Assembly: GCA_005518205.2 (NCBI GenBank)
Contig: RFFC02000037.1
Span: 1 to 64,000 of the forward strand
Direction of reading: 5' to 3'
From: Hormoscilla sp. GUM202
GTDB lineage: Bacteria; Cyanobacteriota; Cyanobacteriia; Cyanobacteriales; Desertifilaceae
Length of the DNA: 64,000 nucleotides
Part shown: positions 1 to 64,000 of the stretch, in pieces
How positions within the stretch are numbered: position 1 is the stretch's first letter
How the letters are laid out: each line of letters begins with the position of its first letter
The notes under the pieces: generated by a model
Database searches by the model: none
Told to the model about the DNA's origin: nothing
Seen by the model: the letters and a program-made list of their open reading frames with translations, nothing else
Translations under genes and position numbers: made by a program

Positions 1-11
1 GACTTTGTCTC

Positions 12-75
12 CCCCTGTTCCCTGTTCCCCTGTTCCCTTCCCCCTGTTCCCTGTTCCCTGTTCCCTGTTCCCTTC
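12..75. repeat. Low-complexity CCCTGTTCC tandem stretch
   Basis: Short imperfect direct repeats of CCCTGTTCC-like units fill this stretch and stop where the kinase-derived duplicate begins. I see no coding potential in it. It marks one edge of the duplicated segment at 79-473. Confidence 0.7.
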
Positions 76-78
76 CCG

Positions 79-310
79 TCTCTTGCTTCGCTGCCCCGAA
101 ATCTATCAGAACCACCCGTCCTGCCCGAGTCAGCAAGATATTGTCCGGCTTCAGGTCCAAACCCACCCCGACCTCAAGCATACTCGATTTCATAAGTATC
201 TTCGCGCAAGCGGGTGCCAGGGGAGAGAACGTCTCGCAGCAGGGTCGGCAAATGCACACGTATTCGGTGTTGTCCGGGATCTTATCTAGGTGGCAGTTGA
301 GACAACGCAT
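79..310 (-). pseudogene. Internally deleted duplicate of the 5' end of the downstream WD40 kinase gene
   Basis: On the minus strand this matches two separated parts of the intact kinase gene at 559-3270: the start and glycine-rich loop (compare 3108-3270) and the catalytic-loop/DFG region (compare 2632-2717). They are joined directly, so about 390 bp between them is lost. The junction lies at a CCAAA shared by both source sites, which suggests deletion across a short direct repeat. A further short deletion removes part of the second zinc-ribbon knuckle. The duplication also carries the upstream flank (311-473 resembles 3271-3423), probably the promoter region. No functional kinase can be made. 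Confidence 0.8.
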
Positions 311-558
311 GGCTGTAGTGCAGGTTAGTAACCGGTTCTGTCCTTCACCATTATATTGTATGGAGTCTTTTCCGACAACCCGCCTTCCCAGTCTCCCGGC
401 GAGTGGTCATCTTCACGATCTCTCCCAGTCGCTGGATACTTTTAAGCCGCACCCATCACTTGATGGTAAACTTCTGCTTGACTGTGCTGTGGGAGTGCAG
501 GACGGTTTCGGACCGTCGCCCTGACATACAAATTGCTACTCTACCGCCTTCAAAATTA

Positions 559-3270
559 CTATAGTTCCCACAACCGCATTACATGACTCCCAGATAACAG
601 AAACATACCATCGGGACTGAATGCTACACTGAACACAGTGTCTGTATGTCCCTTCAGTTGTCGAACTTCTCTGCCACTCGCCACATCCCACAACCGCAGG
701 GTTTTATCCCCACTCCCAGAGGCAACTGTCCTGCCATCGGGACTGAATGCTACACTGAACACAGAGGCTGTATGTCCCTTCAGTAGTCGAACTTCTCTGC
801 CACTCGCCACATCCCACAACCGCACGATTTTATCCCTACCCCCAGAGGCAACTGTCCTGTCATCTGGACTGAATGCTACAGTATGCACGTGGTCTGTATG
901 TCCCTGAAGTTGTCGCAGTTCTCTGCCACTCACCACATCCCACAACCGCACGGTTTTATCCCTACCCCCAGAGGCAACTGTCCTGCCATCGTGACCGAAT
1001 GCTACACTGTTCACATGGTATGTATGTCCCTGAAGTTGTCGCAGTTCTCTGCCACTCACCACATCCCACAACCGCACGGTTTTATCCCTACTCCCAGAGG
1101 CAACTATCCTGCCATCGGGGCTGAATGCTACACAGAGCACCCGGTTTGTATGTCCCTGAAGTTGTCGCAGTTCTCTGCCACTCACCACATCCCACAACCG
1201 CAGGGTATTATCCTTACCCCCAGAGGCAACTGTCCTGCCATTGGGACTGAAGGCTACACTGTACACTTCGTCTGTATGTCCCTGAAGTTGTCGCAGTTCT
1301 CTGCCACTCGCCACATCCCACAACCGCACGGTTTTATCTTTACTCCCAGAGACAACCGTCCTGCCATCGGGACTGAATGCTACACTGTTCAAATAGTATG
1401 TATGTCCCTGAAGTTGTCGCAGTTCTCTGCCACTCGCCACATCCCACAACTGCAAGGTTCCATACTTACTCCCAGAGAAAACAGTCCTGCCATCGGGACT
1501 GAATGCTACACTGTTCACCTCGCCTGTATGTCCCTGAAGTTGTTGCAGTTTTCTGCGACTCACTACATCCCGCAACCGCACGGTATTATCCCAACTCCCA
1601 GAGGCGATCGTCCTGTCATCGGGACTGAATGCTACACTGTACACATATTTTGTATGTCCCCGAAATTGTTGCAGTTCTCTGCCACTCACCATATCCCACA
1701 ACCGCACGCTATCCGAAACTCCATAGGCAACAGTCCTGCCATCGTGACTGAAGGTTACACAGTTCACCCAGTATTTATGTCTCCGAAATTGTCGAAGTTG
1801 TCTGTCACCCGCCACATTCCACCACCGCACGGTATGATCCTCACCCCCAGAGACAACTATCCTGCCATCGGGACTGAATGCTACACTGTACACAGAGGCT
1901 GTATGTCCCTGAAGTTGTCGCAGTTCTCTGCCACTCGCCACATCCCACAACCGCACGGTTTGATCCCTACCCCCAGAGGCAACTGTCCGGCCATCGTGAC
2001 TGAATGCTACACATTCCGCCCAGCTTGTATGTCCCTGAAATTGTCGCAGGAAATTCCCTGTAGTTAAATCCCATAAATAGATATCTAGCCTGCTTGCTAA
2101 AGCCAGCAGCTTACCATCAGCACTGACAGCGCCGCAGCTTGCAGGACAGTCTATCTCCCACAGCGCCTCGCCAGTACTGAGATTAAATAATGCCGCGCCA
2201 TCACTAGCACAGACTACTACTAACTCATCATTCAGAGGAATCACATTCACGATCATTCCGCGCCCCAGTCGCCGCACCATCCCCTGTGCTTTCAGTTCTG
2301 GCAAGACAAAATAGCCTTGCCATGTTCTTACATCCCTAGACGAAGACACCGAGAGTGCAGACACCGCATCACCCCACCATTGCCCCACGCTGCTAGGGCG
2401 TTCTTCCTTCTCCAAAGGCAAAGCTTTCTTCACCAAACTCTGCCAGGGTTCTGCCAAAGAAGGTTCCCAGTTCGTCCGACTCAATGCTGGTTCAGGTAGC
2501 GTCCCGGCAATCATTTCATGCAGCATCATCCCCAGTTCAAAAATATCGCTTTCCGCCCCCACAGACTGTCTGGCAATTATTTCCGGTGGCGCATAGGTCT
2601 CGGTAGACGTATTCTGAGTGCGCGTCATACCCGTCTCTTGCTTCGCTGCCCCGAAATCTATCAGAACCACCCGTCCTGCCCGAGTCAGCAAGATATTGTC
2701 CGGCTTCAGGTCCAAATGATAGACTCCCGCTTGGTGAGCAACTTCCAAAGCATCCACCAGAGGTTCCATAATTTCCGCCACTCTTGTCGGAGGCAAAAGC
2801 TTGCCTGGTTGGGCGTCTAAGACTTGCCGCAGGGTCTGGCCGGCTATTAATTCCATTACCAGATAAGCCGTGCCCCGTTCCGTGAATAAATTTTGCATCC
2901 GTACCAAGCTAGGATGGTTGAGTTGCGTCAAGCTCAGCCCTTCCTGCAAGAACCGGTTTAACCAACGTTGGAATATATAGGCTTGGTTTTGGGGGACGGT
3001 AAGTTCCCCCGTAGAAATGTCGCGATGGGCAAGTTCTTGGGGGTAGTATTCCTTGATCGCAACCGGTTGTTCTAAGATAATGTGACGGGCGCGGTAGGTG
3101 ATGCCAAACCCACCCCGACCTAAAGCATACTCGATCTCATAAGTATCTTCGCGCAAGCGGGTGCCTGGGGAGAGTACGTCTCGCAGCAGGCTCGGCAAAT
3201 GCACCCCGCATTCCGTGCAGTATTCGGTGTTGGACGGGATATTATCTAGGTGGCAGTTGAGACAACGCAT
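559..3270 (-). CDS. Serine/threonine protein kinase with N-terminal zinc ribbon and C-terminal WD40 repeats
   Basis: Soluble signalling kinase of the cyanobacterial Pkn/WD40 type, about 903 aa. A zinc ribbon with two CxxC knuckles lies at residues 3-22. The kinase domain follows: glycine loop GRGGFG near 51, lysine in AIKEYYP near 73, catalytic loop HLDLKPDN near 185 (HLD in place of HRD) and DFG near 205. After a linker come about 12 canonical WD40 repeats plus one or two degenerate ones, enough for two seven-bladed propellers. The repeats are nearly identical at DNA level (about 126 bp each), which points to recent unequal exchange or gene conversion. I chose the ATG at 3270; a TTG seven codons upstream is possible. 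The substrate is unknown. Confidence 0.9.
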   Translation of the reverse strand: MRCLNCHLDNIPSNTEYCTECGVHLPSLLRDVLSPGTRLREDTYEIEYALGRGGFGITYRARHIILEQPVAIKEYYPQELAHRDISTGELTVPQNQAYIFQRWLNRFLQEGLSLTQLNHPSLVRMQNLFTERGTAYLVMELIAGQTLRQVLDAQPGKLLPPTRVAEIMEPLVDALEVAHQAGVYHLDLKPDNILLTRAGRVVLIDFGAAKQETGMTRTQNTSTETYAPPEIIARQSVGAESDIFELGMMLHEMIAGTLPEPALSRTNWEPSLAEPWQSLVKKALPLEKEERPSSVGQWWGDAVSALSVSSSRDVRTWQGYFVLPELKAQGMVRRLGRGMIVNVIPLNDELVVVCASDGAALFNLSTGEALWEIDCPASCGAVSADGKLLALASRLDIYLWDLTTGNFLRQFQGHTSWAECVAFSHDGRTVASGGRDQTVRLWDVASGRELRQLQGHTASVYSVAFSPDGRIVVSGGEDHTVRWWNVAGDRQLRQFRRHKYWVNCVTFSHDGRTVAYGVSDSVRLWDMVSGRELQQFRGHTKYVYSVAFSPDDRTIASGSWDNTVRLRDVVSRRKLQQLQGHTGEVNSVAFSPDGRTVFSGSKYGTLQLWDVASGRELRQLQGHTYYLNSVAFSPDGRTVVSGSKDKTVRLWDVASGRELRQLQGHTDEVYSVAFSPNGRTVASGGKDNTLRLWDVVSGRELRQLQGHTNRVLCVAFSPDGRIVASGSRDKTVRLWDVVSGRELRQLQGHTYHVNSVAFGHDGRTVASGGRDKTVRLWDVVSGRELRQLQGHTDHVHTVAFSPDDRTVASGGRDKIVRLWDVASGREVRLLKGHTASVFSVAFSPDGRTVASGSGDKTLRLWDVASGREVRQLKGHTDTVFSVAFSPDGMFLLSGSHVMRLWEL

Positions 3271-3436
3271 GGCTGTAGTGCAGGTTAGCAACCGGTTCTG
3301 TCGTTCACCATTATATTGTTTGCAGTCTTTTCCGACAACCTGCCTTCCCAGTCTCCCGGCGAGTGGTCATATTCACGATCTCTCCCAGTCGCTGGATACT
3401 TTTGAGCCGCACCCATCACTTGACGGGACAAAATGT

Positions 3437-3576
3437 CGATGTCTAAAGGGCAGTACGAGTACTGTACCCTTTAGACATCGAAGCCGACTCTGGGCTTTCT
3501 CCCTAAATGGCGTTGATAGAAATATTTTATCCGGGAATGACTTGCTCATTCCCGGGAGTGAGCAAGTCATTCCCGG
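3437..3576. repeat. Two strong hairpins upstream of the kinase gene
   Basis: Hairpin 1 pairs 3437-3450 with 3467-3480 (14 bp, CGATGTCTAAAGGG). Hairpin 2 pairs 3531-3548 with 3559-3576 (18 bp, containing GACTTGCTCA). Neither has a U-tract, so they look like dispersed palindromic elements rather than terminators. They lie about 170-300 bp upstream of the kinase start. Confidence 0.75.
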
Positions 3577-3681
3577 GAAAAATCAGTTATTTCCAGAACT
3601 AACTATTTATTTCCTGGAGTGACTTCCTCATTCCACCGAGTATGAAAGTCATTCGGTGGCGGCAAAAGGTTACTCCTTGAA

Positions 3682-3788
3682 GGAGTAAGCATCGCCAAGG
3701 CGGGAGTAAGCGCCGCCAAGGAGTAAGCACCTCTTTGGCGGGGGTAAGCACCTCTTTGGCGGGAGTAAGCACCTCTTTGGCGGGGGTA
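3682..3788. repeat. 22-bp tandem repeat array
   Basis: Direct repeats of a 22-bp unit (GTAAGCACCTCTTTGGCGGG) occur about three times nearly perfectly, after two diverged units with CGCCAAGG. The open frames here encode only the repeat (PAKEVLT-like) and show no other protein character, so I treat it as non-coding. Confidence 0.75.
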
Positions 3789-3908
3789 AAATAACGAGGT
3801 GAAGATGCTGGCCAGGGTTTTCTCACGTTCCCCATCTAGCAAGATGCAACTGGCTACTTCATAATTGCAGGAGAATCAGAGGCAATTTCTCGTTCGCCTT
3901 CAATATGG

Positions 3909-4077
3909 TTGCTAATAGATAAAGAATTGGGCAGAAAAGTCGCTGCTGGAATTGATTGAAGCCAAACTCGGCTTGATTTCGGCTGTCAAACCGGTTCTGG
4001 ATGATTTAATTACCATAGCAGAATTCAGGGTGAGCGATCGGCTATACGATCGCGTCCTGCTTGCAGTAGGAGAGTAG
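3909..4077 (+). pseudogene. Remnant of a DUF3368 (PIN-like) toxin gene
   Basis: One frame reads LLIDKELGRKVA and another continues as LLELIEAKLGLISAVKP followed by a segment ending in LYDRVLLAVGE and a stop. These are recognisable parts of the C-terminal half of DUF3368 PIN-like proteins, but the linker between them is deleted and the frame changes. No start or N-terminal catalytic half is visible. It is one of several decayed toxin genes in this window. Confidence 0.6.
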
Positions 4078-4367
4078 CGATCGCCCTTTATCCTGAGAGA
4101 AGCGATCGTTATTATGCCACAGCGATCGCCTCTATCCCCAGTACCATCGGCCAAGATCGAAAAGATTAATACTGAGAATGCAATTCGCTGTAATCTGTAC
4201 AAATAATAATTTAACATAGTGAAAGACAAAACTTTAGATAAATTATCATTATGCTGTTTTCAAAATCGAAGTATATGTTAAGATAGAATAGTAAGAGTAA
4301 GCTAAGTCTAACAGATGAGCCAAAAAGCCGACATAGGTAGTAAACGATAGATCTTGACCCCGATCGG

Positions 4368-4998
4368 TGGGTACAATGGGTGACCCAGATTCCCGGGGCC
4401 ACCGCACAGGAAATAATTTCGACAGATTTCCAATGGGTGAGCAGGGCATCAGATGTTTTAGTTCGTGCATCCAGTCCAGAAGACGGGGAATTCTCGTCCT
4501 GAACGAACTGCAACTACTACTACAACAAAATGCCCCGTCGGGTGCGGGCTTATACAGCACTAGCAGAAGAAAAGTACCAAATACCGGTTTATCCAGTGCT
4601 GATTAACATCCTGAAACGGGGGGAAAATCCGGCCCCTATACCCACATGTTACTCATCTCAATTCCGTAATGTCCGGGCATACCAAGACTATCGAGTCATT
4701 AACCTTTGGGAAGTGGATGTGGATCTAGTCTTCCAACAACCCCTCCCTTCCCTACTTCCTTTCGTCCCCATTCTCAAGGATGGAGGGAAAGAAGCAACAG
4801 TCCGACAAGCATTGAAGCTGTTGCGAGAGGACGAAAAACTGAATGAGATTGAAATTTGGTTCTTCAGGAAATGCACTGATTCCATAAATTCGCGCTGTCA
4901 AAGATATCGAAGTGCTCTCAAGAATTATCGATGGACTGAAAACTGTCCAAACTCTTAAGGAATTGCGCCAAATTTACCAGCGGGATAACTTGACATAG
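4368..4998 (+). pseudogene. Frameshifted Rpn-family (PD-(D/E)xK) nuclease/transposase-like gene
   Basis: Pieces typical of cyanobacterial Rpn/PDDEXK-transposase-family proteins occur in order but in different frames: WVTQIPGA..., FLVLNELQL, then MPRRVRAYTALAEEKYQ and INLWEVDVDLVFQQPLP, and finally LKELRQIYQR. There is an in-frame stop after EFSS near 4500 and another frame change near 4915. The N-terminal third is missing. The normal family protein is a longer mobile-element-linked nuclease, so this copy is dead. Confidence 0.65.
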
Positions 4999-5129
4999 GC
5001 GATAACCATTAAATTACCTGTGTAAAATAGCGATCGCCCTCACTTTTCTGGGATTTAAGGGATCGCGGCCTCGATTTTTCGCGCAGCGTTCGTAGGAGAA
5101 TGGGTGCGATCGCCAGTTTCCGGGGCAGA

Positions 5130-6119
5130 TCAGCTGCTAGAGTAAATCCCCCGCTGTTGCAGCTGCTGCATAAAGAACTCTTCCAAGGACTGACGCTGCA
5201 TGTTCATAGAAATCAGCTGGACATCCAGGTTGGCGAGATTCGCGAGAAACTGGTAAGGATTTCCTTGTAGCCGACCATGCCAAGCATTAGCCTCAAACTG
5301 CAAATCTGAGAGCCATTGTTTCAGCAATTCCGGGTTACCACCCCTGCCTTGGATGTGGAAAATTTTGCTATTCCCCAACAGTTCATCCAAAGAACCGATG
5401 CAAATCCGTTCTCCTTGGGCCAGAATCGCCACCCGATCGCAAATCTTCTCCACATCCGAAAGCACGTGGCTATTAAAGAAAATCGTCTTACCTTGGCCTT
5501 TCAGGGATAAAATTATTTCTCGGATCTGAAAACGTCCCATCGGATCCAGACCAGACATCGGTTCATCCAGAAACACCACCTCTGGGTCATTAATCAGCGC
5601 CTGAGCCATGCCAACTCGTTGTAGCATACCCTTAGAATACTGGCGCAACTGCTTCTTTTTAGCCGCCGATTTCGCCAACCCGACCAAATCTAGCAGTTCC
5701 GGAATCCGTTGACGCTGCACCGATGCCGGGATTTGGAATAAGCCAGCAGCAAATTGCAAAAATTCCCAACCCGTGAGATAATCGTAGAAATAGGCATTTT
5801 CTGGCAGATAGCCCACTCGCTGCTTCACCGAGCGATCGCCTAGAGGGCGGCCCAGCAGCCACCCCCGTCCGGAGGTAGGGCGAACAATACCCAGCATTGT
5901 CTTCAGCAGAGTTGTTTTCCCAGCACCATTAGGGCCCAATAGACCAAAAGTTTCGCCCTGAAACACCAAAATTGAGGTATTTTTAAGAGATTCAATTTTT
6001 TTGTTCATCCAGAACCCAGTGCGATAAACTTTAGTCAGGTTTTCAGTTTGGACCACTGGAGTTTTATCAGTTTTGGTAGATTCAATAGGTAAATCAGTGA
6101 CAGGATCCATCTCAGTCAT
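5130..6119 (-). CDS. ABC transporter ATP-binding protein
   Basis: Cytoplasmic ATPase subunit of an ABC-2-type exporter, 329 aa. Visible motifs are Walker A GPNGAGKTT (near residue 68), signature YSKGMLQRVGMAQAL, Walker B VVFLDEPMSGLDP and the switch histidine in SHVLSDV. The C-terminal 90 residues form the accessory region common to drug/polysaccharide-type ABC-2 ATPases. No permease gene is adjacent, so the substrate cannot be inferred. It stands alone on this strand, and the upstream region carries a dispersed AGCGCT palindrome. Confidence 0.9.
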   Translation of the reverse strand: MTEMDPVTDLPIESTKTDKTPVVQTENLTKVYRTGFWMNKKIESLKNTSILVFQGETFGLLGPNGAGKTTLLKTMLGIVRPTSGRGWLLGRPLGDRSVKQRVGYLPENAYFYDYLTGWEFLQFAAGLFQIPASVQRQRIPELLDLVGLAKSAAKKKQLRQYSKGMLQRVGMAQALINDPEVVFLDEPMSGLDPMGRFQIREIILSLKGQGKTIFFNSHVLSDVEKICDRVAILAQGERICIGSLDELLGNSKIFHIQGRGGNPELLKQWLSDLQFEANAWHGRLQGNPYQFLANLANLDVQLISMNMQRQSLEEFFMQQLQQRGIYSSS

Positions 6120-6139
6120 AACAATATCAAGTCTGGTTC

Positions 6140-6160
6140 GTAGTAAGCGCTAAAGCGCTT
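6140..6160. repeat. Dispersed palindrome GTAGTAAGCGCTAAAGCGCTT
   Basis: AAGCGCTAAAGCGCTT-type palindrome next to a GTAGT arm. Relatives occur at 18432-18489 (two copies) and 34165-34192, always between genes. Confidence 0.6.
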
Positions 6161-6273
6161 CCTGGTTTATTTACCCTGTAGTATATCTTAGGCAGCTTGA
6201 CATAAAATATCTTCTCTATTATACTAAATCATATCTTGTAGCTTAAACATAGAATAAGAGCAATTAAGAATCA

Positions 6274-6459
6274 ATGGAGCGTGGAAAAATAGTAGCAATT
6301 ATCACAGGTGCGATTTCCCTGCTGCTGGCGATCGCCTACCTAATGCTAGTACAACTGCTCGACTTCCGGGGCGAAATGATCCCAGCACCCCAGTCCCAGC
6401 TGAGTCCCTCAATAGAAATTACTAGCGCCACTCCCGACATCAATAGTCTCACCTGTTGA
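6274..6459 (+). CDS. Small single-pass membrane protein
   Basis: A 61-aa protein starting MERGKIVAIITG. Residues 7-29 form a hydrophobic segment (AISLLLAIAYLMLVQLL) followed by a polar, proline-rich tail. It resembles small conserved cyanobacterial membrane proteins of unknown role, but I cannot name a family. Its last 11 bases overlap the 3' end of the converging frameshifted gene at 6449-6803, so its C-terminus may be altered. Confidence 0.55.
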   Translation: MERGKIVAIITGAISLLLAIAYLMLVQLLDFRGEMIPAPQSQLSPSIEITSATPDINSLTC

Positions 6460-6803
6460 TATTAGAATAACCGGCCCGAGCGTTCCCACTGACCCCACTT
6501 CTCCAGGTAGCATCATTAACAACCCGCCAGTTAATATTAGCCGGCACTCGCTCGGGGCCATAGGCACCCCGGAAGCTAGCATAGACCCCATCAGTAGCGA
6601 TTGCACGGCTCTTCTTCATACGGAGCCTTAACCACCGGTTCTGATGAGGTAACATCGGTGCTTAAAGCCGGTTCTGGGTCGATCGGGGCAGCGTTAGTGG
6701 CATCTTCTGGAGAGCGATTACCAGAAAATCCGGCGATTCCGGACAGCAGCAGAGCCAGAGTTACCGGTACCGTAGAAACCCAACGAGCACGTGTTTTTTT
6801 CAT
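6449..6803 (-). pseudogene. Frameshifted gene for a short exported protein
   Basis: The first frame encodes a signal-like N-terminus (MKKTRARWVSTVPVTLALLL, then GIAGFSGN) and a low-complexity linker ending EPVVKAPYEEE, and stops near 6591. A second frame continues with protein-like sequence (VYASFRGAYGPERVPANI, INWRVVNDATW, GNARAGYSNIN) and stops at 6449. A single frame change near 6605-6615 would join them into a roughly 115-aa exported protein. It could be a true pseudogene, a sequencing error, or less likely programmed frameshifting. The linker motif EPVVKAP also occurs in the M23 peptidase at 7072-8853. Confidence 0.5.
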
Positions 6804-6901
6804 GCTTTTCCCTTCCCTCCTTCCAGCTGAGATAGAGGCGGACTCGCGTACAACAACACCCTTTGGGCGATCGCCTGCTTGCGGACTAGCATCATTGTGA
6901 A

Positions 6902-6974
6902 TGGCTCAGGGCAGATTTGAACTGCCGACCTTGGGCTTATGAGTCCCCTGCTCTAACCACTGAGCTACTGAGCC
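6902..6974 (-). tRNA. trnM: tRNA-Met (anticodon CAT)
   Basis: The reverse strand folds as a cloverleaf: acceptor GGCTCAG/CTGAGCC with discriminator A, D-stem GCTC/GAGC, anticodon loop CTCATAA and T-arm GGCAG-TTCAAAT-CTGCC. CCA is not encoded. The anticodon stem has only three Watson-Crick pairs; positions 31-39 (A-G) and 27-43 (G-A) do not pair. The GG start with no unpaired first base argues for elongator rather than initiator. An Ile2 tRNA with lysidine cannot be fully excluded. Confidence 0.9.
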
Positions 6975-7071
6975 TTACTTTCTTACTCTAACATACAGCA
7001 GTGAAACCGTGCAAATTTTTTTTTGGCAATCGGGGGAACTTTTAGTTCCCCTGATGTCGAGTCAGCAGCGA

Positions 7072-8853
7072 CTACTTTCGGGGTGGGAGATAAGATATGG
7101 GGTTATCCGCTCCCTTACCAGATGGATGGACCTCAAAATGCAGATGCGGGCCAGTGCTGTATCCCGTGCTGCCCATTTCGGCAATTGGCTGACCTTGCTT
7201 AACTTGCTCGCCCTCCTTTACCAGAATACGGTTATTATGGGCATAGCGAGTTAAACTGTGATCGGGATGGCGAATCTCAACTAGATTCCCGTAGCCACCA
7301 TTCCAGCCAGCGCCAGCAAATACTACCTCTCCAGAACCTGCTGACAAAATCAGCGTCCCGATCGGTCCTGCAATATCAATCCCCTTATGCAGCCGTCCCC
7401 ACCGCTCGCCATAGCCTGAAGTCAAAGTTCCTTTAGCTGGCCAGATATAGCCATTAAAGGAGGGTGTTTCTTCCCGCAAGTCTCTGTCCGGTGGTGGAGA
7501 AACCAATTGGTCATTCCTTATGGGGGCCACTGCCACCGCTTCTGGTTCATTCTCCCTCAAGTTATCCCCAGAATTTGCCTGCTTCTGGGGAATATCAACT
7601 AGATTCACGTAGCCAGCAAAGTCTACCACCTCAGGAGCTCCTGACAAAATCGGCACTTCGCCCATTACTAACTGGGCGGTAGCAACGGGGAAATTATTAG
7701 GTGTCCCCCACCGCACGTCATAGTGTGAAGTCAAAGTTCCTTTAGGTGGCCAAATATAGGCGGCTAGCAATATGGGGGCCACCGCTCCTGGTTTATTTGT
7801 GTTCTCCCCTGTCATCTCCATCCCTGCCGATGGTGCTGGTTGCGACTGTTCGAGCTGTCTAGCGGGCCAAAGGGCCTCATTGTTATCTCTCGAGTTATCC
7901 CCAGAAGTTGCCTGCTTCTGTTGCATTATCAAGCGTATTTCCTCGTGCTCCGAGAGCAACCCATCTATTATACACTGGCCATGTTCTGGGGCATGGGTGC
8001 AGTCAGTCGTTGGGGCGGATCCCCCCAAACCCCCCCTAGAACTATCAACTGGTTTTGACCACACCCCTGGGGCATTATTGAAAGTTGAACTTTCAGCGCT
8101 AGCAAACCCGAGACTGGTTGTTGGCCTTTTAGGGGGAATGGTCAGAAGTTGATTAACTTTGATCAGGTCCTCATCTGTCAGTTGATTAGCCTGCATCAAT
8201 TCAGGTATAGAAACATCATACTGACGAGAGATTTCTTCTAGCGTATCTCCAGCCCGAACCCGATGTCGGTTCCGGGTCAAGCTGGGGTGGACCTCACGTA
8301 TCTGTTCTGAACCCAGACCTATCGGAACTACCCTTCGGGTCTCAAGATCGGGCAGGTCCCTGGACCGCTCTAGGGCGTGATGTTGTTCCCTTAATCCCTG
8401 GATTTCAGCCCTCAAGCCATCCACATATACGGGGTGAACTGAGGTCATTTCTGGAATTAACCCAATCGCGTAGGGTGCGCGCAGCGCAATCGCCTCACTA
8501 GCTGGAGTATATGGCCAAGTTTGCGTTTCTGTTGCAGCAGAACCCAAATCTGTCCCGATTTTTCCGGCACGGTGCGCTGGAGCCTTTACCACCGGTTCTG
8601 CTGCCATTGCTCTGTCACTCTTTTGGTGCAGAAACAGGCTAGATATGGCGACTAACCCTATTGCAGCCGCCGCATGGAAGCCAACCCGACGATTTGTTTC
8701 TGGTTGGGTCTGTTTTGATGTACCCTCGCCCGATGTGCGATGCGCAGTGCGTTCCCAGGCAGAGCCTAGGAACGAGGCTCGCGCCTCGCACATCGGAGCA
8801 TTGAGAGGGCCATCAACCGACTGACAAACCTTCTGGGGTAATGTTCCTTTCAA
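7072..8853 (-). CDS. LysM and M23-family peptidoglycan endopeptidase
   Basis: A 593-aa envelope protein likely to cut or remodel peptidoglycan. A membrane/signal segment lies near residues 58-76, a LysM domain at about 197-240 (GDTLEEISRQYDVS), and a C-terminal M23 domain at about 470-590. Zinc ligands are visible as H489 and D493 (LHKGID) and H570/H572 (GPHLHFEVH), with YAHN near 539. Residues 365-420 are a degenerate second copy of the start of the M23 domain (YIWPPKGTLTSHY) without the zinc motif. Residues 21-43 come from a dispersed palindrome. The TTG start at 8853 is supported by GGAGG seven bases upstream. Confidence 0.88.
   Translation of the reverse strand: MKGTLPQKVCQSVDGPLNAPMCEARASFLGSAWERTAHRTSGEGTSKQTQPETNRRVGFHAAAAIGLVAISSLFLHQKSDRAMAAEPVVKAPAHRAGKIGTDLGSAATETQTWPYTPASEAIALRAPYAIGLIPEMTSVHPVYVDGLRAEIQGLREQHHALERSRDLPDLETRRVVPIGLGSEQIREVHPSLTRNRHRVRAGDTLEEISRQYDVSIPELMQANQLTDEDLIKVNQLLTIPPKRPTTSLGFASAESSTFNNAPGVWSKPVDSSRGGLGGSAPTTDCTHAPEHGQCIIDGLLSEHEEIRLIMQQKQATSGDNSRDNNEALWPARQLEQSQPAPSAGMEMTGENTNKPGAVAPILLAAYIWPPKGTLTSHYDVRWGTPNNFPVATAQLVMGEVPILSGAPEVVDFAGYVNLVDIPQKQANSGDNLRENEPEAVAVAPIRNDQLVSPPPDRDLREETPSFNGYIWPAKGTLTSGYGERWGRLHKGIDIAGPIGTLILSAGSGEVVFAGAGWNGGYGNLVEIRHPDHSLTRYAHNNRILVKEGEQVKQGQPIAEMGSTGYSTGPHLHFEVHPSGKGADNPISYLPPRK
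8730..8796. repeat. Palindromic element inside the M23 peptidase coding sequence
   Basis: Inverted ends CCGATGTGCGA / TCGCACATCGG enclose the dispersed core GTTCCCAGGCAGAGCC also found at 12356-12424, 13449-13628 and 45166-45190. It is in frame and adds about 22 residues near the N-terminus. Confidence 0.65.
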
Positions 8854-9218
8854 AGAATGACCTCCTAATGGCGAACACTTAACTGTCCTTTCCGAACCTA
8901 AGTCCCATGAGATTGCCCTAACTCACCTATAAGTGCGATGGCGATCGCATACATGTCTTTAGGTAACGGTTAAAATATCATTTTTGTGTGAGTGAAGCAA
9001 GGAAGATCGCCCGATCGAGTTTTGACTAGCGCCATCACAGCCACTCAACTACCATCTTCAGGATTTTTATCCTCTGACAGTAAAAAATGATGGTCATATT
9101 TTATAGTCGGGATCCCCCAAGCAGAATGTTACCAGAGATACTTTTGGCCCAATGTTCTGCCATCGTCGGACCCTGACTCTCAAAAGAGATTCTCATCCAT
9201 CCTCAAGAGAATTAAAAT
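8854..9218. other. Intergenic region without recognisable features
   Basis: Between the M23 peptidase (reading leftward from 8853) and the 3' end of trmL. Apart from the ribosome-binding site at 8861-8865 and two HIP1-type sites, I see no gene, strong hairpin or repeat. Confidence 0.6.
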
Positions 9219-9686
9219 CTATCTTTCGAGATAACCTAATTGACGTCTGGCTTCAAACAAACCCACGGCGGCGCTGACGGAAAGATTGAGGCTGCGAACC
9301 CCTGGCTGGTTCATGGGAATATAGACAGTAGCCGCACAGGCGGCTAATACAGATGGTGCTAGACCAGTGGTTTCGCTGCCAAACAACAGCCAGTCACCAG
9401 GCTGGAATGGGAATTTGACATAGTTATAGCTGCCCTTCGTGCTAAAACCAATCCATCGTCCCCCTAGCTGCTGCCCGAAGGCGGTAAAGGCTTCGAGAGA
9501 ACTGTGTTGGTGCAAGTTGACGTAGGGCCAGTAATCTAGACCGGCTCGCTTCAAATGGCGATCGCTAATCTCGAAACCCAAAGGGCCCACTAAGTGCAGT
9601 TCCGTGCCAGTTGCAGCACAGGTGCGGGCTATGTTGCCGGTATTGGGTGGAATTTGCGGTTTAATCAAGACAACCCTCAGCATCAA
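9219..9686 (-). CDS. trmL: tRNA (cytidine(34)-2'-O)-methyltransferase TrmL
   Basis: A 155-aa SPOUT-class methyltransferase that 2'-O-methylates the wobble base of tRNA-Leu isoacceptors using SAM. Full-length for TrmL/YibK. Family signatures: N-terminal PQIPPNTGNIARTC, LFGSETTGL, and the C-terminal knot IPMNQPGVRSLNLSVSAA. It begins with tandem ATGs (9686 or 9683). No partner genes are nearby and it appears monocistronic. Confidence 0.93.
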   Translation of the reverse strand: MMLRVVLIKPQIPPNTGNIARTCAATGTELHLVGPLGFEISDRHLKRAGLDYWPYVNLHQHSSLEAFTAFGQQLGGRWIGFSTKGSYNYVKFPFQPGDWLLFGSETTGLAPSVLAACAATVYIPMNQPGVRSLNLSVSAAVGLFEARRQLGYLER

Positions 9687-9976
9687 ACGCTTATTTAAAT
9701 TTGTTCAGGCAACCTCCGATCTGGACAGTGCGAATTTCTAATGTAACTTCTTGTCATCAGCGGGTTTCAGCCCGATTGCGCTGCGCGCAGAGACGACCTC
9801 GCGAAGGCGGCGGGTTAATAATGGCTGTAAGCCTCTCCAGACAATGGTTTCACCTGGTAGAGTATGGATTGTTTTAGGAGAACTTCGCACTCTCCAGCTC
9901 TGATTGTATCCGGAGAAAACGGCTACATATTTATTTTTTTTAATATCTGGTAGCCAGAGAAAATTGATTAGATATT

Positions 9977-10032
9977 CCGATTTTTCGGTCGTTTCCGGGA
10001 GCACCCACCCTGTTGTGGGTGCTCCGGAAACG
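9977..10032. repeat. Palindromic repeat with core CGGTCGTTTCCGG
   Basis: GTTTCCGGGAGCACCCA pairs with TGGGTGCTCCGGAAAC around an eight-base loop. The left part (CGATTTTTCGGTCGTTTCCG) is shared with the palindrome embedded in the Uma2 gene at 57159-57214. It lies in the 535-bp gap 9687-10221, which otherwise holds only a copy of GGCTGCGCCACGCTGCGCGA near 10155. Confidence 0.7.
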
Positions 10033-10221
10033 AAAGTCCGCGGACCGATCGTGGTTAGTGGTCACTGGTCATCAGCATTTGTATTATGAGTATTCTTTGT
10101 ATTATCGGGTAAAAAAGGGAGATGGGTGAAAATTTTCCTCTCTCCCTTATCCCCATGGCTGCGCCACGCTGCGCGAACGGAACCAGGTGGGTGAGTAAGT
10201 AATGCTGACTTTTAAGTTATG

Positions 10222-11373
10222 TTAAGCAACCAGGGCATGGCACAAATTATCAGAGAGTTCTTGTTCTCGCAACTGAGTGGCAACAATCGCTTGCTTGACG
10301 ATCCTGCGGGTTGTCAACCCCCGCTCAGATTGTTTTAACCACCGCTGGGCTTCGTTCCCTTCCCGAAGAATCTTTTGCAGGGGGGAGAGGAAACAGCTAA
10401 ACCCGCGTTGCTTGGCATGGGGCCAAACTTCTCGATAAAGTTCCCAGATCCATTCCCGCGCGGTAACGGTGCGACCATCTTGCCAATGTAACAGTTGAGC
10501 GTCGAGACTGTGGCGTGCTGCTGCTGCTTCATTAGCATCGGTGAGGGCGATCGAGTCGGCGGCGCGGGTCGCTGCTGGTAAGGTACTGGCCTCTAGGGGG
10601 TCTAAACCGGGGTCATTAATCAGTTGCCACAGGCGGGCTTCTAAGAGGGCGGTGATGGCTAGTAAGGCGATCGGGTCCGTGACCAAGTCGCAAATTCTCA
10701 ACTCCAGACGGTTGAGGTCGTAAGGGCGACGGGCACCGTTGGGTCGCACTGAGGTCCACAGGTGACGGACATTTTGCATTGTACCTGCTTTCAGTTGCGC
10801 TTCCATCCACTGGATATGGTGGGCATGGCTGGTAAACAGGGGCACATGTGCTGGTGTTTTGGGGAAAACTTGCCAGCGAGTCGAGTGAGAACCGGTCGCC
10901 AGACCGTCAATAAACGGCGATGAGGCACTCAGGGCCAGATATAGGGGCGCTTCTACCCGTACCAGGCGACAGGCCCGCATGAGTAATTCTCGGTCGCTGA
11001 TGCCTATGTTGATATGAATGCTGGCGGTGACTACTTTCGTGCCGTAGGTTTGTTCGATGTAGCTGTGGTAGGGGTTGTTCGGGTCGGAACGACTGAAGCG
11101 ATCGCTGCCCCCCAAGCACAAGGTACTCCCAGGAATTAGGGTGTAATCACCCAGACTCTTGACATAGTTTCGCAGCCGCCTCCGGGGTTGCAGCAACTCA
11201 CACAACAATGCATCATAGCGGCACAAGGGGGCTGTCGTGTATTCTACATTACGGCTGTCTGGTTCCCGTACAAACCCATCTAGTGCGGCCACAATCTTGT
11301 CAGAGAGTCCGACTATATCACCCTCTGGCGTACCCGTGTACATTTCTACCTCGAAGCCTTTTGATAGCAGCAT
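10222..11373 (-). CDS. gshA: Glutamate-cysteine ligase, cyanobacterial type
   Basis: Catalyses the ATP-dependent first step of glutathione synthesis, joining glutamate and cysteine, in the cytoplasm. About 383 aa, as expected for the cyanobacterial family. Highly characteristic stretches include EVEMYTGTPEGD at the N-terminus, GFVREPDSRNVEYTTAP, GDYTLIPGSTLCLGGSDRF, TASIHINIGISD, WTSVRPNGARRPYDLNRLE and GFSCFLSPLQKILREGNEAQ. I chose the ATG at 11373, where family similarity begins; the frame stays open 39 codons further upstream but that part looks non-coding. gshB is not in the window. Confidence 0.93.
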   Translation of the reverse strand: MLLSKGFEVEMYTGTPEGDIVGLSDKIVAALDGFVREPDSRNVEYTTAPLCRYDALLCELLQPRRRLRNYVKSLGDYTLIPGSTLCLGGSDRFSRSDPNNPYHSYIEQTYGTKVVTASIHINIGISDRELLMRACRLVRVEAPLYLALSASSPFIDGLATGSHSTRWQVFPKTPAHVPLFTSHAHHIQWMEAQLKAGTMQNVRHLWTSVRPNGARRPYDLNRLELRICDLVTDPIALLAITALLEARLWQLINDPGLDPLEASTLPAATRAADSIALTDANEAAAARHSLDAQLLHWQDGRTVTAREWIWELYREVWPHAKQRGFSCFLSPLQKILREGNEAQRWLKQSERGLTTRRIVKQAIVATQLREQELSDNLCHALVA

Positions 11374-11798
11374 GGCAATTATTTTCAACCCTCTTGAGTT
11401 CTCTTCTGCTCTTTCTATTATCTGCGATCCTGACCCGGCTGGTAAGATTCTTTTTTTGCTTGTTGGCAAAAGCCCCGATCTGGTTAACATATTTTTAATA
11501 ATTTGTCAAGCTATATTGTACTCTTGTTGTATCTGGACAAAGGTGCATTGGCAGCAGCAAGCTCATCAAGTATGAATAGACTGATGATATTGCTGTGCAA
11601 CCGTTGACAGGCATGAGACGATATTATAAAGGTACAGGGGATACTCCCATCAAAAGCAATTAGTTTTGAGAATAAAAAATATCAAATTTAACTGTTTATC
11701 TGCCAAGGTATTTATTATTGTGCAGCGCGACAAGATGAAGATGCTTTATAATGAGAAGCAGCATTAAAAGCAACCAATTGTAGAGTTATTTGGCGATT
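11374..11798. other. Intergenic region between divergent gshA and the next gene
   Basis: AT-rich 425-bp spacer between two genes reading outward. It should hold both promoters. I cannot assign -10/-35 boxes with confidence and see no strong hairpin. Confidence 0.5.
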
Positions 11799-12173
11799 AT
11801 GGCAGATTTAAGCGGTAGTTGGCTGGGAACATACTGGCAAAGAGAAATGCCTACCAGATTTGAAGCCACTCTCCTTCAAAGTGGAAACGCTTTGAGTGGC
11901 AATATCTTGGATGACGGTCCCTTAGGGGAAGCTTTGTTAAGCGGCGAGGCGATCGGACGCCGGGTCAGCTTTACTAAGCGCTACCTGAGTGCTGGTAGTG
12001 AGCCAATCAGTTATACTGGTGTTGTCAATGAAGATGAAAATTATATGCAGGGACAGTGGCAAGTTGGAGATGATTCTGGACCCTGGGAAGCCCATCGCAG
12101 CAGTTCTAACCTGACTGTGGAATTTGAACAAAGCAAAAGCAAGCGAGAACTTGTCGGGGTTGGTAAGGTTTGA
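11799..12173 (+). CDS. Conserved hypothetical beta-rich protein
   Basis: A 124-aa soluble protein beginning MADLSGSWLGTYWQRE. It alternates hydrophobic and polar residues and has motifs such as ATLLQSGNALSGNILDD and GQWQVGDDSGPWEAHRS, consistent with a small beta-barrel or lipocalin-like fold that pairs a 'GSWLGTYW' opening with a 'GQWQ' closing strand. I recognise the pattern from cyanobacteria but know no function. The ATG at 11799 is preferred over a TTG three codons earlier. A hairpin repeat follows the stop. Confidence 0.75.
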   Translation: MADLSGSWLGTYWQREMPTRFEATLLQSGNALSGNILDDGPLGEALLSGEAIGRRVSFTKRYLSAGSEPISYTGVVNEDENYMQGQWQVGDDSGPWEAHRSSSNLTVEFEQSKSKRELVGVGKV

Positions 12174-12181
12174 ACGGGATA

Positions 12182-12259
12182 AGAAACCGGGTTTTATGGC
12201 TGCGCCACGCTACGCGAATGGCTGCGCCACGCTGCGCGAACGGAAAAAACCCGGTTTCT
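12182..12259. repeat. Hairpin AGAAACCGGGTTTT flanking GGCTGCGCCACGC repeats
   Basis: AGAAACCGGGTTTT (12182-12195) pairs with its complement at 12246-12259. Between them lie two copies of GGCTGCGCCACGCTRCGCGAA, a repeat seen again near 10155, 33245 and 36473. It directly follows the 11799-12173 gene and could also act as a terminator. Confidence 0.7.
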
Positions 12260-12355
12260 GGGCTACAATCTGATGGCAATGCCACTTGACAAGGTGATGG
12301 CAACAGGTGTAAGATGTGAGTTGTAATGGGTTGTACAAGTGTTTTGCTTCTTGAG

Positions 12356-12424
12356 CAATGGAAAATGGAGCACGTTCCCAGGCAGAGCCGTGGGAACGAG
12401 AGAGAATTGCTCCATTTTCCATTG
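12356..12424. repeat. MITE-like palindrome with GTTCCCAGGCAGAGCC core
   Basis: 17-bp inverted ends CAATGGAAAATGGAGCA / TGCTCCATTTTCCATTG enclose CGTTCCCAGGCAGAGCCGTGG. The core is the same dispersed sequence found inside the M23 and HAD genes. Confidence 0.7.
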
Positions 12425-12510
12425 GCAAATCTAAATTAAATTCGTTGCTCCCGTTGTCACCGACTAAAACAGATTATAATATGATCGCAGAGAGGGGTGC
12501 AAGATGTGAG

Positions 12511-13179
12511 TTATTTTTGGGGAACGGCAAAAAATAAATTCTTCAAAAATTGGAGAAGACCTGCTTGTTTTTCTGACCCTGTTCCCGGCTCCCTGGATTC
12601 TCCGGGATTGGTGATTTCTTTATTTGGAAGTACCTGGCGATCGGGACACCCCAGGCTGGCTCGCGTCGATACTCCGGTGACGGGATTGACTCCGGAGGCC
12701 CGATCGCACATTAATTTGACCTGATAGCGGTCAATTATGGCATCAGAAAAATCAGCTCCGGTGATATTTGCCTTCACAAAAATGCTGCTACTGAGCATGG
12801 CATCGGTAAAAATGGCGTTGGTTAAATTGGCATCATAAAATGATACCCGATCGGCAAAGGTATCTGTCAGGTTGGCTCCGGTTAAGTCAGCCTGGATAAA
12901 AGAGCCTTTGGTAAGAATCGTTTTCTGGAGATTGGCGCCGCGAAAGTTCGCTTTGTACATATCAGCTCCAGCAAATGAGGTTCCTGACACGTCACTTTGG
13001 GAAAAATCCCGACCCTGGAGGTCGGTGAGGGTGTAGTTGACAGTATTTTCCTGTGCTAGAGTCGGGCGGGCATCTACAATTATCCCAGTTACGACTAGCA
13101 AGAGGATAATCAAAATCGCGAACCGTGCCGGAAAAATCGGACTAGGTAGCCAAGTTTTCTGTAGTTGTTTTATGACCAT
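12511..13179 (-). CDS. Exported pentapeptide-repeat protein
   Basis: About 222 aa. A signal peptide or membrane anchor (FAILIILLLVVTGIIVDA, ending near PTLAQ) is followed by about 18 pentapeptide-type repeats A(D/N)LxX such as FSQSDVSGTSFAGADMYKAN and ANLTNAIFTDAMLSS, forming a right-handed quadrilateral beta-helix. The C-terminal part carries a cysteine-flanked SGVNPVTGVSTRASLGC segment seen in lumenal/periplasmic cyanobacterial pentapeptide proteins. Location in the thylakoid lumen or periplasm is inferred. I chose the ATG at 13179 because AAGGA sits six bases upstream; an ATG at 13212 is possible. Divergent from the HAD gene, only 77 bp away. Confidence 0.85.
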   Translation of the reverse strand: MVIKQLQKTWLPSPIFPARFAILIILLLVVTGIIVDARPTLAQENTVNYTLTDLQGRDFSQSDVSGTSFAGADMYKANFRGANLQKTILTKGSFIQADLTGANLTDTFADRVSFYDANLTNAIFTDAMLSSSIFVKANITGADFSDAIIDRYQVKLMCDRASGVNPVTGVSTRASLGCPDRQVLPNKEITNPGESREPGTGSEKQAGLLQFLKNLFFAVPQK

Positions 13180-13256
13180 ATCAATCCTTGTCTTCAACGG
13201 GAGCCTATTCATGATATCATAGTCCGGCGAGCATGACAAGATAGAGCAGAACAGGG

Positions 13257-14246
13257 ATGAGTGAACTAGCAGCTTTGATTTTTGATGTTGATGGCACCTT
13301 GGCGGACACGGAACGGGATGGCCATAGAATAGCGTTTAATCGCGCTTTTGCTGAGGCGGCTCTAGATTGGCATTGGTCGGTAGAACTGTATGGCAAATTG
13401 CTGGCAATCTCTGGTGGCAAAGAACGTATTCGCTTTTACTTGCAACAGCTTAACCCCCACCCCCACCCCCACCTGGCGTTCCCAGGCAGAGGCAGTTCCC
13501 GAGGGTGGGGCTACGAGAACATTACCCGCCTGCGCGGGCTTAACCCCCACCCTCACCCTCACCTGGCGTTCCCAGGCAGAGGCAGTTCCCGAGGGTGGGG
13601 CTATGAGAACGTTGCCCCCCTGCGCGGGCTGAGTGGGGGCGATAATTTGGGAAAAGGGGATTCTCCAGACGACCTGGATGAGTTTATTGCTGACTTACAT
13701 GCAGCTAAAATTAAGCATTACCAACAATTGCTGGCTTCTGGAGCTATTCCTTTGCGCCCTGGGGTCCGGCGATTGTTAGATGAGGCCAGAACACAAGCAG
13801 TTAGGTTGGCGATCGCCACTACCAGTGCTTTACCTAATGCCACGGCCTTATTAGAACGAACTCTGGATCTATCTTGGTTTGAGGTAATTGCCGCAGGTGA
13901 TCTAGTACCTGCTAAAAAGCCAGCCCCCGATATCTATGAATATGTGTTGGCAAAGATGGGTTTGACCCCGGGGGAATGTTTGGTGTTTGAGGACTCCCAA
14001 CATGGTCTGCAAGCGGCCCATCAAGCTGGCTTAAAAACAGTGGTTACTGTCAATGATTATACTCAGGATCAATATTTTCCCAATCCTATACTGCTATTGA
14101 ATCATCTGGGAGAACCGGAACAACCTTTTACTGTTCTTGCTGGAGAGGTGCCAGATGATGCAAGCTATCTGGATATGGCATTGGTGCGTCGATGTCTGGA
14201 GGGTAGTGCAATTAGCGCTCCCCTCCAGATATCGAAGTCTGCATAG
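13257..14246 (+). CDS. HAD-superfamily (CbbY-like) sugar-phosphate phosphatase with an in-frame repeat insertion
   Basis: 329 aa; the family is normally about 240-260. Catalytic motif I is FDVDGTLADT (nucleophile Asp near residue 10), motif II AIATTS, lysine in KKPAPDIY, and motif IV VFEDSQHGLQAA. These suggest a beta-phosphoglucomutase/CbbY-type enzyme acting on sugar phosphates. Between cap helices, residues 65-124 are two tandem 30-aa copies of NPHPHPHLAFPGRGSSRG..., encoded by a 90-bp direct repeat related to dispersed palindromic elements. The frame stays open, so the protein may still be made, with a loop insertion in the cap domain. Confidence 0.88.
   Translation: MSELAALIFDVDGTLADTERDGHRIAFNRAFAEAALDWHWSVELYGKLLAISGGKERIRFYLQQLNPHPHPHLAFPGRGSSRGWGYENITRLRGLNPHPHPHLAFPGRGSSRGWGYENVAPLRGLSGGDNLGKGDSPDDLDEFIADLHAAKIKHYQQLLASGAIPLRPGVRRLLDEARTQAVRLAIATTSALPNATALLERTLDLSWFEVIAAGDLVPAKKPAPDIYEYVLAKMGLTPGECLVFEDSQHGLQAAHQAGLKTVVTVNDYTQDQYFPNPILLLNHLGEPEQPFTVLAGEVPDDASYLDMALVRRCLEGSAISAPLQISKSA
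13449..13628 (+). repeat. 90-bp tandem direct repeat inside the HAD gene
   Basis: Two copies with a 90-bp period, differing at a few positions. Each contains GTTCCCAGGCAGAGGCAG and ends in CTGCGCGGGCT. Being 90 bp, each adds 30 residues without breaking the frame. Confidence 0.85.
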
Positions 14247-14280
14247 TGCCTTCAAGGCTCATTGTGGTTGATTGAATTAA

Positions 14281-14745
14281 TTAACTATGGTCTCGAAGCA
14301 CCTCACGAGTGAAGGCGTATGCGTGTTGTCCCCAATAAGTCCGAAGATCGCCGTAAGCCTTATCGGGATCGGAATGCAAATTCTCAGCTTTAGCATAAGC
14401 CATAAACAGCACATCCAACCCGTTTGCTGCCTTGATAGCAAGACCAATGGCTTCTTTAGGATCGATGTTCTCGGCATCACGACCTGCTAACAGCACCACC
14501 CGCTCGCCAATATTTTTGTAATATACAGTGACTTCTTTTTCTTCATAAAACTTACCTGACCAATCTCTATTGTAAGCGAATACCATCACCTTTCCGAGAG
14601 TGCCCGGTTTCGCATCCTCAGCTGACCATCCTGCATTTATGGTATCCTCAAGTTCCTGTCGGGTTATCCCGCGCTGTAGCATCCTAGCTTTCAGATGAGA
14701 GTGTAAATCATCTTCTTGTATATCCACTATTTTACCCTCCGACAA
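14281..14745 (-). CDS. Hypothetical protein with DUF4258-like N-terminus
   Basis: 154 aa, soluble. The start of the protein (ARMLQRGITRQELEDTINAG) resembles DUF4258/RelE-like small proteins, where an RMxxRGI helix is typical. The following segment (EEKEVTVYYKNIGERVVLLAG) fits a beta-sheet core. The C-terminal 70 residues are helical and unfamiliar (EAIGLAIKAANGLDVLFMAY). No partner antitoxin is adjacent. A toxin role is possible but unsupported. Confidence 0.6.
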   Translation of the reverse strand: MSEGKIVDIQEDDLHSHLKARMLQRGITRQELEDTINAGWSAEDAKPGTLGKVMVFAYNRDWSGKFYEEKEVTVYYKNIGERVVLLAGRDAENIDPKEAIGLAIKAANGLDVLFMAYAKAENLHSDPDKAYGDLRTYWGQHAYAFTREVLRDHS

Positions 14746-14847
14746 GTGATATTTTTTGGAATCATCATAATTTTATAATCCTACCACCCTTTCAAATCTG
14801 CTTGCCTCCAGTTTTCCTCGATCGCCTATCCCATGAGCTTTGCATCC

Positions 14848-14970
14848 TCATGGGATATTGTACCAGGAAAGCGCAGTAATTCCTGGCTTTTTCATCGCTA
14901 AAAATCGCGCAAAGTTTAACACTTGCTGCTGTTGTATCGTTCCGGAAAAATCGTAACTCATCAAGTTCAT
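14848..14970 (-). CDS. Possible 40-aa small protein or gene remnant
   Basis: A short frame starting MNLMSYDFSGTIQQQQ and ending PGITALSWYNIP reads like the N-terminus of a real protein, but stops after 40 residues. It lies in the 359-bp gap 14746-15104. It may be the stub of a lost gene or a real small protein; I recognise no family. Confidence 0.25.
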   Translation of the reverse strand: MNLMSYDFSGTIQQQQVLNFARFLAMKKPGITALSWYNIP

Positions 14971-15104
14971 ATCGGCAAGCAGAAGTTTCTAGATCGATGG
15001 ATTAATCATCAGCGTACCTCGCTGTTCACAGTCGCTTCTCCTATTTTAGCATCTGGACAGAATAAGCGATTGCGATGACAGTTGCTTGCCCATCCAGATA
15101 TGTG

Positions 15105-17768
15105 CTACCGTGGTCCCGATCGAACCATGTTCAGTCCATACAGATACAGTTCAGCTACATTATAAACACGAGGGGGAGGATCTTTAGGACGCGAACGTTC
15201 CTTGAAAATACCAGCATCAATCATAGACCTGATTTGAAGAGTTAGATTGCTATCCTCCATGTTCCATATTTTTTCCAGTTGAGTTTCGTCAATAGGAGAG
15301 CGTTGTTCCTGGAGTTTATCTAGCAATTCAACAAGTTCAGGATATTCGTTACGCACCTCTGCCACACGCTGCTTGGAAACCTCTGGAAAAGCATCTATCA
15401 ATGCCCGAGGACGCAAAATTCGCTCATAATATTCTGTTGAATAATCTTTCTCGATTTTGATCGCCTCCTCTAGTAGCAAGATTAGGCTTCGCGGGAAACG
15501 ATTCTCTTGACTGTCAGCAGTTCGTTTGCGAACCCAGTTGTATGTATAAGCAGCGTTCCCACGACCCATTCGCTCGCCCCATAAATAATACAGGCTTTTC
15601 CGCAATTGCTCTAAGCCAATTTTATCGAGGAGCGCTACCTTCACCCCTAACTCCTGGTTTAAAGCTTGGCTCAGACTATTAGAACTATTTAAGGCTTGGC
15701 GTAGCACCAGTCTCCAGAGGTCGGCTTCCTCCCAGCGCAGTTGGAGCGACCTGCCGCTATAATGTCCTTTATTTGTAAAGTTGAGCTGGTTCCAGATATC
15801 CTCTCGTAAAAATATCTTAGGCACAATATACTTTAGACTCGTCCCGCTTTCTAACCACCATTCAAGTAAAGCTTCTAGTGCTTTCTTTCGTCTCTCATAG
15901 TCTATTTTAGTGGAACCAAAGCCAGCATCTAGTTCATCGTAAAGAAGCCACACATGCCGCTTGCGCTCTTGCAACCAGCGGTCAAGAGCGCGTAATTCAT
16001 CACCAGCTTGTGAAAGAGCTTGTGGAGATTTAGTCCGCTGAACCAACCACGAGACTATTTGAGTATGTGAGGGACTATCTGAAATGCTCAATTCCACCAA
16101 CTCCTTATCCAAAACAGGGAGCGAACGTAACTCTGGCTGAGCATGGCACAGTTGCAAGAGAGCATAATTTAACCAGAAATATTTCCAGTTATTGTCACCT
16201 ACCTGTTGTTCGTAACTAGCGAGATCGTTACCTCCTATAACTGGACCTGAAAGTCTAGGTTGTCCGTGTCCTGCGATAAAATCAACATTGTTTAACTCTC
16301 CATGATATATAGCCAATTTTCTGGCTTCTTCTGCCTGTTCAACAAACAGTCTAAATAACAAACTTTTCCCAGTTCCCTTGGCTCCTCTTATGAGCCAATT
16401 ATTATTCCTTAAAAACTCTGGAAAATCATCCGTGCGTTGGAATATTTTCGGTATTTTTTCTGCTGCTAGTTGCTGTGCTGTTGCCGCCTCAAACCGTAAT
16501 TCCTGCAAAAAACTTTGACGACTTGTAGTTAGTGCGCTAGTTTGGCTGTTAGGCAAACTAGCATCAATGGCATCGGCAATTGGCAGATAATCATTGAGCA
16601 AACTTTTGGGTACATCCTTGACCAGACTGGACAAAGTTGTAATGTTGGGGTTGTAAGGCACCTCGTAGTGAAGTTCACCAACTGTTGTTCCACTAGGCAC
16701 GCCCCAGTTTTCCTCAATCCAATCCTCGACTTGGGCTATCCATGTTTGGCGCTGATCGGCTGCAACTGGTGGTATCGGCGTTACCAGAAAGCGCAGATCT
16801 GGTTTGCCTTGATAGTCCCGTTGTTTGCGAACGCCCTGCACAACCCAACGCAGTCCTGCAAAACTTTGGTCAGTGGGTGAGAAGCAGATGATTCCTGTAT
16901 CGGCTAGATCGAATAAGGCGATCGCGCTGGTATCATTAAACCCAGGGCGGGCATCAATCAGGATAACATCGGGTTCGAGTTGAGCTTTGATATCTGCCAT
17001 CAGTTGCTCTACAGGATTTTTTTCTCCCTGATAAAAAGCTTGCCAAGTTCCTCGATCGAGGTCTGCCAACCGATGAATATAATTTTCGTCATACTCCCCC
17101 ACCGGGACTAAAAACAGTTCGCCACGAGTCCGCAAGTCGATCTTGCAGATACAACTCTCAATGGTCGGAGCATTTTCTTCGGGAGTCAGAAAGCGTTGGT
17201 GCAAGTAATCCAGCACCCCATCATACTGTTCTTGATTAAGAATCTCAACATCGGGTTGCAACAAGATTGAGAGTCCCGGAGCTTCCAAGTCGAAATCTAC
17301 GATCGCCACCCGACGATTTCGGGTAGCCAATATCCCGGCGACTAACCCTAATGCGGTAGAGCGACCTACCCCTCCCTTGAAAGAGTAAAAAGTCACAATT
17401 AATGGGCGTTTAGGAGTATCTTCATCCAATTCTACTGGTTGGTCAGGTTCCGCTGCCATTAAGATGTCTGACCAAAGAGGTAACTGAATATATTCAGGTG
17501 GTTGGTTAGCTGCTTCTTGGGCAGTCAATAAATCATAGCCTAAAATTGGGTATTTACTCAGGTGAAAATCTATGCCTGCTAGGATATCGTCAATCTTTTG
17601 TTCCCGTTCAGCTAAAGCATGTCCCTCAAAACAACTCGTAACAATTTTAATTTTTAGCCAACCCAATGATGTCCGCTTGACTCTCACCTGAACTTGGGGG
17701 TCTTCAATCCGTAATTCACTGATTAGACGATCCTGAATCTTTTGCATTAATGGAGTTTTTTCTGTCAT
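15105..17768 (-). CDS. Multidomain ATPase: BolA-like N-terminus, KGGVGR ParA-type domain, second P-loop domain
   Basis: 887 aa, no membrane segment. Residues about 11-87 read like a BolA/IbaG domain (VTSCFEGHALAEREQKIDDI, then PILGYDLLTAQE). Residues 122-400 are a ParA/MinD-type ATPase with variant deviant Walker A KGGVGRS at 131-137, VDFDLEAPG near 158 and LIDARPGFND near 270. Residues about 455-620 hold a second P-loop, GAKGTGKS at 462-469, with Walker B-like WLLYDELD near 607. The C-terminal 260 residues are helical and end in a possible winged-helix region. Its ATG overlaps the stop of the upstream HEPN gene (ATGA), so the two are translationally coupled. KGGVGR-variant ATPases are often seen in defence neighbourhoods; that role is inference. 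Confidence 0.8.
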   Translation of the reverse strand: MTEKTPLMQKIQDRLISELRIEDPQVQVRVKRTSLGWLKIKIVTSCFEGHALAEREQKIDDILAGIDFHLSKYPILGYDLLTAQEAANQPPEYIQLPLWSDILMAAEPDQPVELDEDTPKRPLIVTFYSFKGGVGRSTALGLVAGILATRNRRVAIVDFDLEAPGLSILLQPDVEILNQEQYDGVLDYLHQRFLTPEENAPTIESCICKIDLRTRGELFLVPVGEYDENYIHRLADLDRGTWQAFYQGEKNPVEQLMADIKAQLEPDVILIDARPGFNDTSAIALFDLADTGIICFSPTDQSFAGLRWVVQGVRKQRDYQGKPDLRFLVTPIPPVAADQRQTWIAQVEDWIEENWGVPSGTTVGELHYEVPYNPNITTLSSLVKDVPKSLLNDYLPIADAIDASLPNSQTSALTTSRQSFLQELRFEAATAQQLAAEKIPKIFQRTDDFPEFLRNNNWLIRGAKGTGKSLLFRLFVEQAEEARKLAIYHGELNNVDFIAGHGQPRLSGPVIGGNDLASYEQQVGDNNWKYFWLNYALLQLCHAQPELRSLPVLDKELVELSISDSPSHTQIVSWLVQRTKSPQALSQAGDELRALDRWLQERKRHVWLLYDELDAGFGSTKIDYERRKKALEALLEWWLESGTSLKYIVPKIFLREDIWNQLNFTNKGHYSGRSLQLRWEEADLWRLVLRQALNSSNSLSQALNQELGVKVALLDKIGLEQLRKSLYYLWGERMGRGNAAYTYNWVRKRTADSQENRFPRSLILLLEEAIKIEKDYSTEYYERILRPRALIDAFPEVSKQRVAEVRNEYPELVELLDKLQEQRSPIDETQLEKIWNMEDSNLTLQIRSMIDAGIFKERSRPKDPPPRVYNVAELYLYGLNMVRSGPR

Positions 17769-18214
17769 GATGTTTCCCCTTGTTGATTTAGCATAAATCT
17801 GTGCAGTGTTTTGACTGCCTCGATAAATTCCTGACTATCCTTTTCCTTCCCATCTTTATCGGAGTAGCGCAATTGATCATTGAGCCATAACGATGATACT
17901 GTGTTCCATGCCTGTCTATACGGGTTATTTGTTTCTTTTGATTGGATGACTCGCTGTATATCTGGTAAAGCCTCTAATAACTTTACCAGACTATGCAAAT
18001 CCGCTCCTCGCAATCCTTCCTTAAATATCTTAGTATCTTTGAAGTTATTTTTTACCTCCATGTAGCAAATTAGGGATTTGAGGACAGATTCAATAGCATA
18101 CCCACCCAGATAAATAGCACCGGTCCAACGCTTTTGGTTATGCAGAACCTGAGCATCTTCAAGGCGACGACGAGAAGCACATAGCTGGACGCGCCTGTTA
18201 TAAGTATCTGGCAA
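17765..18214 (-). CDS. HEPN-domain protein coupled to the KGGVGR ATPase
   Basis: 149 aa, all-helical HEPN type: helix pattern LEDAQVLHNQKRWTGAIYLG then GYAIESVLKSLICYM is the hallmark of the HEPN family that includes RNase toxins. An R-x4-H sequence is present (RGADLH), but its place is not that of the canonical C-terminal catalytic motif, so RNase activity is uncertain. The TTG start at 18214 is fixed by AGGAGG eight bases upstream. It is the first gene of a two-gene operon and overlaps the ATPase gene by four bases. It may be the effector controlled by that ATPase. Confidence 0.8.
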   Translation of the reverse strand: MPDTYNRRVQLCASRRRLEDAQVLHNQKRWTGAIYLGGYAIESVLKSLICYMEVKNNFKDTKIFKEGLRGADLHSLVKLLEALPDIQRVIQSKETNNPYRQAWNTVSSLWLNDQLRYSDKDGKEKDSQEFIEAVKTLHRFMLNQQGETS

Positions 18215-18431
18215 GCGTTCTACCTCCTATATAATAGCATGTTATCTCTCTAATCATACCTCCTCCTCAAATATGTTAATCTCCTTACCTTGAGAACTGG
18301 AATGGTTGGGCGGACTTCCCTGTTGCCCCTCTCCTATTTTAACATCTTGGCACGACAACGACATTACTTTTTCATATCTTACCTATAAATATGCTTCGAT
18401 CGCCTCTTTAATCTTCTCCTCACCCTCTGCC

Positions 18432-18489
18432 GGGCAAACGCTAAAGCGTTTACTACGAACGGGCAAACGCTTTAGCGTTTACTACGAAC
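18432..18489. repeat. Two tandem 29-bp copies of an AAACGCT-AGCGTTT palindrome
   Basis: The unit GGGCAAACGCTWWAGCGTTT plus ACTACGAAC occurs twice head to tail. The same palindrome-plus-TACTAC pattern occurs at 6140-6160 and 34165-34192. It lies immediately downstream of bchH. Confidence 0.7.
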
Positions 18490-18492
18490 GGT

Positions 18493-21400
18493 TCAAACTC
18501 TTACGCCTTCGATCTCTTCATCCGCCCGATCGTACAACTCCCGCAACTTCTCCAATTTCTCTCCATCGGGTTGCCAGAAACCTCGCCCATTCGCTTCTAA
18601 CATCCGACCCACGATATTCCGAAATGCCTCCGGGTTCGCTTCTCGCAGTTTCTCCGCCATCTGCCCATCTAATGCATAGGTCTCTGCTGCCTGGTCGTAC
18701 ACCCAACCCTCGGTGAAATTCGCTGTTCCCCCCCAACCAATTAATGCTGTCATCCGCTGGGATATCTCATAGACACCCCCCGAACCTTGATCTGCCATTG
18801 CTTCTGCCCATTTCGGATTTAGCAATTTGGTCCGATATTCCATCCTCAGCACATCTTCTAAGTTCCGGGGTGTCGTATCTTTGGAGAAACTTTCTACAAA
18901 ACTGGCCTGCACTTTTTCGCCCCGCTGTTTCTCTGCTGCTTGTTTTAATCCTCCCGTGTTCGCGTAATATTCCTGTATGTCTGTCAGGCCATATTCCACT
19001 GAGTCGATTTCTTGGATGATGCGATCGGTCGTCTGCAACAGTTGAGTAAATATTTCCTGTCTCGCTTCCCCTTTGTCCTTCCTGCCATAACTGAAGCGGT
19101 TCCGCCCGGCCCATGTATCCCCTAACTCCTCCCCTGTTTCCCAGTTCCCGTCTACTACCCGATCGTTCACTAGGGAACCAAAATCTCCTGCGGGGTTAGA
19201 AAACAGTCTCGCTGCTGCATTCTCCACCCCTTGCTTTTGCAAAGCTAACGCATGTTTGCGGATAAAGTTCATCTCTTCGGGTTCTTCTGCATCCGCCGCC
19301 CTTTGGAACAAGTCGTCCAGCAATTCAATGATGTTCGCAAAGCTGTCTCGGAAGATCCCGGAAAGGTTGCCTAAAACATCAATCCGGGGATGATTTAATT
19401 CGGATAATGGTTTTAATTCATAGCGGACTATCCGCCCGGTTCCTTCTTTCACTGGAGAGGCCCCTACTAATTCTAGCAAAATCCCGATCGACTCTCCCCT
19501 GGTCTTGATTGCATCTAATCCCCACAGCATCACTGCTACGGTTTCGGGATATTTTCCCTCTTCCTGAAGATGCTGGGCGAGGATCTTTTTCGCAATCTCT
19601 CGCCCCCGATCGCGCGCAGCAGGTGAGGGCATGCGATAGGGGTCTAAGGCATGAATATTGCGACCGGTGGGCAATACTCCCGGACCATCCCGCAATATAT
19701 CTCCACCTGGGGCGGCGGGGATATACTCGCCGTTCAATCCTCGCAGCAGGTTGGTTAATTCATCTGGGGTTTGCATTAATAATTCGCGAATTGCTGATGA
19801 TGATGTCTCGGGTTCATCGCCCAAATAAGCCTCCAGATATGATTTCATTTCTTCTTCATCAGGGGCTTTTCCTAATACATGCAACCCCGAGGAAAACAGC
19901 CGTTGTTCCAATATTTGTAGGTATTCGTAGATCTTGACAAAATAGCGGTTTAATGCTTCAGCACTAAACATTCGGGCATTCTCAGATGTAAAGGCAATGC
20001 CTAATTTTTTGGCGTCCTCGAAGGGACAGTCGGCATCTAGTCCCGCGTCTACAATTTTCTGGCAAATAGCTTCCTTGAGGAGGTAGTTCTTTTCGGGGGC
20101 TTCCCGATATTCGGAGATTAAATCTCGCAAGGCCAGCAATTCTTTGTATAACCCCGCCCGACCGTAGGGCGGGACATTGTGGGAAATTAGGACCCCATAG
20201 CCCCGCCGCTTTGCTAGCATAGATTCGGAGGGGTTGTTGGCAGCATAGATATAAAGATGGGGTAAGTCTCCCAGGAGAATGTCCGACCAGGAATAGCCGG
20301 TATTTCCTAAAGGCGACCCCGGTAACCATTCTACCGTGCCGTGCATCCCAAAGTGGACGATCGCATCTGCTTGGAATTCATTTTGCAGCCATTTGTAGAA
20401 GGCAGCATATTGGGGATGGGGGGTCAAGTCCTTTTCAAACATGAGTCGCATGGGGTCGCCGGCAATTCCTAGGGGAGGTTGCACTCCGATCCAAATATTT
20501 CCCAACTGCACGCCGCCCAGGTAAAAGTCATCTCCCAAGGTTTTAATTCCCGTACCCGTGAGGGAATGCCATTGCTTCTCGATGCGGGTGGTTAATATAT
20601 ATCCCAGCCATTTATCTAGGCTTTTGACGTTAACTTTGTTAGGAATTATATCTGAAACTTTGTTTTCCGTGACTTCATCTGCTTCTTTGACCCTGCGGAT
20701 TAGTTCTTCCCCATCTTCGGGGATATCCCCGACATGATAACCTTCCTCTTTCAGGGCCTGGAGGAATTTTATCAGCGATCGGGGGACGTTCAGCAAGGCC
20801 GCCGTTCCCGTGGCACCATATCCGGGGGGGAACCCATACAGAATAATGGCAATTTTGCGATCGCCCTTCGGCAGTTGTCGCAATTTAATCCAGTTTTTAA
20901 TTCTACCTGTCAGGCGCTGCACCCGATCTGGCATCAGATAGATGTCTTCTCCTACCAAACCGCCCAGGGGTAAGGGGTCGATCGCGCCATCAAGTTCGGG
21001 CAAAGCATATAGTACCACAGTTTGCAAGCCGCCAATGCCCTGACGAGTCCAACTGTGAATATCTTGAATCAGCAAAGGTGCGGCAACAATATAAGGTACA
21101 TTCTTAGCAGAGAGAATCTGTTTAGCGACTTCCACCTGACGACCTGCTGCCATGGAACCCGCCGGACCTCCGACCAAGGGAAAGCCGATGGTAGAAACTA
21201 TAGCATCTACCTTTACTGCTTCTGGGGAGAGAGAATCTATTTCTATGTTACCCTGTTGGCGCTGAGTCTGTTCCGAGGTCGCGGTCATCCAATCTCGCAC
21301 GGCGACGTGACCTTCCACGCCATTGATAAAAATAGGTAAAGGGATTAATTCTGCGTCCTCAAAGTAGCGAATAAGCTGGTGGATATAGGGCTGTTTGGTG

Positions 21401-22128
21401 ACCACATGCTTGCGATAAAGTAAGATGCCGACTACGGGTCTTGTAGTCCGGAACTTAGAGGGATACCATTCCAGGTATTGGCGGGGAGATGTGAAATAAC
21501 CCTGATAGTCGGGATGGAGTAAACCCATGTTGGGAGTTTCCACGGGGGGCGGAATTTCTCCTACCTTTAACCCCAAGTATTTCTCGGCCAGTTGCCAGCA
21601 CATGGCGGCGACGTTCTCCACGCCGCCAGCATTCCAGTATCCGTAAATAATCAGCCAATTGCGCAAGTCTTGCACTTTCTGCACGGGTACGTATTTTAAC
21701 AGCTTCGGTCCGGTCTTCAGAAAGCTGATGTAACCTGCAAGCTTGTCTTCTTCCCGTCCTTTGCTAAATTTTTCCAGGACGAACTTAACGGGTTTGGGCA
21801 TTCCTTTGGGTTTATCGCCAATCTTAAAAGCACCAATTTGAGTCAGACTCATTAATTCTAAGGCGGACTCGAACACGAGGCGAATGGGTATCTGCTGCAC
21901 CCTCTCCCGCAACCACAGGACTTGGTCGTAGTCGAAAATGAGACTGGCAAAGAAGACATCCGCCCCTCGGAGTGCCGCTTCGACCACTTCTGGTTCGGAT
22001 GCCAAGGCCCGATCGCTAAACACGCGAATATCCAGTTCCCGGCAGCGGGAACTGGCCAGATCGGCAGCTTGACGGTACAACTGGGCATTGAAGGATTCAA
22101 ACCCGGCGATCAGGACGATGCGTTTCAT
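18493..22128 (-). CDS. bchH: Magnesium chelatase subunit H, BchH/ChlH paralogue
   Basis: Porphyrin-binding large subunit that, with the I and D subunits, inserts Mg2+ into protoporphyrin IX at the first committed step of chlorophyll synthesis. 1211 aa, shorter than the usual cyanobacterial ChlH (about 1330), with a different N-terminus (MKRIVLIAGFESFNAQLYRQ). Characteristic CobN/Mg-chelatase stretches include HFGMHGTVEWLPGSPLGNTG, AANNPSESMLAKRRGYG and ILYGFPPGYGATGTAA. It therefore looks like the second H-type paralogue known from some cyanobacteria; it could serve Mg or cobalt chelation. The ATG at 22128 follows a GAGGATGGGG ribosome-binding region. No chlI/chlD nearby. Confidence 0.9.
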   Translation of the reverse strand: MKRIVLIAGFESFNAQLYRQAADLASSRCRELDIRVFSDRALASEPEVVEAALRGADVFFASLIFDYDQVLWLRERVQQIPIRLVFESALELMSLTQIGAFKIGDKPKGMPKPVKFVLEKFSKGREEDKLAGYISFLKTGPKLLKYVPVQKVQDLRNWLIIYGYWNAGGVENVAAMCWQLAEKYLGLKVGEIPPPVETPNMGLLHPDYQGYFTSPRQYLEWYPSKFRTTRPVVGILLYRKHVVTKQPYIHQLIRYFEDAELIPLPIFINGVEGHVAVRDWMTATSEQTQRQQGNIEIDSLSPEAVKVDAIVSTIGFPLVGGPAGSMAAGRQVEVAKQILSAKNVPYIVAAPLLIQDIHSWTRQGIGGLQTVVLYALPELDGAIDPLPLGGLVGEDIYLMPDRVQRLTGRIKNWIKLRQLPKGDRKIAIILYGFPPGYGATGTAALLNVPRSLIKFLQALKEEGYHVGDIPEDGEELIRRVKEADEVTENKVSDIIPNKVNVKSLDKWLGYILTTRIEKQWHSLTGTGIKTLGDDFYLGGVQLGNIWIGVQPPLGIAGDPMRLMFEKDLTPHPQYAAFYKWLQNEFQADAIVHFGMHGTVEWLPGSPLGNTGYSWSDILLGDLPHLYIYAANNPSESMLAKRRGYGVLISHNVPPYGRAGLYKELLALRDLISEYREAPEKNYLLKEAICQKIVDAGLDADCPFEDAKKLGIAFTSENARMFSAEALNRYFVKIYEYLQILEQRLFSSGLHVLGKAPDEEEMKSYLEAYLGDEPETSSSAIRELLMQTPDELTNLLRGLNGEYIPAAPGGDILRDGPGVLPTGRNIHALDPYRMPSPAARDRGREIAKKILAQHLQEEGKYPETVAVMLWGLDAIKTRGESIGILLELVGASPVKEGTGRIVRYELKPLSELNHPRIDVLGNLSGIFRDSFANIIELLDDLFQRAADAEEPEEMNFIRKHALALQKQGVENAAARLFSNPAGDFGSLVNDRVVDGNWETGEELGDTWAGRNRFSYGRKDKGEARQEIFTQLLQTTDRIIQEIDSVEYGLTDIQEYYANTGGLKQAAEKQRGEKVQASFVESFSKDTTPRNLEDVLRMEYRTKLLNPKWAEAMADQGSGGVYEISQRMTALIGWGGTANFTEGWVYDQAAETYALDGQMAEKLREANPEAFRNIVGRMLEANGRGFWQPDGEKLEKLRELYDRADEEIEGVRV

Positions 22129-22224
22129 ATCCCCATCCTCAACAACGATTGTTCTAATTGTAATCTTACAGGTAAATTAATACAATAGGCAAGATTTGTC
22201 GATGTACTGCTAATATCATCTGTC

Positions 22225-22370
22225 CCGTTACCCCGCCTCTGGTTCAAACCAGAGGCTAATAGCTAAAGTCGGTTGAAAACCGACTAAAAACATGCTTATC
22301 GGAAGTTCTGTAGGGTGGGCACCGCCCACCATTCGCGGGTGTGTTACCACCAACTGGTGCCATCCCACGG
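22225..22370. repeat. Cluster of dispersed palindromic repeats
   Basis: Contains CCTCTGGTTCAAACCAGAGG, AGTCGGTTGAAAACCGACT and GTGGGCACCGCCCACC. Relatives: the first two at 45336-45400 and 58225-58285; the third at 44589, 47463 and 63594. This fills the 252-bp gap between bchH and hepT. Confidence 0.7.
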
Positions 22371-22380
22371 CTTTTGGGCA

Positions 22381-22722
22381 TCATTTATTGGATAGCAATG
22401 GTTCCAGTAAAGCAAGCAAATCCGGTATATCATTAGAGGCAGTATTCCAGACTTCATTGAGGTTTATATTGTCGTAATCATGGATTAAGTTATCCCGCAT
22501 ACCAGCGATATCTGACCAAGGAATCTCCGGATGTTGGTTCCGTAACTCAAAAGAGAGTCGCTTAACTGCTTCACCTACGATTAGCAGTTGGTAGACGATC
22601 GCAGACTGAGTTTTTTCATCTTCCAGAAAAGCAGCTTTGTTAAATCCCTGCTTGAAGGCCAGAACCTTTCGGGCCGCTGTGGCGATATCCAACAGTGAAG
22701 CAGTGTCTTTATTCGGAGGCAT
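22381..22722 (-). CDS. hepT: HepT-like HEPN ribonuclease toxin
   Basis: 113 aa, DUF86/HepT. The catalytic R-x4-H-x-Y motif is present as RDNLIHDY near residue 76. Preceding helices ([16 protein letters not shown]) match the family. HepT cleaves RNA and is neutralised when its MntA partner adds AMP to the motif tyrosine. The gene begins 14 bp inside the end of mntA, so the pair is co-translated. Confidence 0.9.
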
Positions 22723-23026
22723 AGATAATTTGAGCAGTGTCTAATATTTCTTGGCGACGGATCCAGTTTTGACTGCGTTCAATGGCGCATTTGCTGACTA
22801 GATCCACTTTCCGTCCGAAAATCCCCATGAGTTCTCGCTGCATTCTAACATGGTCAAGCAAGCCCCAATCTGCCTGGGGCGAGAATGCAATTAATAGATC
22901 GATGTCGCTATCGGGGCGGAAGTCATCCCTGAGTACCGATCCAAACAGGGCAAGTTCTCTCACCTGCCAGCGATCGCAGAAGTCAGAGATCTCATCGGAT
23001 GGCAACTTGATTGGCAGTATCAGCAT
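22709..23026 (-). CDS. mntA: MntA-like nucleotidyltransferase antitoxin
   Basis: 105 aa minimal nucleotidyltransferase. The active site [17 protein letters not shown] shows the GSxxR...SDxD pattern with both metal-binding aspartates. As antitoxin of MntA/HepT modules it AMPylates HepT. It is the first gene of the pair and overlaps hepT by 14 bp. The start is ATG at 23026. The module looks intact. Confidence 0.9.
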
Positions 23027-23178
23027 ACAATTCTTTGACTTGTATAGTACAATCTCTCAAAAGAGGGGATTTGATGGGTTGATGGTGCCCATCGGGCAAC
23101 TTCGACTGTTATAATTCTGATTGTAAGGGTAAAATCAGACAATAGGCAATATTTGTAGAGGATCTGGGAGGAAATAGC

Positions 23179-23460
23179 TTGAACTGGGAGATTCCGGAAG
23201 CACAACAGCGGTTTGCCGAACTCATTCGCTCCATAAACCAAGAACCGCAGCCGATCTACGATCGACAGCAGCTAGTGGCAGCGGTTGTCGATGCCGAGAC
23301 CTTTCAAGAGTTTTTGCTTTGGCACCAGCAGTGTCGAAAACCTTCACTGGCTGATGACTTTGCGGAGTTGCGTCGTCTGTGCGCTGAGGAGGATTATTAT
23401 CTCGAAGTGCCGACGCGCCAAAACAGACATATTCCGAAACAGACATATTTCTTTTGTTGA
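23179..23460 (+). CDS. Orphan Phd-like antitoxin
   Basis: 93 aa beginning at a TTG (23179) after GGGAGGAAATAGC. The N-terminus (IPEAQQRFAELIRSINQEPQ, then PIYDRQQLVAAVVDAETF) has the Phd/YefM beta-hairpin that ends with 'ivd.e.f'. A helical tail follows (LADDFAELRRLCAEEDYYLE), as expected for toxin binding. No PIN or RelE toxin follows; the last 15 residues look like run-on sequence, so the partner was probably lost. Confidence 0.6.
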   Translation: MNWEIPEAQQRFAELIRSINQEPQPIYDRQQLVAAVVDAETFQEFLLWHQQCRKPSLADDFAELRRLCAEEDYYLEVPTRQNRHIPKQTYFFC

Positions 23461-23469
23461 AAATCTTAA

Positions 23470-23505
23470 AACAAGTCCGAACCTCCTAGGAGGTTCGGAC
23501 TTGTT
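23470..23505. terminator. Perfect 36-bp palindrome
   Basis: AACAAGTCCGAACCTCCT is followed directly by its exact reverse complement, giving an 18-bp stem with no spacer. There is no U-tract. It lies between converging genes and may act as a bidirectional terminator or be a mobile palindrome. Confidence 0.5.
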
Positions 23506-23546
23506 GAAGTATAGAGTCAATCTGGCTAGGTTTCAGCTAGTATGAC

Positions 23547-23789
23547 TTACGATGTCACAATTCCTCGCTGCGCTAGCTCCATCACCATAACACTGTAGCA
23601 GCCACGGTATGCCGCCTCCTTTTTACCTACCTCAGCGGGTTTACCCTTGTTGTCCTTATGCTCTTGCCCCACTAACCGTGCCATCTCGTCGATTGTTTTC
23701 TCCAGCAGATCTTTCGGATCGACCAACCATTCGAGTTTCCCTTCTTCCCAAGCCCGATGATTGATATTAGCCCGGAATGCAGCTAGCAT
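23547..23789 (-). CDS. Hypothetical 80-aa protein
   Basis: Soluble, charged and mostly helical (DPKDLLEKTIDEMARLVG, then GKKEAAYRGCYSVMVMELAQ). The coding character looks genuine, with no low complexity. I do not recognise a family. It may be the C-terminal part of a larger protein, since only repeat sequence lies upstream. Confidence 0.4.
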   Translation of the reverse strand: MLAAFRANINHRAWEEGKLEWLVDPKDLLEKTIDEMARLVGQEHKDNKGKPAEVGKKEAAYRGCYSVMVMELAQRGIVTS

Positions 23790-23895
23790 CGGGTATAACC
23801 AACCAAGAGGAAAGTTTCCGCCAATTGTGCCTCATACCTATGTATACCAATGGTTTCGACGATTCTTAAAACTTATTAAGCCTGCCACTTTCGCA

Positions 23896-24010
23896 CCCGA
23901 TCGCCGGTTGTCATCCGGGCCTCTGGAACTACCCGATCGCCGGTTGTCATCCGGGCCTCTGGAACTACCCGATCGCCGGTTATAATCCTGGCCTCTCGAA
24001 CTACCCGATC
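23896..24010. repeat. 36-bp tandem repeat, about three copies
   Basis: Unit CCCGATCGCCGGTTGTCATC followed by CGGGCCTCTGGAACTA, repeated with a 36-bp period; the third copy is diverged. Single copies lie at about 25571-25615 and 27721-27765, at the same relative place in the duplicated blocks. No spacers are present, so it is not a CRISPR array. Confidence 0.8.
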
Positions 24011-24195
24011 GCCCCCATAGACAGTTCCCGACAGCATGGCCTTGACAAATCAGCAAGTTTATGGTAAATTACATGATTTTCAGCAGGCGATCGCCCCGAT
24101 GGGTTTGATAACTGCCATCGGAAACATGGTAGCGATCGTATACTATAATAGTCTAAGCAAGTGTCATATAAAATACGTTTGAGTACGATAGAGGA

Positions 24196-24315
24196 GGGTG
24201 CATCTCACTTTCGCACGGGCGAAGCATTTCGATAGGAAATCTGTCAACTTCTGACAAAACTTGTCGCAGAAATGCTTCGCCCCTACAGATAGAATTGCAA
24301 ATATGAGATGCACCC
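24196..24315. mobile_element. 120-bp MITE with 8-bp target-site duplication
   Basis: Terminal inverted repeats GGGTGCATCTCA at both ends, an inner inverted repeat GGGCGAAGCATTT / AAATGCTTCGCCC, and direct repeats ATAGAGGA at 24188-24195 and 24316-24323. The sister copy of this region (25786-25800) has a single GATGGAGGATC-type site and no insert, which acts as an empty site. It has no coding capacity and would need a transposase in trans. Confidence 0.88.
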
Positions 24316-24328
24316 ATAGAGGATCTAT

Positions 24329-24571
24329 ATGAAAGCTGAGGAACTGGATCGTAAGTTTGACAAGGGGGAGGACGTGCTGGAGTTTTTCGATCTGTCTACT
24401 TTGAGACGACCAGGATTAGAAAATAAGCCGGTGAATGGGGTATTGCCTATCGGTGCCAGCAGGCGATCGCGCGACCCCAAAGCTACCCATGAAGTGAACT
24501 GTCCCTTAGCTTCCCACAACAAACTTAAGAATGATGCCGATCGTGGTAGCCACAATCAAGCTCAAGGCTAG
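24329..24571 (+). pseudogene. Truncated CopG/BrnA-type antitoxin, copy 1
   Basis: The first 36 residues (MKAEELDRKFDKGEDVLEFF, DLSTLRRPGLENKPVN) match the start of a common cyanobacterial BrnA/CopG-like antitoxin whose DNA-binding half should follow with 'VDFP.WM...LD.EA'. Here the frame instead runs into the GCCAGCAGGCGATCGC leader and into antisense sequence of the neighbouring membrane-protein gene. Only the N-terminal stub is genuine. Confidence 0.65.
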
Positions 24572-24751
24572 ATTGACAATCCCTTGAGTCCCTTGCCGAT
24601 AAGCTTCCGCAAGAGATCCTGAACGATCTAGGTGCTTTACTGATTTATCTAGGCGTGCTACTGAATGCTCTAGGCTTGTTACTAAACGATCTAGGCGAGT
24701 GCGTATCTCCTTGACTTCTTCGAGAATCTGGCTCATTTCTGACTGAGTCAT
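24506..24751 (-). CDS. Small coiled-coil membrane protein, copy 1
   Basis: 81 aa. N-terminal heptad region (RLDRLVTSLEHSVARLDKSV, then KHLDRSGSLAEAYRQGTQ) and a single C-terminal membrane segment (VNLALSLIVATTIGIILKFV). ATG at 24751 has GGAGG nine bases upstream. Paralogues at 25979-26200, 26479-26670 and 26954-27174 differ mainly in coiled-coil length. Unknown function; the layout is that of a tail-anchored oligomer. It lies downstream of a Uma2 gene on the same strand (about 160 bp). Confidence 0.65.
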   Translation of the reverse strand: MTQSEMSQILEEVKEIRTRLDRLVTSLEHSVARLDKSVKHLDRSGSLAEAYRQGTQGIVNLALSLIVATTIGIILKFVVGS

Positions 24752-24833
24752 TGTCAATTACCTCCAACACAAATATAATCTAACAACTATCTCGTGGTCA
24801 CAAGTAGTTTGATAGCCGCATCGCTCGATGCAT

Positions 24834-24897
24834 GTAATATAGCCCGCGCAGGCGGGCTTTGTTCGAGTAGCCGGACCCTTTAGGGTTCGGGCGGCGA
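24834..24897. repeat. Dispersed element with GCCCGCGCAGGCGGGC hairpin
   Basis: TAGCCCGCGCAGGCGGGCTTT followed by GTAGCCGGACCCTTTAGGGT. Nearly identical to 46930-46988; the first hairpin also occurs near 47830. It sits between the Uma2 gene and the small membrane-protein gene. Confidence 0.7.
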
Positions 24898-24908
24898 GGA
24901 GTACCAAC

Positions 24909-25478
24909 TTATGCTCTACCTTGACCTACTTTTAACCAACCAAAGACTTGCTCTGCTGTTATCATCATATCAATTCCCGCCAGCACGCGCAGTTGCTGAC
25001 TACCTCTGCACAGGTTTGGTTCTTCCTGTGGAGCAAAGATCAGCACAGAGTAGTCATCCGGATCTAGCAGCCATCCTAATTTACTGCCGTGACCCAGGCA
25101 ATGTAAAATATTATCAATGACTCTATTGGCATTTTGGTCAGGCGACAGAATCTCAATGGACCAATCTGGAGCTTCAAGAAAGTTATCTTCTGGCTCTTCT
25201 GATTCATTAACCTTAATTTTATCCCAAGATACCACAACAATATCCGGGACCACAGAACGCCCGCCAAAAGTGCAACGCAGTTCTGGGAGAGCGGTATATT
25301 CCTCGCTGCGATCGTCGATCGCCCTTAGCAAGCGTTTCTGTAAAATCGAGTGTCTGGTTTTAGGCATTGGCTTTTGTATGGCAACTCCTTTTACATACTC
25401 CCATGCAGGAGACTCCTCTAGGGAGGGCGAGTTCAGAAATTCTGCGAGAGTGAGAGTTTTCGCTAATGTTGCAGTCAT
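24909..25478 (-). CDS. Uma2-family (DUF820) putative endonuclease, copy 1
   Basis: 189 aa, PD-(D/E)xK-type fold common in cyanobacteria. Family features: N-terminal TLAEFLNSPSLEESPAWEYV, core VVPDIVVVSWDKI (PD motif) and APDWSIEILSPDQN (E-x-L), and C-terminal AGIDMMITAEQVFGWLKV. Cellular role is unknown. Its 3' end is duplicated as short tails at 26329-26399 and 26810-26873, and a truncated second copy is at 27250-27708. Confidence 0.85.
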   Translation of the reverse strand: MTATLAKTLTLAEFLNSPSLEESPAWEYVKGVAIQKPMPKTRHSILQKRLLRAIDDRSEEYTALPELRCTFGGRSVVPDIVVVSWDKIKVNESEEPEDNFLEAPDWSIEILSPDQNANRVIDNILHCLGHGSKLGWLLDPDDYSVLIFAPQEEPNLCRGSQQLRVLAGIDMMITAEQVFGWLKVGQGRA

Positions 25479-25801
25479 GGCTTACTGTCTGAAGATCGGC
25501 ATCAATTCCAGTATAACCCCAAAGGGACGATCTGGTTTTAAATAATTCTCAAGCCTCCCACTTTCTTCCCCGATCGCCGGTTGTCATCCTGGCCTCTGTA
25601 ACTACCCGATCGCCTCCCATACACAGTTCCTACAGCATGACCTTGAAAAATCAGCAAGTTTATGGTAAATTACATGATTTTCAGCAGGCGATCGCCCCGA
25701 TGGGTTTGATAACTGCCATCGGAAACATGGTAGCGATCGTATACTATAATAGTCTAAGCAAGTGTCATAGAAAATACGTTTGAGTACGATGGAGGATCTA
25801 T

Positions 25802-26044
25802 ATGAAAGCCGAGGAACTGGATCGTAAGTTTGACAAAGGGGAGAACGTGCTGGAGTTTTTCGATCTGTCTAATTTGAGACGACCAGGATTAGAAAATAAG
25901 CCGGTGACTGGGGTCTTGCCTATCGCTGCCAGCAGGCGATCGCGCGACCCCAAAGCCACCCATGAAGTGAACTGTCCCTTAGCTTCCCAGAACAAACTTA
26001 AGAATGATGCCGATCGTGGTAGCCACAATCAGGCTAAAGGCTAG
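25802..26044 (+). pseudogene. Truncated CopG/BrnA-type antitoxin, copy 2
   Basis: Near-identical sister of the stub at 24329-24571, truncated at the same place (after LENKPV), so the truncation predates the duplication. This copy lacks the MITE just upstream and serves as the empty-site reference. Confidence 0.65.
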
Positions 26045-26200
26045 ATTCACAACCCATTGAGTCCCCTGCCGATAAGCTTCCGCAAGATCTGCTGAACGCT
26101 CTAGGTGTTCTACTGAACGCTCTAGGCGATCTAGACGCTTTAGGCTAGTGCGGATCTCCTTCAGCTCTTCCAGAATTTGATCTATGTCTGACTGAGTCAT
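25979..26200 (-). CDS. Small coiled-coil membrane protein, copy 2
   Basis: 73 aa. Shorter heptad region than copy 1 (SLKRLDRLERSVEHLERSAD), then AEAYRQGTQ and the same C-terminal membrane helix (LAFSLIVATTIGIILKFVLG). ATG at 26200 after GGAGG. Intact frame. Confidence 0.65.
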   Translation of the reverse strand: MTQSDIDQILEELKEIRTSLKRLDRLERSVEHLERSADLAEAYRQGTQWVVNLAFSLIVATTIGIILKFVLGS

Positions 26201-26328
26201 TGTCAATTACCTCCAACACAAATATAACATAACGGTGAAGCAGCATCTCTAAGAGGAATATATCCCCGATCGCACCGGACGCTCTCTTATCTCTAGATTA
26301 TAGCGCCAATTTTTTTTACCTGAATTAC

Positions 26329-26399
26329 TTATACTCTACTTCGATCTACTTCGATCCAACCAAATACTTGCTCTGCCGTTAGCCTCATATCAATAATTC
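26329..26399 (-). pseudogene. Uma2 C-terminal remnant
   Basis: Encodes IIDMRLTAEQVFGWIEVDRS then RV and a stop, matching the last 23 residues of the Uma2 gene at 24909-25478. Nothing else of the gene remains. It sits upstream of small membrane-protein copy 2 on this strand, as the full gene does for copy 1. Confidence 0.7.
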
Positions 26400-26478
26400 T
26401 GGGTCGATCGCTTTCTTGCATATCTGTGCCAGCAGGCGATCGCGCGACCCCAAAGCCACCCATGAGGTGAACTGTCAC

Positions 26479-26670
26479 TTAGCTTCCCAGAACAAACTTA
26501 AGAATGATGCCGATCGTGGTGGCCACAATCAGACTAAAGGCTAGATTCACAACCCATTGAGTTCCCTGTCGATAAGCGTCCGCAAGATCTACTGAACGCT
26601 CTAGGTTGTCTAGGCGAGTGTTGATCTCATTCAGCTTTTCCAGAATTTGCTCTATGTCTGACTGAGTCAT
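26479..26670 (-). CDS. Small coiled-coil membrane protein, copy 3
   Basis: 63 aa, the shortest version: a single heptad block (RLDNLERSVDLADAYRQGTQ) and the conserved membrane helix. ATG at 26670 after GGAGG. Compared with copies 1 and 2 the coiled coil is shortened by whole in-frame units. Confidence 0.65.
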   Translation of the reverse strand: MTQSDIEQILEKLNEINTRLDNLERSVDLADAYRQGTQWVVNLAFSLIVATTIGIILKFVLGS

Positions 26671-26809
26671 TGTCAATTACCTCCAACACAAATATAACAT
26701 AACGGTGAAGCAGCATCTCTAGGAGTAATATCCCATATCGCACCTGATGCTCTCTTCTCTCATTATTATAGCGCGAATTGTTCTTACTTCAATTACTTGT
26801 ACAATATTT

Positions 26810-26873
26810 TACCTACTTTTTCCAACCAAATACTTGCTCTGCCCCTAGCCTAATTAGCCTCATATCAATAATT
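26810..26873 (-). pseudogene. Second Uma2 C-terminal remnant
   Basis: Matches the Uma2 tail around LTAEQVFGW but with internal changes and a small duplication (TAATTAGCC). Same position relative to membrane-protein copy 3. Confidence 0.55.
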
Positions 26874-26953
26874 AGGGGGAGATCGCCTTCTTGTATATCG
26901 GTGCCAGCAGGCGATCGCGCGACCCCAAAGCCACCCATGAGGTAAACTGTCCC

Positions 26954-27174
26954 TTAGTTTCCCAGAACAAACTTAAGAATGATGCCGATCGTGGTAGCCA
27001 CAATCAGGCTAAAGGCTAGATTCACAGTCCCTTGAGTCCCTTGCCGATAAGCTTCCGCAAGAGATCCTGAACGCTCTAGGTGCTCTACTGATTTGTCTGT
27101 GCTACTAAACGATCTAGGCGAGTGCGGATCTCCTTCACTTCTTCCAGAATCTGGCTCATTTCTGACTGAGTCAT
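26954..27174 (-). pseudogene. Small coiled-coil membrane protein, copy 4, frameshifted
   Basis: Starts normally (MTQSEMSQILEEVKEIRTRL, DRLV) but reads into AQTNQ and a stop. The downstream frame resumes as KSVEHLERSGSLAEAYRQGT and the membrane helix. A deletion in the heptad region, not a multiple of three, caused the shift. Confidence 0.7.
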
Positions 27175-27249
27175 TGTCAATTACCTCCAACACAAATATA
27201 ATCTAACAACTCTCTCTAGATTATAGCGCAATTTTTTTCCCGGCATTAC

Positions 27250-27708
27250 TTATGCTCTACCTTGACCTACTTTTAACCAACCAAAGACTTGCTCTGCTGT
27301 TATCATCATATCAATTCCCGCTAGCACGCGCAGTTGCTGACTACCTCTGCAAAGGTTTGGTTCTTGCTGTGGAGCAAAGATCAGCACTGAGTAGTCATCC
27401 GGATCGATCGGCCATCCTAATTGACTGCCGTGACCCAGGCAATGTAAAATATTATCAATGACTCTATTGGCATTTTGGTCAGGCGAAAGAATCTCAATAG
27501 ACCAATCTGGAGCTTCAAGAAAATTATCTTCTGGCTCTTCTGCTTCATTAACCTTAATTTTATCCCAAGATACCAAAACAATATCCGGGACAACAGAACG
27601 CCCGCCAAAAGTGCAACGAAGTTCCGGGAGAGCGGTATATTCCTCGCGGCTATCGTCGATCGCCGGAAGCAAACGTTTCTGTAAAATCGAGTGTCTGGTT
27701 TTAGGCAT
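27250..27708 (-). pseudogene. Uma2-family gene lacking its N-terminus, copy 2
   Basis: 152 aa starting at MPKTRHSILQKRLLPAIDD, about 95% identical by eye to residues 38-189 of the gene at 24909-25478. The first 37 codons are replaced by the 36-bp-repeat sequence. The PD...E-x-L core is retained, so a product from the internal ATG is conceivable, but loss of the 5' end suggests decay. Confidence 0.7.
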
Positions 27709-27961
27709 TTGCTTTTGTCTATCGATCGCAGGTTTTCCGCCGGACCTCTGGAACTACCAGATCGCCCCTCATAGACAGTTCTCGACAGCATGACATTGAC
27801 AAATCAGCAAGTTTATGGGAAATTACATGATTGTCAGCAGGCGATCGCCCCGATGGGTTTCATAACTGCCATCCTCAAATTTTGCTGTTGCCTAAACCCC
27901 CGGGGCGAGTCTAAAGCAGTCTCAGCACTACCAAAAAAATTACGGACAAGCAAATAACTAA

Positions 27962-28228
27962 TCAAGTTATTCTTCGAGTCCATTTTTCCATCTCAGTAAA
28001 AGAAATTAACTGTTTTCGCATATCCATACCTAGGCTCCAATTTTCGATCCATAACCCGATCGATGATTGATAAGTTAGTTCATAACCATTGGCCTGATAA
28101 AACTTGACGGCTGACAGTGAAGACATGACATTAAGAGTTTTATATCCTTTCTCAATTGCCACCGACTCGATCTCTGTAAGTAACCTCCTCCCAATGCCTT
28201 GACGCACAAAATCCGGATGCACAAACAT
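27962..28228 (-). pseudogene. C-terminal fragment of a GNAT acetyltransferase
   Basis: 88 aa. Contains the acetyl-CoA binding motif A (VHPDFVRQGIGRRLLTEIES) and motif B (AVKFYQANGYELT). The N-terminal half of the GNAT fold is absent. Upstream sequence at 28229-28300 is a C-run-rich repeat (GGATCCCCCCCAAACCCC), which probably replaced it. Confidence 0.7.
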
Positions 28229-28374
28229 ACGGGTGTGGTCAAAAGTAGTTGCAGCGGGATCCCCCCCAAACCCCCCCTCCCCCCCTGTAGCGGCAGATTT
28301 GAACCGGTAGATTTTCCCAGAAAGTTGACACAGGGGCGATCGGGGGCTATGATGGTGGATTGTGTAACTGGTGA

Positions 28375-29736
<1,362 letters not shown>

Positions 29737-29745
29737 AAGCGGAAG

Positions 29746-30339
29746 ATGGAAATAAAAGTTGAATGTCAAAAACGAGAAGCCCGAAGCAAACCGAGGGCGA
29801 TGCGTCGCGCTGGGTTAATTCCGGCTAATCTCTATGGTCACGATGGTGCGGAAGCTATTTCTCTTTCTGTGCCAGGGAAAACGGTGGCACACCTGATGAA
29901 AGCAGCTACGGTTAACAACACGTTAATCGATCTAGAAATAACAGATATCCCCTGGAGGGGCAAGACATTACTGCGGGAAGTACAAACTCATCCCTGGAAA
30001 GGCTATCCATACCACCTCAGCTTTTTCTCGATCGCATCTCAAGCGTCTATTTTGGTGGTGATGCCACTGAAATTTGTGGGAGAGGCGATCGGGGTGAAGG
30101 AAGAAGGGGGTATATTAGAAACGCGCTCGACGGAAATAGAGGTGGAGTGCGCTCCAGATAACATCCCAGAGGCGATCGAGGTGGATGTGTCGGAACTGCG
30201 GGTAGGAAAGGCTCTGCATGTCAAGGAACTGGTTTTGCCAGCAGGCGTGAGTGCTGCTAGCGAACCGGAACAAATTCTGGCAACGGTGCTGGCGAGCAGG
30301 TTGACAAAAACACAAAAAGATACAGAGGAAAAGAAATGA
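29746..30339 (+). CDS. rplY: 50S ribosomal protein L25 / general stress protein Ctc
   Basis: 197 aa, CTC-type L25 with N-terminal 5S rRNA-binding domain (KREARSKPRAMRRAGLIPAN, LYGHDG) and a C-terminal TL5-like domain (VECAPDNIPEAIEVDVSELR). Lies 9 bp after purA and probably in the same transcript. A hairpin follows the stop. Confidence 0.95.
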   Translation: MEIKVECQKREARSKPRAMRRAGLIPANLYGHDGAEAISLSVPGKTVAHLMKAATVNNTLIDLEITDIPWRGKTLLREVQTHPWKGYPYHLSFFSIASQASILVVMPLKFVGEAIGVKEEGGILETRSTEIEVECAPDNIPEAIEVDVSELRVGKALHVKELVLPAGVSAASEPEQILATVLASRLTKTQKDTEEKK

Positions 30340-30345
30340 TGGAGC

Positions 30346-30375
30346 GGTGTCTTCCGCATGCATGCGGAAGACGCC
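30346..30375 (+). terminator. 15-bp-stem hairpin after rplY
   Basis: GGTGTCTTCCGCATG is followed directly by CATGCGGAAGACGCC (one G-T pair). No U-tract, so it is a weak terminator candidate or a dispersed palindrome. Confidence 0.45.
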
Positions 30376-30453
30376 GAAGGTCGAAGGGGCAATTATCCTC
30401 GTTAAGAGGGGACCGCCTGGGAACGCAATTGCTCAATTGGTGGTGAAAAGTAA

Positions 30454-31458
30454 ATGACGGAAAGCAGTAAAGAGGTAGATGTATTTGGAGTGGGCAACGC
30501 CCTGGTGGACATTCTGGCATTAGTGAAGGATGATTTGATTCTATCCCACGAGTTGAATCGCGGGGCGATGACTCTGGTGGACGCTCCCAAGCAGGGGGTA
30601 CTTTTGCAGGACCTGGAAGGGACTGAGCTGCAACTGCGCTCGGGTGGCTCGGCGGCGAATACGATGATTGCGCTCGCCCAGAGTGGTGGTAACGGTTTCT
30701 ATTCGGGTAAGGTTTCCAGGGACAGCAACGGTGAATTCTACCGTCAGGATATGCTCAAAGCAGGGATTCAGTTTGATGTAGCTCCAGCCGACAGCGGCCC
30801 GACAGGAACATGCGTGGTGCTGACTACTCCGGATGCGGAACGCACGATGTGCACAAATCTAGGAGTTTCTATCACCTTGTCGGCTGCGGATATCGATGTG
30901 GACAAGCTCAAAGGCTGCAAATATAGCTATGTGGAGGGCTATCTCTGGGATGGACCAGAACCGCGCCAAGCGAGTGTGGAGACGATGTTCCAGTCTCAGC
31001 GCCACGGGGTACGGGTAGCATATACTTTTTCAGATGCGTTCCTGGTCGATCGCTTCAAATATGATTTCCGCCAGATAGTACCAGAATACTGCGATGTGCT
31101 CTTCTGCAATGGGGATGAGGCGCGCCGTTTCTGCGAGCTGGAATCTATAGAAGAATGCGCTGCTAAAATGGGTGAGTTGGTGGATCTGGCGTTTATTACC
31201 GATGGTGGGAAGGGCTGCCTGGTGGTAGAAAATAAACAGATTAGTGCCGTGCCAGGATTAAAGGCGCAGGCGATCGATACGGTGGGGGCTGGAGATGCTT
31301 TTGCTGGTGGAGTGCTGTTCGGACTCACCCACGGCTATAGTGCGATAAAATCAGCCCGCTGGGGAAACTATCTAGGTTCCCAGGTGGTGCAGCGGTACGG
31401 CCCCCGTCTGGAGGGCTCCCAGGCCAATAAGTTGGCGGAAATAATGGGTGGAAAATGA
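30454..31458 (+). CDS. PfkB-family carbohydrate/nucleoside kinase (adenosine-kinase-like)
   Basis: 334 aa ribokinase-fold enzyme. Substrate-side motif GGSAANTMIALAQSGG near residue 67 and the C-terminal anion-hole/catalytic motif DTVGAGDAFAGGVLFGLTHG near 277, with the catalytic Asp. Within PfkB, the N-terminus (VFGVGNALVDILALV) and the SGGSAANT pattern fit adenosine-kinase-like enzymes, so a purine-salvage role would suit the purA neighbour. Exact substrate is uncertain. Overlaps the next gene by four bases. Confidence 0.9.
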   Translation: MTESSKEVDVFGVGNALVDILALVKDDLILSHELNRGAMTLVDAPKQGVLLQDLEGTELQLRSGGSAANTMIALAQSGGNGFYSGKVSRDSNGEFYRQDMLKAGIQFDVAPADSGPTGTCVVLTTPDAERTMCTNLGVSITLSAADIDVDKLKGCKYSYVEGYLWDGPEPRQASVETMFQSQRHGVRVAYTFSDAFLVDRFKYDFRQIVPEYCDVLFCNGDEARRFCELESIEECAAKMGELVDLAFITDGGKGCLVVENKQISAVPGLKAQAIDTVGAGDAFAGGVLFGLTHGYSAIKSARWGNYLGSQVVQRYGPRLEGSQANKLAEIMGGK

Positions 31459-31769
31459 AGAAAGATAAATTGGCGGCAGGGAAAATAGGCTTATTTTTCC
31501 TGATCGGTTTTATGCTGCTGCAATATCCCTTGAGCGTGAGTATCAGTATGGCCCTCGTTGGGACGATCGCTGCTCACTGGGTAATGCAAGCTTGGACAGA
31601 TGAAACAACATCGTCGGAGTCGGTGGAGTTGCCATTTACTAAGACTAGCGAGCAAAATCTTTTTGACAAGAGCAAGGCTGGTGCGGAAGTCTGGAACAAG
31701 TCGGCACAAGCAGGCTCTTTATTTGGTGGCGCTTTTTATCGGCTGAAGCTCTTCAAGAAGCAGCAATAG
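31455..31769 (+). CDS. Small membrane protein coupled to the PfkB kinase
   Basis: 104 aa. Two adjacent hydrophobic stretches (KIGLFFLIGFMLLQYPLSV and ISMALVGTIAAHWVM) followed by a polar tail with a basic end (RLKLFKKQQ). It starts in the ATGA overlap with the kinase stop, so translation is coupled. No family recognised. Confidence 0.7.
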   Translation: MKKDKLAAGKIGLFFLIGFMLLQYPLSVSISMALVGTIAAHWVMQAWTDETTSSESVELPFTKTSEQNLFDKSKAGAEVWNKSAQAGSLFGGAFYRLKLFKKQQ

Positions 31770-32137
31770 GAACTGTGATGTACATGTAAATTAAAATTTG
31801 TCAAGGCAAACCATTCCGATTTTTCCGGAACGGTAAAAATCGGACTAGACCCCCGCAGCAATCTCACCTATTATAGAAGGGATGGCCGCGGTGGTATTAT
31901 TTATGTACTACAAGCCCGTGAGGCGATCGGCATATTCAAGCTATACTTTGCGAGGGGTGGTCTTGCACCAGTTGGGTTTGAACGAGTTCGGGGGCCCTCG
32001 ATACCGGAAGTACCCCCGTAGCGCCACGGGGGGGAGCTACTTCTACTACAAAACGATCTCTCAATTATCCCCCCCCCCCAAGAACAAAGGGACCCTTTGG
32101 AGTATAGCACAAATGACAAAGAGGAATTAGCAGAAAA

Positions 32138-32932
32138 ATGTTTTTATTTCTCTCGAAAGTTTTGCCATTATTAATCTACCCCTTGGGCCTGAGTTGCCTG
32201 CTGATGCTGGTGGCCTTAGGGATGCTATGGAAATATCCCAAAAAGGCGGCCATCCCAATTGCTCTAGCCCTAGTAGTGTTGCTGGTCAGCGGTAATGGTT
32301 GGGTGAGTGATTGGTTGGTGCGATCGCTGGAATGGCAGCATATCCCCTCCCAGGAGTTGCCCGTAGCTGATGCAGTTGTGGTTTTGGGAGGTGGGATTAA
32401 GGAATGGAGAGAGCCGCGTCCTTGGCCAGATTTGAGTGAAGGGGGCGATCGGATCGTCTACGGTGCCCAGCTATACAACCAGTATAAGGCTTCCATATTA
32501 ATTCTCAGTGGCGGTCGGATAGATTGGCAAAAAGGGACTGGCTCGTCAGAGTCAAAAGATATGGCAGAAATTGCTGAATATCTGGGGGTGCCTAGGACAG
32601 CAATTATCCAAGACCCAAATTCTCTGAATACTCACGAAAATGCCGTCAACGTGCGCAAAATTATGGATGAGCGCGGTATTAATCGGGTGCTGCTGGTAAC
32701 ATCGGCCATGCATATGCCCCGAGCGATCGGAACCTTCGAGAAAGAAGGAATTGATGCGATGCCTGCGCCCACGGACTTTTTAACCACTAAACCACCTCTA
32801 CATGAGCGGAAACTTGCTCCTGGAGAGATCCTACTCAATATTCTTCCCGATGTGAGCAGACTCGGACGAACAACCAAGGCATTAAAGGAATATACGGGCA
32901 TGGTTATTTATGGCCTGCAAGGATGGTTGTAA
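32138..32932 (+). CDS. YdcF/SanA-family (DUF218) membrane protein
   Basis: 264 aa. Two N-terminal membrane helices (about residues 9-28 and 36-51) then a soluble DUF218 domain: ADAVVVLGGGIKEWREP, ILILSGGRIDW, SLNTHENAVNVRKIM and LLVTSAMHMPRAIGTFEKEG. Family members are linked to envelope polysaccharide or vancomycin-barrier functions; the reaction is unknown. The preceding 370 bp contain only repeat-like sequence. Confidence 0.88.
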   Translation: MFLFLSKVLPLLIYPLGLSCLLMLVALGMLWKYPKKAAIPIALALVVLLVSGNGWVSDWLVRSLEWQHIPSQELPVADAVVVLGGGIKEWREPRPWPDLSEGGDRIVYGAQLYNQYKASILILSGGRIDWQKGTGSSESKDMAEIAEYLGVPRTAIIQDPNSLNTHENAVNVRKIMDERGINRVLLVTSAMHMPRAIGTFEKEGIDAMPAPTDFLTTKPPLHERKLAPGEILLNILPDVSRLGRTTKALKEYTGMVIYGLQGWL

Positions 32933-33383
32933 AGATGGTTAGTGGTTAGTAGTTAGTTGTTAGTGGTGAGTAGTCAGTTGTTATATAGCGAGAAATCTAT
33001 GATGTAAACATTCTGAGGAATCATCGATGAACCCCTTGCACGGTAAGAAGTTCAGCAAAAAAGATTGCACAACTCTCTTCTCGGCTTGCTATAATAATTG
33101 ACAACTGACAACTAACAACCTCCGGGCAGGCGAAACGAGGTGCTCCCAGGAGACATCGAAGCAGCATGGGGAACATTACCAAGATATTCCAGCAGGCAAG
33201 ACCTTTTATGTCTCCATGGAAGTTACGTCGAGATCCTGCCGATCGCGCAGCGTGGCGCAGCCATACCTTTGTTTTATTCTGGTCCCTATACGAACTTCTG
33301 GTCTGATACCTGAATGGCGATCGCCCCTAATCTCCTGTTGACAAAAGCTAGAATTATGTTATGATAATAGTAAAGGAGTTGAG
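32933..33383. other. Repeat-rich intergenic region
   Basis: Contains GTTAGTAGTTAGTTGTTAGT runs near 32940-32985 and their inverse ACAACTGACAACTAACAAC near 33103-33120, making a long imperfect inverted repeat of about 180 bp, plus a GCGCAGCGTGGCGCAGCCAT repeat near 33245. No gene is supported. AAAGGAG at 33372 is the ribosome-binding site of the next gene. Confidence 0.55.
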
Positions 33384-33797
33384 ATGATGACAGAAACAAA
33401 GGAAGTACCAACTAAGAGCATACACACGGGTGGCGCGTCAAACTTCACGACCACCTTGAAAAGTATTCTGAAACTTTTAGACTTGGAAGCATCCGATGAT
33501 TACGGGATTCTGAAACCAACTGAATATGCTTTCAAGACAGCAATGCAGTTCCTTGTCGATGCCTATGAGATAATGAAAAGCGACTTCCCAAAAGCTTCAG
33601 CTTCTACAGACGATCGAGGGAGTATTAAGATAACTTGGAGAAACCGAGAAACAAAACGATTAGTCCGCCTGTTTTGTCCATGTAATTCGGAGCAACCAGT
33701 TGATATTTATCACGACAGTAGTGATGATTATGATGTAGAGGATGTCTCTTCAGTGTCAACATTAGTTCATCGGTTAGAGTGGTTTAATGCTTCATGA
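33384..33797 (+). CDS. Hypothetical protein, first gene of a two-gene module
   Basis: 137 aa, soluble and acidic. A helical N-terminus (LKPTEYAFKTAMQFLVDAYE) is followed by a strand-rich part with RGSIKITWRNRETKRLVRL and IYHDSSDDYDVEDVSSVSTL. AAAGGAG lies upstream of the tandem ATG. I recall this type of protein preceding a second small gene in cyanobacteria, consistent with the fragment at 33827, but cannot name a family. Confidence 0.65.
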   Translation: MMTETKEVPTKSIHTGGASNFTTTLKSILKLLDLEASDDYGILKPTEYAFKTAMQFLVDAYEIMKSDFPKASASTDDRGSIKITWRNRETKRLVRLFCPCNSEQPVDIYHDSSDDYDVEDVSSVSTLVHRLEWFNAS

Positions 33798-33826
33798 CAT
33801 AAAAATATTATAATAGTGGGTCAGAG

Positions 33827-34033
33827 TTGGAACCATTACCTGATAGCGCCATTGTCTACCGGGCATTACTTCGTAAGTGGTGGATAGATTCGGAGACATA
33901 TGAATTTGCCATCCCAGAAAACAATATTTCCCTCACCCCAGCAGAGTATTGCCAACCCCCTACCAGTCTTTTAGCCCTCAAAATCCCCACCAGAAATGTG
34001 GAGACGCGATCGCTTGCATCTCTACAGAAATAG
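33827..34033 (+). pseudogene. Truncated second gene of the module
   Basis: Starts 29 bp after the previous gene. The first 35 residues (PDSAIVYRALLRKWWIDSET) look like a genuine N-terminus, but the frame then turns into low-similarity sequence and stops at 68 residues. The remainder is probably lost. Start uncertain (TTG at 33827). Confidence 0.45.
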
Positions 34034-34089
34034 ACTTGGGATACAGCCGATGACTGACACTAGATTTGTCAATTAACCGGTGAATAAAG

Positions 34090-34118
34090 AAACCCTGTTT
34101 TTGGTCAAAACAGGGTTT
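34090..34118. terminator. Rho-independent-like hairpin
   Basis: AAACCCTGTTTT (34090-34101) pairs with AAAACAGGGTTT (34107-34118) around a five-base loop, with T or A runs in both orientations. Sits between converging genes and could terminate both. Confidence 0.65.
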
Positions 34119-34193
34119 ATGGGGATGGGCGATCGCGTAGCACCGAGAGCATTCTGCGGCATAATAAAGCGCTAAAGCGCTTACTACAAACGA

Positions 34194-34430
34194 TTACCCA
34201 TTAGCAATAACCTCTAGCTCACTGTCCCGTAAGTGAACCTTGAATTTTTTCTCGAATTTGACTAGAATCGGCAGATTAGCACTGATCGGTTTTCCATCCC
34301 GCTCCAAAATGATATCGATCACTTCCCCTTCCTGTCCCTGGAGTTCAAAAGGTTGATTGCGATGTTGAGGGTTATGGTAAACTACCACAGATTTTGCGAC
34401 CCGAACCCGATCGCCTACTTTGATTTCCAT
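34194..34430 (-). CDS. ftrV: Ferredoxin-thioredoxin reductase, variable (alpha) chain
   Basis: 78 aa, the noncatalytic SH3-like subunit that stabilises the Fe-S catalytic chain FtrC in passing electrons from photosystem I-reduced ferredoxin to thioredoxin. Family sequence: VGDRVRVAKSVVVYHNPQHR, then NLPILVKFEKKFKVHLRDSE. Full-length. ftrC is not in this window. ATG at 34430. Confidence 0.93.
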   Translation of the reverse strand: MEIKVGDRVRVAKSVVVYHNPQHRNQPFELQGQEGEVIDIILERDGKPISANLPILVKFEKKFKVHLRDSELEVIANG

Positions 34431-34525
34431 GTGTATTCTCTCTCCTACAAAGCCCGAGCGTCTTGGCGCTAGATCGGATAATCTTCCAAATTAGCATAAA
34501 ACCAGTCGGAAAAATAGACGATCCC

Positions 34526-36415
34526 CTACTGCAATAAATTAGAAGAGGAATTATCCCTCGGTAGTGGTAGACTCTCGCGCAGCCGCTGAAACCCTTTAGG
34601 GTCCATCTGCCACCAGGACAGCAACCCCACAGCAGTCACGATCGAAAATATTGCCAGCAACCCACAGACCACCATTACCCTTTTCTTCATCCCCCTCGAT
34701 TGCGGGCCCGGGGTATCCACCGGTGATTCGGAAGCGGCGATCGCAGCTTGCTGAGGGGAAAAGTCGGGATCGCGATCGCTAGTTAAACCAGCATTGACAG
34801 TCCCCGTAGCGACAGGCGAGACGCCTGTCGCCGACTGGTGGGAGAGGTCGTCTTTCGAGACAAGGCAGCGGACCAGTACCACGGAAGTATTATCATGACC
34901 ATTCTGGCGATTAGCCAAATTAATCCAACCCTGGACAGCCTCGTCCAGAGATATATTCTCATCAAACATCATGCTGACGCAATCAGTCCAAGATTGCTCA
35001 ATACAGTCGCGATCGCTCAAACCATCAGAACAGAGCAACAGCACCCCATCTTCTGCTAAGATCAACCTCTGCACGTTGGGTTCGATCGATTCGCCGTCTC
35101 GGGTCCCCAAAGCTTGGGTTAAGGATCCACCATCCGGCTCCCGTAGCGCTTGCCAGTAGGTCGCACGTCCCTCGGACACTTCCCTGACAGAAACATCATC
35201 ATCCACGGTCAATAGCTGACAATAGTCCCGAGTAATCCAATAGGCGCGACTATCTCCCACATGGGCTAGGTAAAGTTCGTGACTATTACCTAAGTGAGAG
35301 CCATCAGCAGTCGATACCTTCTGGGGGATCTGGAGAGCCATCACTAAAGTAGTAGCCATGCGCTGTCGAGATTCTCGCCCTTGCTGGTCATTCTGGGCCG
35401 CAATCAAGTTATTCACCACCCGGATCGCAGATGATAAATTCTCCATGCAGACGTAAGGCATTACCAGTTCCGTTTGTTGCGCCAACTCCTGTAGCAGCCC
35501 TTGCACCTGTAAACATAGCGCTCGCACCGCCATCTGGCTAGCTACCTCTCCGCCATCGTGACCGCCCACCCCATCGCAGACGATCGCCAGTCCGGGAATT
35601 ATATCGTCATCAGGCACGGTGCTGTCCGGTGGGAACACCGTCTGGGGAAAGCAACTGTCCTCGTTGTGGAACCGCCTGGGACCGGTATCCGAACCTCCAG
35701 CAAACTCTAACTGCAAAGGCTGCTGGGCCGCCACGGACAGTAATAGCTGATTTAGGGCTGGGGCGATCGCCTCGGTCGTGGCATCAGCAGCATACATCTG
35801 CTGACAGATATCTTGCAATTCCTTGCTCACAGCTGAGTTGCTTTGAGTAATCCAACTCCACCAGCAACTGGCCAAATCCCCCAAAGATGGGATCTTTGGC
35901 ATCTCTTGGCCCCCTGACACCCGATCTGCAAGCAGTTCCAGCAGCCAAACCCGCCCACCTTGAACCCGGATATTCTCTGGTACCAGGAGACTTGATGCCA
36001 CCCCCTCTGCAGATAAAGGATTCCACAGCTGAGTCATTTGCCAGAGCCAATAAACCTGAAGCAAAGTCGTGGCCCCCGACCAAGCCTCTGCTATTCCAGG
36101 GTACAAACCCCTACCTGATATGACCGGTACATTCTCCAGCAACAAAATATTAGTCACTTCCCGACGGTTTTCCAGTCGAGCATAACCATACACCTCTGGC
36201 ACATGCCGTCGGTAGGGAAATAAACGTAAATAAGGTATAATTTCTGATTGCAACTCTACAGGTAGATCCGGCAAGGATTCCGGGAAGGTATCTAGCCAGA
36301 TTTGCGGAGCCTCCACCCGGTATCTGGAAGCTACCAACTTACCTACTCTCACTTGGGCCGCCGTTCCACCCACTGCCCAGAGATAGCGCCCAATCAGCCG
36401 CTCTTGACTGCTCAT
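34526..36415 (-). CDS. PP2C-type protein phosphatase with C-terminal membrane anchor
   Basis: 629 aa. Residues about 240-530 form the PP2C domain: TGPRRFHNEDS, CDGVGGHDGGEVASQ (metal-binding Asp), LAHVGDSRAYWI, LLCSDGLSDRD and GHDNTSVVLV. The N-terminal 230 residues resemble a degenerate kinase-like or regulatory region (LENRREVTNILLLENVPVIS). A membrane helix near residue 585 (VMVVCGLLAIFSIVTAVGLL) anchors it. It would dephosphorylate Ser/Thr targets and may oppose kinases such as the one at 559-3270; that link is inference. Confidence 0.9.
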   Translation of the reverse strand: MSSQERLIGRYLWAVGGTAAQVRVGKLVASRYRVEAPQIWLDTFPESLPDLPVELQSEIIPYLRLFPYRRHVPEVYGYARLENRREVTNILLLENVPVISGRGLYPGIAEAWSGATTLLQVYWLWQMTQLWNPLSAEGVASSLLVPENIRVQGGRVWLLELLADRVSGGQEMPKIPSLGDLASCWWSWITQSNSAVSKELQDICQQMYAADATTEAIAPALNQLLLSVAAQQPLQLEFAGGSDTGPRRFHNEDSCFPQTVFPPDSTVPDDDIIPGLAIVCDGVGGHDGGEVASQMAVRALCLQVQGLLQELAQQTELVMPYVCMENLSSAIRVVNNLIAAQNDQQGRESRQRMATTLVMALQIPQKVSTADGSHLGNSHELYLAHVGDSRAYWITRDYCQLLTVDDDVSVREVSEGRATYWQALREPDGGSLTQALGTRDGESIEPNVQRLILAEDGVLLLCSDGLSDRDCIEQSWTDCVSMMFDENISLDEAVQGWINLANRQNGHDNTSVVLVRCLVSKDDLSHQSATGVSPVATGTVNAGLTSDRDPDFSPQQAAIAASESPVDTPGPQSRGMKKRVMVVCGLLAIFSIVTAVGLLSWWQMDPKGFQRLRESLPLPRDNSSSNLLQ

Positions 36416-36587
36416 GAATTAAAACGATTTTTCCGACTATCTTAAAGATAGGTTAATCATTCCACGCTCCGATCGCGCAGCGTGGCGCCAGCCATTGGAA
36501 CCTTAGATTAAACTATTAATAGTACTACCCCTCAACAGTAGCTCAATTCTGATGTGGGATGATAGACAACTACACCCCTTGCGCTCT

Positions 36588-37022
36588 ATGGCTCTTACTC
36601 CTACTATATTTTGGTTACTGGCATTTATTGTCCTGTGCGTGATGGAAGTGGTCACCCCAACCGCTTTTGTAGAATTGATGATGGGACTCAGCGCTTTGAT
36701 GGTAGCTGGAGTTGCGGTGATTTTTCCCCAACTGGCCGTTGGCCTACAGATTGCCCTGTGGATGGGATTGTCACTTACTCTGGTATTTGGCTCCCGTCGC
36801 TTCCTGCCCACCCGCAAAGTTTACGCCATTGCCGACGCCACCGAGGCCGAAACCTTGACCGATATCTTGCCCGGTCAGGCGGGCCGCGTCCTCTATGAAG
36901 GCAATTCCTGGCGAGCTAAGTGTGACGATCGCATCAGTGCGATCGCCCCCGACCAGAAGGTTTACGTCCTCCGCCGGGAAGGCAATACCCTGATTGTCAT
37001 GCCCGAAAATCTCTTGCATTGA
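36588..37022 (+). CDS. NfeD-family membrane protein
   Basis: About 144 aa. Three hydrophobic helices (FWLLAFIVLCVMEVV, LMMGLSALMVAGVAVIF, LQIALWMGLSLTLVFGS) precede an OB-fold NfeD domain (ILPGQAGRVLYEGNSWRAKC). NfeD proteins pair with SPFH scaffold proteins, and one follows at 37184. I prefer the ATG at 36588, since the upstream dozen codons look non-coding. Confidence 0.9.
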   Translation: MALTPTIFWLLAFIVLCVMEVVTPTAFVELMMGLSALMVAGVAVIFPQLAVGLQIALWMGLSLTLVFGSRRFLPTRKVYAIADATEAETLTDILPGQAGRVLYEGNSWRAKCDDRISAIAPDQKVYVLRREGNTLIVMPENLLH

Positions 37023-37023
37023 A

Positions 37024-37076
37024 AATTTAGAATTGAAAATTGGGAATAGAAATTTAGAATTGAAAATTGGGAATAT
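37024..37076. repeat. 27-bp direct repeat between nfeD and the SPFH gene
   Basis: AATTTAGAATTGAAAATTGGGAAT-type unit occurs twice with a 27-bp period. Confidence 0.7.
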
Positions 37077-37183
37077 CCCGATAGTACAGCCAAAATTTTG
37101 AGTTTGGCCCAGATACATAAGGGAGATCGCCTTTTGAATAAATAGAAGCATCATTGAACTTAATCGAAAAGGAGATTCACGCT

Positions 37184-38182
37184 ATGGAAGCATTATTTGG
37201 ACTGCTTGCTGCTCTGGGAGTGGGCGGGTATATCTTAAGAGGCTCAGTTAAGATTATCAATCAAGGGGACCAAGCTTTAGTGGAAGCCTTGGGGAAATAC
37301 AACGGCAAAAAACTGGAACCGGGACTGAATTTCCTGGTTCCGGTGTACCATAACGTGGTCTATAAAGATACCATCCGGGAAAAAGTCCTAGACGTGCCGC
37401 CCCAACAATGTATCACCCGGGACAATGTCTCGATCAGCGTTGATGCGGTGGTATACTGGCGGATTATGGACTTGGAGAAAGCCTATTACAAGGTGGAAAA
37501 ACTCCGGGATGCGATGGTCAACTTGGTGCTGACTCAAATTCGGGCAGAAATGGGTAAGCTGGAACTGGATCAAACCTTTACTGCCCGATCGGAAGTGAAT
37601 GAAGTGCTGCTGCGGGAATTGGATATTGCTACGGATCCTTGGGGGGTGAAGGTGACGCGGGTGGAACTGCGGGACATCGTTCCTTCTAAAGCGGTGCAGG
37701 AGTCGATGGAATTGCAGATGTCAGCGGAACGGAAAAAACGGGCAGCAATTCTGACATCGGAAGGGGAACGAGAATCAGCAGTTAACAGTGCTAAAGGTAG
37801 GGCGGAGGCGCAAGTTCTGGATGCGGAAGCACGTCAGAAAGCGGCAATTCTAGAGGCAGAGGCGCAACAGAAGGCGACGATTCTCAAAGCGCAAGCAGAA
37901 CGCAAACAGGCAGCTTTGAAGGCGGAAGGGACAGCGGAAGCGCTGAAAATTGTGGCTCAAACTCTCCAAGCAGACCCCAAGGCGAGGGAGTCGCTGCAAT
38001 TTTTACTGGCGCAGAATTATCTGGAAATGGGCATGAAGATTGGCAGTAGCGACAGCAGCAAGGTGATGTTTATGGACCCCCGCAGCATTCCTGCTACCTT
38101 GGAAGGCATGCGATCGATCGTCTCTGAGGATAAGGCAGAAGTAGGTGAACTGAATTTTGCACCCGATCGGTTCAAGAGTTAA
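37184..38182 (+). CDS. SPFH/band-7 domain protein (paraslipin-like)
   Basis: About 332 aa. An N-terminal hydrophobic anchor ([17 protein letters not shown]) precedes the SPFH domain ([37 protein letters not shown]). A long alanine/glutamate coiled coil (about 200-265) drives ring assembly, followed by a conserved C-terminal tail. It forms membrane scaffolds with NfeD. AAAGGAG sits eight bases before the ATG at 37184, which decides the start. Pairs with the gene at 36588. Confidence 0.93.
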
Positions 38183-38183
38183 G

Positions 38184-38576
38184 TTAATCGCCTTTGGCTA
38201 GCTGGCACTGGTTACAGAGTCCGAAAAACTCCAGGGTGTGATAGTAAACTTTGAAATTGTGAGATGCTTGTAACTCAGTTTCCAGCTGGTGGACGGGACA
38301 TGAATCTAAGGGAATGGATTCACCGCAGCGCAGACAGGTGATATGATGCTGGTCTTGCTGGATCGAGGCATAAAGGGATTCGCCGTTAGCTAAAGTCCGC
38401 ACTTGCAAGCAGCCTTCTTGTTTGAGGGCTTCCAGGGCGCGGTAAACTGTTGCTAAACCAGTGTTCTGCTTGCGCTTTCGCAGTTCGATGTAAATCTCTT
38501 GGGCAGAAAGCGATCGCTCTTTTGTTTGTAGCAGTCGCAAAATCCGCTCTTGACTCTGGGTGCGTTTGGCTTTCAT
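38184..38576 (-). CDS. zur: Fur-family regulator, Zur (FurB) type
   Basis: 130 aa. N-terminal winged helix (AQEIYIELRKRKQNTGLATV then YRALEALK), then the metal-sensing part with HHITCLRCG and a C-terminal CNQC, forming the structural zinc site. The ending YYHTLEFFGLCNQCQ and CPVHQLE resemble cyanobacterial Zur/FurB, which represses zinc-uptake genes when zinc is bound. No uptake genes are adjacent. Assignment to Zur rather than PerR/Fur is by memory of the family. Confidence 0.85.
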   Translation of the reverse strand: MKAKRTQSQERILRLLQTKERSLSAQEIYIELRKRKQNTGLATVYRALEALKQEGCLQVRTLANGESLYASIQQDQHHITCLRCGESIPLDSCPVHQLETELQASHNFKVYYHTLEFFGLCNQCQLAKGD

Positions 38577-38588
38577 CGATAAGTCAAC

Positions 38589-39368
38589 TCAATCCTCACT
38601 CGATCGTACATCAGGATCGATGCCTAACTCTCGTAACTGGGCAGCTAAACGTTCGGCCCGTTCGCGTTCCTGTTCGGCCCGTTCGCGTTCCTGTTCGGCA
38701 AGTGCCAGGGCTGCTTCTTCTGGTAGCGGGACAAGATTACCATCGCCGTCATAAAAGCGCAACCAGATTGCTGGTTCTCGCTGTATTATCCCGGACCAGG
38801 TTCCCAGCCACAACTCTAAGGTCTCAGACCACAGCCAACCCCGTGCATCTGGTCTCAAGGGCTGATATCGCCCATCATCATCCAAACGCCACCCCTGTAA
38901 GGAATTGGGGTTAAAGGGGTCGAACACGAAGTATTCTGAGGTTCTCCATTCTTGCTCGTAAAGATCCTTTTTAATTCCAGTGTCTATGTGGGCAGTCGTT
39001 GGCGACATCAGTTCTATAATCACATCAGGCAAACGACCCCCTTCTTCCCAGGCTACCCAGGCTTTTCTGGCTTTATTAGTATCTACACCGAGCACGACAA
39101 AGAAATCTGGACCTCGGAAGTCTTCGTTGCGGACCTGACGGTTGCTATAGTATACGAACATATTGCCGCCGACGAATACGTCATTGCGGTGAGCGCATGC
39201 TTCATGCACTGACCGGATCGGGCCGTTCATGGCAGTGCGGTAACGGTTACTTTCCAAGGGTTCTCCATCGTCAAATATCAGATCGCTAGTTGATAGGGGT
39301 ACTTCCTCCCAGTCCGATGCCACTGCGAGGGTCTGGGATAATCTCTCTTGTTTTGTCTCCGCTGGCAT
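38589..39368 (-). CDS. Uma2-family (DUF820) endonuclease with coiled-coil tail
   Basis: 259 aa. PD-(D/E)xK-like core: FRGPDFFVVLGVD and LPDVIIELMSPTT, then YFVFDPFNP. The C-terminus is a repetitive coiled coil (LAEQERERAEQERERAERLA) encoded by a short direct repeat, a common Uma2 feature that may vary in length. ATG at 39368. It lies 12 bp downstream of zur on the same strand, but a functional link is doubtful. No mobile element is adjacent. Confidence 0.88.
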   Translation of the reverse strand: MPAETKQERLSQTLAVASDWEEVPLSTSDLIFDDGEPLESNRYRTAMNGPIRSVHEACAHRNDVFVGGNMFVYYSNRQVRNEDFRGPDFFVVLGVDTNKARKAWVAWEEGGRLPDVIIELMSPTTAHIDTGIKKDLYEQEWRTSEYFVFDPFNPNSLQGWRLDDDGRYQPLRPDARGWLWSETLELWLGTWSGIIQREPAIWLRFYDGDGNLVPLPEEAALALAEQERERAEQERERAERLAAQLRELGIDPDVRSSED

Positions 39369-39476
39369 GGCATCATCTCCCTAGTAGGGGTTATTCCCTC
39401 TATAATGGAAATTGGTCAGACCTGTGTCTTACCATAATATGATATCATCAAACCGATAATCTGACAAGGAATTGCT

Positions 39477-39755
39477 ATGACTGTAAAATATCACGCTCGA
39501 ATTTATGTTACGCTGCGACCTTCAGTATTAGACCCGGCTGGGGTGGCGGTGTCCTCTGGGTTGAAGCAGCTGGGCTATGATGGCGTCGAACAGGTGCGCA
39601 TTGGTAAGTATATCTCACTACAGTTGACTGCTACCGATTCCGAAGATGCTAAAACTAAGTTGGATGAAATGTGCGATCGCCTCTTAGCCAACCCAGTAAT
39701 TGAAGATTACTGCTTTGAAGTAGAGGAATTATCTCAAGTAGTTCATCACGGGTAG
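39477..39755 (+). CDS. purS: Phosphoribosylformylglycinamidine synthase subunit PurS
   Basis: 92 aa. Small bridging subunit of the three-part FGAM synthase (PurS-PurQ-PurL), purine step 4. Family sequence: ARIYVTLRPSVLDPAGVAVS, LGYDGVEQVRIGKYISL and LLANPVIEDYCFEVEEL. One gene lies between it and purQ; all are co-directional and tightly spaced. Confidence 0.95.
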   Translation: MTVKYHARIYVTLRPSVLDPAGVAVSSGLKQLGYDGVEQVRIGKYISLQLTATDSEDAKTKLDEMCDRLLANPVIEDYCFEVEELSQVVHHG

Positions 39756-39763
39756 GAGAGAAA

Positions 39764-40210
39764 GTGAATATAATTTTAGCCGCATTATTTGCTTTCACCT
39801 GTCTATATTTGCCAATTTGTTTGATTGCTTTTGTAGTGGAACATTGGAAAAGAGAGGCTTATTCCGATTGGCTAAAAAAAAATCTGGGTGCGGGATTGAT
39901 AATTATTGTATTGTCATCAAATTTAGCTACAGTGCTAGTAATATTGTTCGGTGGCGGCGAATGGTGGTGGACATGGAATTGGTTTCGGATTTATAGTGCT
40001 TGTCCGCTATGGATTCAATTGCTAAATGGTGGAGCAATGATTGCTTTCATTATATATTTGAGTTCGCCGTTATTTGTAAAACCAGAAACAAGAGCAAATC
40101 AAACAAATAACGGAATGAAAGCAATTACTATCTTTACAGATGTGCCTTTTATAGGTATGTTGATTTGTTCATCTGTGTTAGCGGTTTTATATGTGGCGAT
40201 GAATAGTTGA
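39764..40210 (+). CDS. Membrane protein between purS and purQ
   Basis: 148 aa with a GTG start at 39764, after GGTAGGAGAGAAA. Four hydrophobic segments (LFAFTCLYLPICLIAFVV, GLIIIVLSSNLATVLVIL, LNGGAMIAFIIYLSSPL, FIGMLICSSVLAVLYVAM). Lower GC than its neighbours, which suggests later insertion into the pur operon. No family recognised. It ends 15 bp before purQ. Confidence 0.75.
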   Translation: MNIILAALFAFTCLYLPICLIAFVVEHWKREAYSDWLKKNLGAGLIIIVLSSNLATVLVILFGGGEWWWTWNWFRIYSACPLWIQLLNGGAMIAFIIYLSSPLFVKPETRANQTNNGMKAITIFTDVPFIGMLICSSVLAVLYVAMNS

Positions 40211-40225
40211 AAAGGGAGGAAAGGC

Positions 40226-40894
40226 GTGAAATTTGGGATAGTGGTGTTTCCAGGGTCGAATTGCGATCGCGATGTAGAATACGTTACCCGGGACTTACTC
40301 AAGCAACCAACTCGCATGGTTTGGCATCAAGAAACGGATATTTCCGATCTCGATGTGGTGGTTATCCCTGGCGGTTTTAGCTATGGTGATTATTTGCGCT
40401 GCGGCGCGATCGCCCGTTTCTCCCCGGTGATGGCCGAGGTTGTCGCCCATGCAGAGCAAGGTAAACTGGTATTGGGCATCTGTAACGGCTTCCAGATCTT
40501 AACAGAAGTGGGATTGTTGCCCGGGGCTTTGGTCAGAAATCAGGACTTGCATTTTATCTGCGATCGGGTGCCTATGCGGGTCGTAGGTAGCAATTTACCT
40601 TGGACTGAGGGATACTCGGAAGGAGAAGTTATTACCTTACCTATAGCCCACGGTGAAGGGAGATACTATGCTGATGATGAGACGATCGCATCATTAGAAA
40701 AAAACTCACAAGTGCTATTTCGCTACGAAGGGGAAAATTCTAATGGTTCTTTAAATAAGATTGCTGGTATTTGTAACCAACAAGGGAATGTTTTAGGAAT
40801 GATGCCCCATCCAGAAAGAGCATCAGACCCCATGTTAGGCGCTACGGATGGGATAAAATTGTTTAAGGGATTGCTGGGATCAGTAGCTAACTAA
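40226..40894 (+). CDS. purQ: Phosphoribosylformylglycinamidine synthase subunit PurQ
   Basis: 222 aa class-I glutamine amidotransferase supplying ammonia to PurL. Nucleophile cysteine in LVLGICNGFQILTEVGLLPG; oxyanion region VVIPGGFSYGDYLRCGAIAR; catalytic His/Glu in GMMPHPERA. GTG start at 40226 with AAAGGGAGGAAAGGC upstream. Full-length. Confidence 0.96.
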   Translation: MKFGIVVFPGSNCDRDVEYVTRDLLKQPTRMVWHQETDISDLDVVVIPGGFSYGDYLRCGAIARFSPVMAEVVAHAEQGKLVLGICNGFQILTEVGLLPGALVRNQDLHFICDRVPMRVVGSNLPWTEGYSEGEVITLPIAHGEGRYYADDETIASLEKNSQVLFRYEGENSNGSLNKIAGICNQQGNVLGMMPHPERASDPMLGATDGIKLFKGLLGSVAN

Positions 40895-40913
40895 TACAGA
40901 AATTACGCAAAAT

Positions 40914-40946
40914 GTAGGTTGGGTAGAGGCACGAAACCCAACCTAC
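40914..40946. terminator. Hairpin after purQ
   Basis: GTAGGTTGGGT pairs with ACCCAACCTAC around an 11-base loop. Related GTAGGTTGGGT sequence recurs near 45212, so it may be a dispersed repeat used as a terminator between converging genes. Confidence 0.55.
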
Positions 40947-40969
40947 GATTACGAACGGGGAACGAACAA

Positions 40970-43057
40970 TTAAGAGTGAGGTTCGCCAAAGAGGACCATT
41001 GAGCAGGCGATCCCCTGGATGACTCGGGTGGTGACATTACTAACAGCTAATCCCCCAGCGGTGCGACTGCGTATAGAACGCAAAATTACCATTTCAGAGG
41101 ATTGAGCGAACTTGAGAATTACCTGGGCCGCATCATCGTGGCGCACAATTTTAATCTGATACTTAACCTGGGGCATGGCTTCAGATAACACTGCTTCTAA
41201 CTGCGGCTTAAAGGCAAGGGCCTCCTCTTTGGGCGTGCGCCGATCGCACACGTGCAAAAATGTTATTTTCGCCTGGTTCGTATCGGCGAACAGTTGCGCA
41301 AACCGCACCGTCCGCACTGCCCGTGGCGTTAAGCTTTTCACAGGCATCAATACTTGATGGATATTTATCGGTTCGTCTAGCAGTCGCATCACGGCTACTG
41401 GACAGTGGGACGCCCAGAAGACACTATCAATCAAATTGCCAAACGCGCGAGTCCGCAAGCTAGAAGTTTCGCTACAGCCCATCACAATTAAATTGGCATT
41501 TTCTTCTCTGGCCGTGCGACAAATTCCTTGAGCTACATTATGATCGATTCTAATTCTCGGGTCCGCTTTGACCTTAAACTCTTCGCTGACTGCGACTGCC
41601 CGATCGAGCAGCTTATTACTTTGCTTGATTGCCCCGCGCAACTTGGGGTCGTCCATGTGGACGAGAGCTTTAGCAATAGATAGGGGGACGATGGCACCAG
41701 ACTCGTGACGAGCCAACAGGGCCGCCATCTCGATTAAATACCTTTCTGTCAAAGGATTGTAGACTGGTACCACGACAGTAAATTGCTGTTGGGACTGGTC
41801 GGATATATCGCTTTCAACCCAGATCGACTTGTTGCTAGGTTCAATATCGGTTTCTTTTCGACTGTCACTAACAAGCTTTGGTAGGGGCAACCTGCTGGCA
41901 AATTGTGCCGTAGTTACAGGACCCAGGATAGAAGTCACTAGCATTAAGACGATAACAGCGTTAAACACTGGCTCGCCAATTAATCCGACCCGGAAACCTG
42001 CTAAGGCCGCTGCTAAAGTAGCTGCTACCTGGGGCAAGGATAAGGACCACATGGTCAGGGCCTCGTTCCAGTTGTAGCGAAATAGCAGTTTTGCTACCAG
42101 GGCCGCTAGCAATTTACTTGCCAGTAACCCGCCGACGATCGCCAGGGTGAGGGGCAGACCGGAAGTGATGCTTTCCATAAATGCCGGGATATCCAGCAGC
42201 AAACCCATACCTACGAAGAAGAAGGGGATAAACAGGGTACTGCCTACGAATTCTACTTTTTCTTCTACGGGACCATGACCGACCACGTCATTGACTGCTA
42301 GACCAGCTAGGAATGCGCCGACAATCTTATCTACATTAACGATCTGTGCTCCCACTGAGGCCAGAAACACCGACAACAGCACGAACAAAAACTGGTTGCT
42401 TTCTTCATCCCCAGTGCGGCGGAAATATTCTTTCCCCGCCCAGTCAAGGCCAAACAAGACGATGGCTGAGTAGATAGCCAGGGCCCCTAACTGGAACGCC
42501 AGACTGGCGGGTGAAAACTCTCCTGCATGAATGGAAACGCAAATCGCTAGGACTAGCAGGGCGGCGATATCTGTGAAAATGGTGGCCCCGATGGTGACGG
42601 TGACGGCTTCGTTGGTGGCCACGCCCAACCTGGTGACGATCGGGTAACCTAAGAGGGTATGGGAAGCGATCAGGGATCCAATCAGGATGGAAGAGTTCAA
42701 ACCGAAGCCGAACATCTGCCCCACTAGGGTGCCACAAATCAGGGGGAGTAGGAATGTGGCAATACCGAAGGTGAGGGAGCGATTTTTCTTTTTGCGGAAC
42801 TCCTCCAGGTCTATTTCCATGCCTGCGACGAACATCAGATAAATCTTGCCTGCGTCCGATAGCAGCTTCATCATCTCTGATTTGGGTTCGAGAAACCCCA
42901 GGCCATCGGGACCGAGGACCACCCCTGCTACTAGCAGTCCCACTAATCCGGGCAGTCGCAGCTTCTCGAAGATCGGAGGTATGGTCAAGGTGACCAACAG
43001 CAGGATGGTAAAGGCAACGATCGGGGTATCTGGGAGTAATGCTAATATCTGTTCCAT
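40970..43057 (-). CDS. CPA2 (Kef/NhaS-type) cation:proton antiporter with C-terminal Usp domains
   Basis: 695 aa. About 12-13 membrane helices over residues 1-395 in the Na+/H+ exchanger fold (PPIFEKLRLPGLVGLLVAGV; TIFTDIAALLVLAICV with the ion-binding TD; VDKIVGAFLAGLAVND). The C-terminal part holds two universal-stress-protein-like domains (about 425-555 and 560-690; IVMGCSE), probably nucleotide-sensing. It exchanges Na+ or K+ for protons across the plasma or thylakoid membrane. Ion choice unknown. Confidence 0.9.
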   Translation of the reverse strand: MEQILALLPDTPIVAFTILLLVTLTIPPIFEKLRLPGLVGLLVAGVVLGPDGLGFLEPKSEMMKLLSDAGKIYLMFVAGMEIDLEEFRKKKNRSLTFGIATFLLPLICGTLVGQMFGFGLNSSILIGSLIASHTLLGYPIVTRLGVATNEAVTVTIGATIFTDIAALLVLAICVSIHAGEFSPASLAFQLGALAIYSAIVLFGLDWAGKEYFRRTGDEESNQFLFVLLSVFLASVGAQIVNVDKIVGAFLAGLAVNDVVGHGPVEEKVEFVGSTLFIPFFFVGMGLLLDIPAFMESITSGLPLTLAIVGGLLASKLLAALVAKLLFRYNWNEALTMWSLSLPQVAATLAAALAGFRVGLIGEPVFNAVIVLMLVTSILGPVTTAQFASRLPLPKLVSDSRKETDIEPSNKSIWVESDISDQSQQQFTVVVPVYNPLTERYLIEMAALLARHESGAIVPLSIAKALVHMDDPKLRGAIKQSNKLLDRAVAVSEEFKVKADPRIRIDHNVAQGICRTAREENANLIVMGCSETSSLRTRAFGNLIDSVFWASHCPVAVMRLLDEPINIHQVLMPVKSLTPRAVRTVRFAQLFADTNQAKITFLHVCDRRTPKEEALAFKPQLEAVLSEAMPQVKYQIKIVRHDDAAQVILKFAQSSEMVILRSIRSRTAGGLAVSNVTTRVIQGIACSMVLFGEPHS

Positions 43058-43259
43058 CAGCTCGGGCTATTTTGGCTACTGTTAAGCTTCAGCTTAACGT
43101 CTTTAACTGACGCTTGCTGTGCTGAGGATCTCAAATTATCAAACAATTCTTAAATTGAACCTATAAGTAATTCTGGTCGGGGGATCCTGAAATCCCTACC
43201 TGGTGCTTTCTCTTATATAACTCGTTATCCCGCTTAATGGCGATCGCTCGGGGCATTTT

Positions 43260-43688
43260 TCAGTTAAAATCTGGGCTCGATCGACTGCTTGAATTTTCAG
43301 TCTCCCTTAACCAATTTTCCAATTGCAGATTGGGAATATTGATAAAGTGGCGAGTGTTGTTAGTTACCAATATGTCACCACGCGATCGGGCTACAGCAGC
43401 AATCAGCGCGTCTAAGTCTCCAGTTGGTCTACCGATTCGTTTTAACTCATCTTGAATTTTGCCAAATTCTTCTGCTGCATTTTCGTCAAAGGCAACAATT
43501 TCTAGTGAGCTAATAAATACATTCAGAGTGGTCATGTTTCGCTCAAACCGGCTAGAACAGTAGACCCCTTTATAAAGTTCCGCCAGAACAATTGTCGAAA
43601 TATAGCAGTGGCTTGATTTGAAGTCAAATTCAGCCACTGCTATTTCGTTCATGACCGCAATGCAAATGTTGGTGTCTAGCAAATACAC
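43260..43688 (-). CDS. vapC: VapC-type PIN-domain toxin
   Basis: 142 aa PIN nuclease. Acidic active-site residues: D5 (YLLDTNICI), E38 (VLAELYKGV), D93 (TGDLDALIAA) and D105-region (GDILVTNNTRHF). Cuts RNA when free of its antitoxin. It starts 16 bp after the antitoxin gene at 43705-43953. A degraded PIN fragment upstream shows the module was duplicated. Confidence 0.88.
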   Translation of the reverse strand: MYLLDTNICIAVMNEIAVAEFDFKSSHCYISTIVLAELYKGVYCSSRFERNMTTLNVFISSLEIVAFDENAAEEFGKIQDELKRIGRPTGDLDALIAAVARSRGDILVTNNTRHFINIPNLQLENWLRETENSSSRSSPDFN

Positions 43689-43704
43689 GTTATTCTCGCC
43701 TCAA

Positions 43705-43953
43705 CTAAGAAAATTGTCCATACAGTCTTTCCCACTCGGCATTTTTTTCTCTTTCTAGTTTTTCCAGAGTGGCGATTAAATCCTCTTTCTCTTCCCAAGG
43801 AATTGCCAAAAATTCTTTCATCTTTTTCAGCCTTTCCTCTGGGGTCATCAGCTCACGCTCCTGAATCTCAAGGAATATTTTTTGACCATCAGGAATGTTA
43901 ATTTCTTCTTTCAGTTCGATGGTTTTACCTCGCTTGATGCCTTGAATTTGCAT
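43705..43953 (-). CDS. VapB-like antitoxin
   Basis: 82 aa. N-terminal strand region (MQIQGIKRGKTIELKEEINI, PDGQKIFLEIQE) and helical toxin-binding tail (LATLEKLEREKNAEWERL-like). ATG at 43953 preceded by GGGAGGAAAAAC decides the start; the longer upstream frame contains PIN debris. Co-transcribed with vapC. Confidence 0.8.
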   Translation of the reverse strand: MQIQGIKRGKTIELKEEINIPDGQKIFLEIQERELMTPEERLKKMKEFLAIPWEEKEDLIATLEKLEREKNAEWERLYGQFS

Positions 43954-44039
43954 GTTTTTCCTCCCAGTTTCATTGATTTTATCTCGCTTCATCTCTATGA
44001 TAGCACTAGAAGTTCGGGTTGTCAACCTGCCATTTCTCC

Positions 44040-44118
44040 TATGATAACATAGTTGAGTTGTGCGCGTCGGGTGACTTAGCTGTTCAATTAGCGCATCTAA
44101 GTCCCCAGTCAGATACAT
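44040..44118 (-). pseudogene. PIN-domain remnant
   Basis: Reads MYLTGDLDALIEQLSHPTRT, combining the first residues of a PIN protein with its TGDLDALI motif; the middle is deleted. The DNA resembles 43410-43430 of the intact vapC. It lies just downstream of the second antitoxin, exactly where its toxin would be. Confidence 0.65.
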
Positions 44119-44154
44119 CCCGTTCAAAATTGACAATAGTTGGGATTATGTTAA

Positions 44155-44430
44155 TTATTTATGATTATGAGCGCGGCGCTCTCTGTCTAGCTGATTTAAT
44201 GTTGCAACAAGCTCTTTTCTCCCTTTGCGAGGATTTTCCAAAAACATCTTCATCTTTTGCAGCATCTCTTCGTCACTCATTTGCTTTACTTCCTTAACTT
44301 CTATTAGTATTTCTTGACCGTCAGGAATCTTCAGTGAGGTCATCCCGTTCTCGATCTCCAACAGATTGTCCGCTGGTTCTGCGACGGTCTCACCATATCG
44401 CCTCACCGTGCAGCTTCCAAGGCCCGTCAT
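44155..44430 (-). CDS. Second VapB-like antitoxin (paralogue, toxin lost)
   Basis: 91 aa; residues 20-85 parallel the antitoxin at 43705-43953 (IPDGQEILIEVKEV against IPDGQKIFLEIQER; ELVATLNQLDRERR against DLIATLEKLEREKN). The N-terminus differs and its start is uncertain (ATG at 44430 or 44343). The matching toxin survives only as the fragment at 44040-44118. Confidence 0.6.
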   Translation of the reverse strand: MTGLGSCTVRRYGETVAEPADNLLEIENGMTSLKIPDGQEILIEVKEVKQMSDEEMLQKMKMFLENPRKGRKELVATLNQLDRERRAHNHK

Positions 44431-44779
44431 TGGCGATCGTGCAATTGGAGAAATTCGCGAGTTACGATCGATCGAAAATCGCTTGGCCGCGATCGCCGTT
44501 TTAGCCGATAGCGATAAGTGCGTTTTACCTCCAGAAATTAAGGCTTGGCTTTCTCTACGGGAGAAACTACCCTAGTGGACCCTAGTGGTAGGGTGGGCGA
44601 TGCCCACCATCCACCGCCGGAGATGGTGCTGTCGGTTAATTTCTGGTTCCTAGGTTTAGCCTCCAGTCGATCGACATGCAAGATGTAAATTAAAGGTCAG
44701 TAATATCTTGACATTGAGGAGAAGGCGATCGGATATGATAGAATAGAAGAGTCGATAGCACCAGGAGCGCGATCGGGAA

Positions 44780-45082
44780 ATGAAAACTCAACCAAGTAGG
44801 CTCGATATTGACACCAGTGTGCTTGCAGGTCTGGCCGTCCTGTCACCAGATGACTCCAGAAAGGTATGGCAGGCGATCGACTCTCTGGAAAGTTTCGATC
44901 CTGACCAACCCCTTGACTCGAAGATCCAAAAATATACACCACCAGACATGGGGACATTCTATCTGCTACACGCCAGTCCCAGATACCGAGTTATTTTTGA
45001 AATAACGGAAGAGAATGAAATCAAAGTTATCGATTTGTTTAGAAAAGAAAGGTTAGAGGCTTTTGCTAAACTACCTTCTTGA
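44780..45082 (+). CDS. RelE/ParE-superfamily toxin-like protein
   Basis: 100 aa. The C-terminal half (YRVIFEITEENEIKVIDLFR then KERLEAF) is the typical RelE beta-sheet core that ends with 'vidifrkerl'. An N-terminal helix (DSRKVWQAIDSLESF) fits the family. It would act as a ribosome-dependent mRNA interferase or gyrase poison. No antitoxin gene is adjacent on this strand, so it is an orphan. ATG at 44780. Confidence 0.7.
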   Translation: MKTQPSRLDIDTSVLAGLAVLSPDDSRKVWQAIDSLESFDPDQPLDSKIQKYTPPDMGTFYLLHASPRYRVIFEITEENEIKVIDLFRKERLEAFAKLPS

Positions 45083-45139
45083 CATACAGAGATGGTATTA
45101 GTAGGTTTTAACTCATATCTCATATCTTGCACTATTTTC

Positions 45140-45405
45140 AACTAGAGGCAGAGCCTCTAGAACTCGTTCCCAGGCGGAGCCAGGGAACGAGAGTAAAAAA
45201 AGATTTCTGCGTAGGTTGGGTAGAGCGCCAGCGAAACCCAACAAGGCGCTGCACGGGGTTGGGTTTCGTGCGGAGACCCAACTACAGATGCGACAATTTT
45301 TATTATGGGTACCCGACATAATATTATACAAGGTTTGCAGTCGGTTTTAACCGACTTGAGCTGTTAGCCGGGGGTTTGAACCCCCGGCGGGCTAGCAGCG
45401 AAGAG
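45140..45405. repeat. Cluster of dispersed palindromic repeats
   Basis: In order: AGAGGCAGAGCCTCT, CGTTCCCAGGCGGAGCCAGG, GTAGGTTGGGTAGAGCGCC with a GTTGGGTTTC partner, CAGTCGGTTTTAACCGACTT and CCGGGGGTTTGAACCCCCGG. Each has relatives elsewhere in the window. This fills the 334-bp gap between the RelE-like gene and the STAND ATPase. Confidence 0.75.
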
Positions 45406-45416
45406 AGCAGCGTTTC

Positions 45417-46796
45417 TTAATTAGATCGCGCCCAAGATTGGTGTTTCACGTACTCCTTAATGACAGGCTGAAGGGTAAAGCCCGATCGCCCATTTGCCGC
45501 GACCTTATCGATTAAGCAACGTCGCCTCAAAGAATGTACCGCCGTGAAGAAATCATCAGGGGAAAGTGGGATAGTTTCTGGGGGACTGGAAATCTCGACA
45601 GCCACCTCTTGACTTGCTAACCAAAACATTACCTGTTTTTCCGACTCGGACAAACGCTGACAATGTTTCTGCAATAAAGGTTCTACATCTCCCAAACAGA
45701 GGGTGGGACAAGATAAAAACTCGGCTACGCTACCATTAAATAATTCTATAATCATCGTGGCAACTATATTTAACCATAAGGGATTACCGCTGTAAAGGTG
45801 AATCAGTTCTAACCATTTGTCCGGATCGGTTAATCCTCTCTCTTTGCAGATTTCCCGCCCCGACGCACCTAAACCTTGCAGTTGGAAGCTGCGACATTTA
45901 CCTTGTGCCGCTTCTAAGGTGGCAATATCTCTCGGTTTTTCCCAACTCAGGAGTAATAAGCAACTTTTGTGGGGGAATTCTGTTACTTGCTTAAAGAATG
46001 TGCCATAATCTTCGTAGCCTGGTTGGTACTCCCCCGCTAATTCTCTACTCGCCAATATTTGCTGCACGTCGTCCAAGATTATCAGACAAGGATGCGATCG
46101 CACGTAGTCGAGGGGTGAAAGGAACTTAGTTGCTTGCTGCTGGGAGAAAAACTGCATTAAGTTTGTTTGCAGGTCCGACCGAGTCGGGGAATTCTCCAGG
46201 CTGCGCCAGATGATATAATCATAGTTGTCTTGTAGAAGTTGCACCAACTGCACCGCTAGGGCAGTTTTGCCTATCCCGGATAATCCTAATAGGGTGACTA
46301 GACGGGTATTCTTTTCGATAATCCATTCTTTGAGGGTAGCTAGGGCCTGGGGGCGATCGCACGACCAATTCAACTCCGGCGCATCTCTGAGATCGTGGCA
46401 TCTTTCCCGATCGACCTTGTCCGAGTTGTCCCTCCCTGCTGAGGGCGATCGCCTTTTTGCTGGAGAATGCAAATTTTCTCCCCATACGTTAATGTTACCA
46501 TTACAAATTTGCACATTATGTGAATTATTGGAAAACTCTATTTTTTCCAATATAGAGCGAACATTAGATTGCGCGATCTTGATGTCTTCTTCCAATACAT
46601 CTGAGAGGAGTTTCCATAATTTTGAACCAACCTTTTTGACATAATCGTGACTGACATTGCTATTTTTGGCTATTTCTGGATATTTTTGACCTTGTAAAGT
46701 ACCTTCTAATATAGCTCTTTGCAGGGAGTCCAGAGGTTTGCCGGTCTTAGCGAGTACCCGATCGCCGGTCCATTGTAGCATTTCTTGGATGTCCAT
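45417..46796 (-). CDS. STAND (NB-ARC) ATPase with N-terminal vMAP-M0-like helix-turn-helix
   Basis: 459 aa. Residues about 1-95 match the helical HTH-type region at the front of many cyanobacterial signalling ATPases (AILEGTLQGQKYPEIAKNSN, VSHDYVKKVGSKLWKLL). The NB-ARC domain has Walker A GLSGIGKTALA near 175, Walker B CLIILDDVQ near 243 and the GLPL-like GNPLWLNIV near 345, plus a winged helix. Such proteins normally continue into WD40, TPR or pentapeptide sensors; this one stops after the winged helix, at repeat sequence. It may be a truncated receptor or a natural short form. Confidence 0.85.
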   Translation of the reverse strand: MDIQEMLQWTGDRVLAKTGKPLDSLQRAILEGTLQGQKYPEIAKNSNVSHDYVKKVGSKLWKLLSDVLEEDIKIAQSNVRSILEKIEFSNNSHNVQICNGNINVWGENLHSPAKRRSPSAGRDNSDKVDRERCHDLRDAPELNWSCDRPQALATLKEWIIEKNTRLVTLLGLSGIGKTALAVQLVQLLQDNYDYIIWRSLENSPTRSDLQTNLMQFFSQQQATKFLSPLDYVRSHPCLIILDDVQQILASRELAGEYQPGYEDYGTFFKQVTEFPHKSCLLLLSWEKPRDIATLEAAQGKCRSFQLQGLGASGREICKERGLTDPDKWLELIHLYSGNPLWLNIVATMIIELFNGSVAEFLSCPTLCLGDVEPLLQKHCQRLSESEKQVMFWLASQEVAVEISSPPETIPLSPDDFFTAVHSLRRRCLIDKVAANGRSGFTLQPVIKEYVKHQSWARSN

Positions 46797-46929
46797 AGGT
46801 CAAGGTGGAGTTATGCGTCATAGTTTAGGTTAGTATTATGCCACTCGATCGCACTCTTTGCCACCTTGAGAACTAAATCCCACTTTTTGCCACTAAATTA
46901 GAAGTGAGAAATTTTCAGATTCTACCATA

Positions 46930-46988
46930 CATGTATATAGCCCGCGCAGGCGGGCTTTGTTGTAGCCGGACCCTTTAGGGTTCGGACC
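46930..46988. repeat. Dispersed element with GCCCGCGCAGGCGGGC hairpin, copy 2
   Basis: Near-identical to 24834-24897 (hairpin, then GTAGCCGGACCCTTTAGGGT). The rest of the 46797-47064 gap shows nothing else. Confidence 0.7.
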
Positions 46989-47064
46989 GCACCCATGTTA
47001 AGATGGTGAGGATGTTCCTTTTTCTCTCTGAGAATATCCCCACAAACATAATGTAGATGTGACG

Positions 47065-47188
47065 ATGCAACTTCAAGACTACTGCACGGCAGAGGTTTCG
47101 CAAATTAAAAGCAGAAGCAGATATGGGGCGATCGGCGAGCGGAGTCGAACCGCAGCGAGAGTTATCGGAGGTGGTGGGTGCTGTATGA
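47065..47188 (+). pseudogene. Internally deleted DUF433 antitoxin
   Basis: Starts like a DUF433 protein (MQLQDY) and ends in another frame with KLKAEADMGRSASGVEPQRE and LSEVVGAV before TGA. The DNA-binding core between is deleted. The stop overlaps the next start (ATGA), the usual coupling in DUF433/DUF5615 pairs. Confidence 0.55.
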
Positions 47189-47410
47189 CGATCCAATATT
47201 TACTTGATGAGCATATAGCCTCGCTTTACCGGACCCAACTCTTGCGCCAAGCTCCAGATCTGATAGTCAGGCGGATCGGCGATCCAGATGCACCTCCTAG
47301 GGGAACTCTGGATCCAGATATTTTAATCTGGTGTGAGAGGAATGATTTCATCTTGGTGACAAAAATCAATGCCTAAACACTTAGCAGACCATCTCGCAGC
47401 AAACCGTCAC
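47185..47410 (+). pseudogene. Frameshifted and truncated DUF5615 PIN-like toxin
   Basis: MTIQYLLDEHIASLYRTQLL, DPDILIWCERNDFILVTK follow the DUF5615 PIN-like fold with its first catalytic Asp (LLDEH). A frame change after VTK gives INA and a stop; the correct continuation MPKHLADHLAANRH is in another frame. The 3' part is replaced by the GTGGGCACCGCC repeat. Confidence 0.7.
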
Positions 47411-47462
47411 TGCTGGTGCGGGTTTGGTCAAAAGCAGTTTGGTGTTGACATGTTTTTATGCG

Positions 47463-47510
47463 GGTGGGCACCGCCGGCACCGCCCACCATTCGCGGGTGT
47501 GGCCAACAAC
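47463..47510. repeat. GTGGGCACCGCC dispersed repeat
   Basis: GGGTGGGCACCGCCGGCACCG then CCCACCATTCGCGGGTGTGG, as at 22313-22345. It replaces the 3' end of the DUF5615 gene. From 47520 to 47800 I see a second copy of sequence from around 46760-46800 (CCCGATCGCCGGTCCATTGT) and nothing coding. Confidence 0.65.
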
Positions 47511-47796
47511 AACTGGTTTTGACCTTAGCGAATGCCCGATCGCCGGTCCATTGTAGCATTTCGTCCATAGGTCAAGGTGGGGAGTCACCGGTCATGGTTG
47601 AAGTTAGCAGATCCCACGAGCGCACTCTTAGCCACTAAATTCTACTTTTTACCACTAAAACAACTGATAAGTTTTCATAATACCCACCGTATACCACTTT
47701 AATTTCCACTTTTAGCCCTTGGCTTTGCCAAATTTATATGACAAGATAGTAAAAGAACAGATGAAGGCGACCCCACCAGACACAAATCTGGGATGC

Positions 47797-47872
47797 AGCA
47801 GGTTAAAACCTGCCGCTACAGGAACTCAGCCCGCCTGCGCGGGCTGTTAGACGCAAATGAGATGCACCAGGG
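47797..47872. repeat. Palindromic repeat element abutting an LRR fragment
   Basis: CAGGTTAAAACCTG and AGCCCGCCTGCGCGGGCT hairpins, ending in ACGCAAATGAGATGCACC. The ending resembles the terminal repeat of the MITE at 24196-24315 (TGAGATGCACC). Confidence 0.55.
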
Positions 47873-47888
47873 CATTCCCCCAGGAAGA

Positions 47889-47985
47889 CCCGGGAATAGT
47901 TTTCCAATCGTTTGCTTGCTGACAAATCCTTGATACTCTCGGGGAGCGTACCGCGAAGGGAGTTTCCGTGCAACCAGAAGTTTTT
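47889..47985 (-). pseudogene. Inverted fragment of an LRR-RTX gene
   Basis: On the minus strand it encodes NFWLHGNSLRGTLPESIKDL then SASKRLEN, matching the end of the second LRR block of the gene at 51181-54741. It lies head to head with the LRR gene starting at 48003 and has no start or stop of its own. It is a relic of an inversion or of a third paralogue. Confidence 0.75.
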
Positions 47986-48002
47986 TATTCGGTAAATAAG
48001 AA

Positions 48003-51000
48003 ATGAAAATAGAGACAACTGTTTATGGTGCCCTGAAGATTTTCTATACCAGTACGAATGGGGAGAACTGGAAGAACAATACAGGCTGGAAAAACTGGGA
48101 CTTCACCAGCGAAAGTCCCCCCGATGCTAGTGTTGTTGAGACCTGGCATGGAGTCACGGTAGCGGACTCACAGGTGACGAAAATCGAGCTGCCCTTCAAC
48201 TCCCTGAGCGGTACGCTCCCCTCTGAGTTAGGCTCCCTCAGTAATTTGCAAGTCCTCGATCTGGACTACAACCGCCTGGACGGTACGCTGCCCTCTGAGT
48301 TAGGCTCCCTCAGCAATTTGCATGCGCTCGACCTGAGCAACAACTCCCTGAGCGGTACGCTGCCCTCTGAGTATGGCGAGCTCAGTAATTTGCAAGAGCT
48401 CGACCTGTCCTTCAACAGAGACCTGAGCGGTACGCTGCCCTCTGAGTTAGGCTCGCTCAGTAATTTGCATACGCTCGAACTGCGGGAGAACAACCCCCTG
48501 AGCGGTACGATCCCCTCTGAGTTAGGCTCCCTCAGTAATTTGCAAGCGCTCGACCTGTCCTTCAACAACTCCCTGAGCGGTACGCTGCCCTCTGAGTTAG
48601 GCTCGCTCAGTAATTTGCATACGCTCGAACTGTACTTCAACAACTCCCTGAGCGGTACGCTGCCCTCTGAGTTAGGCTCGCTCAGTAATTTGTCGTACCT
48701 CGACCTGTCCAACAACTACTTCTTGAGCGGTACGCTGCCCTCTGAGTTAGGCTCCCTCAGTAATTTGCAAAAGCTCGACCTGTATAACAACTCCCTGAGC
48801 GGTACCCTGCCCTCTGAGTTAGGCTCGCTCAGTAATTTGGGACGCCTCGACCTGGGCGGAAACTCCCTGAGCGGTACCCTGCCCTATGAGTTAGGCTCGC
48901 TCAGCAATTTGCAAAAGTTCGACCTGCGCGGAAACTCCCTTCGCGGTACCCTGCCCTCTGAGTATGGCGAGCTCAGTAATTTGCGATACTTCTACCTGCG
49001 CGGAAACTCCCTGAGCGGTACCCTGCCCTCTGAGTATGGCGAGCTCAGCGATTTGCGAGGCCTCGACCTGCGCGGAAACTCCCTGAGCGGTACGCTGCCC
49101 TCTGAGTATGGCGAGCTCAGTAATTTGTCGTACCTCGACCTGGGCGGAAACTCCCTTCGCGGTACGCTGCCCTCTGAGTATGGCGATCTCAGTAATTTGG
49201 AAGCGCTCGACCTGTCGGAGAACGACCTTCGCGGTACGCTCCTTTCTGAGTTAAATGAGCTCGGCAACTTGCAAAAACTCCGCCTGCAAAGCAACTCCCT
49301 GAGCGGTACGATCCCCTCTGAGTTAGGCTCCCTCAGTAATTTGCAAGCGCTCGACCTGTCGGAGAACGACCTTCGCGGTACGCTGCCCTCTGAGTATGGC
49401 GATCTCAGTAATTTGCAAGAGCTGCACCTAAACAACAATCACCTGTCCGGTACGCTGCCCTTCTCGTATAATGATCTCAGTAATTTGGGATCGCTCGATC
49501 TGTCCGGAAACTCCCTGAGCGGTACGATCCCATCTTCGTATGGCTTCCTGGGAAGTAGACGACAAAACATTAAACTCAATTTATCACACAACCGCCTGCG
49601 CGGTACGATCCCCGACAGTATCAACGCTTTGTCAGGAAACAAACAATTGGAGAACCCACCCTATGTGGAAACTCCAATTCTCGACTACAAAGTGGTTTCC
49701 GGTGAGAGCGTCGAATTTGATATCAGCAATCACTTTTCCGACATCAACGACAACATCACTAGCTACGGCGCCGAGGGTTTGCCAAACGGTTTAACCATTG
49801 ACTCTAGTAGTGGGGCGATCGGCGGCACTCTTACTGTTGCTGAGGGTACTTTTACCGTGACGGTAACTGCATCGGATGATGCGGGAGGCGAGGTAGAAGA
49901 TGAATTTAATATTGAGGTTCGACCGCTTCTCGATGCCAGTGATTATGCAGCCCTGAAGGCTCTCTATACCAGTACGGGTGGGGAGAGTTGGCAGACGCAT
50001 ACAGGCTGGGACTTCAGCAGCGATACTCCCCCCCCCGCTGATGTTGTCTCAAACTGGCATGGAGTGACGGTAGCGGGCTCACAGGTGACGAAAATCGACC
50101 TGAACGACAACTCCCTGAGCGGTACGCTCCCGGAGGAGTTAGGTTCGCTCGGCAATTTGCAAGACCTCGAACTGTACAAGAACAAGCTGAGCGGTACGCT
50201 CCCGGAGGAGTTAGGTTCGCTCGGCAATTTGCAAGACCTCGAACTGTACAAGAACAAGCTGAGCGGTACCATCCCCTCGGAGTTAGGTTCGCTCGGCAAT
50301 TTGCATGCGCTCGAACTGAGCGACAACCGCCTGGACGGTACGCTCCCCTCGGAGTTAGGTGAGCTCGGCAATTTGCATGCGCTCGAACTGAGCAACAACC
50401 GCCTGAACGGTACGCTCCCCTCGGAGTTAGGTTCGCTCGGCAAATTGCAAGAGCTGTACCTGTACAACAACCGCCTGAACGGTACCATCCCCTCTGAGTA
50501 TGGCAACCTCAGCAATTTGCAAGAGCTGTACCTGTATAACAACAACTCCCTGAGCGGTACGATCCCCTCTGAGTTAATCTCCCTCAGCAATTTGCAAGAG
50601 ATCTGGCTGGACAACTCCCTGGGAGATCCGGGTGACTACGAATTTCAAGGGGGGCCAGGAAACGATACAATCCATGGAGGTAATGGAGGCGATCGGCTTT
50701 ACGGAAACGGGGGAGACGATCGCCTCTATGGCGGAAGTGGAGAAGATACCCTCACAGGCGGTGCCGGAGACGACATCCTCAACGGGGGTCAGGGAAACGA
50801 CTCGCTTTACGGAAACGAGGGTGCCGATACTTTTGTCCTGGCCCGGGGCATGGGCACGGATACCATCCGGGACTTTAAGATTGGCACGGACAAAATCCAT
50901 CTAGAAGGTTTGGATTTTCCTGATTTAGAATTTGCCTATGATGAGGTACGTGGTGGGGCTTCCATTAAGGCTCCAAGTGAGGAAGTATTGGCAGTTTTGT

Positions 51001-51050
51001 CGGGAATTGCTGAGGCTCAAATTGAGAACGATCCGACTAACTTTGTTTAA
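48003..51050 (+). CDS. Giant leucine-rich-repeat protein with RTX calcium-binding C-terminus, paralogue 1
   Basis: 1015 aa, no signal peptide. An LRR N-cap-like module (TVYGALKIFYTSTNGENWKN ... WHGVTVADSQVTKIEL) is followed by about 20 plant-type 24-25-residue LRRs (LSNLQVLDLDYNRLDGTLPS), a putative Ig/cadherin-like domain (VVSGESVEFDISNHFSDIND), a second cap, about 8 more LRRs, then RTX nonapeptides (GGPGNDTIHGGNGGDRLYGN) and a C-terminal tail. RTX proteins usually leave by type I secretion, so this is probably a cell-surface or secreted recognition or adhesion protein. Repeats are near-identical at DNA level. No T1SS genes are nearby. Confidence 0.88.
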   Translation: MKIETTVYGALKIFYTSTNGENWKNNTGWKNWDFTSESPPDASVVETWHGVTVADSQVTKIELPFNSLSGTLPSELGSLSNLQVLDLDYNRLDGTLPSELGSLSNLHALDLSNNSLSGTLPSEYGELSNLQELDLSFNRDLSGTLPSELGSLSNLHTLELRENNPLSGTIPSELGSLSNLQALDLSFNNSLSGTLPSELGSLSNLHTLELYFNNSLSGTLPSELGSLSNLSYLDLSNNYFLSGTLPSELGSLSNLQKLDLYNNSLSGTLPSELGSLSNLGRLDLGGNSLSGTLPYELGSLSNLQKFDLRGNSLRGTLPSEYGELSNLRYFYLRGNSLSGTLPSEYGELSDLRGLDLRGNSLSGTLPSEYGELSNLSYLDLGGNSLRGTLPSEYGDLSNLEALDLSENDLRGTLLSELNELGNLQKLRLQSNSLSGTIPSELGSLSNLQALDLSENDLRGTLPSEYGDLSNLQELHLNNNHLSGTLPFSYNDLSNLGSLDLSGNSLSGTIPSSYGFLGSRRQNIKLNLSHNRLRGTIPDSINALSGNKQLENPPYVETPILDYKVVSGESVEFDISNHFSDINDNITSYGAEGLPNGLTIDSSSGAIGGTLTVAEGTFTVTVTASDDAGGEVEDEFNIEVRPLLDASDYAALKALYTSTGGESWQTHTGWDFSSDTPPPADVVSNWHGVTVAGSQVTKIDLNDNSLSGTLPEELGSLGNLQDLELYKNKLSGTLPEELGSLGNLQDLELYKNKLSGTIPSELGSLGNLHALELSDNRLDGTLPSELGELGNLHALELSNNRLNGTLPSELGSLGKLQELYLYNNRLNGTIPSEYGNLSNLQELYLYNNNSLSGTIPSELISLSNLQEIWLDNSLGDPGDYEFQGGPGNDTIHGGNGGDRLYGNGGDDRLYGGSGEDTLTGGAGDDILNGGQGNDSLYGNEGADTFVLARGMGTDTIRDFKIGTDKIHLEGLDFPDLEFAYDEVRGGASIKAPSEEVLAVLSGIAEAQIENDPTNFV

Positions 51051-51180
51051 TTACAGCAAGGTTCTCCCTGTAACGCATCATAACTAATTTCTTAAGCAGA
51101 TTAGTTGTAAAAAAATCCAATTTTAGGATTAGCATTGAGACAATTGATAAGTAGTAAATTATTCGTCGAGGAATTCAGAA

Positions 51181-54100
51181 ATGATTAATTATCATCAAGT
51201 ACCCAGTACTTCATCGGAGAATGACTTGCTTGATGTCAATGATTATGCAGCCCTTCGGGCTCTCTATACCAGTACTTCTGGGGAGAATTGGAAAAACAAT
51301 TTTGGCTGGGACTTTAGCAACGAAACTCCCCCCCCTGCCTCCGTTGTCTCAAACTGGCATGGAGTAACGGTAGAAGACGGTCGGGTGACGAAAATCGAGC
51401 TGAACGGGAACAACCTGAGCGGCATGCTCCCTTCTGAGTTAGGCGACCTCAGCAACTTGCAAAAACTCCGCCTGCAAAGCAACTCCATAAGCGGTTCCAT
51501 CCCGGAGGAGTTAGGCTCGCTCGGCAACTTGCAAGACCTCGGCCTGTACAACAACTCCCTGAGCGGTACGCTCCCCTCTTGGATCGTCTCCATCAGCGAC
51601 TTGCAGTTCCTCGGCCTATCCAAGAACTCCTTTCACGGCACCCTCCCCTCCGAGTATAGCGAGCTCGGCAATTTGCGACAGCTCGGCCTGGCCCAGAATT
51701 CCCTGAGCGGTACATTACCCTCTGAGTATGGTGAGCTCGGCAATTTGCAATACCTATACCTGCACGAGAGTTCCCTGAGCGGCACGCTTCCCTCGGAGTA
51801 TGGCGAACTCAACAATTTGCGAAACTTCTGGCTGCACGGAAACTCCATGAGTGGTATGGTCCCCGAGAGTATCAAGGATTTATCGGCAACAATCAAAGGA
51901 TTGGAAGAATTTGATGATACTCTGAATGCCGATGATTATGCAGCCCTGAAAGCTCTCTATACCAGTACTTCTGGGGAGAATTGGAAGAACAATTTTGGCT
52001 GGGACTTTAGCAGCGAAACTCCCCCCCCTGCTGAGGTTGTCTCAGACTGGCATGGGGTCACGGTAGAAGAAGATCGGGTGACGAAAATCGAGCTGAACGG
52101 GAACAACCTGAGCGGCATGCTCCCGGAGGAGTTAGGCGACCTTAGCAACTTGCAAAAACTCCGCCTGCAAAGCAACTCCATAAGCGGTACCATCCCCTCG
52201 GAATTAGGCTCGCTCGGCAATTTGCAAGACCTCGGCCTGTACAACAACTCCCTGAGCGGTACGCTCCCCTCTTGGATCGTCTCCATCAGCGACTTGCAGT
52301 TCCTCGGCCTATCCAAGAACTCCTTTCACGGCACCCTCCCCTCCGAGTATAGCGAGCTCGGCAATTTGCGACAGCTCGGCCTGGCCCAGAACGACCTGAG
52401 CGGTACATTACCCTCGGAGTATGGTGACCTCAGCAATTTGCAACACCTATACTTGCACGAGAACGACCTGAGCGGCACGCTTCCCTCTGAATATGGCGAG
52501 TTCGACAATTTGCGAAACCTCTGGTTGCACGGAAACTCCTTGAGCGGTACGCTCCCCGAGAGTATCAAGGATTTATCGGCAAACAAACGATTGGAAAACC
52601 ATCCCTATATGGAAACTCCAATTCTCGACTACGAAGTAGTTCCCGGTGAAAGCCTCGAATTTGATATCAGCGGTCACTTCTCCGACATCAACGACAACAT
52701 TGCTAGTTACAGCGCCGAGGGTTTGCCAGAAGGTTTAACCATTGACTCCAGTAGTGGAGCGATCGGCGGCATTCCTACTACTGAAGGCAGTTTTCTCGTA
52801 ACAGTAACGGCATCGGATGATGCGGGAAACAAGGTATCCGATGAATTTAATATTGACGTCCGATCGACTCCTGATGAGGTAGCCTCAGATGAAGTTCTGA
52901 ATGCCAATGATTATGCAGCTCTTCTGGCTCTCTATCACAGCATGAATGGAGAGAATTGGCAGACGAAGTGGGATATCAGCAGCGAAACTCCCCCCAAGGC
53001 TTCTGTTGTCTCAGACTGGCATGGGGTAACGGTAGTCGGCGAGCGGGTGACAAAAATCGAGTTGATCGAGAACTCCCTGAGCGGTACGCTCCCCTCTGAG
53101 CTCGGCAACCTCAGCAATTTGCAAGTCCTCAACCTGAACGACAACTTGGACATTTACGGTACCATCCCCTCGGAGTTAGGCTCGCTCGGCAATTTGCATG
53201 CGCTCGAACTGTCCGGCTATAGCGACGAGAACTCGCACCGAAACTTCGAGGACGAGAAGCACCTGAGCGGTACCATCCCCTCTGAGTTAGGCTCCCTCAG
53301 CAATTTGCAAGTCCTCAACCTGGAGCACAACTACTCCCTGATCGGTACGATCCCCTCAGAGTTAGGCTCCCTCAGCAATTTGCAAGTCCTCGATCTGGAG
53401 TGGAGCAAAATGAGCGGTACGATCCCCTCAGAGTTAGGCTCCCTCGGCAATTTGCAAGTCCTCGATCTGCGAGTGAGCGGCATGAGCGGTACGATCCCCT
53501 CTGAGTTAGGCTCGCTCGGCAATTTGCAAGTCCTCGATCTGGACACCAACTATCGCCTGAGCGGTACCATCCCCTCGGAGTTAGGCTCGCTCGGCAACTT
53601 GCAATACCTCGACCTGCACCGTCTCGGCCACCTGAGCGGTACGCTCCCCTCCGAGTTAGGCTCGCTCGGCAATTTGCAAAAACTCCGCCTGTCCAACAAC
53701 TCCTCCCTGAGCGGTACGATCCCCTCGGAGTTAGGCTCGCTCGGCAATTTGCAAGAGCTGTACCTGCGCCAAAACAGGAGACTGAGCGGTACGCTCCCTT
53801 CGGAGTTAGGTTCTCTAAGCAATTTGCAAGTCCTCGATCTGGACCACTTAATGGAAGTGAGCGGTACGCTCCCCTCGGAGTTAGGCTCGCTCGGCAATTT
53901 GCAAGTCCTCGACCTGACGTCCTTGGACCTGAGCGGTACGATCCCCTCGGAGTTAGGCTCGCTCGGCAATTTGCAAGACCTCGAACTGGAAAACAACTAC
54001 CTGAGCGGTACGCTCCCCTCAGAGTTAGGCTCCCTCAGCAATTTGCAAGATCTCGAACTGAACCACAACTCCCTGAGCGGTACGATCCCCTCCGAGTTAG

Positions 54101-54741
54101 GCTCGCTCGGCAATTTGCAAGTCCTCGAACTGTACAACAACCCCCTGAGCGGTACGTACCCCTCAGAGTTAGGTGAGCTCGGCAGTTTGCAAGTCCTCTT
54201 GTTGGACAAATCCCTGAGCAGTACGATAGGGATCGATGACCATAACTTAGAGGAGAAAGGAAACGGGGGCAACGATTGGTTGCAGGCCCTTAATTTCCTC
54301 GATATCGACGCTATCTTATATGGCCGCGATGGAGACGATACCCTCGATGGCGAGAAGGGAGACGATATCCTCTATGGCGGATCTGGGGACGATCGCCTCG
54401 ATGGCGATCGGGGAGACGATATCCTCTATGGCGGACCTGGTGACGATATCCTCAAGGGATTTCTCGGAATCGACTCGTTTTACGGAAACGAGGGTGCGGA
54501 TACTTTTGTCGTGAGCAGCGGGCGAAATGGCAACAGCAAGAATACCATCCACGACTTTGAGGATGGCACGGACAAAATCCAGGTACGTGGTTTGAGTTTT
54601 GAGAAATTAGAAATTGTCAAGATGGGCAGTTCGACTGCCATTAAGGTAAAGGGGGATGATGAGGAGTTTGCAATTTTGCCGGGAATCGATCCTGGGTCGA
54701 TCTCAGAGAATGATTTTCTCAGCCATGATTTGGTTTTGTAA
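51181..54741 (+). CDS. Giant leucine-rich-repeat protein with RTX calcium-binding C-terminus, paralogue 2
   Basis: 1186 aa, 130 bp after paralogue 1. Three cap modules begin near residues 18, 255 and 585, each starting DYAALxALYxS...ENW and ending WHGVTV...VTKIEL, followed by about 7, 7 and 16 LRRs. The first two cap+LRR blocks (about 230 aa) are near-identical, an internal duplication. An Ig-like domain lies before the third cap. RTX repeats (GDDTLDGEKGDDILYGGSGD) and a tail close the protein. No signal peptide, so type I export is likely. Probable surface protein; ligand unknown. Confidence 0.88.
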   Translation: MINYHQVPSTSSENDLLDVNDYAALRALYTSTSGENWKNNFGWDFSNETPPPASVVSNWHGVTVEDGRVTKIELNGNNLSGMLPSELGDLSNLQKLRLQSNSISGSIPEELGSLGNLQDLGLYNNSLSGTLPSWIVSISDLQFLGLSKNSFHGTLPSEYSELGNLRQLGLAQNSLSGTLPSEYGELGNLQYLYLHESSLSGTLPSEYGELNNLRNFWLHGNSMSGMVPESIKDLSATIKGLEEFDDTLNADDYAALKALYTSTSGENWKNNFGWDFSSETPPPAEVVSDWHGVTVEEDRVTKIELNGNNLSGMLPEELGDLSNLQKLRLQSNSISGTIPSELGSLGNLQDLGLYNNSLSGTLPSWIVSISDLQFLGLSKNSFHGTLPSEYSELGNLRQLGLAQNDLSGTLPSEYGDLSNLQHLYLHENDLSGTLPSEYGEFDNLRNLWLHGNSLSGTLPESIKDLSANKRLENHPYMETPILDYEVVPGESLEFDISGHFSDINDNIASYSAEGLPEGLTIDSSSGAIGGIPTTEGSFLVTVTASDDAGNKVSDEFNIDVRSTPDEVASDEVLNANDYAALLALYHSMNGENWQTKWDISSETPPKASVVSDWHGVTVVGERVTKIELIENSLSGTLPSELGNLSNLQVLNLNDNLDIYGTIPSELGSLGNLHALELSGYSDENSHRNFEDEKHLSGTIPSELGSLSNLQVLNLEHNYSLIGTIPSELGSLSNLQVLDLEWSKMSGTIPSELGSLGNLQVLDLRVSGMSGTIPSELGSLGNLQVLDLDTNYRLSGTIPSELGSLGNLQYLDLHRLGHLSGTLPSELGSLGNLQKLRLSNNSSLSGTIPSELGSLGNLQELYLRQNRRLSGTLPSELGSLSNLQVLDLDHLMEVSGTLPSELGSLGNLQVLDLTSLDLSGTIPSELGSLGNLQDLELENNYLSGTLPSELGSLSNLQDLELNHNSLSGTIPSELGSLGNLQVLELYNNPLSGTYPSELGELGSLQVLLLDKSLSSTIGIDDHNLEEKGNGGNDWLQALNFLDIDAILYGRDGDDTLDGEKGDDILYGGSGDDRLDGDRGDDILYGGPGDDILKGFLGIDSFYGNEGADTFVVSSGRNGNSKNTIHDFEDGTDKIQVRGLSFEKLEIVKMGSSTAIKVKGDDEEFAILPGIDPGSISENDFLSHDLVL

Positions 54742-54829
54742 CGTTCTGTAACGTTCTTCCTAATGAGGTTTGTAGTGCGGAGTGCTACGAACCTCGGGGG
54801 GAATGTTAATATTAATTTTTGTTGGAGGG

Positions 54830-54866
54830 CACCCACCCGATCGTGTGGCGATCGGGTGGGTGTTTT
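54830..54866 (+). terminator. Rho-independent-like terminator after the LRR pair
   Basis: CACCCACCCGATCG (54830-54843) pairs with CGATCGGGTGGGTG (54849-54862) and is followed by TTTT. It lies 89 bp past the stop of paralogue 2. A weaker hairpin, GAGGTTTGTAG / CTACGAACCTC, precedes it. Confidence 0.75.
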
Positions 54867-55016
54867 CTGTGGAGGTGACTGTTGGGGAGGGGAGGTGGGA
54901 TGTGTCCTGATGGGCATATCTGCCGAAGTTTGAAACGTAAGCTATAAGCCACTTTCAGTTGTGTGCAGAAAATGGCATCATCCCAAAAATGTGCAACGCC
55001 AATAATCAAATTGTTC

Positions 55017-55052
55017 ATGGTTCATTGTTAATAGTTAATAACAATGAACCAT
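55017..55052. terminator. Hairpin at the 3' end of ilvB
   Basis: ATGGTTCATTGTT (55017-55029) pairs with AACAATGAACCAT (55040-55052). It lies just beyond the ilvB stop (minus strand) and could end that transcript. Confidence 0.55.
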
Positions 55053-55076
55053 TGGCAATTCGCAATTCACAATTAT

Positions 55077-56960
55077 CTACAGCTTAGTACCGCACTCGGG
55101 GCAGAACTTATTAGTTACCTGGTTTTCGGCACCGCAACTGGGGCAAGAAATTAGATCCGCTGCTGCTTCTGACTGGGGAGGTTCTGGCAAACCTGCCATT
55201 TGAGCATTGTTCTTACCCGGGGCTATCATTGGATAGCAGTTTTCATCCTTCCTGACATGAACATCCATCAACACGGGACCGTCGTGGGCTAGCATTTCGG
55301 CGATCGCCCCTTGCAACTCTTCTCGGGACCGCACCACCATACCTTTGACACCAAAAGCATTTGCCAGCATCACAAAGTCAGGCATTCCCGCTTCCATATT
55401 AGAAGCCGAGTAACGCTCTCCAAAGAAAGTCTGCTGCCACTGACGCACCATTCCCTGCCAGCCATTATTGATAATCACAGTTTTGACCTTGATGTTATAC
55501 TGTGCCAGGGTTGCCAATTCCTGAATATTCATCAGGATACTAGCATCCCCAGCCACACAGATCGCTTCTTCATCGGGCAAAGCCACCTTCACGCCCATCG
55601 CCGCTGGCATCCCGTAACCCATCGTACCTAGGCCAGAACTGGACATCCACCGACGGGGACCATTCTTCAGAAATTGCGCTGCCCACATCTGATGCTGACC
55701 CACATCTGTAGTGTAATAAGCATTAGGTGCTTGCCGCCCCAGTTCCACGATCGCCTCTTGGGGAGACAGACTATCTTCATATTGGGGCACCACTAAGGGA
55801 TAATCCGAACGCCAGCGATCGATTCGTTTCAACCACCCAGTCGTCCGATCCGGTTTTCCTGACAGACCCAACTTCTGACAGCGACGCAACATATCGATTA
55901 ACACCTGACGCACGTCCCCCACAATAGGTACTTGCGGGGCGCGGTTTTTGCCCACTTCTGCTGGATCGATGTCGAGGTGGATTACTTTGGCATGGGAGGC
56001 GAACTCATCTAACTTGCCCGTCACCCGATCGTCAAACCTGGCCCCCACAGCGATCAGCAAGTCGCACTCGCTGACAGCAAAATTAGCATAGGCCGTGCCG
56101 TGCATTCCCAACATCCCCACGGACAGAGGATGGTGAGTATCAAAAGCACCCTTACCCATCAATGTCGTTGTCACTGGTATTTGGAAATGTTCTGCCAGTT
56201 CCAAAACTTCTGCATGAGCGCCAGCAGAGATCGCTCCGCCACCGACATACAGCAAAGGACAGTTAGCTTGCCCGATTAAATTTAACGCTTGGTCGATCTG
56301 CCGAGGGTTGCCTTTGACTGTGGGACGATACCCGGACAGCTTCACCGTACCCGGTTCCACTGGCACGTAGTCAAATTCTTCTAACCCCACATCTTTGGGC
56401 ACGTCAATCAACACTGGCCCGGGACGCCCGGTGCTGGCAATGTGAAAAGCCTCTGCCACAATTAGGGCCATGTCCTTGGCGTGACGCACTACATAGGAAT
56501 GCTTGACGATCGGCAGAGTAATGCCATAAATATCTGTTTCCTGAAATGCATCAGAGCCAATGGCGGGCCGAGGCACCTGACCTGTGACTACTACCATAGG
56601 TATCGAGTCCATATGGGCTGTCGCAATCCCCGTTACCAAATTCGTGGCACCCGGACCTGAAGTCGCAAAGCAGACTCCCACCTTCCCCGTGGCCCGGGCG
56701 TAGCCATCCGCTGCATGGGACGCCCCTTGTTCGTGTCTGACCAGAATATGTTGAACATCGCCCCGCGCTTCCGCCCGGTATACTTCGTCGTATATCGGCA
56801 AGATCGCTCCCCCGGGATAGCCAAATATATGTCTGACTCCATGACGCTTCAAGCTGTCCATCAGGGCAAATGCCCCCGTTTGTCGGGTTGGGGCCATCTT
56901 GCTCGTGGTCGTCACCGGCGTCGCGTTCTCTGTCGCCTTGTCTACTGTTAGCTTGCTCAT
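55077..56960 (-). CDS. ilvB: Acetolactate synthase large subunit with C-terminal zinc ribbon
   Basis: 627 aa, ThDP-dependent enzyme making acetolactate or acetohydroxybutyrate, first step of Val/Leu/Ile synthesis. Conserved: [17 protein letters not shown], catalytic Glu in [39 protein letters not shown], and the ThDP/Mg motif [20 protein letters not shown] with [12 protein letters not shown]. The last 30 residues form a zinc ribbon ([20 protein letters not shown]) with two CxxC knuckles, not part of the classic enzyme. ATG at 56960. The regulatory subunit ilvN is not in the window. Confidence 0.95.
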
Positions 56961-57113
56961 TGATTTCCTCCCCTAGGACGAGTCGGTATTGTACATATGC
57001 TACATTTAATTACCCGTTTTGAGCCTGCCATTTACCTTATCTTTATTTCTCCTTTTTCTCCGTACATATCGCCCGCGCCTCGGCGATCGCTTTTTCGATT
57101 TCTTGCTCCAGGA

Positions 57114-57749
57114 CTACGTGAGAATATCAGTCACTGATAATACCCAGCAGTTCCCCCTCGATTTTTCGGTCGTTTCCGACACAACGGGTGCTCCCGGAAA
57201 CGACCGAAAAATCGGGAAGAACGGAAAAGCTAAACTGCGATCGCTCTGTTCGTATTTACCCGCAATAAGCATATAAACTTGAAGGGTTGACCGGCGATCT
57301 CTCCAGAGTTCGGGAACCCCTAGGGATGCGTATATTTCCAATTTGTTCAAAGAATATCTCGTGTAGTCCGACTCTACTACCAGGTCTGGTGGCGGGTCAA
57401 TATTCAAGTCTATTTCTGCCTTACCTCTGACCAAAGATTCATTCTGAATGTAGAAACAAGTATCTGGTTCTACCATCCGGGTTAAGTCCGATCGTTCCAG
57501 AGTCAGGGAACCGAGTCGTCTGACTTCTATACCGAGTTCATCTGCAACTGCTGCGATCGAATCTTCTATCAGTGCTACTGGTTCTTCATGTCCTGCATAA
57601 GGAGTCATAATCTCTAATATTCCCCGATCGTAAGCAATTCTACAATTCCGGTCTTCTCCAATCTCTGCCAGCAATGCCTTAAAGGTTTGCCAACTGACAC
57701 CTGTTAACACAGTTCGCGATTCTCTGATTGTTGCTGTCGGCACGGTCAT
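57114..57749 (-). CDS. Uma2-family (DUF820) endonuclease with repeat-derived C-terminus
   Basis: 211 aa. Normal family N-terminus and core: GVSWQTFKALLAEIGEDRNC, EIMTPYAGHE, MVEPDTCFYIQNE and PPDLVVESDYT (PD...E). From about residue 178 the protein is encoded by an inverted repeat (57159-57214) and then unrelated sequence, replacing the usual C-terminal helix. It may be truncated in function. Confidence 0.8.
   Translation of the reverse strand: MTVPTATIRESRTVLTGVSWQTFKALLAEIGEDRNCRIAYDRGILEIMTPYAGHEEPVALIEDSIAAVADELGIEVRRLGSLTLERSDLTRMVEPDTCFYIQNESLVRGKAEIDLNIDPPPDLVVESDYTRYSLNKLEIYASLGVPELWRDRRSTLQVYMLIAGKYEQSDRSLAFPFFPIFRSFPGAPVVSETTEKSRGNCWVLSVTDILT
57159..57214. repeat. 20-bp-stem palindrome inside the Uma2 gene
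   Basis: CGATTTTTCGGTCGTTTCCG (57159-57178) pairs with its exact complement at 57195-57214 around GACACAACGGGTGCTC-like loop. It is a relative of the palindrome at 9977-10032. Confidence 0.8.
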
Positions 57750-57768
57750 TAGTTAATAACTCCTGTCT

Positions 57769-58197
57769 CTACTTGACGAATAAATATTCTGGCACCCAGA
57801 AGCGATCGCACGACATGACGATCGCTTCTGGCATAAAGATATCTACTTCTTGGCCGCCCATGTTCTCGATCGGCAGGATCCCAAAAACTTCGTTTTCGTA
57901 CCGCACTGCTGCTATAATATCATCAAAAGCGGCTACGATCTCATCAGGGTACATGCAGTGGATGGCTATATCGTCCTCGTAATATGCTTCCTCTTCGGGA
58001 CTGTACTGAGAAGGTTTGAGTTTCCCCATCAGGTTACATAGCTTTTCAAACTCCCTATCTGGGACGATCGCCCCTACATCCGTCCCTGCTTCCTGTAAAA
58101 CAAATCGCGTTCCTTGTACCATCACTTCAGTTGTGACCTCAAGTAAATTGGACCGCACAGCAGCGGTAGTTATGCGGGTAAATCCCTCATCTTTCAT
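57769..58197 (-). CDS. Phd/YefM-like antitoxin-related protein
   Basis: 142 aa from the ATG at 58197; the frame is open 14 codons further but those come from a dispersed repeat. The N-terminal part (TRITTAAVRSNLLEVTTEVM, then VQGTRFVLQEAGTDVGAIVP) has the Phd fold pattern. The acidic C-terminal half (EEEAYYEDDIAIHCMYPDEI) is longer than a typical antitoxin. No toxin follows; a Uma2 gene is 19 bp downstream. Confidence 0.65.
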   Translation of the reverse strand: MKDEGFTRITTAAVRSNLLEVTTEVMVQGTRFVLQEAGTDVGAIVPDREFEKLCNLMGKLKPSQYSPEEEAYYEDDIAIHCMYPDEIVAAFDDIIAAVRYENEVFGILPIENMGGQEVDIFMPEAIVMSCDRFWVPEYLFVK

Positions 58198-58224
58198 ATC
58201 AAATTCTTTCGCTACGTTGTCATC

Positions 58225-58285
58225 CCGCCGGGGGTTCAAACCCCCGGCTAATAGCTAAAGTCGGTTTTAACCGACTAATAGCATT
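58225..58285. repeat. Dispersed palindromes GCCGGGGGTTCAAACCCCCGGC and AGTCGGTTTTAACCGACT
   Basis: Two adjacent hairpins, the same pair in the same order as at 22225-22290 and inverted at 45336-45400. Confidence 0.8.
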
Positions 58286-58321
58286 TTCCTTAATAATACA
58301 CATGTATTATTAATAATTTAG

Positions 58322-58384
58322 CTGTCGTCGCGGGACAGAACTATCTTCCGGTGTCACCCATCCAGGCATTATTATATGTTCCAT
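58322..58384 (-). pseudogene. N-terminal stub of a Phd-like antitoxin
   Basis: Reads MEHIIMPGWVTPEDSSV and then loses similarity. The first 17 residues match the starts of the antitoxins at 58453-58761, 59127-59465 and 59512-59826, so it is a fourth, nearly deleted copy. Confidence 0.7.
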
Positions 58385-58452
58385 TGTCTTGCTCCTTTGT
58401 CAAACTTGCATTGGCGGCGATCGCCTGTTTTCGTGTAAGTTACTTTAGCACC

Positions 58453-58761
58453 TTATAAACCAAGGGCTTCCTTCAGTTCTGCCCCTGTGATCTTGGGTGC
58501 GGCTTCTTTTTTCCCAGCACGGATAGCTTCTAAATCTATTCTATCTGAAAACTTTTCCATCACGCGCGCTAGCAGCAAATATTCCTCTATATTGACGATC
58601 GCGGCTACGTCCTTGCCATCTTGGTTCAAAATCACTTGATTTTCGCCGTCGGCCACTCGGTCAACGGTTTCCGCAAAGTTATCTATCGTTTCCTTTGTGG
58701 TCATGCGCAGGACCGAACTATCTTCCGGTCTCACGCACCCGGACATCATTACATGTTCCAT
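58453..58761 (-). CDS. Phd/YefM-family antitoxin, array copy 1
   Basis: 102 aa. A 20-residue leader (MEHVMMSGCVRPEDSSVLRM) precedes the Phd fold (KETIDNFAETVDRVADGENQ, VILNQDGKDVAAIVNIEEYL) and a toxin-binding tail ending ELKEALGL. Separated from its neighbours by small repeats. No toxin directly downstream. Confidence 0.8.
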   Translation of the reverse strand: MEHVMMSGCVRPEDSSVLRMTTKETIDNFAETVDRVADGENQVILNQDGKDVAAIVNIEEYLLLARVMEKFSDRIDLEAIRAGKKEAAPKITGAELKEALGL

Positions 58762-58848
58762 TGTCTTGCTCCTTTGTTCAACTTTAATTATATGCGATCG
58801 CCTGGGAGTGATGTTGTCCGCAGAAAGGCGATCGTCCTGCGGACATAA

Positions 58849-59127
58849 TTATCTGCGGCGATATATTTTGCTGCGATGTCCAACTTTTACAATCACTACC
58901 ATAATCTGGTCATCATCGACTCGGTAAATTACCCGATAATCTCCCACTCGCAGCCGCAAAAGCCCCCTACTATAACCTTGCATTGCTCTAGTTCCTGGCG
59001 GACGCGGATCCTCTGCCAAAGCCATAATTTGAGCATTGATGCGTTGTCTAATGTTGGAGGGAAGGGATCTCAATGACCGTCGAGCCTGGGAAGAGAAAAT
59101 TATACTGTAATTGTTATCTTCATCCAT
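58849..59127 (-). CDS. relE: RelE/ParE-family toxin
   Basis: 92 aa, complete. Core ARRSLRSLPSNIRQRINAQI, helix; then LRLRVGDYRVIYRVDDDQIM and VVIVKVGHRSKIYRR, typical RelE with basic C-terminal residues for mRNA cleavage in the ribosome. Its ATG overlaps the antitoxin stop by one base (TAATG), so the pair is coupled. Confidence 0.92.
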   Translation of the reverse strand: MDEDNNYSIIFSSQARRSLRSLPSNIRQRINAQIMALAEDPRPPGTRAMQGYSRGLLRLRVGDYRVIYRVDDDQIMVVIVKVGHRSKIYRRR

Positions 59128-59465
59128 TACTCCAACCCGAGTTCTTTTCTGACTTGCTCATAGGGAATATAGTCTTCAGGTTTCGTCTCGGCCAAAATTT
59201 TCTCAGCCTCCTCTGCATAAAAATCGTCTTCCAACTGTTCGATCAAATTCTCTAGCAGCCAAAATTCCTCTATATGGATGATAGCTGCTACGTCCTTCCC
59301 GTCTTGGCTCAAAATCACTTGCCGATCGCCGGAGGCCACGCCGTTAACGGTCTGGGCAAAGTTATTTCTCGCTTCAGTTGCGGTCAGGCGCAGGACCGAA
59401 CTAGAAGGCGCTGACGCGCACTTCGTATCCGGTGTCACGCATTCGGGCATCATTACAGACTCCAT
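59127..59465 (-). CDS. Phd/YefM-family antitoxin, array copy 2 (partner of RelE)
   Basis: 112 aa. Leader MESVMMPECVTPDTKCASAP carries an extra eight residues compared with its sisters, then the Phd domain (TEARNNFAQTVNGVASGDRQ, VILSQDGKDVAAIIHIEEF) and an acidic tail (EDYIPYEQVRKELGLE). Binds and silences the adjacent RelE and probably represses the operon. Ends in TAATG. Confidence 0.88.
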   Translation of the reverse strand: MESVMMPECVTPDTKCASAPSSSVLRLTATEARNNFAQTVNGVASGDRQVILSQDGKDVAAIIHIEEFWLLENLIEQLEDDFYAEEAEKILAETKPEDYIPYEQVRKELGLE

Positions 59466-59511
59466 TGTCTTGCTCCTTTGTTCAACGCCAAGTGTAAGTC
59501 ACGTTAGCACC

Positions 59512-59826
59512 TTATAAACCAAGCTCTTTCTTCAGTTCTGCCAATTTAATCGCGGGTATGCTTGCTGTTTCTTCCCTAGCAGCACGGATAGCTTCTAAAT
59601 CCATTTCGTCTTCCAACTGTTCGATCGAACGCTCTAGCAGCCAAAATTCCTCTATATGAATGATAGCTGCTACGTCCTTCCCGTCTTGGCTCAGAATCAC
59701 GTGATTATCGCCGGAGGCCACGCCGTTAACGGTCTGGGCAAAGTTATCTCTCGCTGCCGTTGCGGCCAGGCGCAGCACCGAACTATCTGCGGGTCTCACC
59801 CATCCGGGCATCATTACAGACTCCAT
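59512..59826 (-). CDS. Phd/YefM-family antitoxin, array copy 3
   Basis: 104 aa, very close to copy 2 in the Phd domain (DNFAQTVNGVASGDNHVILS, QDGKDVAAIIHIEEFWLLE) but with a tail like copy 1 (DLEAIRAAREETAS ... LKKELGL). It looks like a chimera of the two. No toxin of its own. Divergent from metH, 75 bp away. Confidence 0.82.
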   Translation of the reverse strand: MESVMMPGWVRPADSSVLRLAATAARDNFAQTVNGVASGDNHVILSQDGKDVAAIIHIEEFWLLERSIEQLEDEMDLEAIRAAREETASIPAIKLAELKKELGL

Positions 59827-59901
59827 GGCATCGCTCCTCTATCTGGCAAAATTGTATTATATTATAACTTAACGATGATTTAATGTGAGATCGCAGTATC
59901 C

Positions 59902-62900
59902 ATGAACAGTCCCTTTTTGAAACACCTCCACAGTCCCGATCGCCCCGTAATCGTCTTCGATGGGGCGATGGGAACCAACATCCAATCCCAAAACCTGACC
60001 GCCGCTGACTTCGGTGGCCCCGAGTACGAAGGCTGTAACGAGTACCTCGTCCATACCAAACCGGAGGCGATCGCCAAGGTGCATCGGGACTTCCTGGCGG
60101 CGGGTGCAGATGCGATCGAGACCGATACCTTTGGCAATACGTCGATCGTGCTGGCAGAATATGACTTGGCAGATAAAGCCTATTATCTCAATAAAACTGC
60201 TGCCCAACTGGCAAAGAAAGTCACGGCAGAATTCTCGACCCCGGAAAAACCCCGCTTTGTGGCCGGATCTATGGGACCGGGTACGAAGCTTCCCACCCTG
60301 GGACATATTGATTTTGATACTCTCCGGACTGCTTACGTGGAACAGGCGGAAGGACTCTACGATGGCGGCGCGGACTTGTTGATTATCGAAACCTGTCAAG
60401 ATGTCTTGCAAATTAAAGCGGCCCTGAATGCAGTCGAAGAAGTATTCCAGAAAAAAGGATCCCGCCTGCCCCTGATGGTCTCGGTCACCATTGAAAATTT
60501 CGGCACCATGCTGGTGGGATCGGAAATTGAGGCGGCCTTGACAATTATGCAACCATACCCCATTGACATCATGGGTCTCAACTGTGCCACAGGTCCAGAC
60601 TTGATGGCAGACCACATAAAATATCTGTGCGAACATTCCCCCTTTGTGGTGTCCTGTATTCCCAATGCGGGTTTACCGGAAAACATCGGCGGCCATGCCC
60701 ATTATAAACTGACGCCCATGGAATTGCGGATCGCCTTGCACAAGTTTGTGGAAGATTGGGGCGTACAGGTGATTGGCGGTTGTTGCGGCACTCGCCCGGA
60801 CCACATTCAACAATTAGCAGAAATTTCTGCTACCCTCAAGCCCAAAGCACGCCATCCCCAGTTTGAACCAGCAGCGGCATCTATATATAGTACCCAAGCT
60901 TACGACCAGGATAACTCTTTCCTGATTGTGGGGGAACGGCTGAATGCTAGCGGTTCTAAAAAATGCCGCAATATGTTAAATGCGGAAGACTGGGATGGGT
61001 TGGTTTCCCTGGCGAAAAGTCAGGTCAAGGAAGGTGCCCATGTCCTGGATGTGAACGTTGATTATGTGGGACGGGACGGCGAACGGGATATGCATGAATT
61101 AGCATCTCGTCTCGTCACTAATGTCACTTTGCCTCTGATGCTGGACTCGACGGAATGGGAAAAGATGGAGGCTGGTTTGAAGGTTGCTGGGGGAAAATGC
61201 ATCCTCAATTCTACTAACTATGAAGATGGGGAACCTCGCTTTTTGAAAGTATTGGAACTGGCGAAGAAATATGGCGCTGGGGTGGTTGTGGGCACCATTG
61301 ATGAAGATGGTATGGCCCGGACTGCTGACAAGAAATTCGCGATCGCGCAACGGGCCTACAACCAAGCTTTGGAATACGGCATCCCCGCCCACGAAATATT
61401 ATTTGATACTCTGGCTTTACCTGTTTCTACGGGTATAGAAGAGGACAGGGAGAACGGCAAAGCGACGATAGAAGCGATTCGGCGCATTCGGGAAGAATTG
61501 CCAGGGTGTCATATTTTACTCGGAGTATCGAACGTGTCCTTCGGCTTAAACCCCGCAGCGCGGATCGTGTTGAATTCCATGTTTCTGCACGAAGCAATGG
61601 CCGCAGGGTTAGATGGTGCTATTGTTAGCGCCAGCAAGATTTTGCCCCTGGCTAAAATCGAACCGGAACATCAAGAAGTCTGTCGCAAGTTAATCTACGA
61701 TCGCCGCACATTTGACGGGGATATCTGCACCTACGACCCCTTGGCAGAACTGACCACCATGTTTGCCGGCAAGACCGCTAAGCGCGATCGCAGCGTAGAC
61801 GAAAACCTGCCAGTAGAAGAACGGCTGAAGCAGCACATCATCGACGGCGAACGCATCGGTTTAGACGAACAGTTGGCAAAAGCGCTAGAGAAACATCCCC
61901 CCTTGGATATTATCAACATCTTCCTGCTGGACGGGATGAAAGTGGTGGGAGAATTGTTCGGTTCGGGACAAATGCAACTGCCCTTCGTGTTACAATCAGC
62001 GGAAACCATGAAAGCAGCGGTGGCCTATCTGGAACCATTCATGGAAAAGGACGAAGCGGGGGATAATGCTAAAGGAACTTTTGTCATTGCCACGGTGAAA
62101 GGGGATGTCCACGATATCGGCAAGAACCTGGTGGATATCATCCTCTCCAATAACGGCTACAGGGTGATCAACCTGGGGATTAAACAGCCCGTGGATAACA
62201 TTATCAACGCCTACGAAGAACATAAGGCAGATTGTATCGCCATGAGTGGCCTGCTGGTGAAGTCTACCGCCTTTATGAAGGATAACTTGGAAGTGTTCAA
62301 CGAACGGGGCATCACCGTACCAGTGATTCTGGGGGGTGCCGCCTTAACGCCCAAGTTCGTCCATCAAGATTGCCAGAACACCTATAATGGGAAAGTGATT
62401 TACGGCAAGGATGCGTTTTCTGACTTGCACTTCATGGACAAACTGATGCCCGCGAAAGTGGCCGGAAATTGGGACGACATCCAGGGATTTTTGGATGAAG
62501 TAGATGAAAATGGAAATGGAAACGGAAATGGTAAGGTCGCCGATACTTCCAGTCCGGCAAAAGAGGAGAGTAAGGGCGATGTCCCACCTGTAGAGATCGA
62601 TACCCGGCGTTCCGAGGCAGTGGCGGTCGATATAGAACGTCCGACGCCACCTTTCTGGGGCACGAAAGTATTGCAACCAGAGGATATTTCCCTAGAAGAG
62701 GTATTCTGGTATATGGACTTGCAAGCATTGATGGCAGGGCAATGGCAATTCCGCAAACCGAAGGAACAGTCCCGGGAAGAGTACGATGAGTTTCTGCAAG
62801 AGAAGGTGTACCCGATCCTTTCGGAGTGGAAGCAGCGGATCGTCGAACAAAACCTGTTGCATCCCCAGGCAGTTTACGGATATTTCCCCTGTCTGGCAGA

Positions 62901-63486
62901 GGGGAATTCCCTGTTAGTCTACGATCCTCAGGCGGTCATGGAAGGACAATACATTGCTTCGGATGCCCAACCCATCCAGACCTTTGAGTTTCCCCGGCAG
63001 AAGTCGATGCGCCGTATGTGCATTGCAGATTTCTTTTTGCCCAAGGAGTTAGCTGTGGAAAATGGCAAGATGCGGGTTGATGTTTGGCCCATGCATGCCG
63101 TGACTGTGGGACAAGTTGCTACCGAGTTTGCCCAAAAGCTATTTGCTGAAGACCTCTATACTGATTATCTCTATTTCCACGGCATGGCAGTCCAGACCGC
63201 TGAGGCGATCGCGGAATGGTTGCATGCAAAAATTCGCTGCGAGTTAGGGTTTGGCAGTGAAGAACCCGATAACATTCGGGAAATGTTGCAGCAGCGTTAT
63301 CAGGGTTCGCGCTATAGTTTTGGCTATCCTGCCTGTCCCAATATGCAGGACCAGTACAAGCAGTTGGACCTCTTGGCAAGCGATCGCATTAACCTGCACA
63401 TGGATGAAAGCGAACAGCTTTATCCCGAACAGTCTACTACCGCGATCGTCACTTATCATCCTGTTGCTAAATATTTTAGCGCTTAA
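59902..63486 (+). CDS. metH: Cobalamin-dependent methionine synthase
   Basis: 1194 aa with all four modules. Homocysteine-binding domain (about 1-325; zinc cysteines in GLNCATGPD and [10 protein letters not shown]), pterin-binding domain (about 345-620; [14 protein letters not shown]), cobalamin domain (about 645-870; [13 protein letters not shown] with the B12-ligating His in DVHDIG) and the C-terminal SAM-dependent reactivation domain (about 920-1190; [25 protein letters not shown]). It transfers a methyl group from methyl-tetrahydrofolate to homocysteine. A low-complexity NGNGNGNG linker lies before the activation domain. No B12 riboswitch fits in the 75-bp leader. Confidence 0.97.
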
Positions 63487-63738
63487 TATTGGGTGCATTC
63501 CGACTCCGACCACGCGCCCCGATAAAGGGTCCGGCTACAGGAACAAAGCCCACGCTCCGGGCCCCCTCCGCTGCGCAGGGGCTAGATTGTAGGGTGGGCA
63601 CCGCCCACCTCTATGGGGCTATAATTAAAATATAGATAGATCGTCAAAACCTTCGATCTAACGTTAACGAACGCAATAGAAACCCGGTTGAGGGCAAGAC
63701 TCGATCGATGTTATAGTGAGTAAAGGAAAATAAATCCC
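63487..63738. other. Repeat-bearing intergenic region after metH
   Basis: Contains a GGGTGCATTCCGACTCCGAC stretch, GGTCCGGCTACAGGAACAAA as in the elements at 24834 and 46930, and GTAGGGTGGGCACCGCCCACC. No gene seen. Confidence 0.6.
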
Positions 63739-64000
63739 ATGACCTGCCCACAAGTAATCGACATTAAGCAAGCTGTACTAGAGAATATGGGAGTCCTGCC
63801 GCCTGAGAAGCAACAGGAGGTACTAGACTTTGTGGAATTTCTGCGGCAAAAGGTCAAGCAGAAAGTACAGTTGACTCGGGAACAACCAGACTCTAGCATA
63901 GGAGAAAAGCTATCTCTCCAAGAAATTGCGAGGCTACCTGTGGCAGAACGTCACAAATTGCTAGCTGCATCTATAGCTGCAACCGCTGAGGATTTCTTGC
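63739..64000 (+). CDS. DUF2281-like antitoxin, cut by the window end
   Basis: 87 codons visible from ATG at 63739, no stop. The N-terminal part (IDIKQAVLENMGVLPPEKQQ, EVLDFVEFLRQKVKQK) resembles DUF2281/VapB-like antitoxins, which carry 'LP.e.q.eVldFveFL'. The visible C-terminal part (LSLQEIARLPVAERHKLLAA) is a further helical segment. A toxin may follow outside the window. Confidence 0.65.
   Translation, partial: MTCPQVIDIKQAVLENMGVLPPEKQQEVLDFVEFLRQKVKQKVQLTREQPDSSIGEKLSLQEIARLPVAERHKLLAASIAATAEDFL

Follow-up and report, generated by a model that had tools for sequence, protein, structure and literature searches.

Within the 64,000-nucleotide stretch of Hormoscilla sp. GUM202 analysed here (contig RFFC02000037.1; hereafter, the window), one of two homologous blocks carries a 120-bp insert which its sister lacks, raising the questions of what kind of element this is, when it arrived, which enzyme could have moved it and where its interior came from. 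We consider it to be, with a probability of roughly 0.93, a non-autonomous MITE whose ends would serve as recognition sites for Mutator-like DDE transposases of the ISKra4 family (p-MULT 4). As an ISKra4-type MITE, the element is ordinary in kind; the added interest lies in its modular core. The features discussed below are collected in Table 1.

Table 1. Coordinates, in the window, of the MITE, its parts, the sister block and a probable relative.
Feature	Position	Strand	Remarks
MITE, no coding capacity	24196..24315	+	120 bp; direct reading
Left copy of the target duplication, ATAGAGGA	24188..24195	.	8 bp; direct reading
Right copy of the target duplication, ATAGAGGA	24316..24323	.	8 bp; direct reading
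Left terminal inverted repeat, GGGTGCATCTCACTTTCGCA	24196..24215	+	first 12 bp perfect, 17/20 matched
Right terminal inverted repeat, TGCAAATATGAGATGCACCC	24296..24315	-	direct reading
Inner core, GTAG-tagged palindromic repeat	24217..24288	-	arms 24217-24230 and 24269-24282
GTAG tag of the inner core	24283-24286	-	unpaired
Sister duplicate block without insert	25609..26227	+	homologous to 24008-24195 plus 24316-24778
Empty target site in the sister block, ATGGAGGA	25789..25796	.	flanks GAGTACG ... TCTATATG
Probable decayed family member	47781..47869	+	left end missing; remains of the right end(s) surround a GC-rich palindrome

The filled locus reads GAGTACG ATAGAGGA / GGGTGCATCTCA...TGAGATGCACCC / ATAGAGGA TCTATATG. 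The earlier note on this DNA had proposed a MITE with exact ends, 12-bp terminal inverted repeats and an 8-bp target duplication, and direct reading bears out both the position and the ATAGAGGA octamer on either side. Two of these statements can be refined. The terminal repeats are indeed perfect over 12 bp but continue, with mismatches, to about 20 bp, and the duplication, 8 bp at this element, is either 8 or 9 bp across the family. The properties by which MITEs are recognised are found here: the element is short and non-coding, has terminal inverted repeats, and its target duplication is matched by empty sites, one in the sister block and two in another genome of the same genus (G001). The MITE strand folds much better than its shuffled versions (z = -7.6, with none of 200 shuffles as good). 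Its sole Rfam match, to mir-722, is below threshold and was dismissed as a chance match.

The sister block reads on uninterrupted (...GTTTGAGTACG ATGGAGGA TCTATATGAAAGC...). Homology to the left of the insert (24008-24195 versus 25609-25796, 96%) stops at 25796 and that to the right resumes at 25789, an overlap of exactly 8 bp, as follows from the doubling of the same 8 bp around the element. The earlier note had stated that the sister block has the same flanks without the insert; the flanks do match, but the octamer is one base off, with A in both copies of the duplication and G in the empty site, so the substitution in the filled block preceded the insertion. Furthermore, G001 carries the block twice, at a distance of 1.9 kb (C6:1084703 and C6:1086577), both copies empty and with ATGGAGGA, which argues that the block duplication is older than the split from G001 and the insertion younger. 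The proposed order, duplication before insertion, is thus not only supported but strengthened.

The right flanks support this order: on that side, the filled block shares 97.0% identity with one G001 block as against 93.0% with the other, and the empty block shares 99.0% with the second G001 block. On the left, the filled block points in the opposite direction, being slightly nearer the other G001 block (97.9 versus 95.8%); the left-flank identities are less decisive and suggest some exchange between blocks. Given such probable exchange and the arrangement of the blocks as a tandem array of several similar copies, one might suppose that the element predates the block duplication and was lost again from the 'empty' blocks, either excised precisely or overwritten through gene conversion off an empty copy. 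We regard this as very unlikely: three independent empty copies, one here and two in G001, all have ATGGAGGA, whereas both copies of the duplication are ATAGAGGA, and precise excision would have to restore the same octamer every time. One late insertion would be the simpler account, and exchange between blocks leaves the order of events unchanged because both G001 blocks are empty.

The insertion point is an octamer containing GGAGGA, which resembles a ribosome-binding site, 8 nt upstream of an ATG. The duplication restores GGAGGA beside the ATG, and the sequence upstream is displaced by 128 bp. The short reading frame downstream of the insert, which had no Pfam match, seems to be what remains of a truncated frame in both blocks, and hence no phenotype would be expected. 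The tandem array as a whole (23863-27949) comprises three to four similar blocks with short truncated frames, includes Uma2-family genes (24909-25478 and 27250-27708) and adjoins a HepT-like/nucleotidyltransferase pair (22381-23026). At 24840-24863, Rfam reports CRISPR-DR28 over the gathering score. There is just one copy, embedded in a GC-rich palindrome, AGCCCGCGCAGGCGGGCT, which is found again at 46939-46956 and in the interior of other MITEs; the match is probably a false CRISPR call.

Does the element belong to a family? Within the window, the 12-bp end with up to two mismatches occurs 7 times against 5.3 expected, which is not above chance, and the family claim therefore rests on the whole-genome search. 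The similar end near 47862, offered in the earlier note as a hint of a family, proves nothing by itself, although the match at 47858-47869 has the appearance of a right end left over from a decayed member. The 6.87-Mb genome has 160 exact copies of the 12-bp end, compared to 0 for the reversed control, so that the search for further copies suggested there gave a clear answer, and the outcome that would have spoken against a family, no other copies, is plainly absent. Elsewhere, the exact end is found 97 and 112 times in the two other members of the genus and 34 times in genome G017, with 0-7 occurrences in most of the order. In a sample of about 2 Mb of the 6.87-Mb genome, read as stretches, ends of the same type with perfect duplications delimit 46 distinct elements of 51 to 2431 bp; the duplication is 8 bp long in 29 and 9 bp in 17, the apparent 1-bp offsets of some duplications being 9-bp duplications. 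The short elements with perfect duplications (21 distinct ones) lie at unrelated sites. Other MITEs of this first family have quite different interiors, for instance, GC-rich palindromes, one of which also stands alone at 24841-24858. The same ends with 8-9-bp duplications are present in Okeania, Moorena, Microcystis, Baaleninema, Hormoscilla, Microcoleus and others.

Across a contiguous 1.26 Mb, convergent ends form 17 short pairs, of which 8 are bordered by an exact duplication (9 if one mismatch is allowed), as opposed to 0 of 272 when flanks of different elements were cross-paired; about half of these pairs are now without a perfect duplication. Were the octamers and terminal repeats due to chance, or to a static palindromic repeat of the REP kind with no transposon behind it, neither this contrast nor the empty sites nor the 46 elements with perfect 8- or 9-bp duplications would be expected. 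The inner core truly is such a palindrome and also stands alone, but for the outer 120-bp element the static reading is already refuted, and we assign it practically no weight.

Among the elements bounded by ends of this kind, the long ones are insertion sequences (1218, 1311/1316, 1376, 1587 and 1406 bp). Those of 1186-1587 bp with similar ends and duplications encode transposases that exceed the curated NCBIfam cut-off for the ISKra4 family (NF033572, ISKra4 family transposase; E 3e-72 to 4e-75), a model with 147 matches in the genome. The search for a transposase gene with matching ends and 8-bp duplications, also suggested in the earlier note, thus led to IS of the ISKra4 type. In the 1587-bp IS, the transposase frames overlap in a -1 relation. 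The exact 12-bp ends of the MITE (12/12) recur on two IS. One, of 1406 bp, is located in the same genome (C15:93697-95102, duplication TATTTCGC), where a second copy (C3:138824-141254, 99.6% identical to the first) is interrupted by an element with an IS630-like transposase, which we take to be of the IS630 type from the look of the protein; the ISKra4 frame, as read from the sequence, is broken in both copies. The other, of 1227 bp, is present in many copies in G017, with an open frame of 317 aa and 8-bp duplications. The ends of intact IS in the GUM202 genome match at 10-11 of 12 positions, being off by one or two bases (GGGTGCATCCCA, GGGAGCATCCCA). Since the IS with exact ends in this genome is broken, as far as the sequence read shows, and the intact ones have variant ends, today's helper would have to accept variant ends.

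Taken together, these findings favour an ISKra4-family MITE, which ISKra4-family transposases most likely move in trans. A transposase of a different family that happens to share these ends might be held responsible instead, as the link to ISKra4 is known from sequence and the exact-end IS of this genome looks inactive. However, every full-length element examined between such ends contains either an ISKra4-family transposase gene or what is left of one, and the length of the duplications agrees with the superfamily, leaving this alternative highly improbable. One candidate parent, the most ISKra4-like multicopy gene group with a 460-aa frame (L125-L130), was rejected, its ends being GGGTGTAATTAAAAGTG. 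Composites of a MITE end and an IS of the 1376-bp type were also observed (L065/C1:87959-89661, 1703 bp, and L168:8481-10129, 1649 bp), each with its own 8- or 9-bp duplications, as though the MITE and the IS had been transposed together.

A second MITE family, with GGGTGTGGTCAAAA ends, inhabits the same genome, where these ends occur 227 times exactly, compared to 0 in controls. Its MITEs have duplications of mostly 9 bp, and an IS of 1943 bp with the same ends and 9-bp duplications encodes a 385-aa protein whose match to the ISKra4 model (6.7e-30) falls short of the cut-off. This IS and its MITEs are found at C10:73082-75024, C41, C7 and C25, and ends of the GGGTGTGGTCAAAA type are also present in the window (28231-28244 and 8053-8066).

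The two families bear on the origin of the MITE interior. A similarity search with the MITE returned copies that cover only its positions 22-93, a core of about 70 nt (GGGCGAAGCAT...ATGCTTCGCCCCTAC(AG)) which, judging from the flanks, is present in elements with other ends (GGGTGTGGTCAAAA...TTTTGACCACACCC and GGGTACACTGCA). It occurs within both GGGTGCATCTCA-end and GGGTGTGGTCAAAA-end MITEs and also stands alone, outside MITEs. The inner inverted repeat of the earlier note is therefore real, but it belongs to a separate repeat family rather than to the MITE proper. Across relatives, cores and ends dissociate: genome G016 has 64 copies of the core and 4 ends of the first type, whereas G017, despite its 34 ends, has no core. 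The core is accordingly a repeat in its own right, which two or more MITE families have probably captured. We infer that the interior of the MITE is not derived from an IS and that a pre-existing palindrome was captured between the ends.

All copies shown of the core are palindromes with an unpaired GTAG at one end (...ATGCTTCGCCCCTAC), with a stem of 14-16 bp and a loop of about 35 nt. Stem pairing holds in 97.9% of cells across 26 copies of the GUM202 genome, with 19 double changes versus 4.3 in shuffles, and in 98.6% across 13 copies of G016, with 20 double changes versus 6.9, the shuffles leaving the relatedness of the copies in place. When the partner is shifted by one column, pairing falls to about half. 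At the same inner stem pairs, CG, UA, GC and AU are exchanged in two genomes. The palindrome appears to be kept up, either by selection on the hairpin or by template-switch correction, as the pair exchanges are hard to explain otherwise. In some cores, part of the stem is swapped for another palindrome, GCTAGCTGCTGCGCAGCCGCTGCGCTAGC (L011, L016, L355 and C1:131001-131094), forming a hairpin within a hairpin.

The following course of events may be envisaged. A transposase from a resident ISKra4-type IS would bind the GGGTGCATCTCAcTTTtGCA ends of about 20 bp, excise or copy the MITE and join it to a staggered cut, yielding an 8- or 9-bp duplication. The present copy would have landed in the GGAGGA octamer of one already duplicated block, after the split from G001. 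Its palindromic repeat of about 70 nt would have existed beforehand and been captured between the MITE ends, the same repeat being captured also by the second ISKra4-type MITE family. More tentatively, with slightly less than even odds in our estimation, the core spreads by itself and has repeatedly entered MITEs of different ISKra4-type transposons (GGGTGCATCTCA, GGGTGTGGTCAAAA and possibly GGGTACACTGCA), such that cyanobacterial MITEs would be modular, consisting of end modules supplied by IS and of swapped hairpin cores in which selection or template-switch correction preserves pairing.

With both paralogous and orthologous empty sites, the insertion is clean and dated; it shows where the members of a large cyanobacterial MITE family, apparently without a name so far, begin and end and how long their duplications are, and it connects this family with transposases of a known kind. 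The GGGTGCATCTCA end sequence was not found in the MITE literature searched, and searches on the end sequence, ISKra4 MITEs and MITEs with a shared interior turned up no earlier description. The shared core suggests that interchangeable modules can be combined into small bacterial repeats; this would account for the difficulty of classifying interspersed repeats in cyanobacteria, and the core offers a testable system for the spread of hairpin repeats.

Several known systems invite comparison. In Microcystis aeruginosa PCC 7806, 152-bp border repeats with the inverted repeat GGGCGAAGCATTCGGA flank a toxin-antitoxin pair as direct repeats (PMC7935541); this 16-bp inverted repeat is the arm of the inner core, although the border repeats are not described there as mobile or MITE-borne. 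The core further resembles the GTAG REP repeats (PMC3733652) in being a palindrome with an unpaired GTAG at one end and variable but complementary stem residues, interspersed in a cyanobacterium. However, its stem of 14-16 bp and loop of about 35 nt exceed the published ranges (stem 5-13, loop 2-20; PMC3733652) and place it outside that definition. The whole element is similar to the cyanobacterial MITEs Nezha and those of Microcystis, which, by their description as relayed in PMC10969869, are short and non-coding, with terminal inverted repeats and target duplications. Finally, unlike members of the ISKra4 family (p-MULT 4, with the ISMich2, ISKra4 and ISAzba1 groups; PMC3942029), the MITE is only 120 bp long, non-coding and shares with them only the ends of about 20 bp. 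Nevertheless, this superfamily is characterised by direct repeats of 8 or 9 bp and terminal repeats of 18-39 bp (PMC3942029), and the family likeness extends to the GGG.../...CCC ends, the 8- or 9-bp direct repeats and the NF033572 matches of the local transposases. The two-frame arrangement of the 1587-bp IS recalls the ISMich2 group, in which the transposase is produced by -1 frameshift (Guerillot et al. 2014, PMC3942029), a likeness of frames rather than a placement in the tree.
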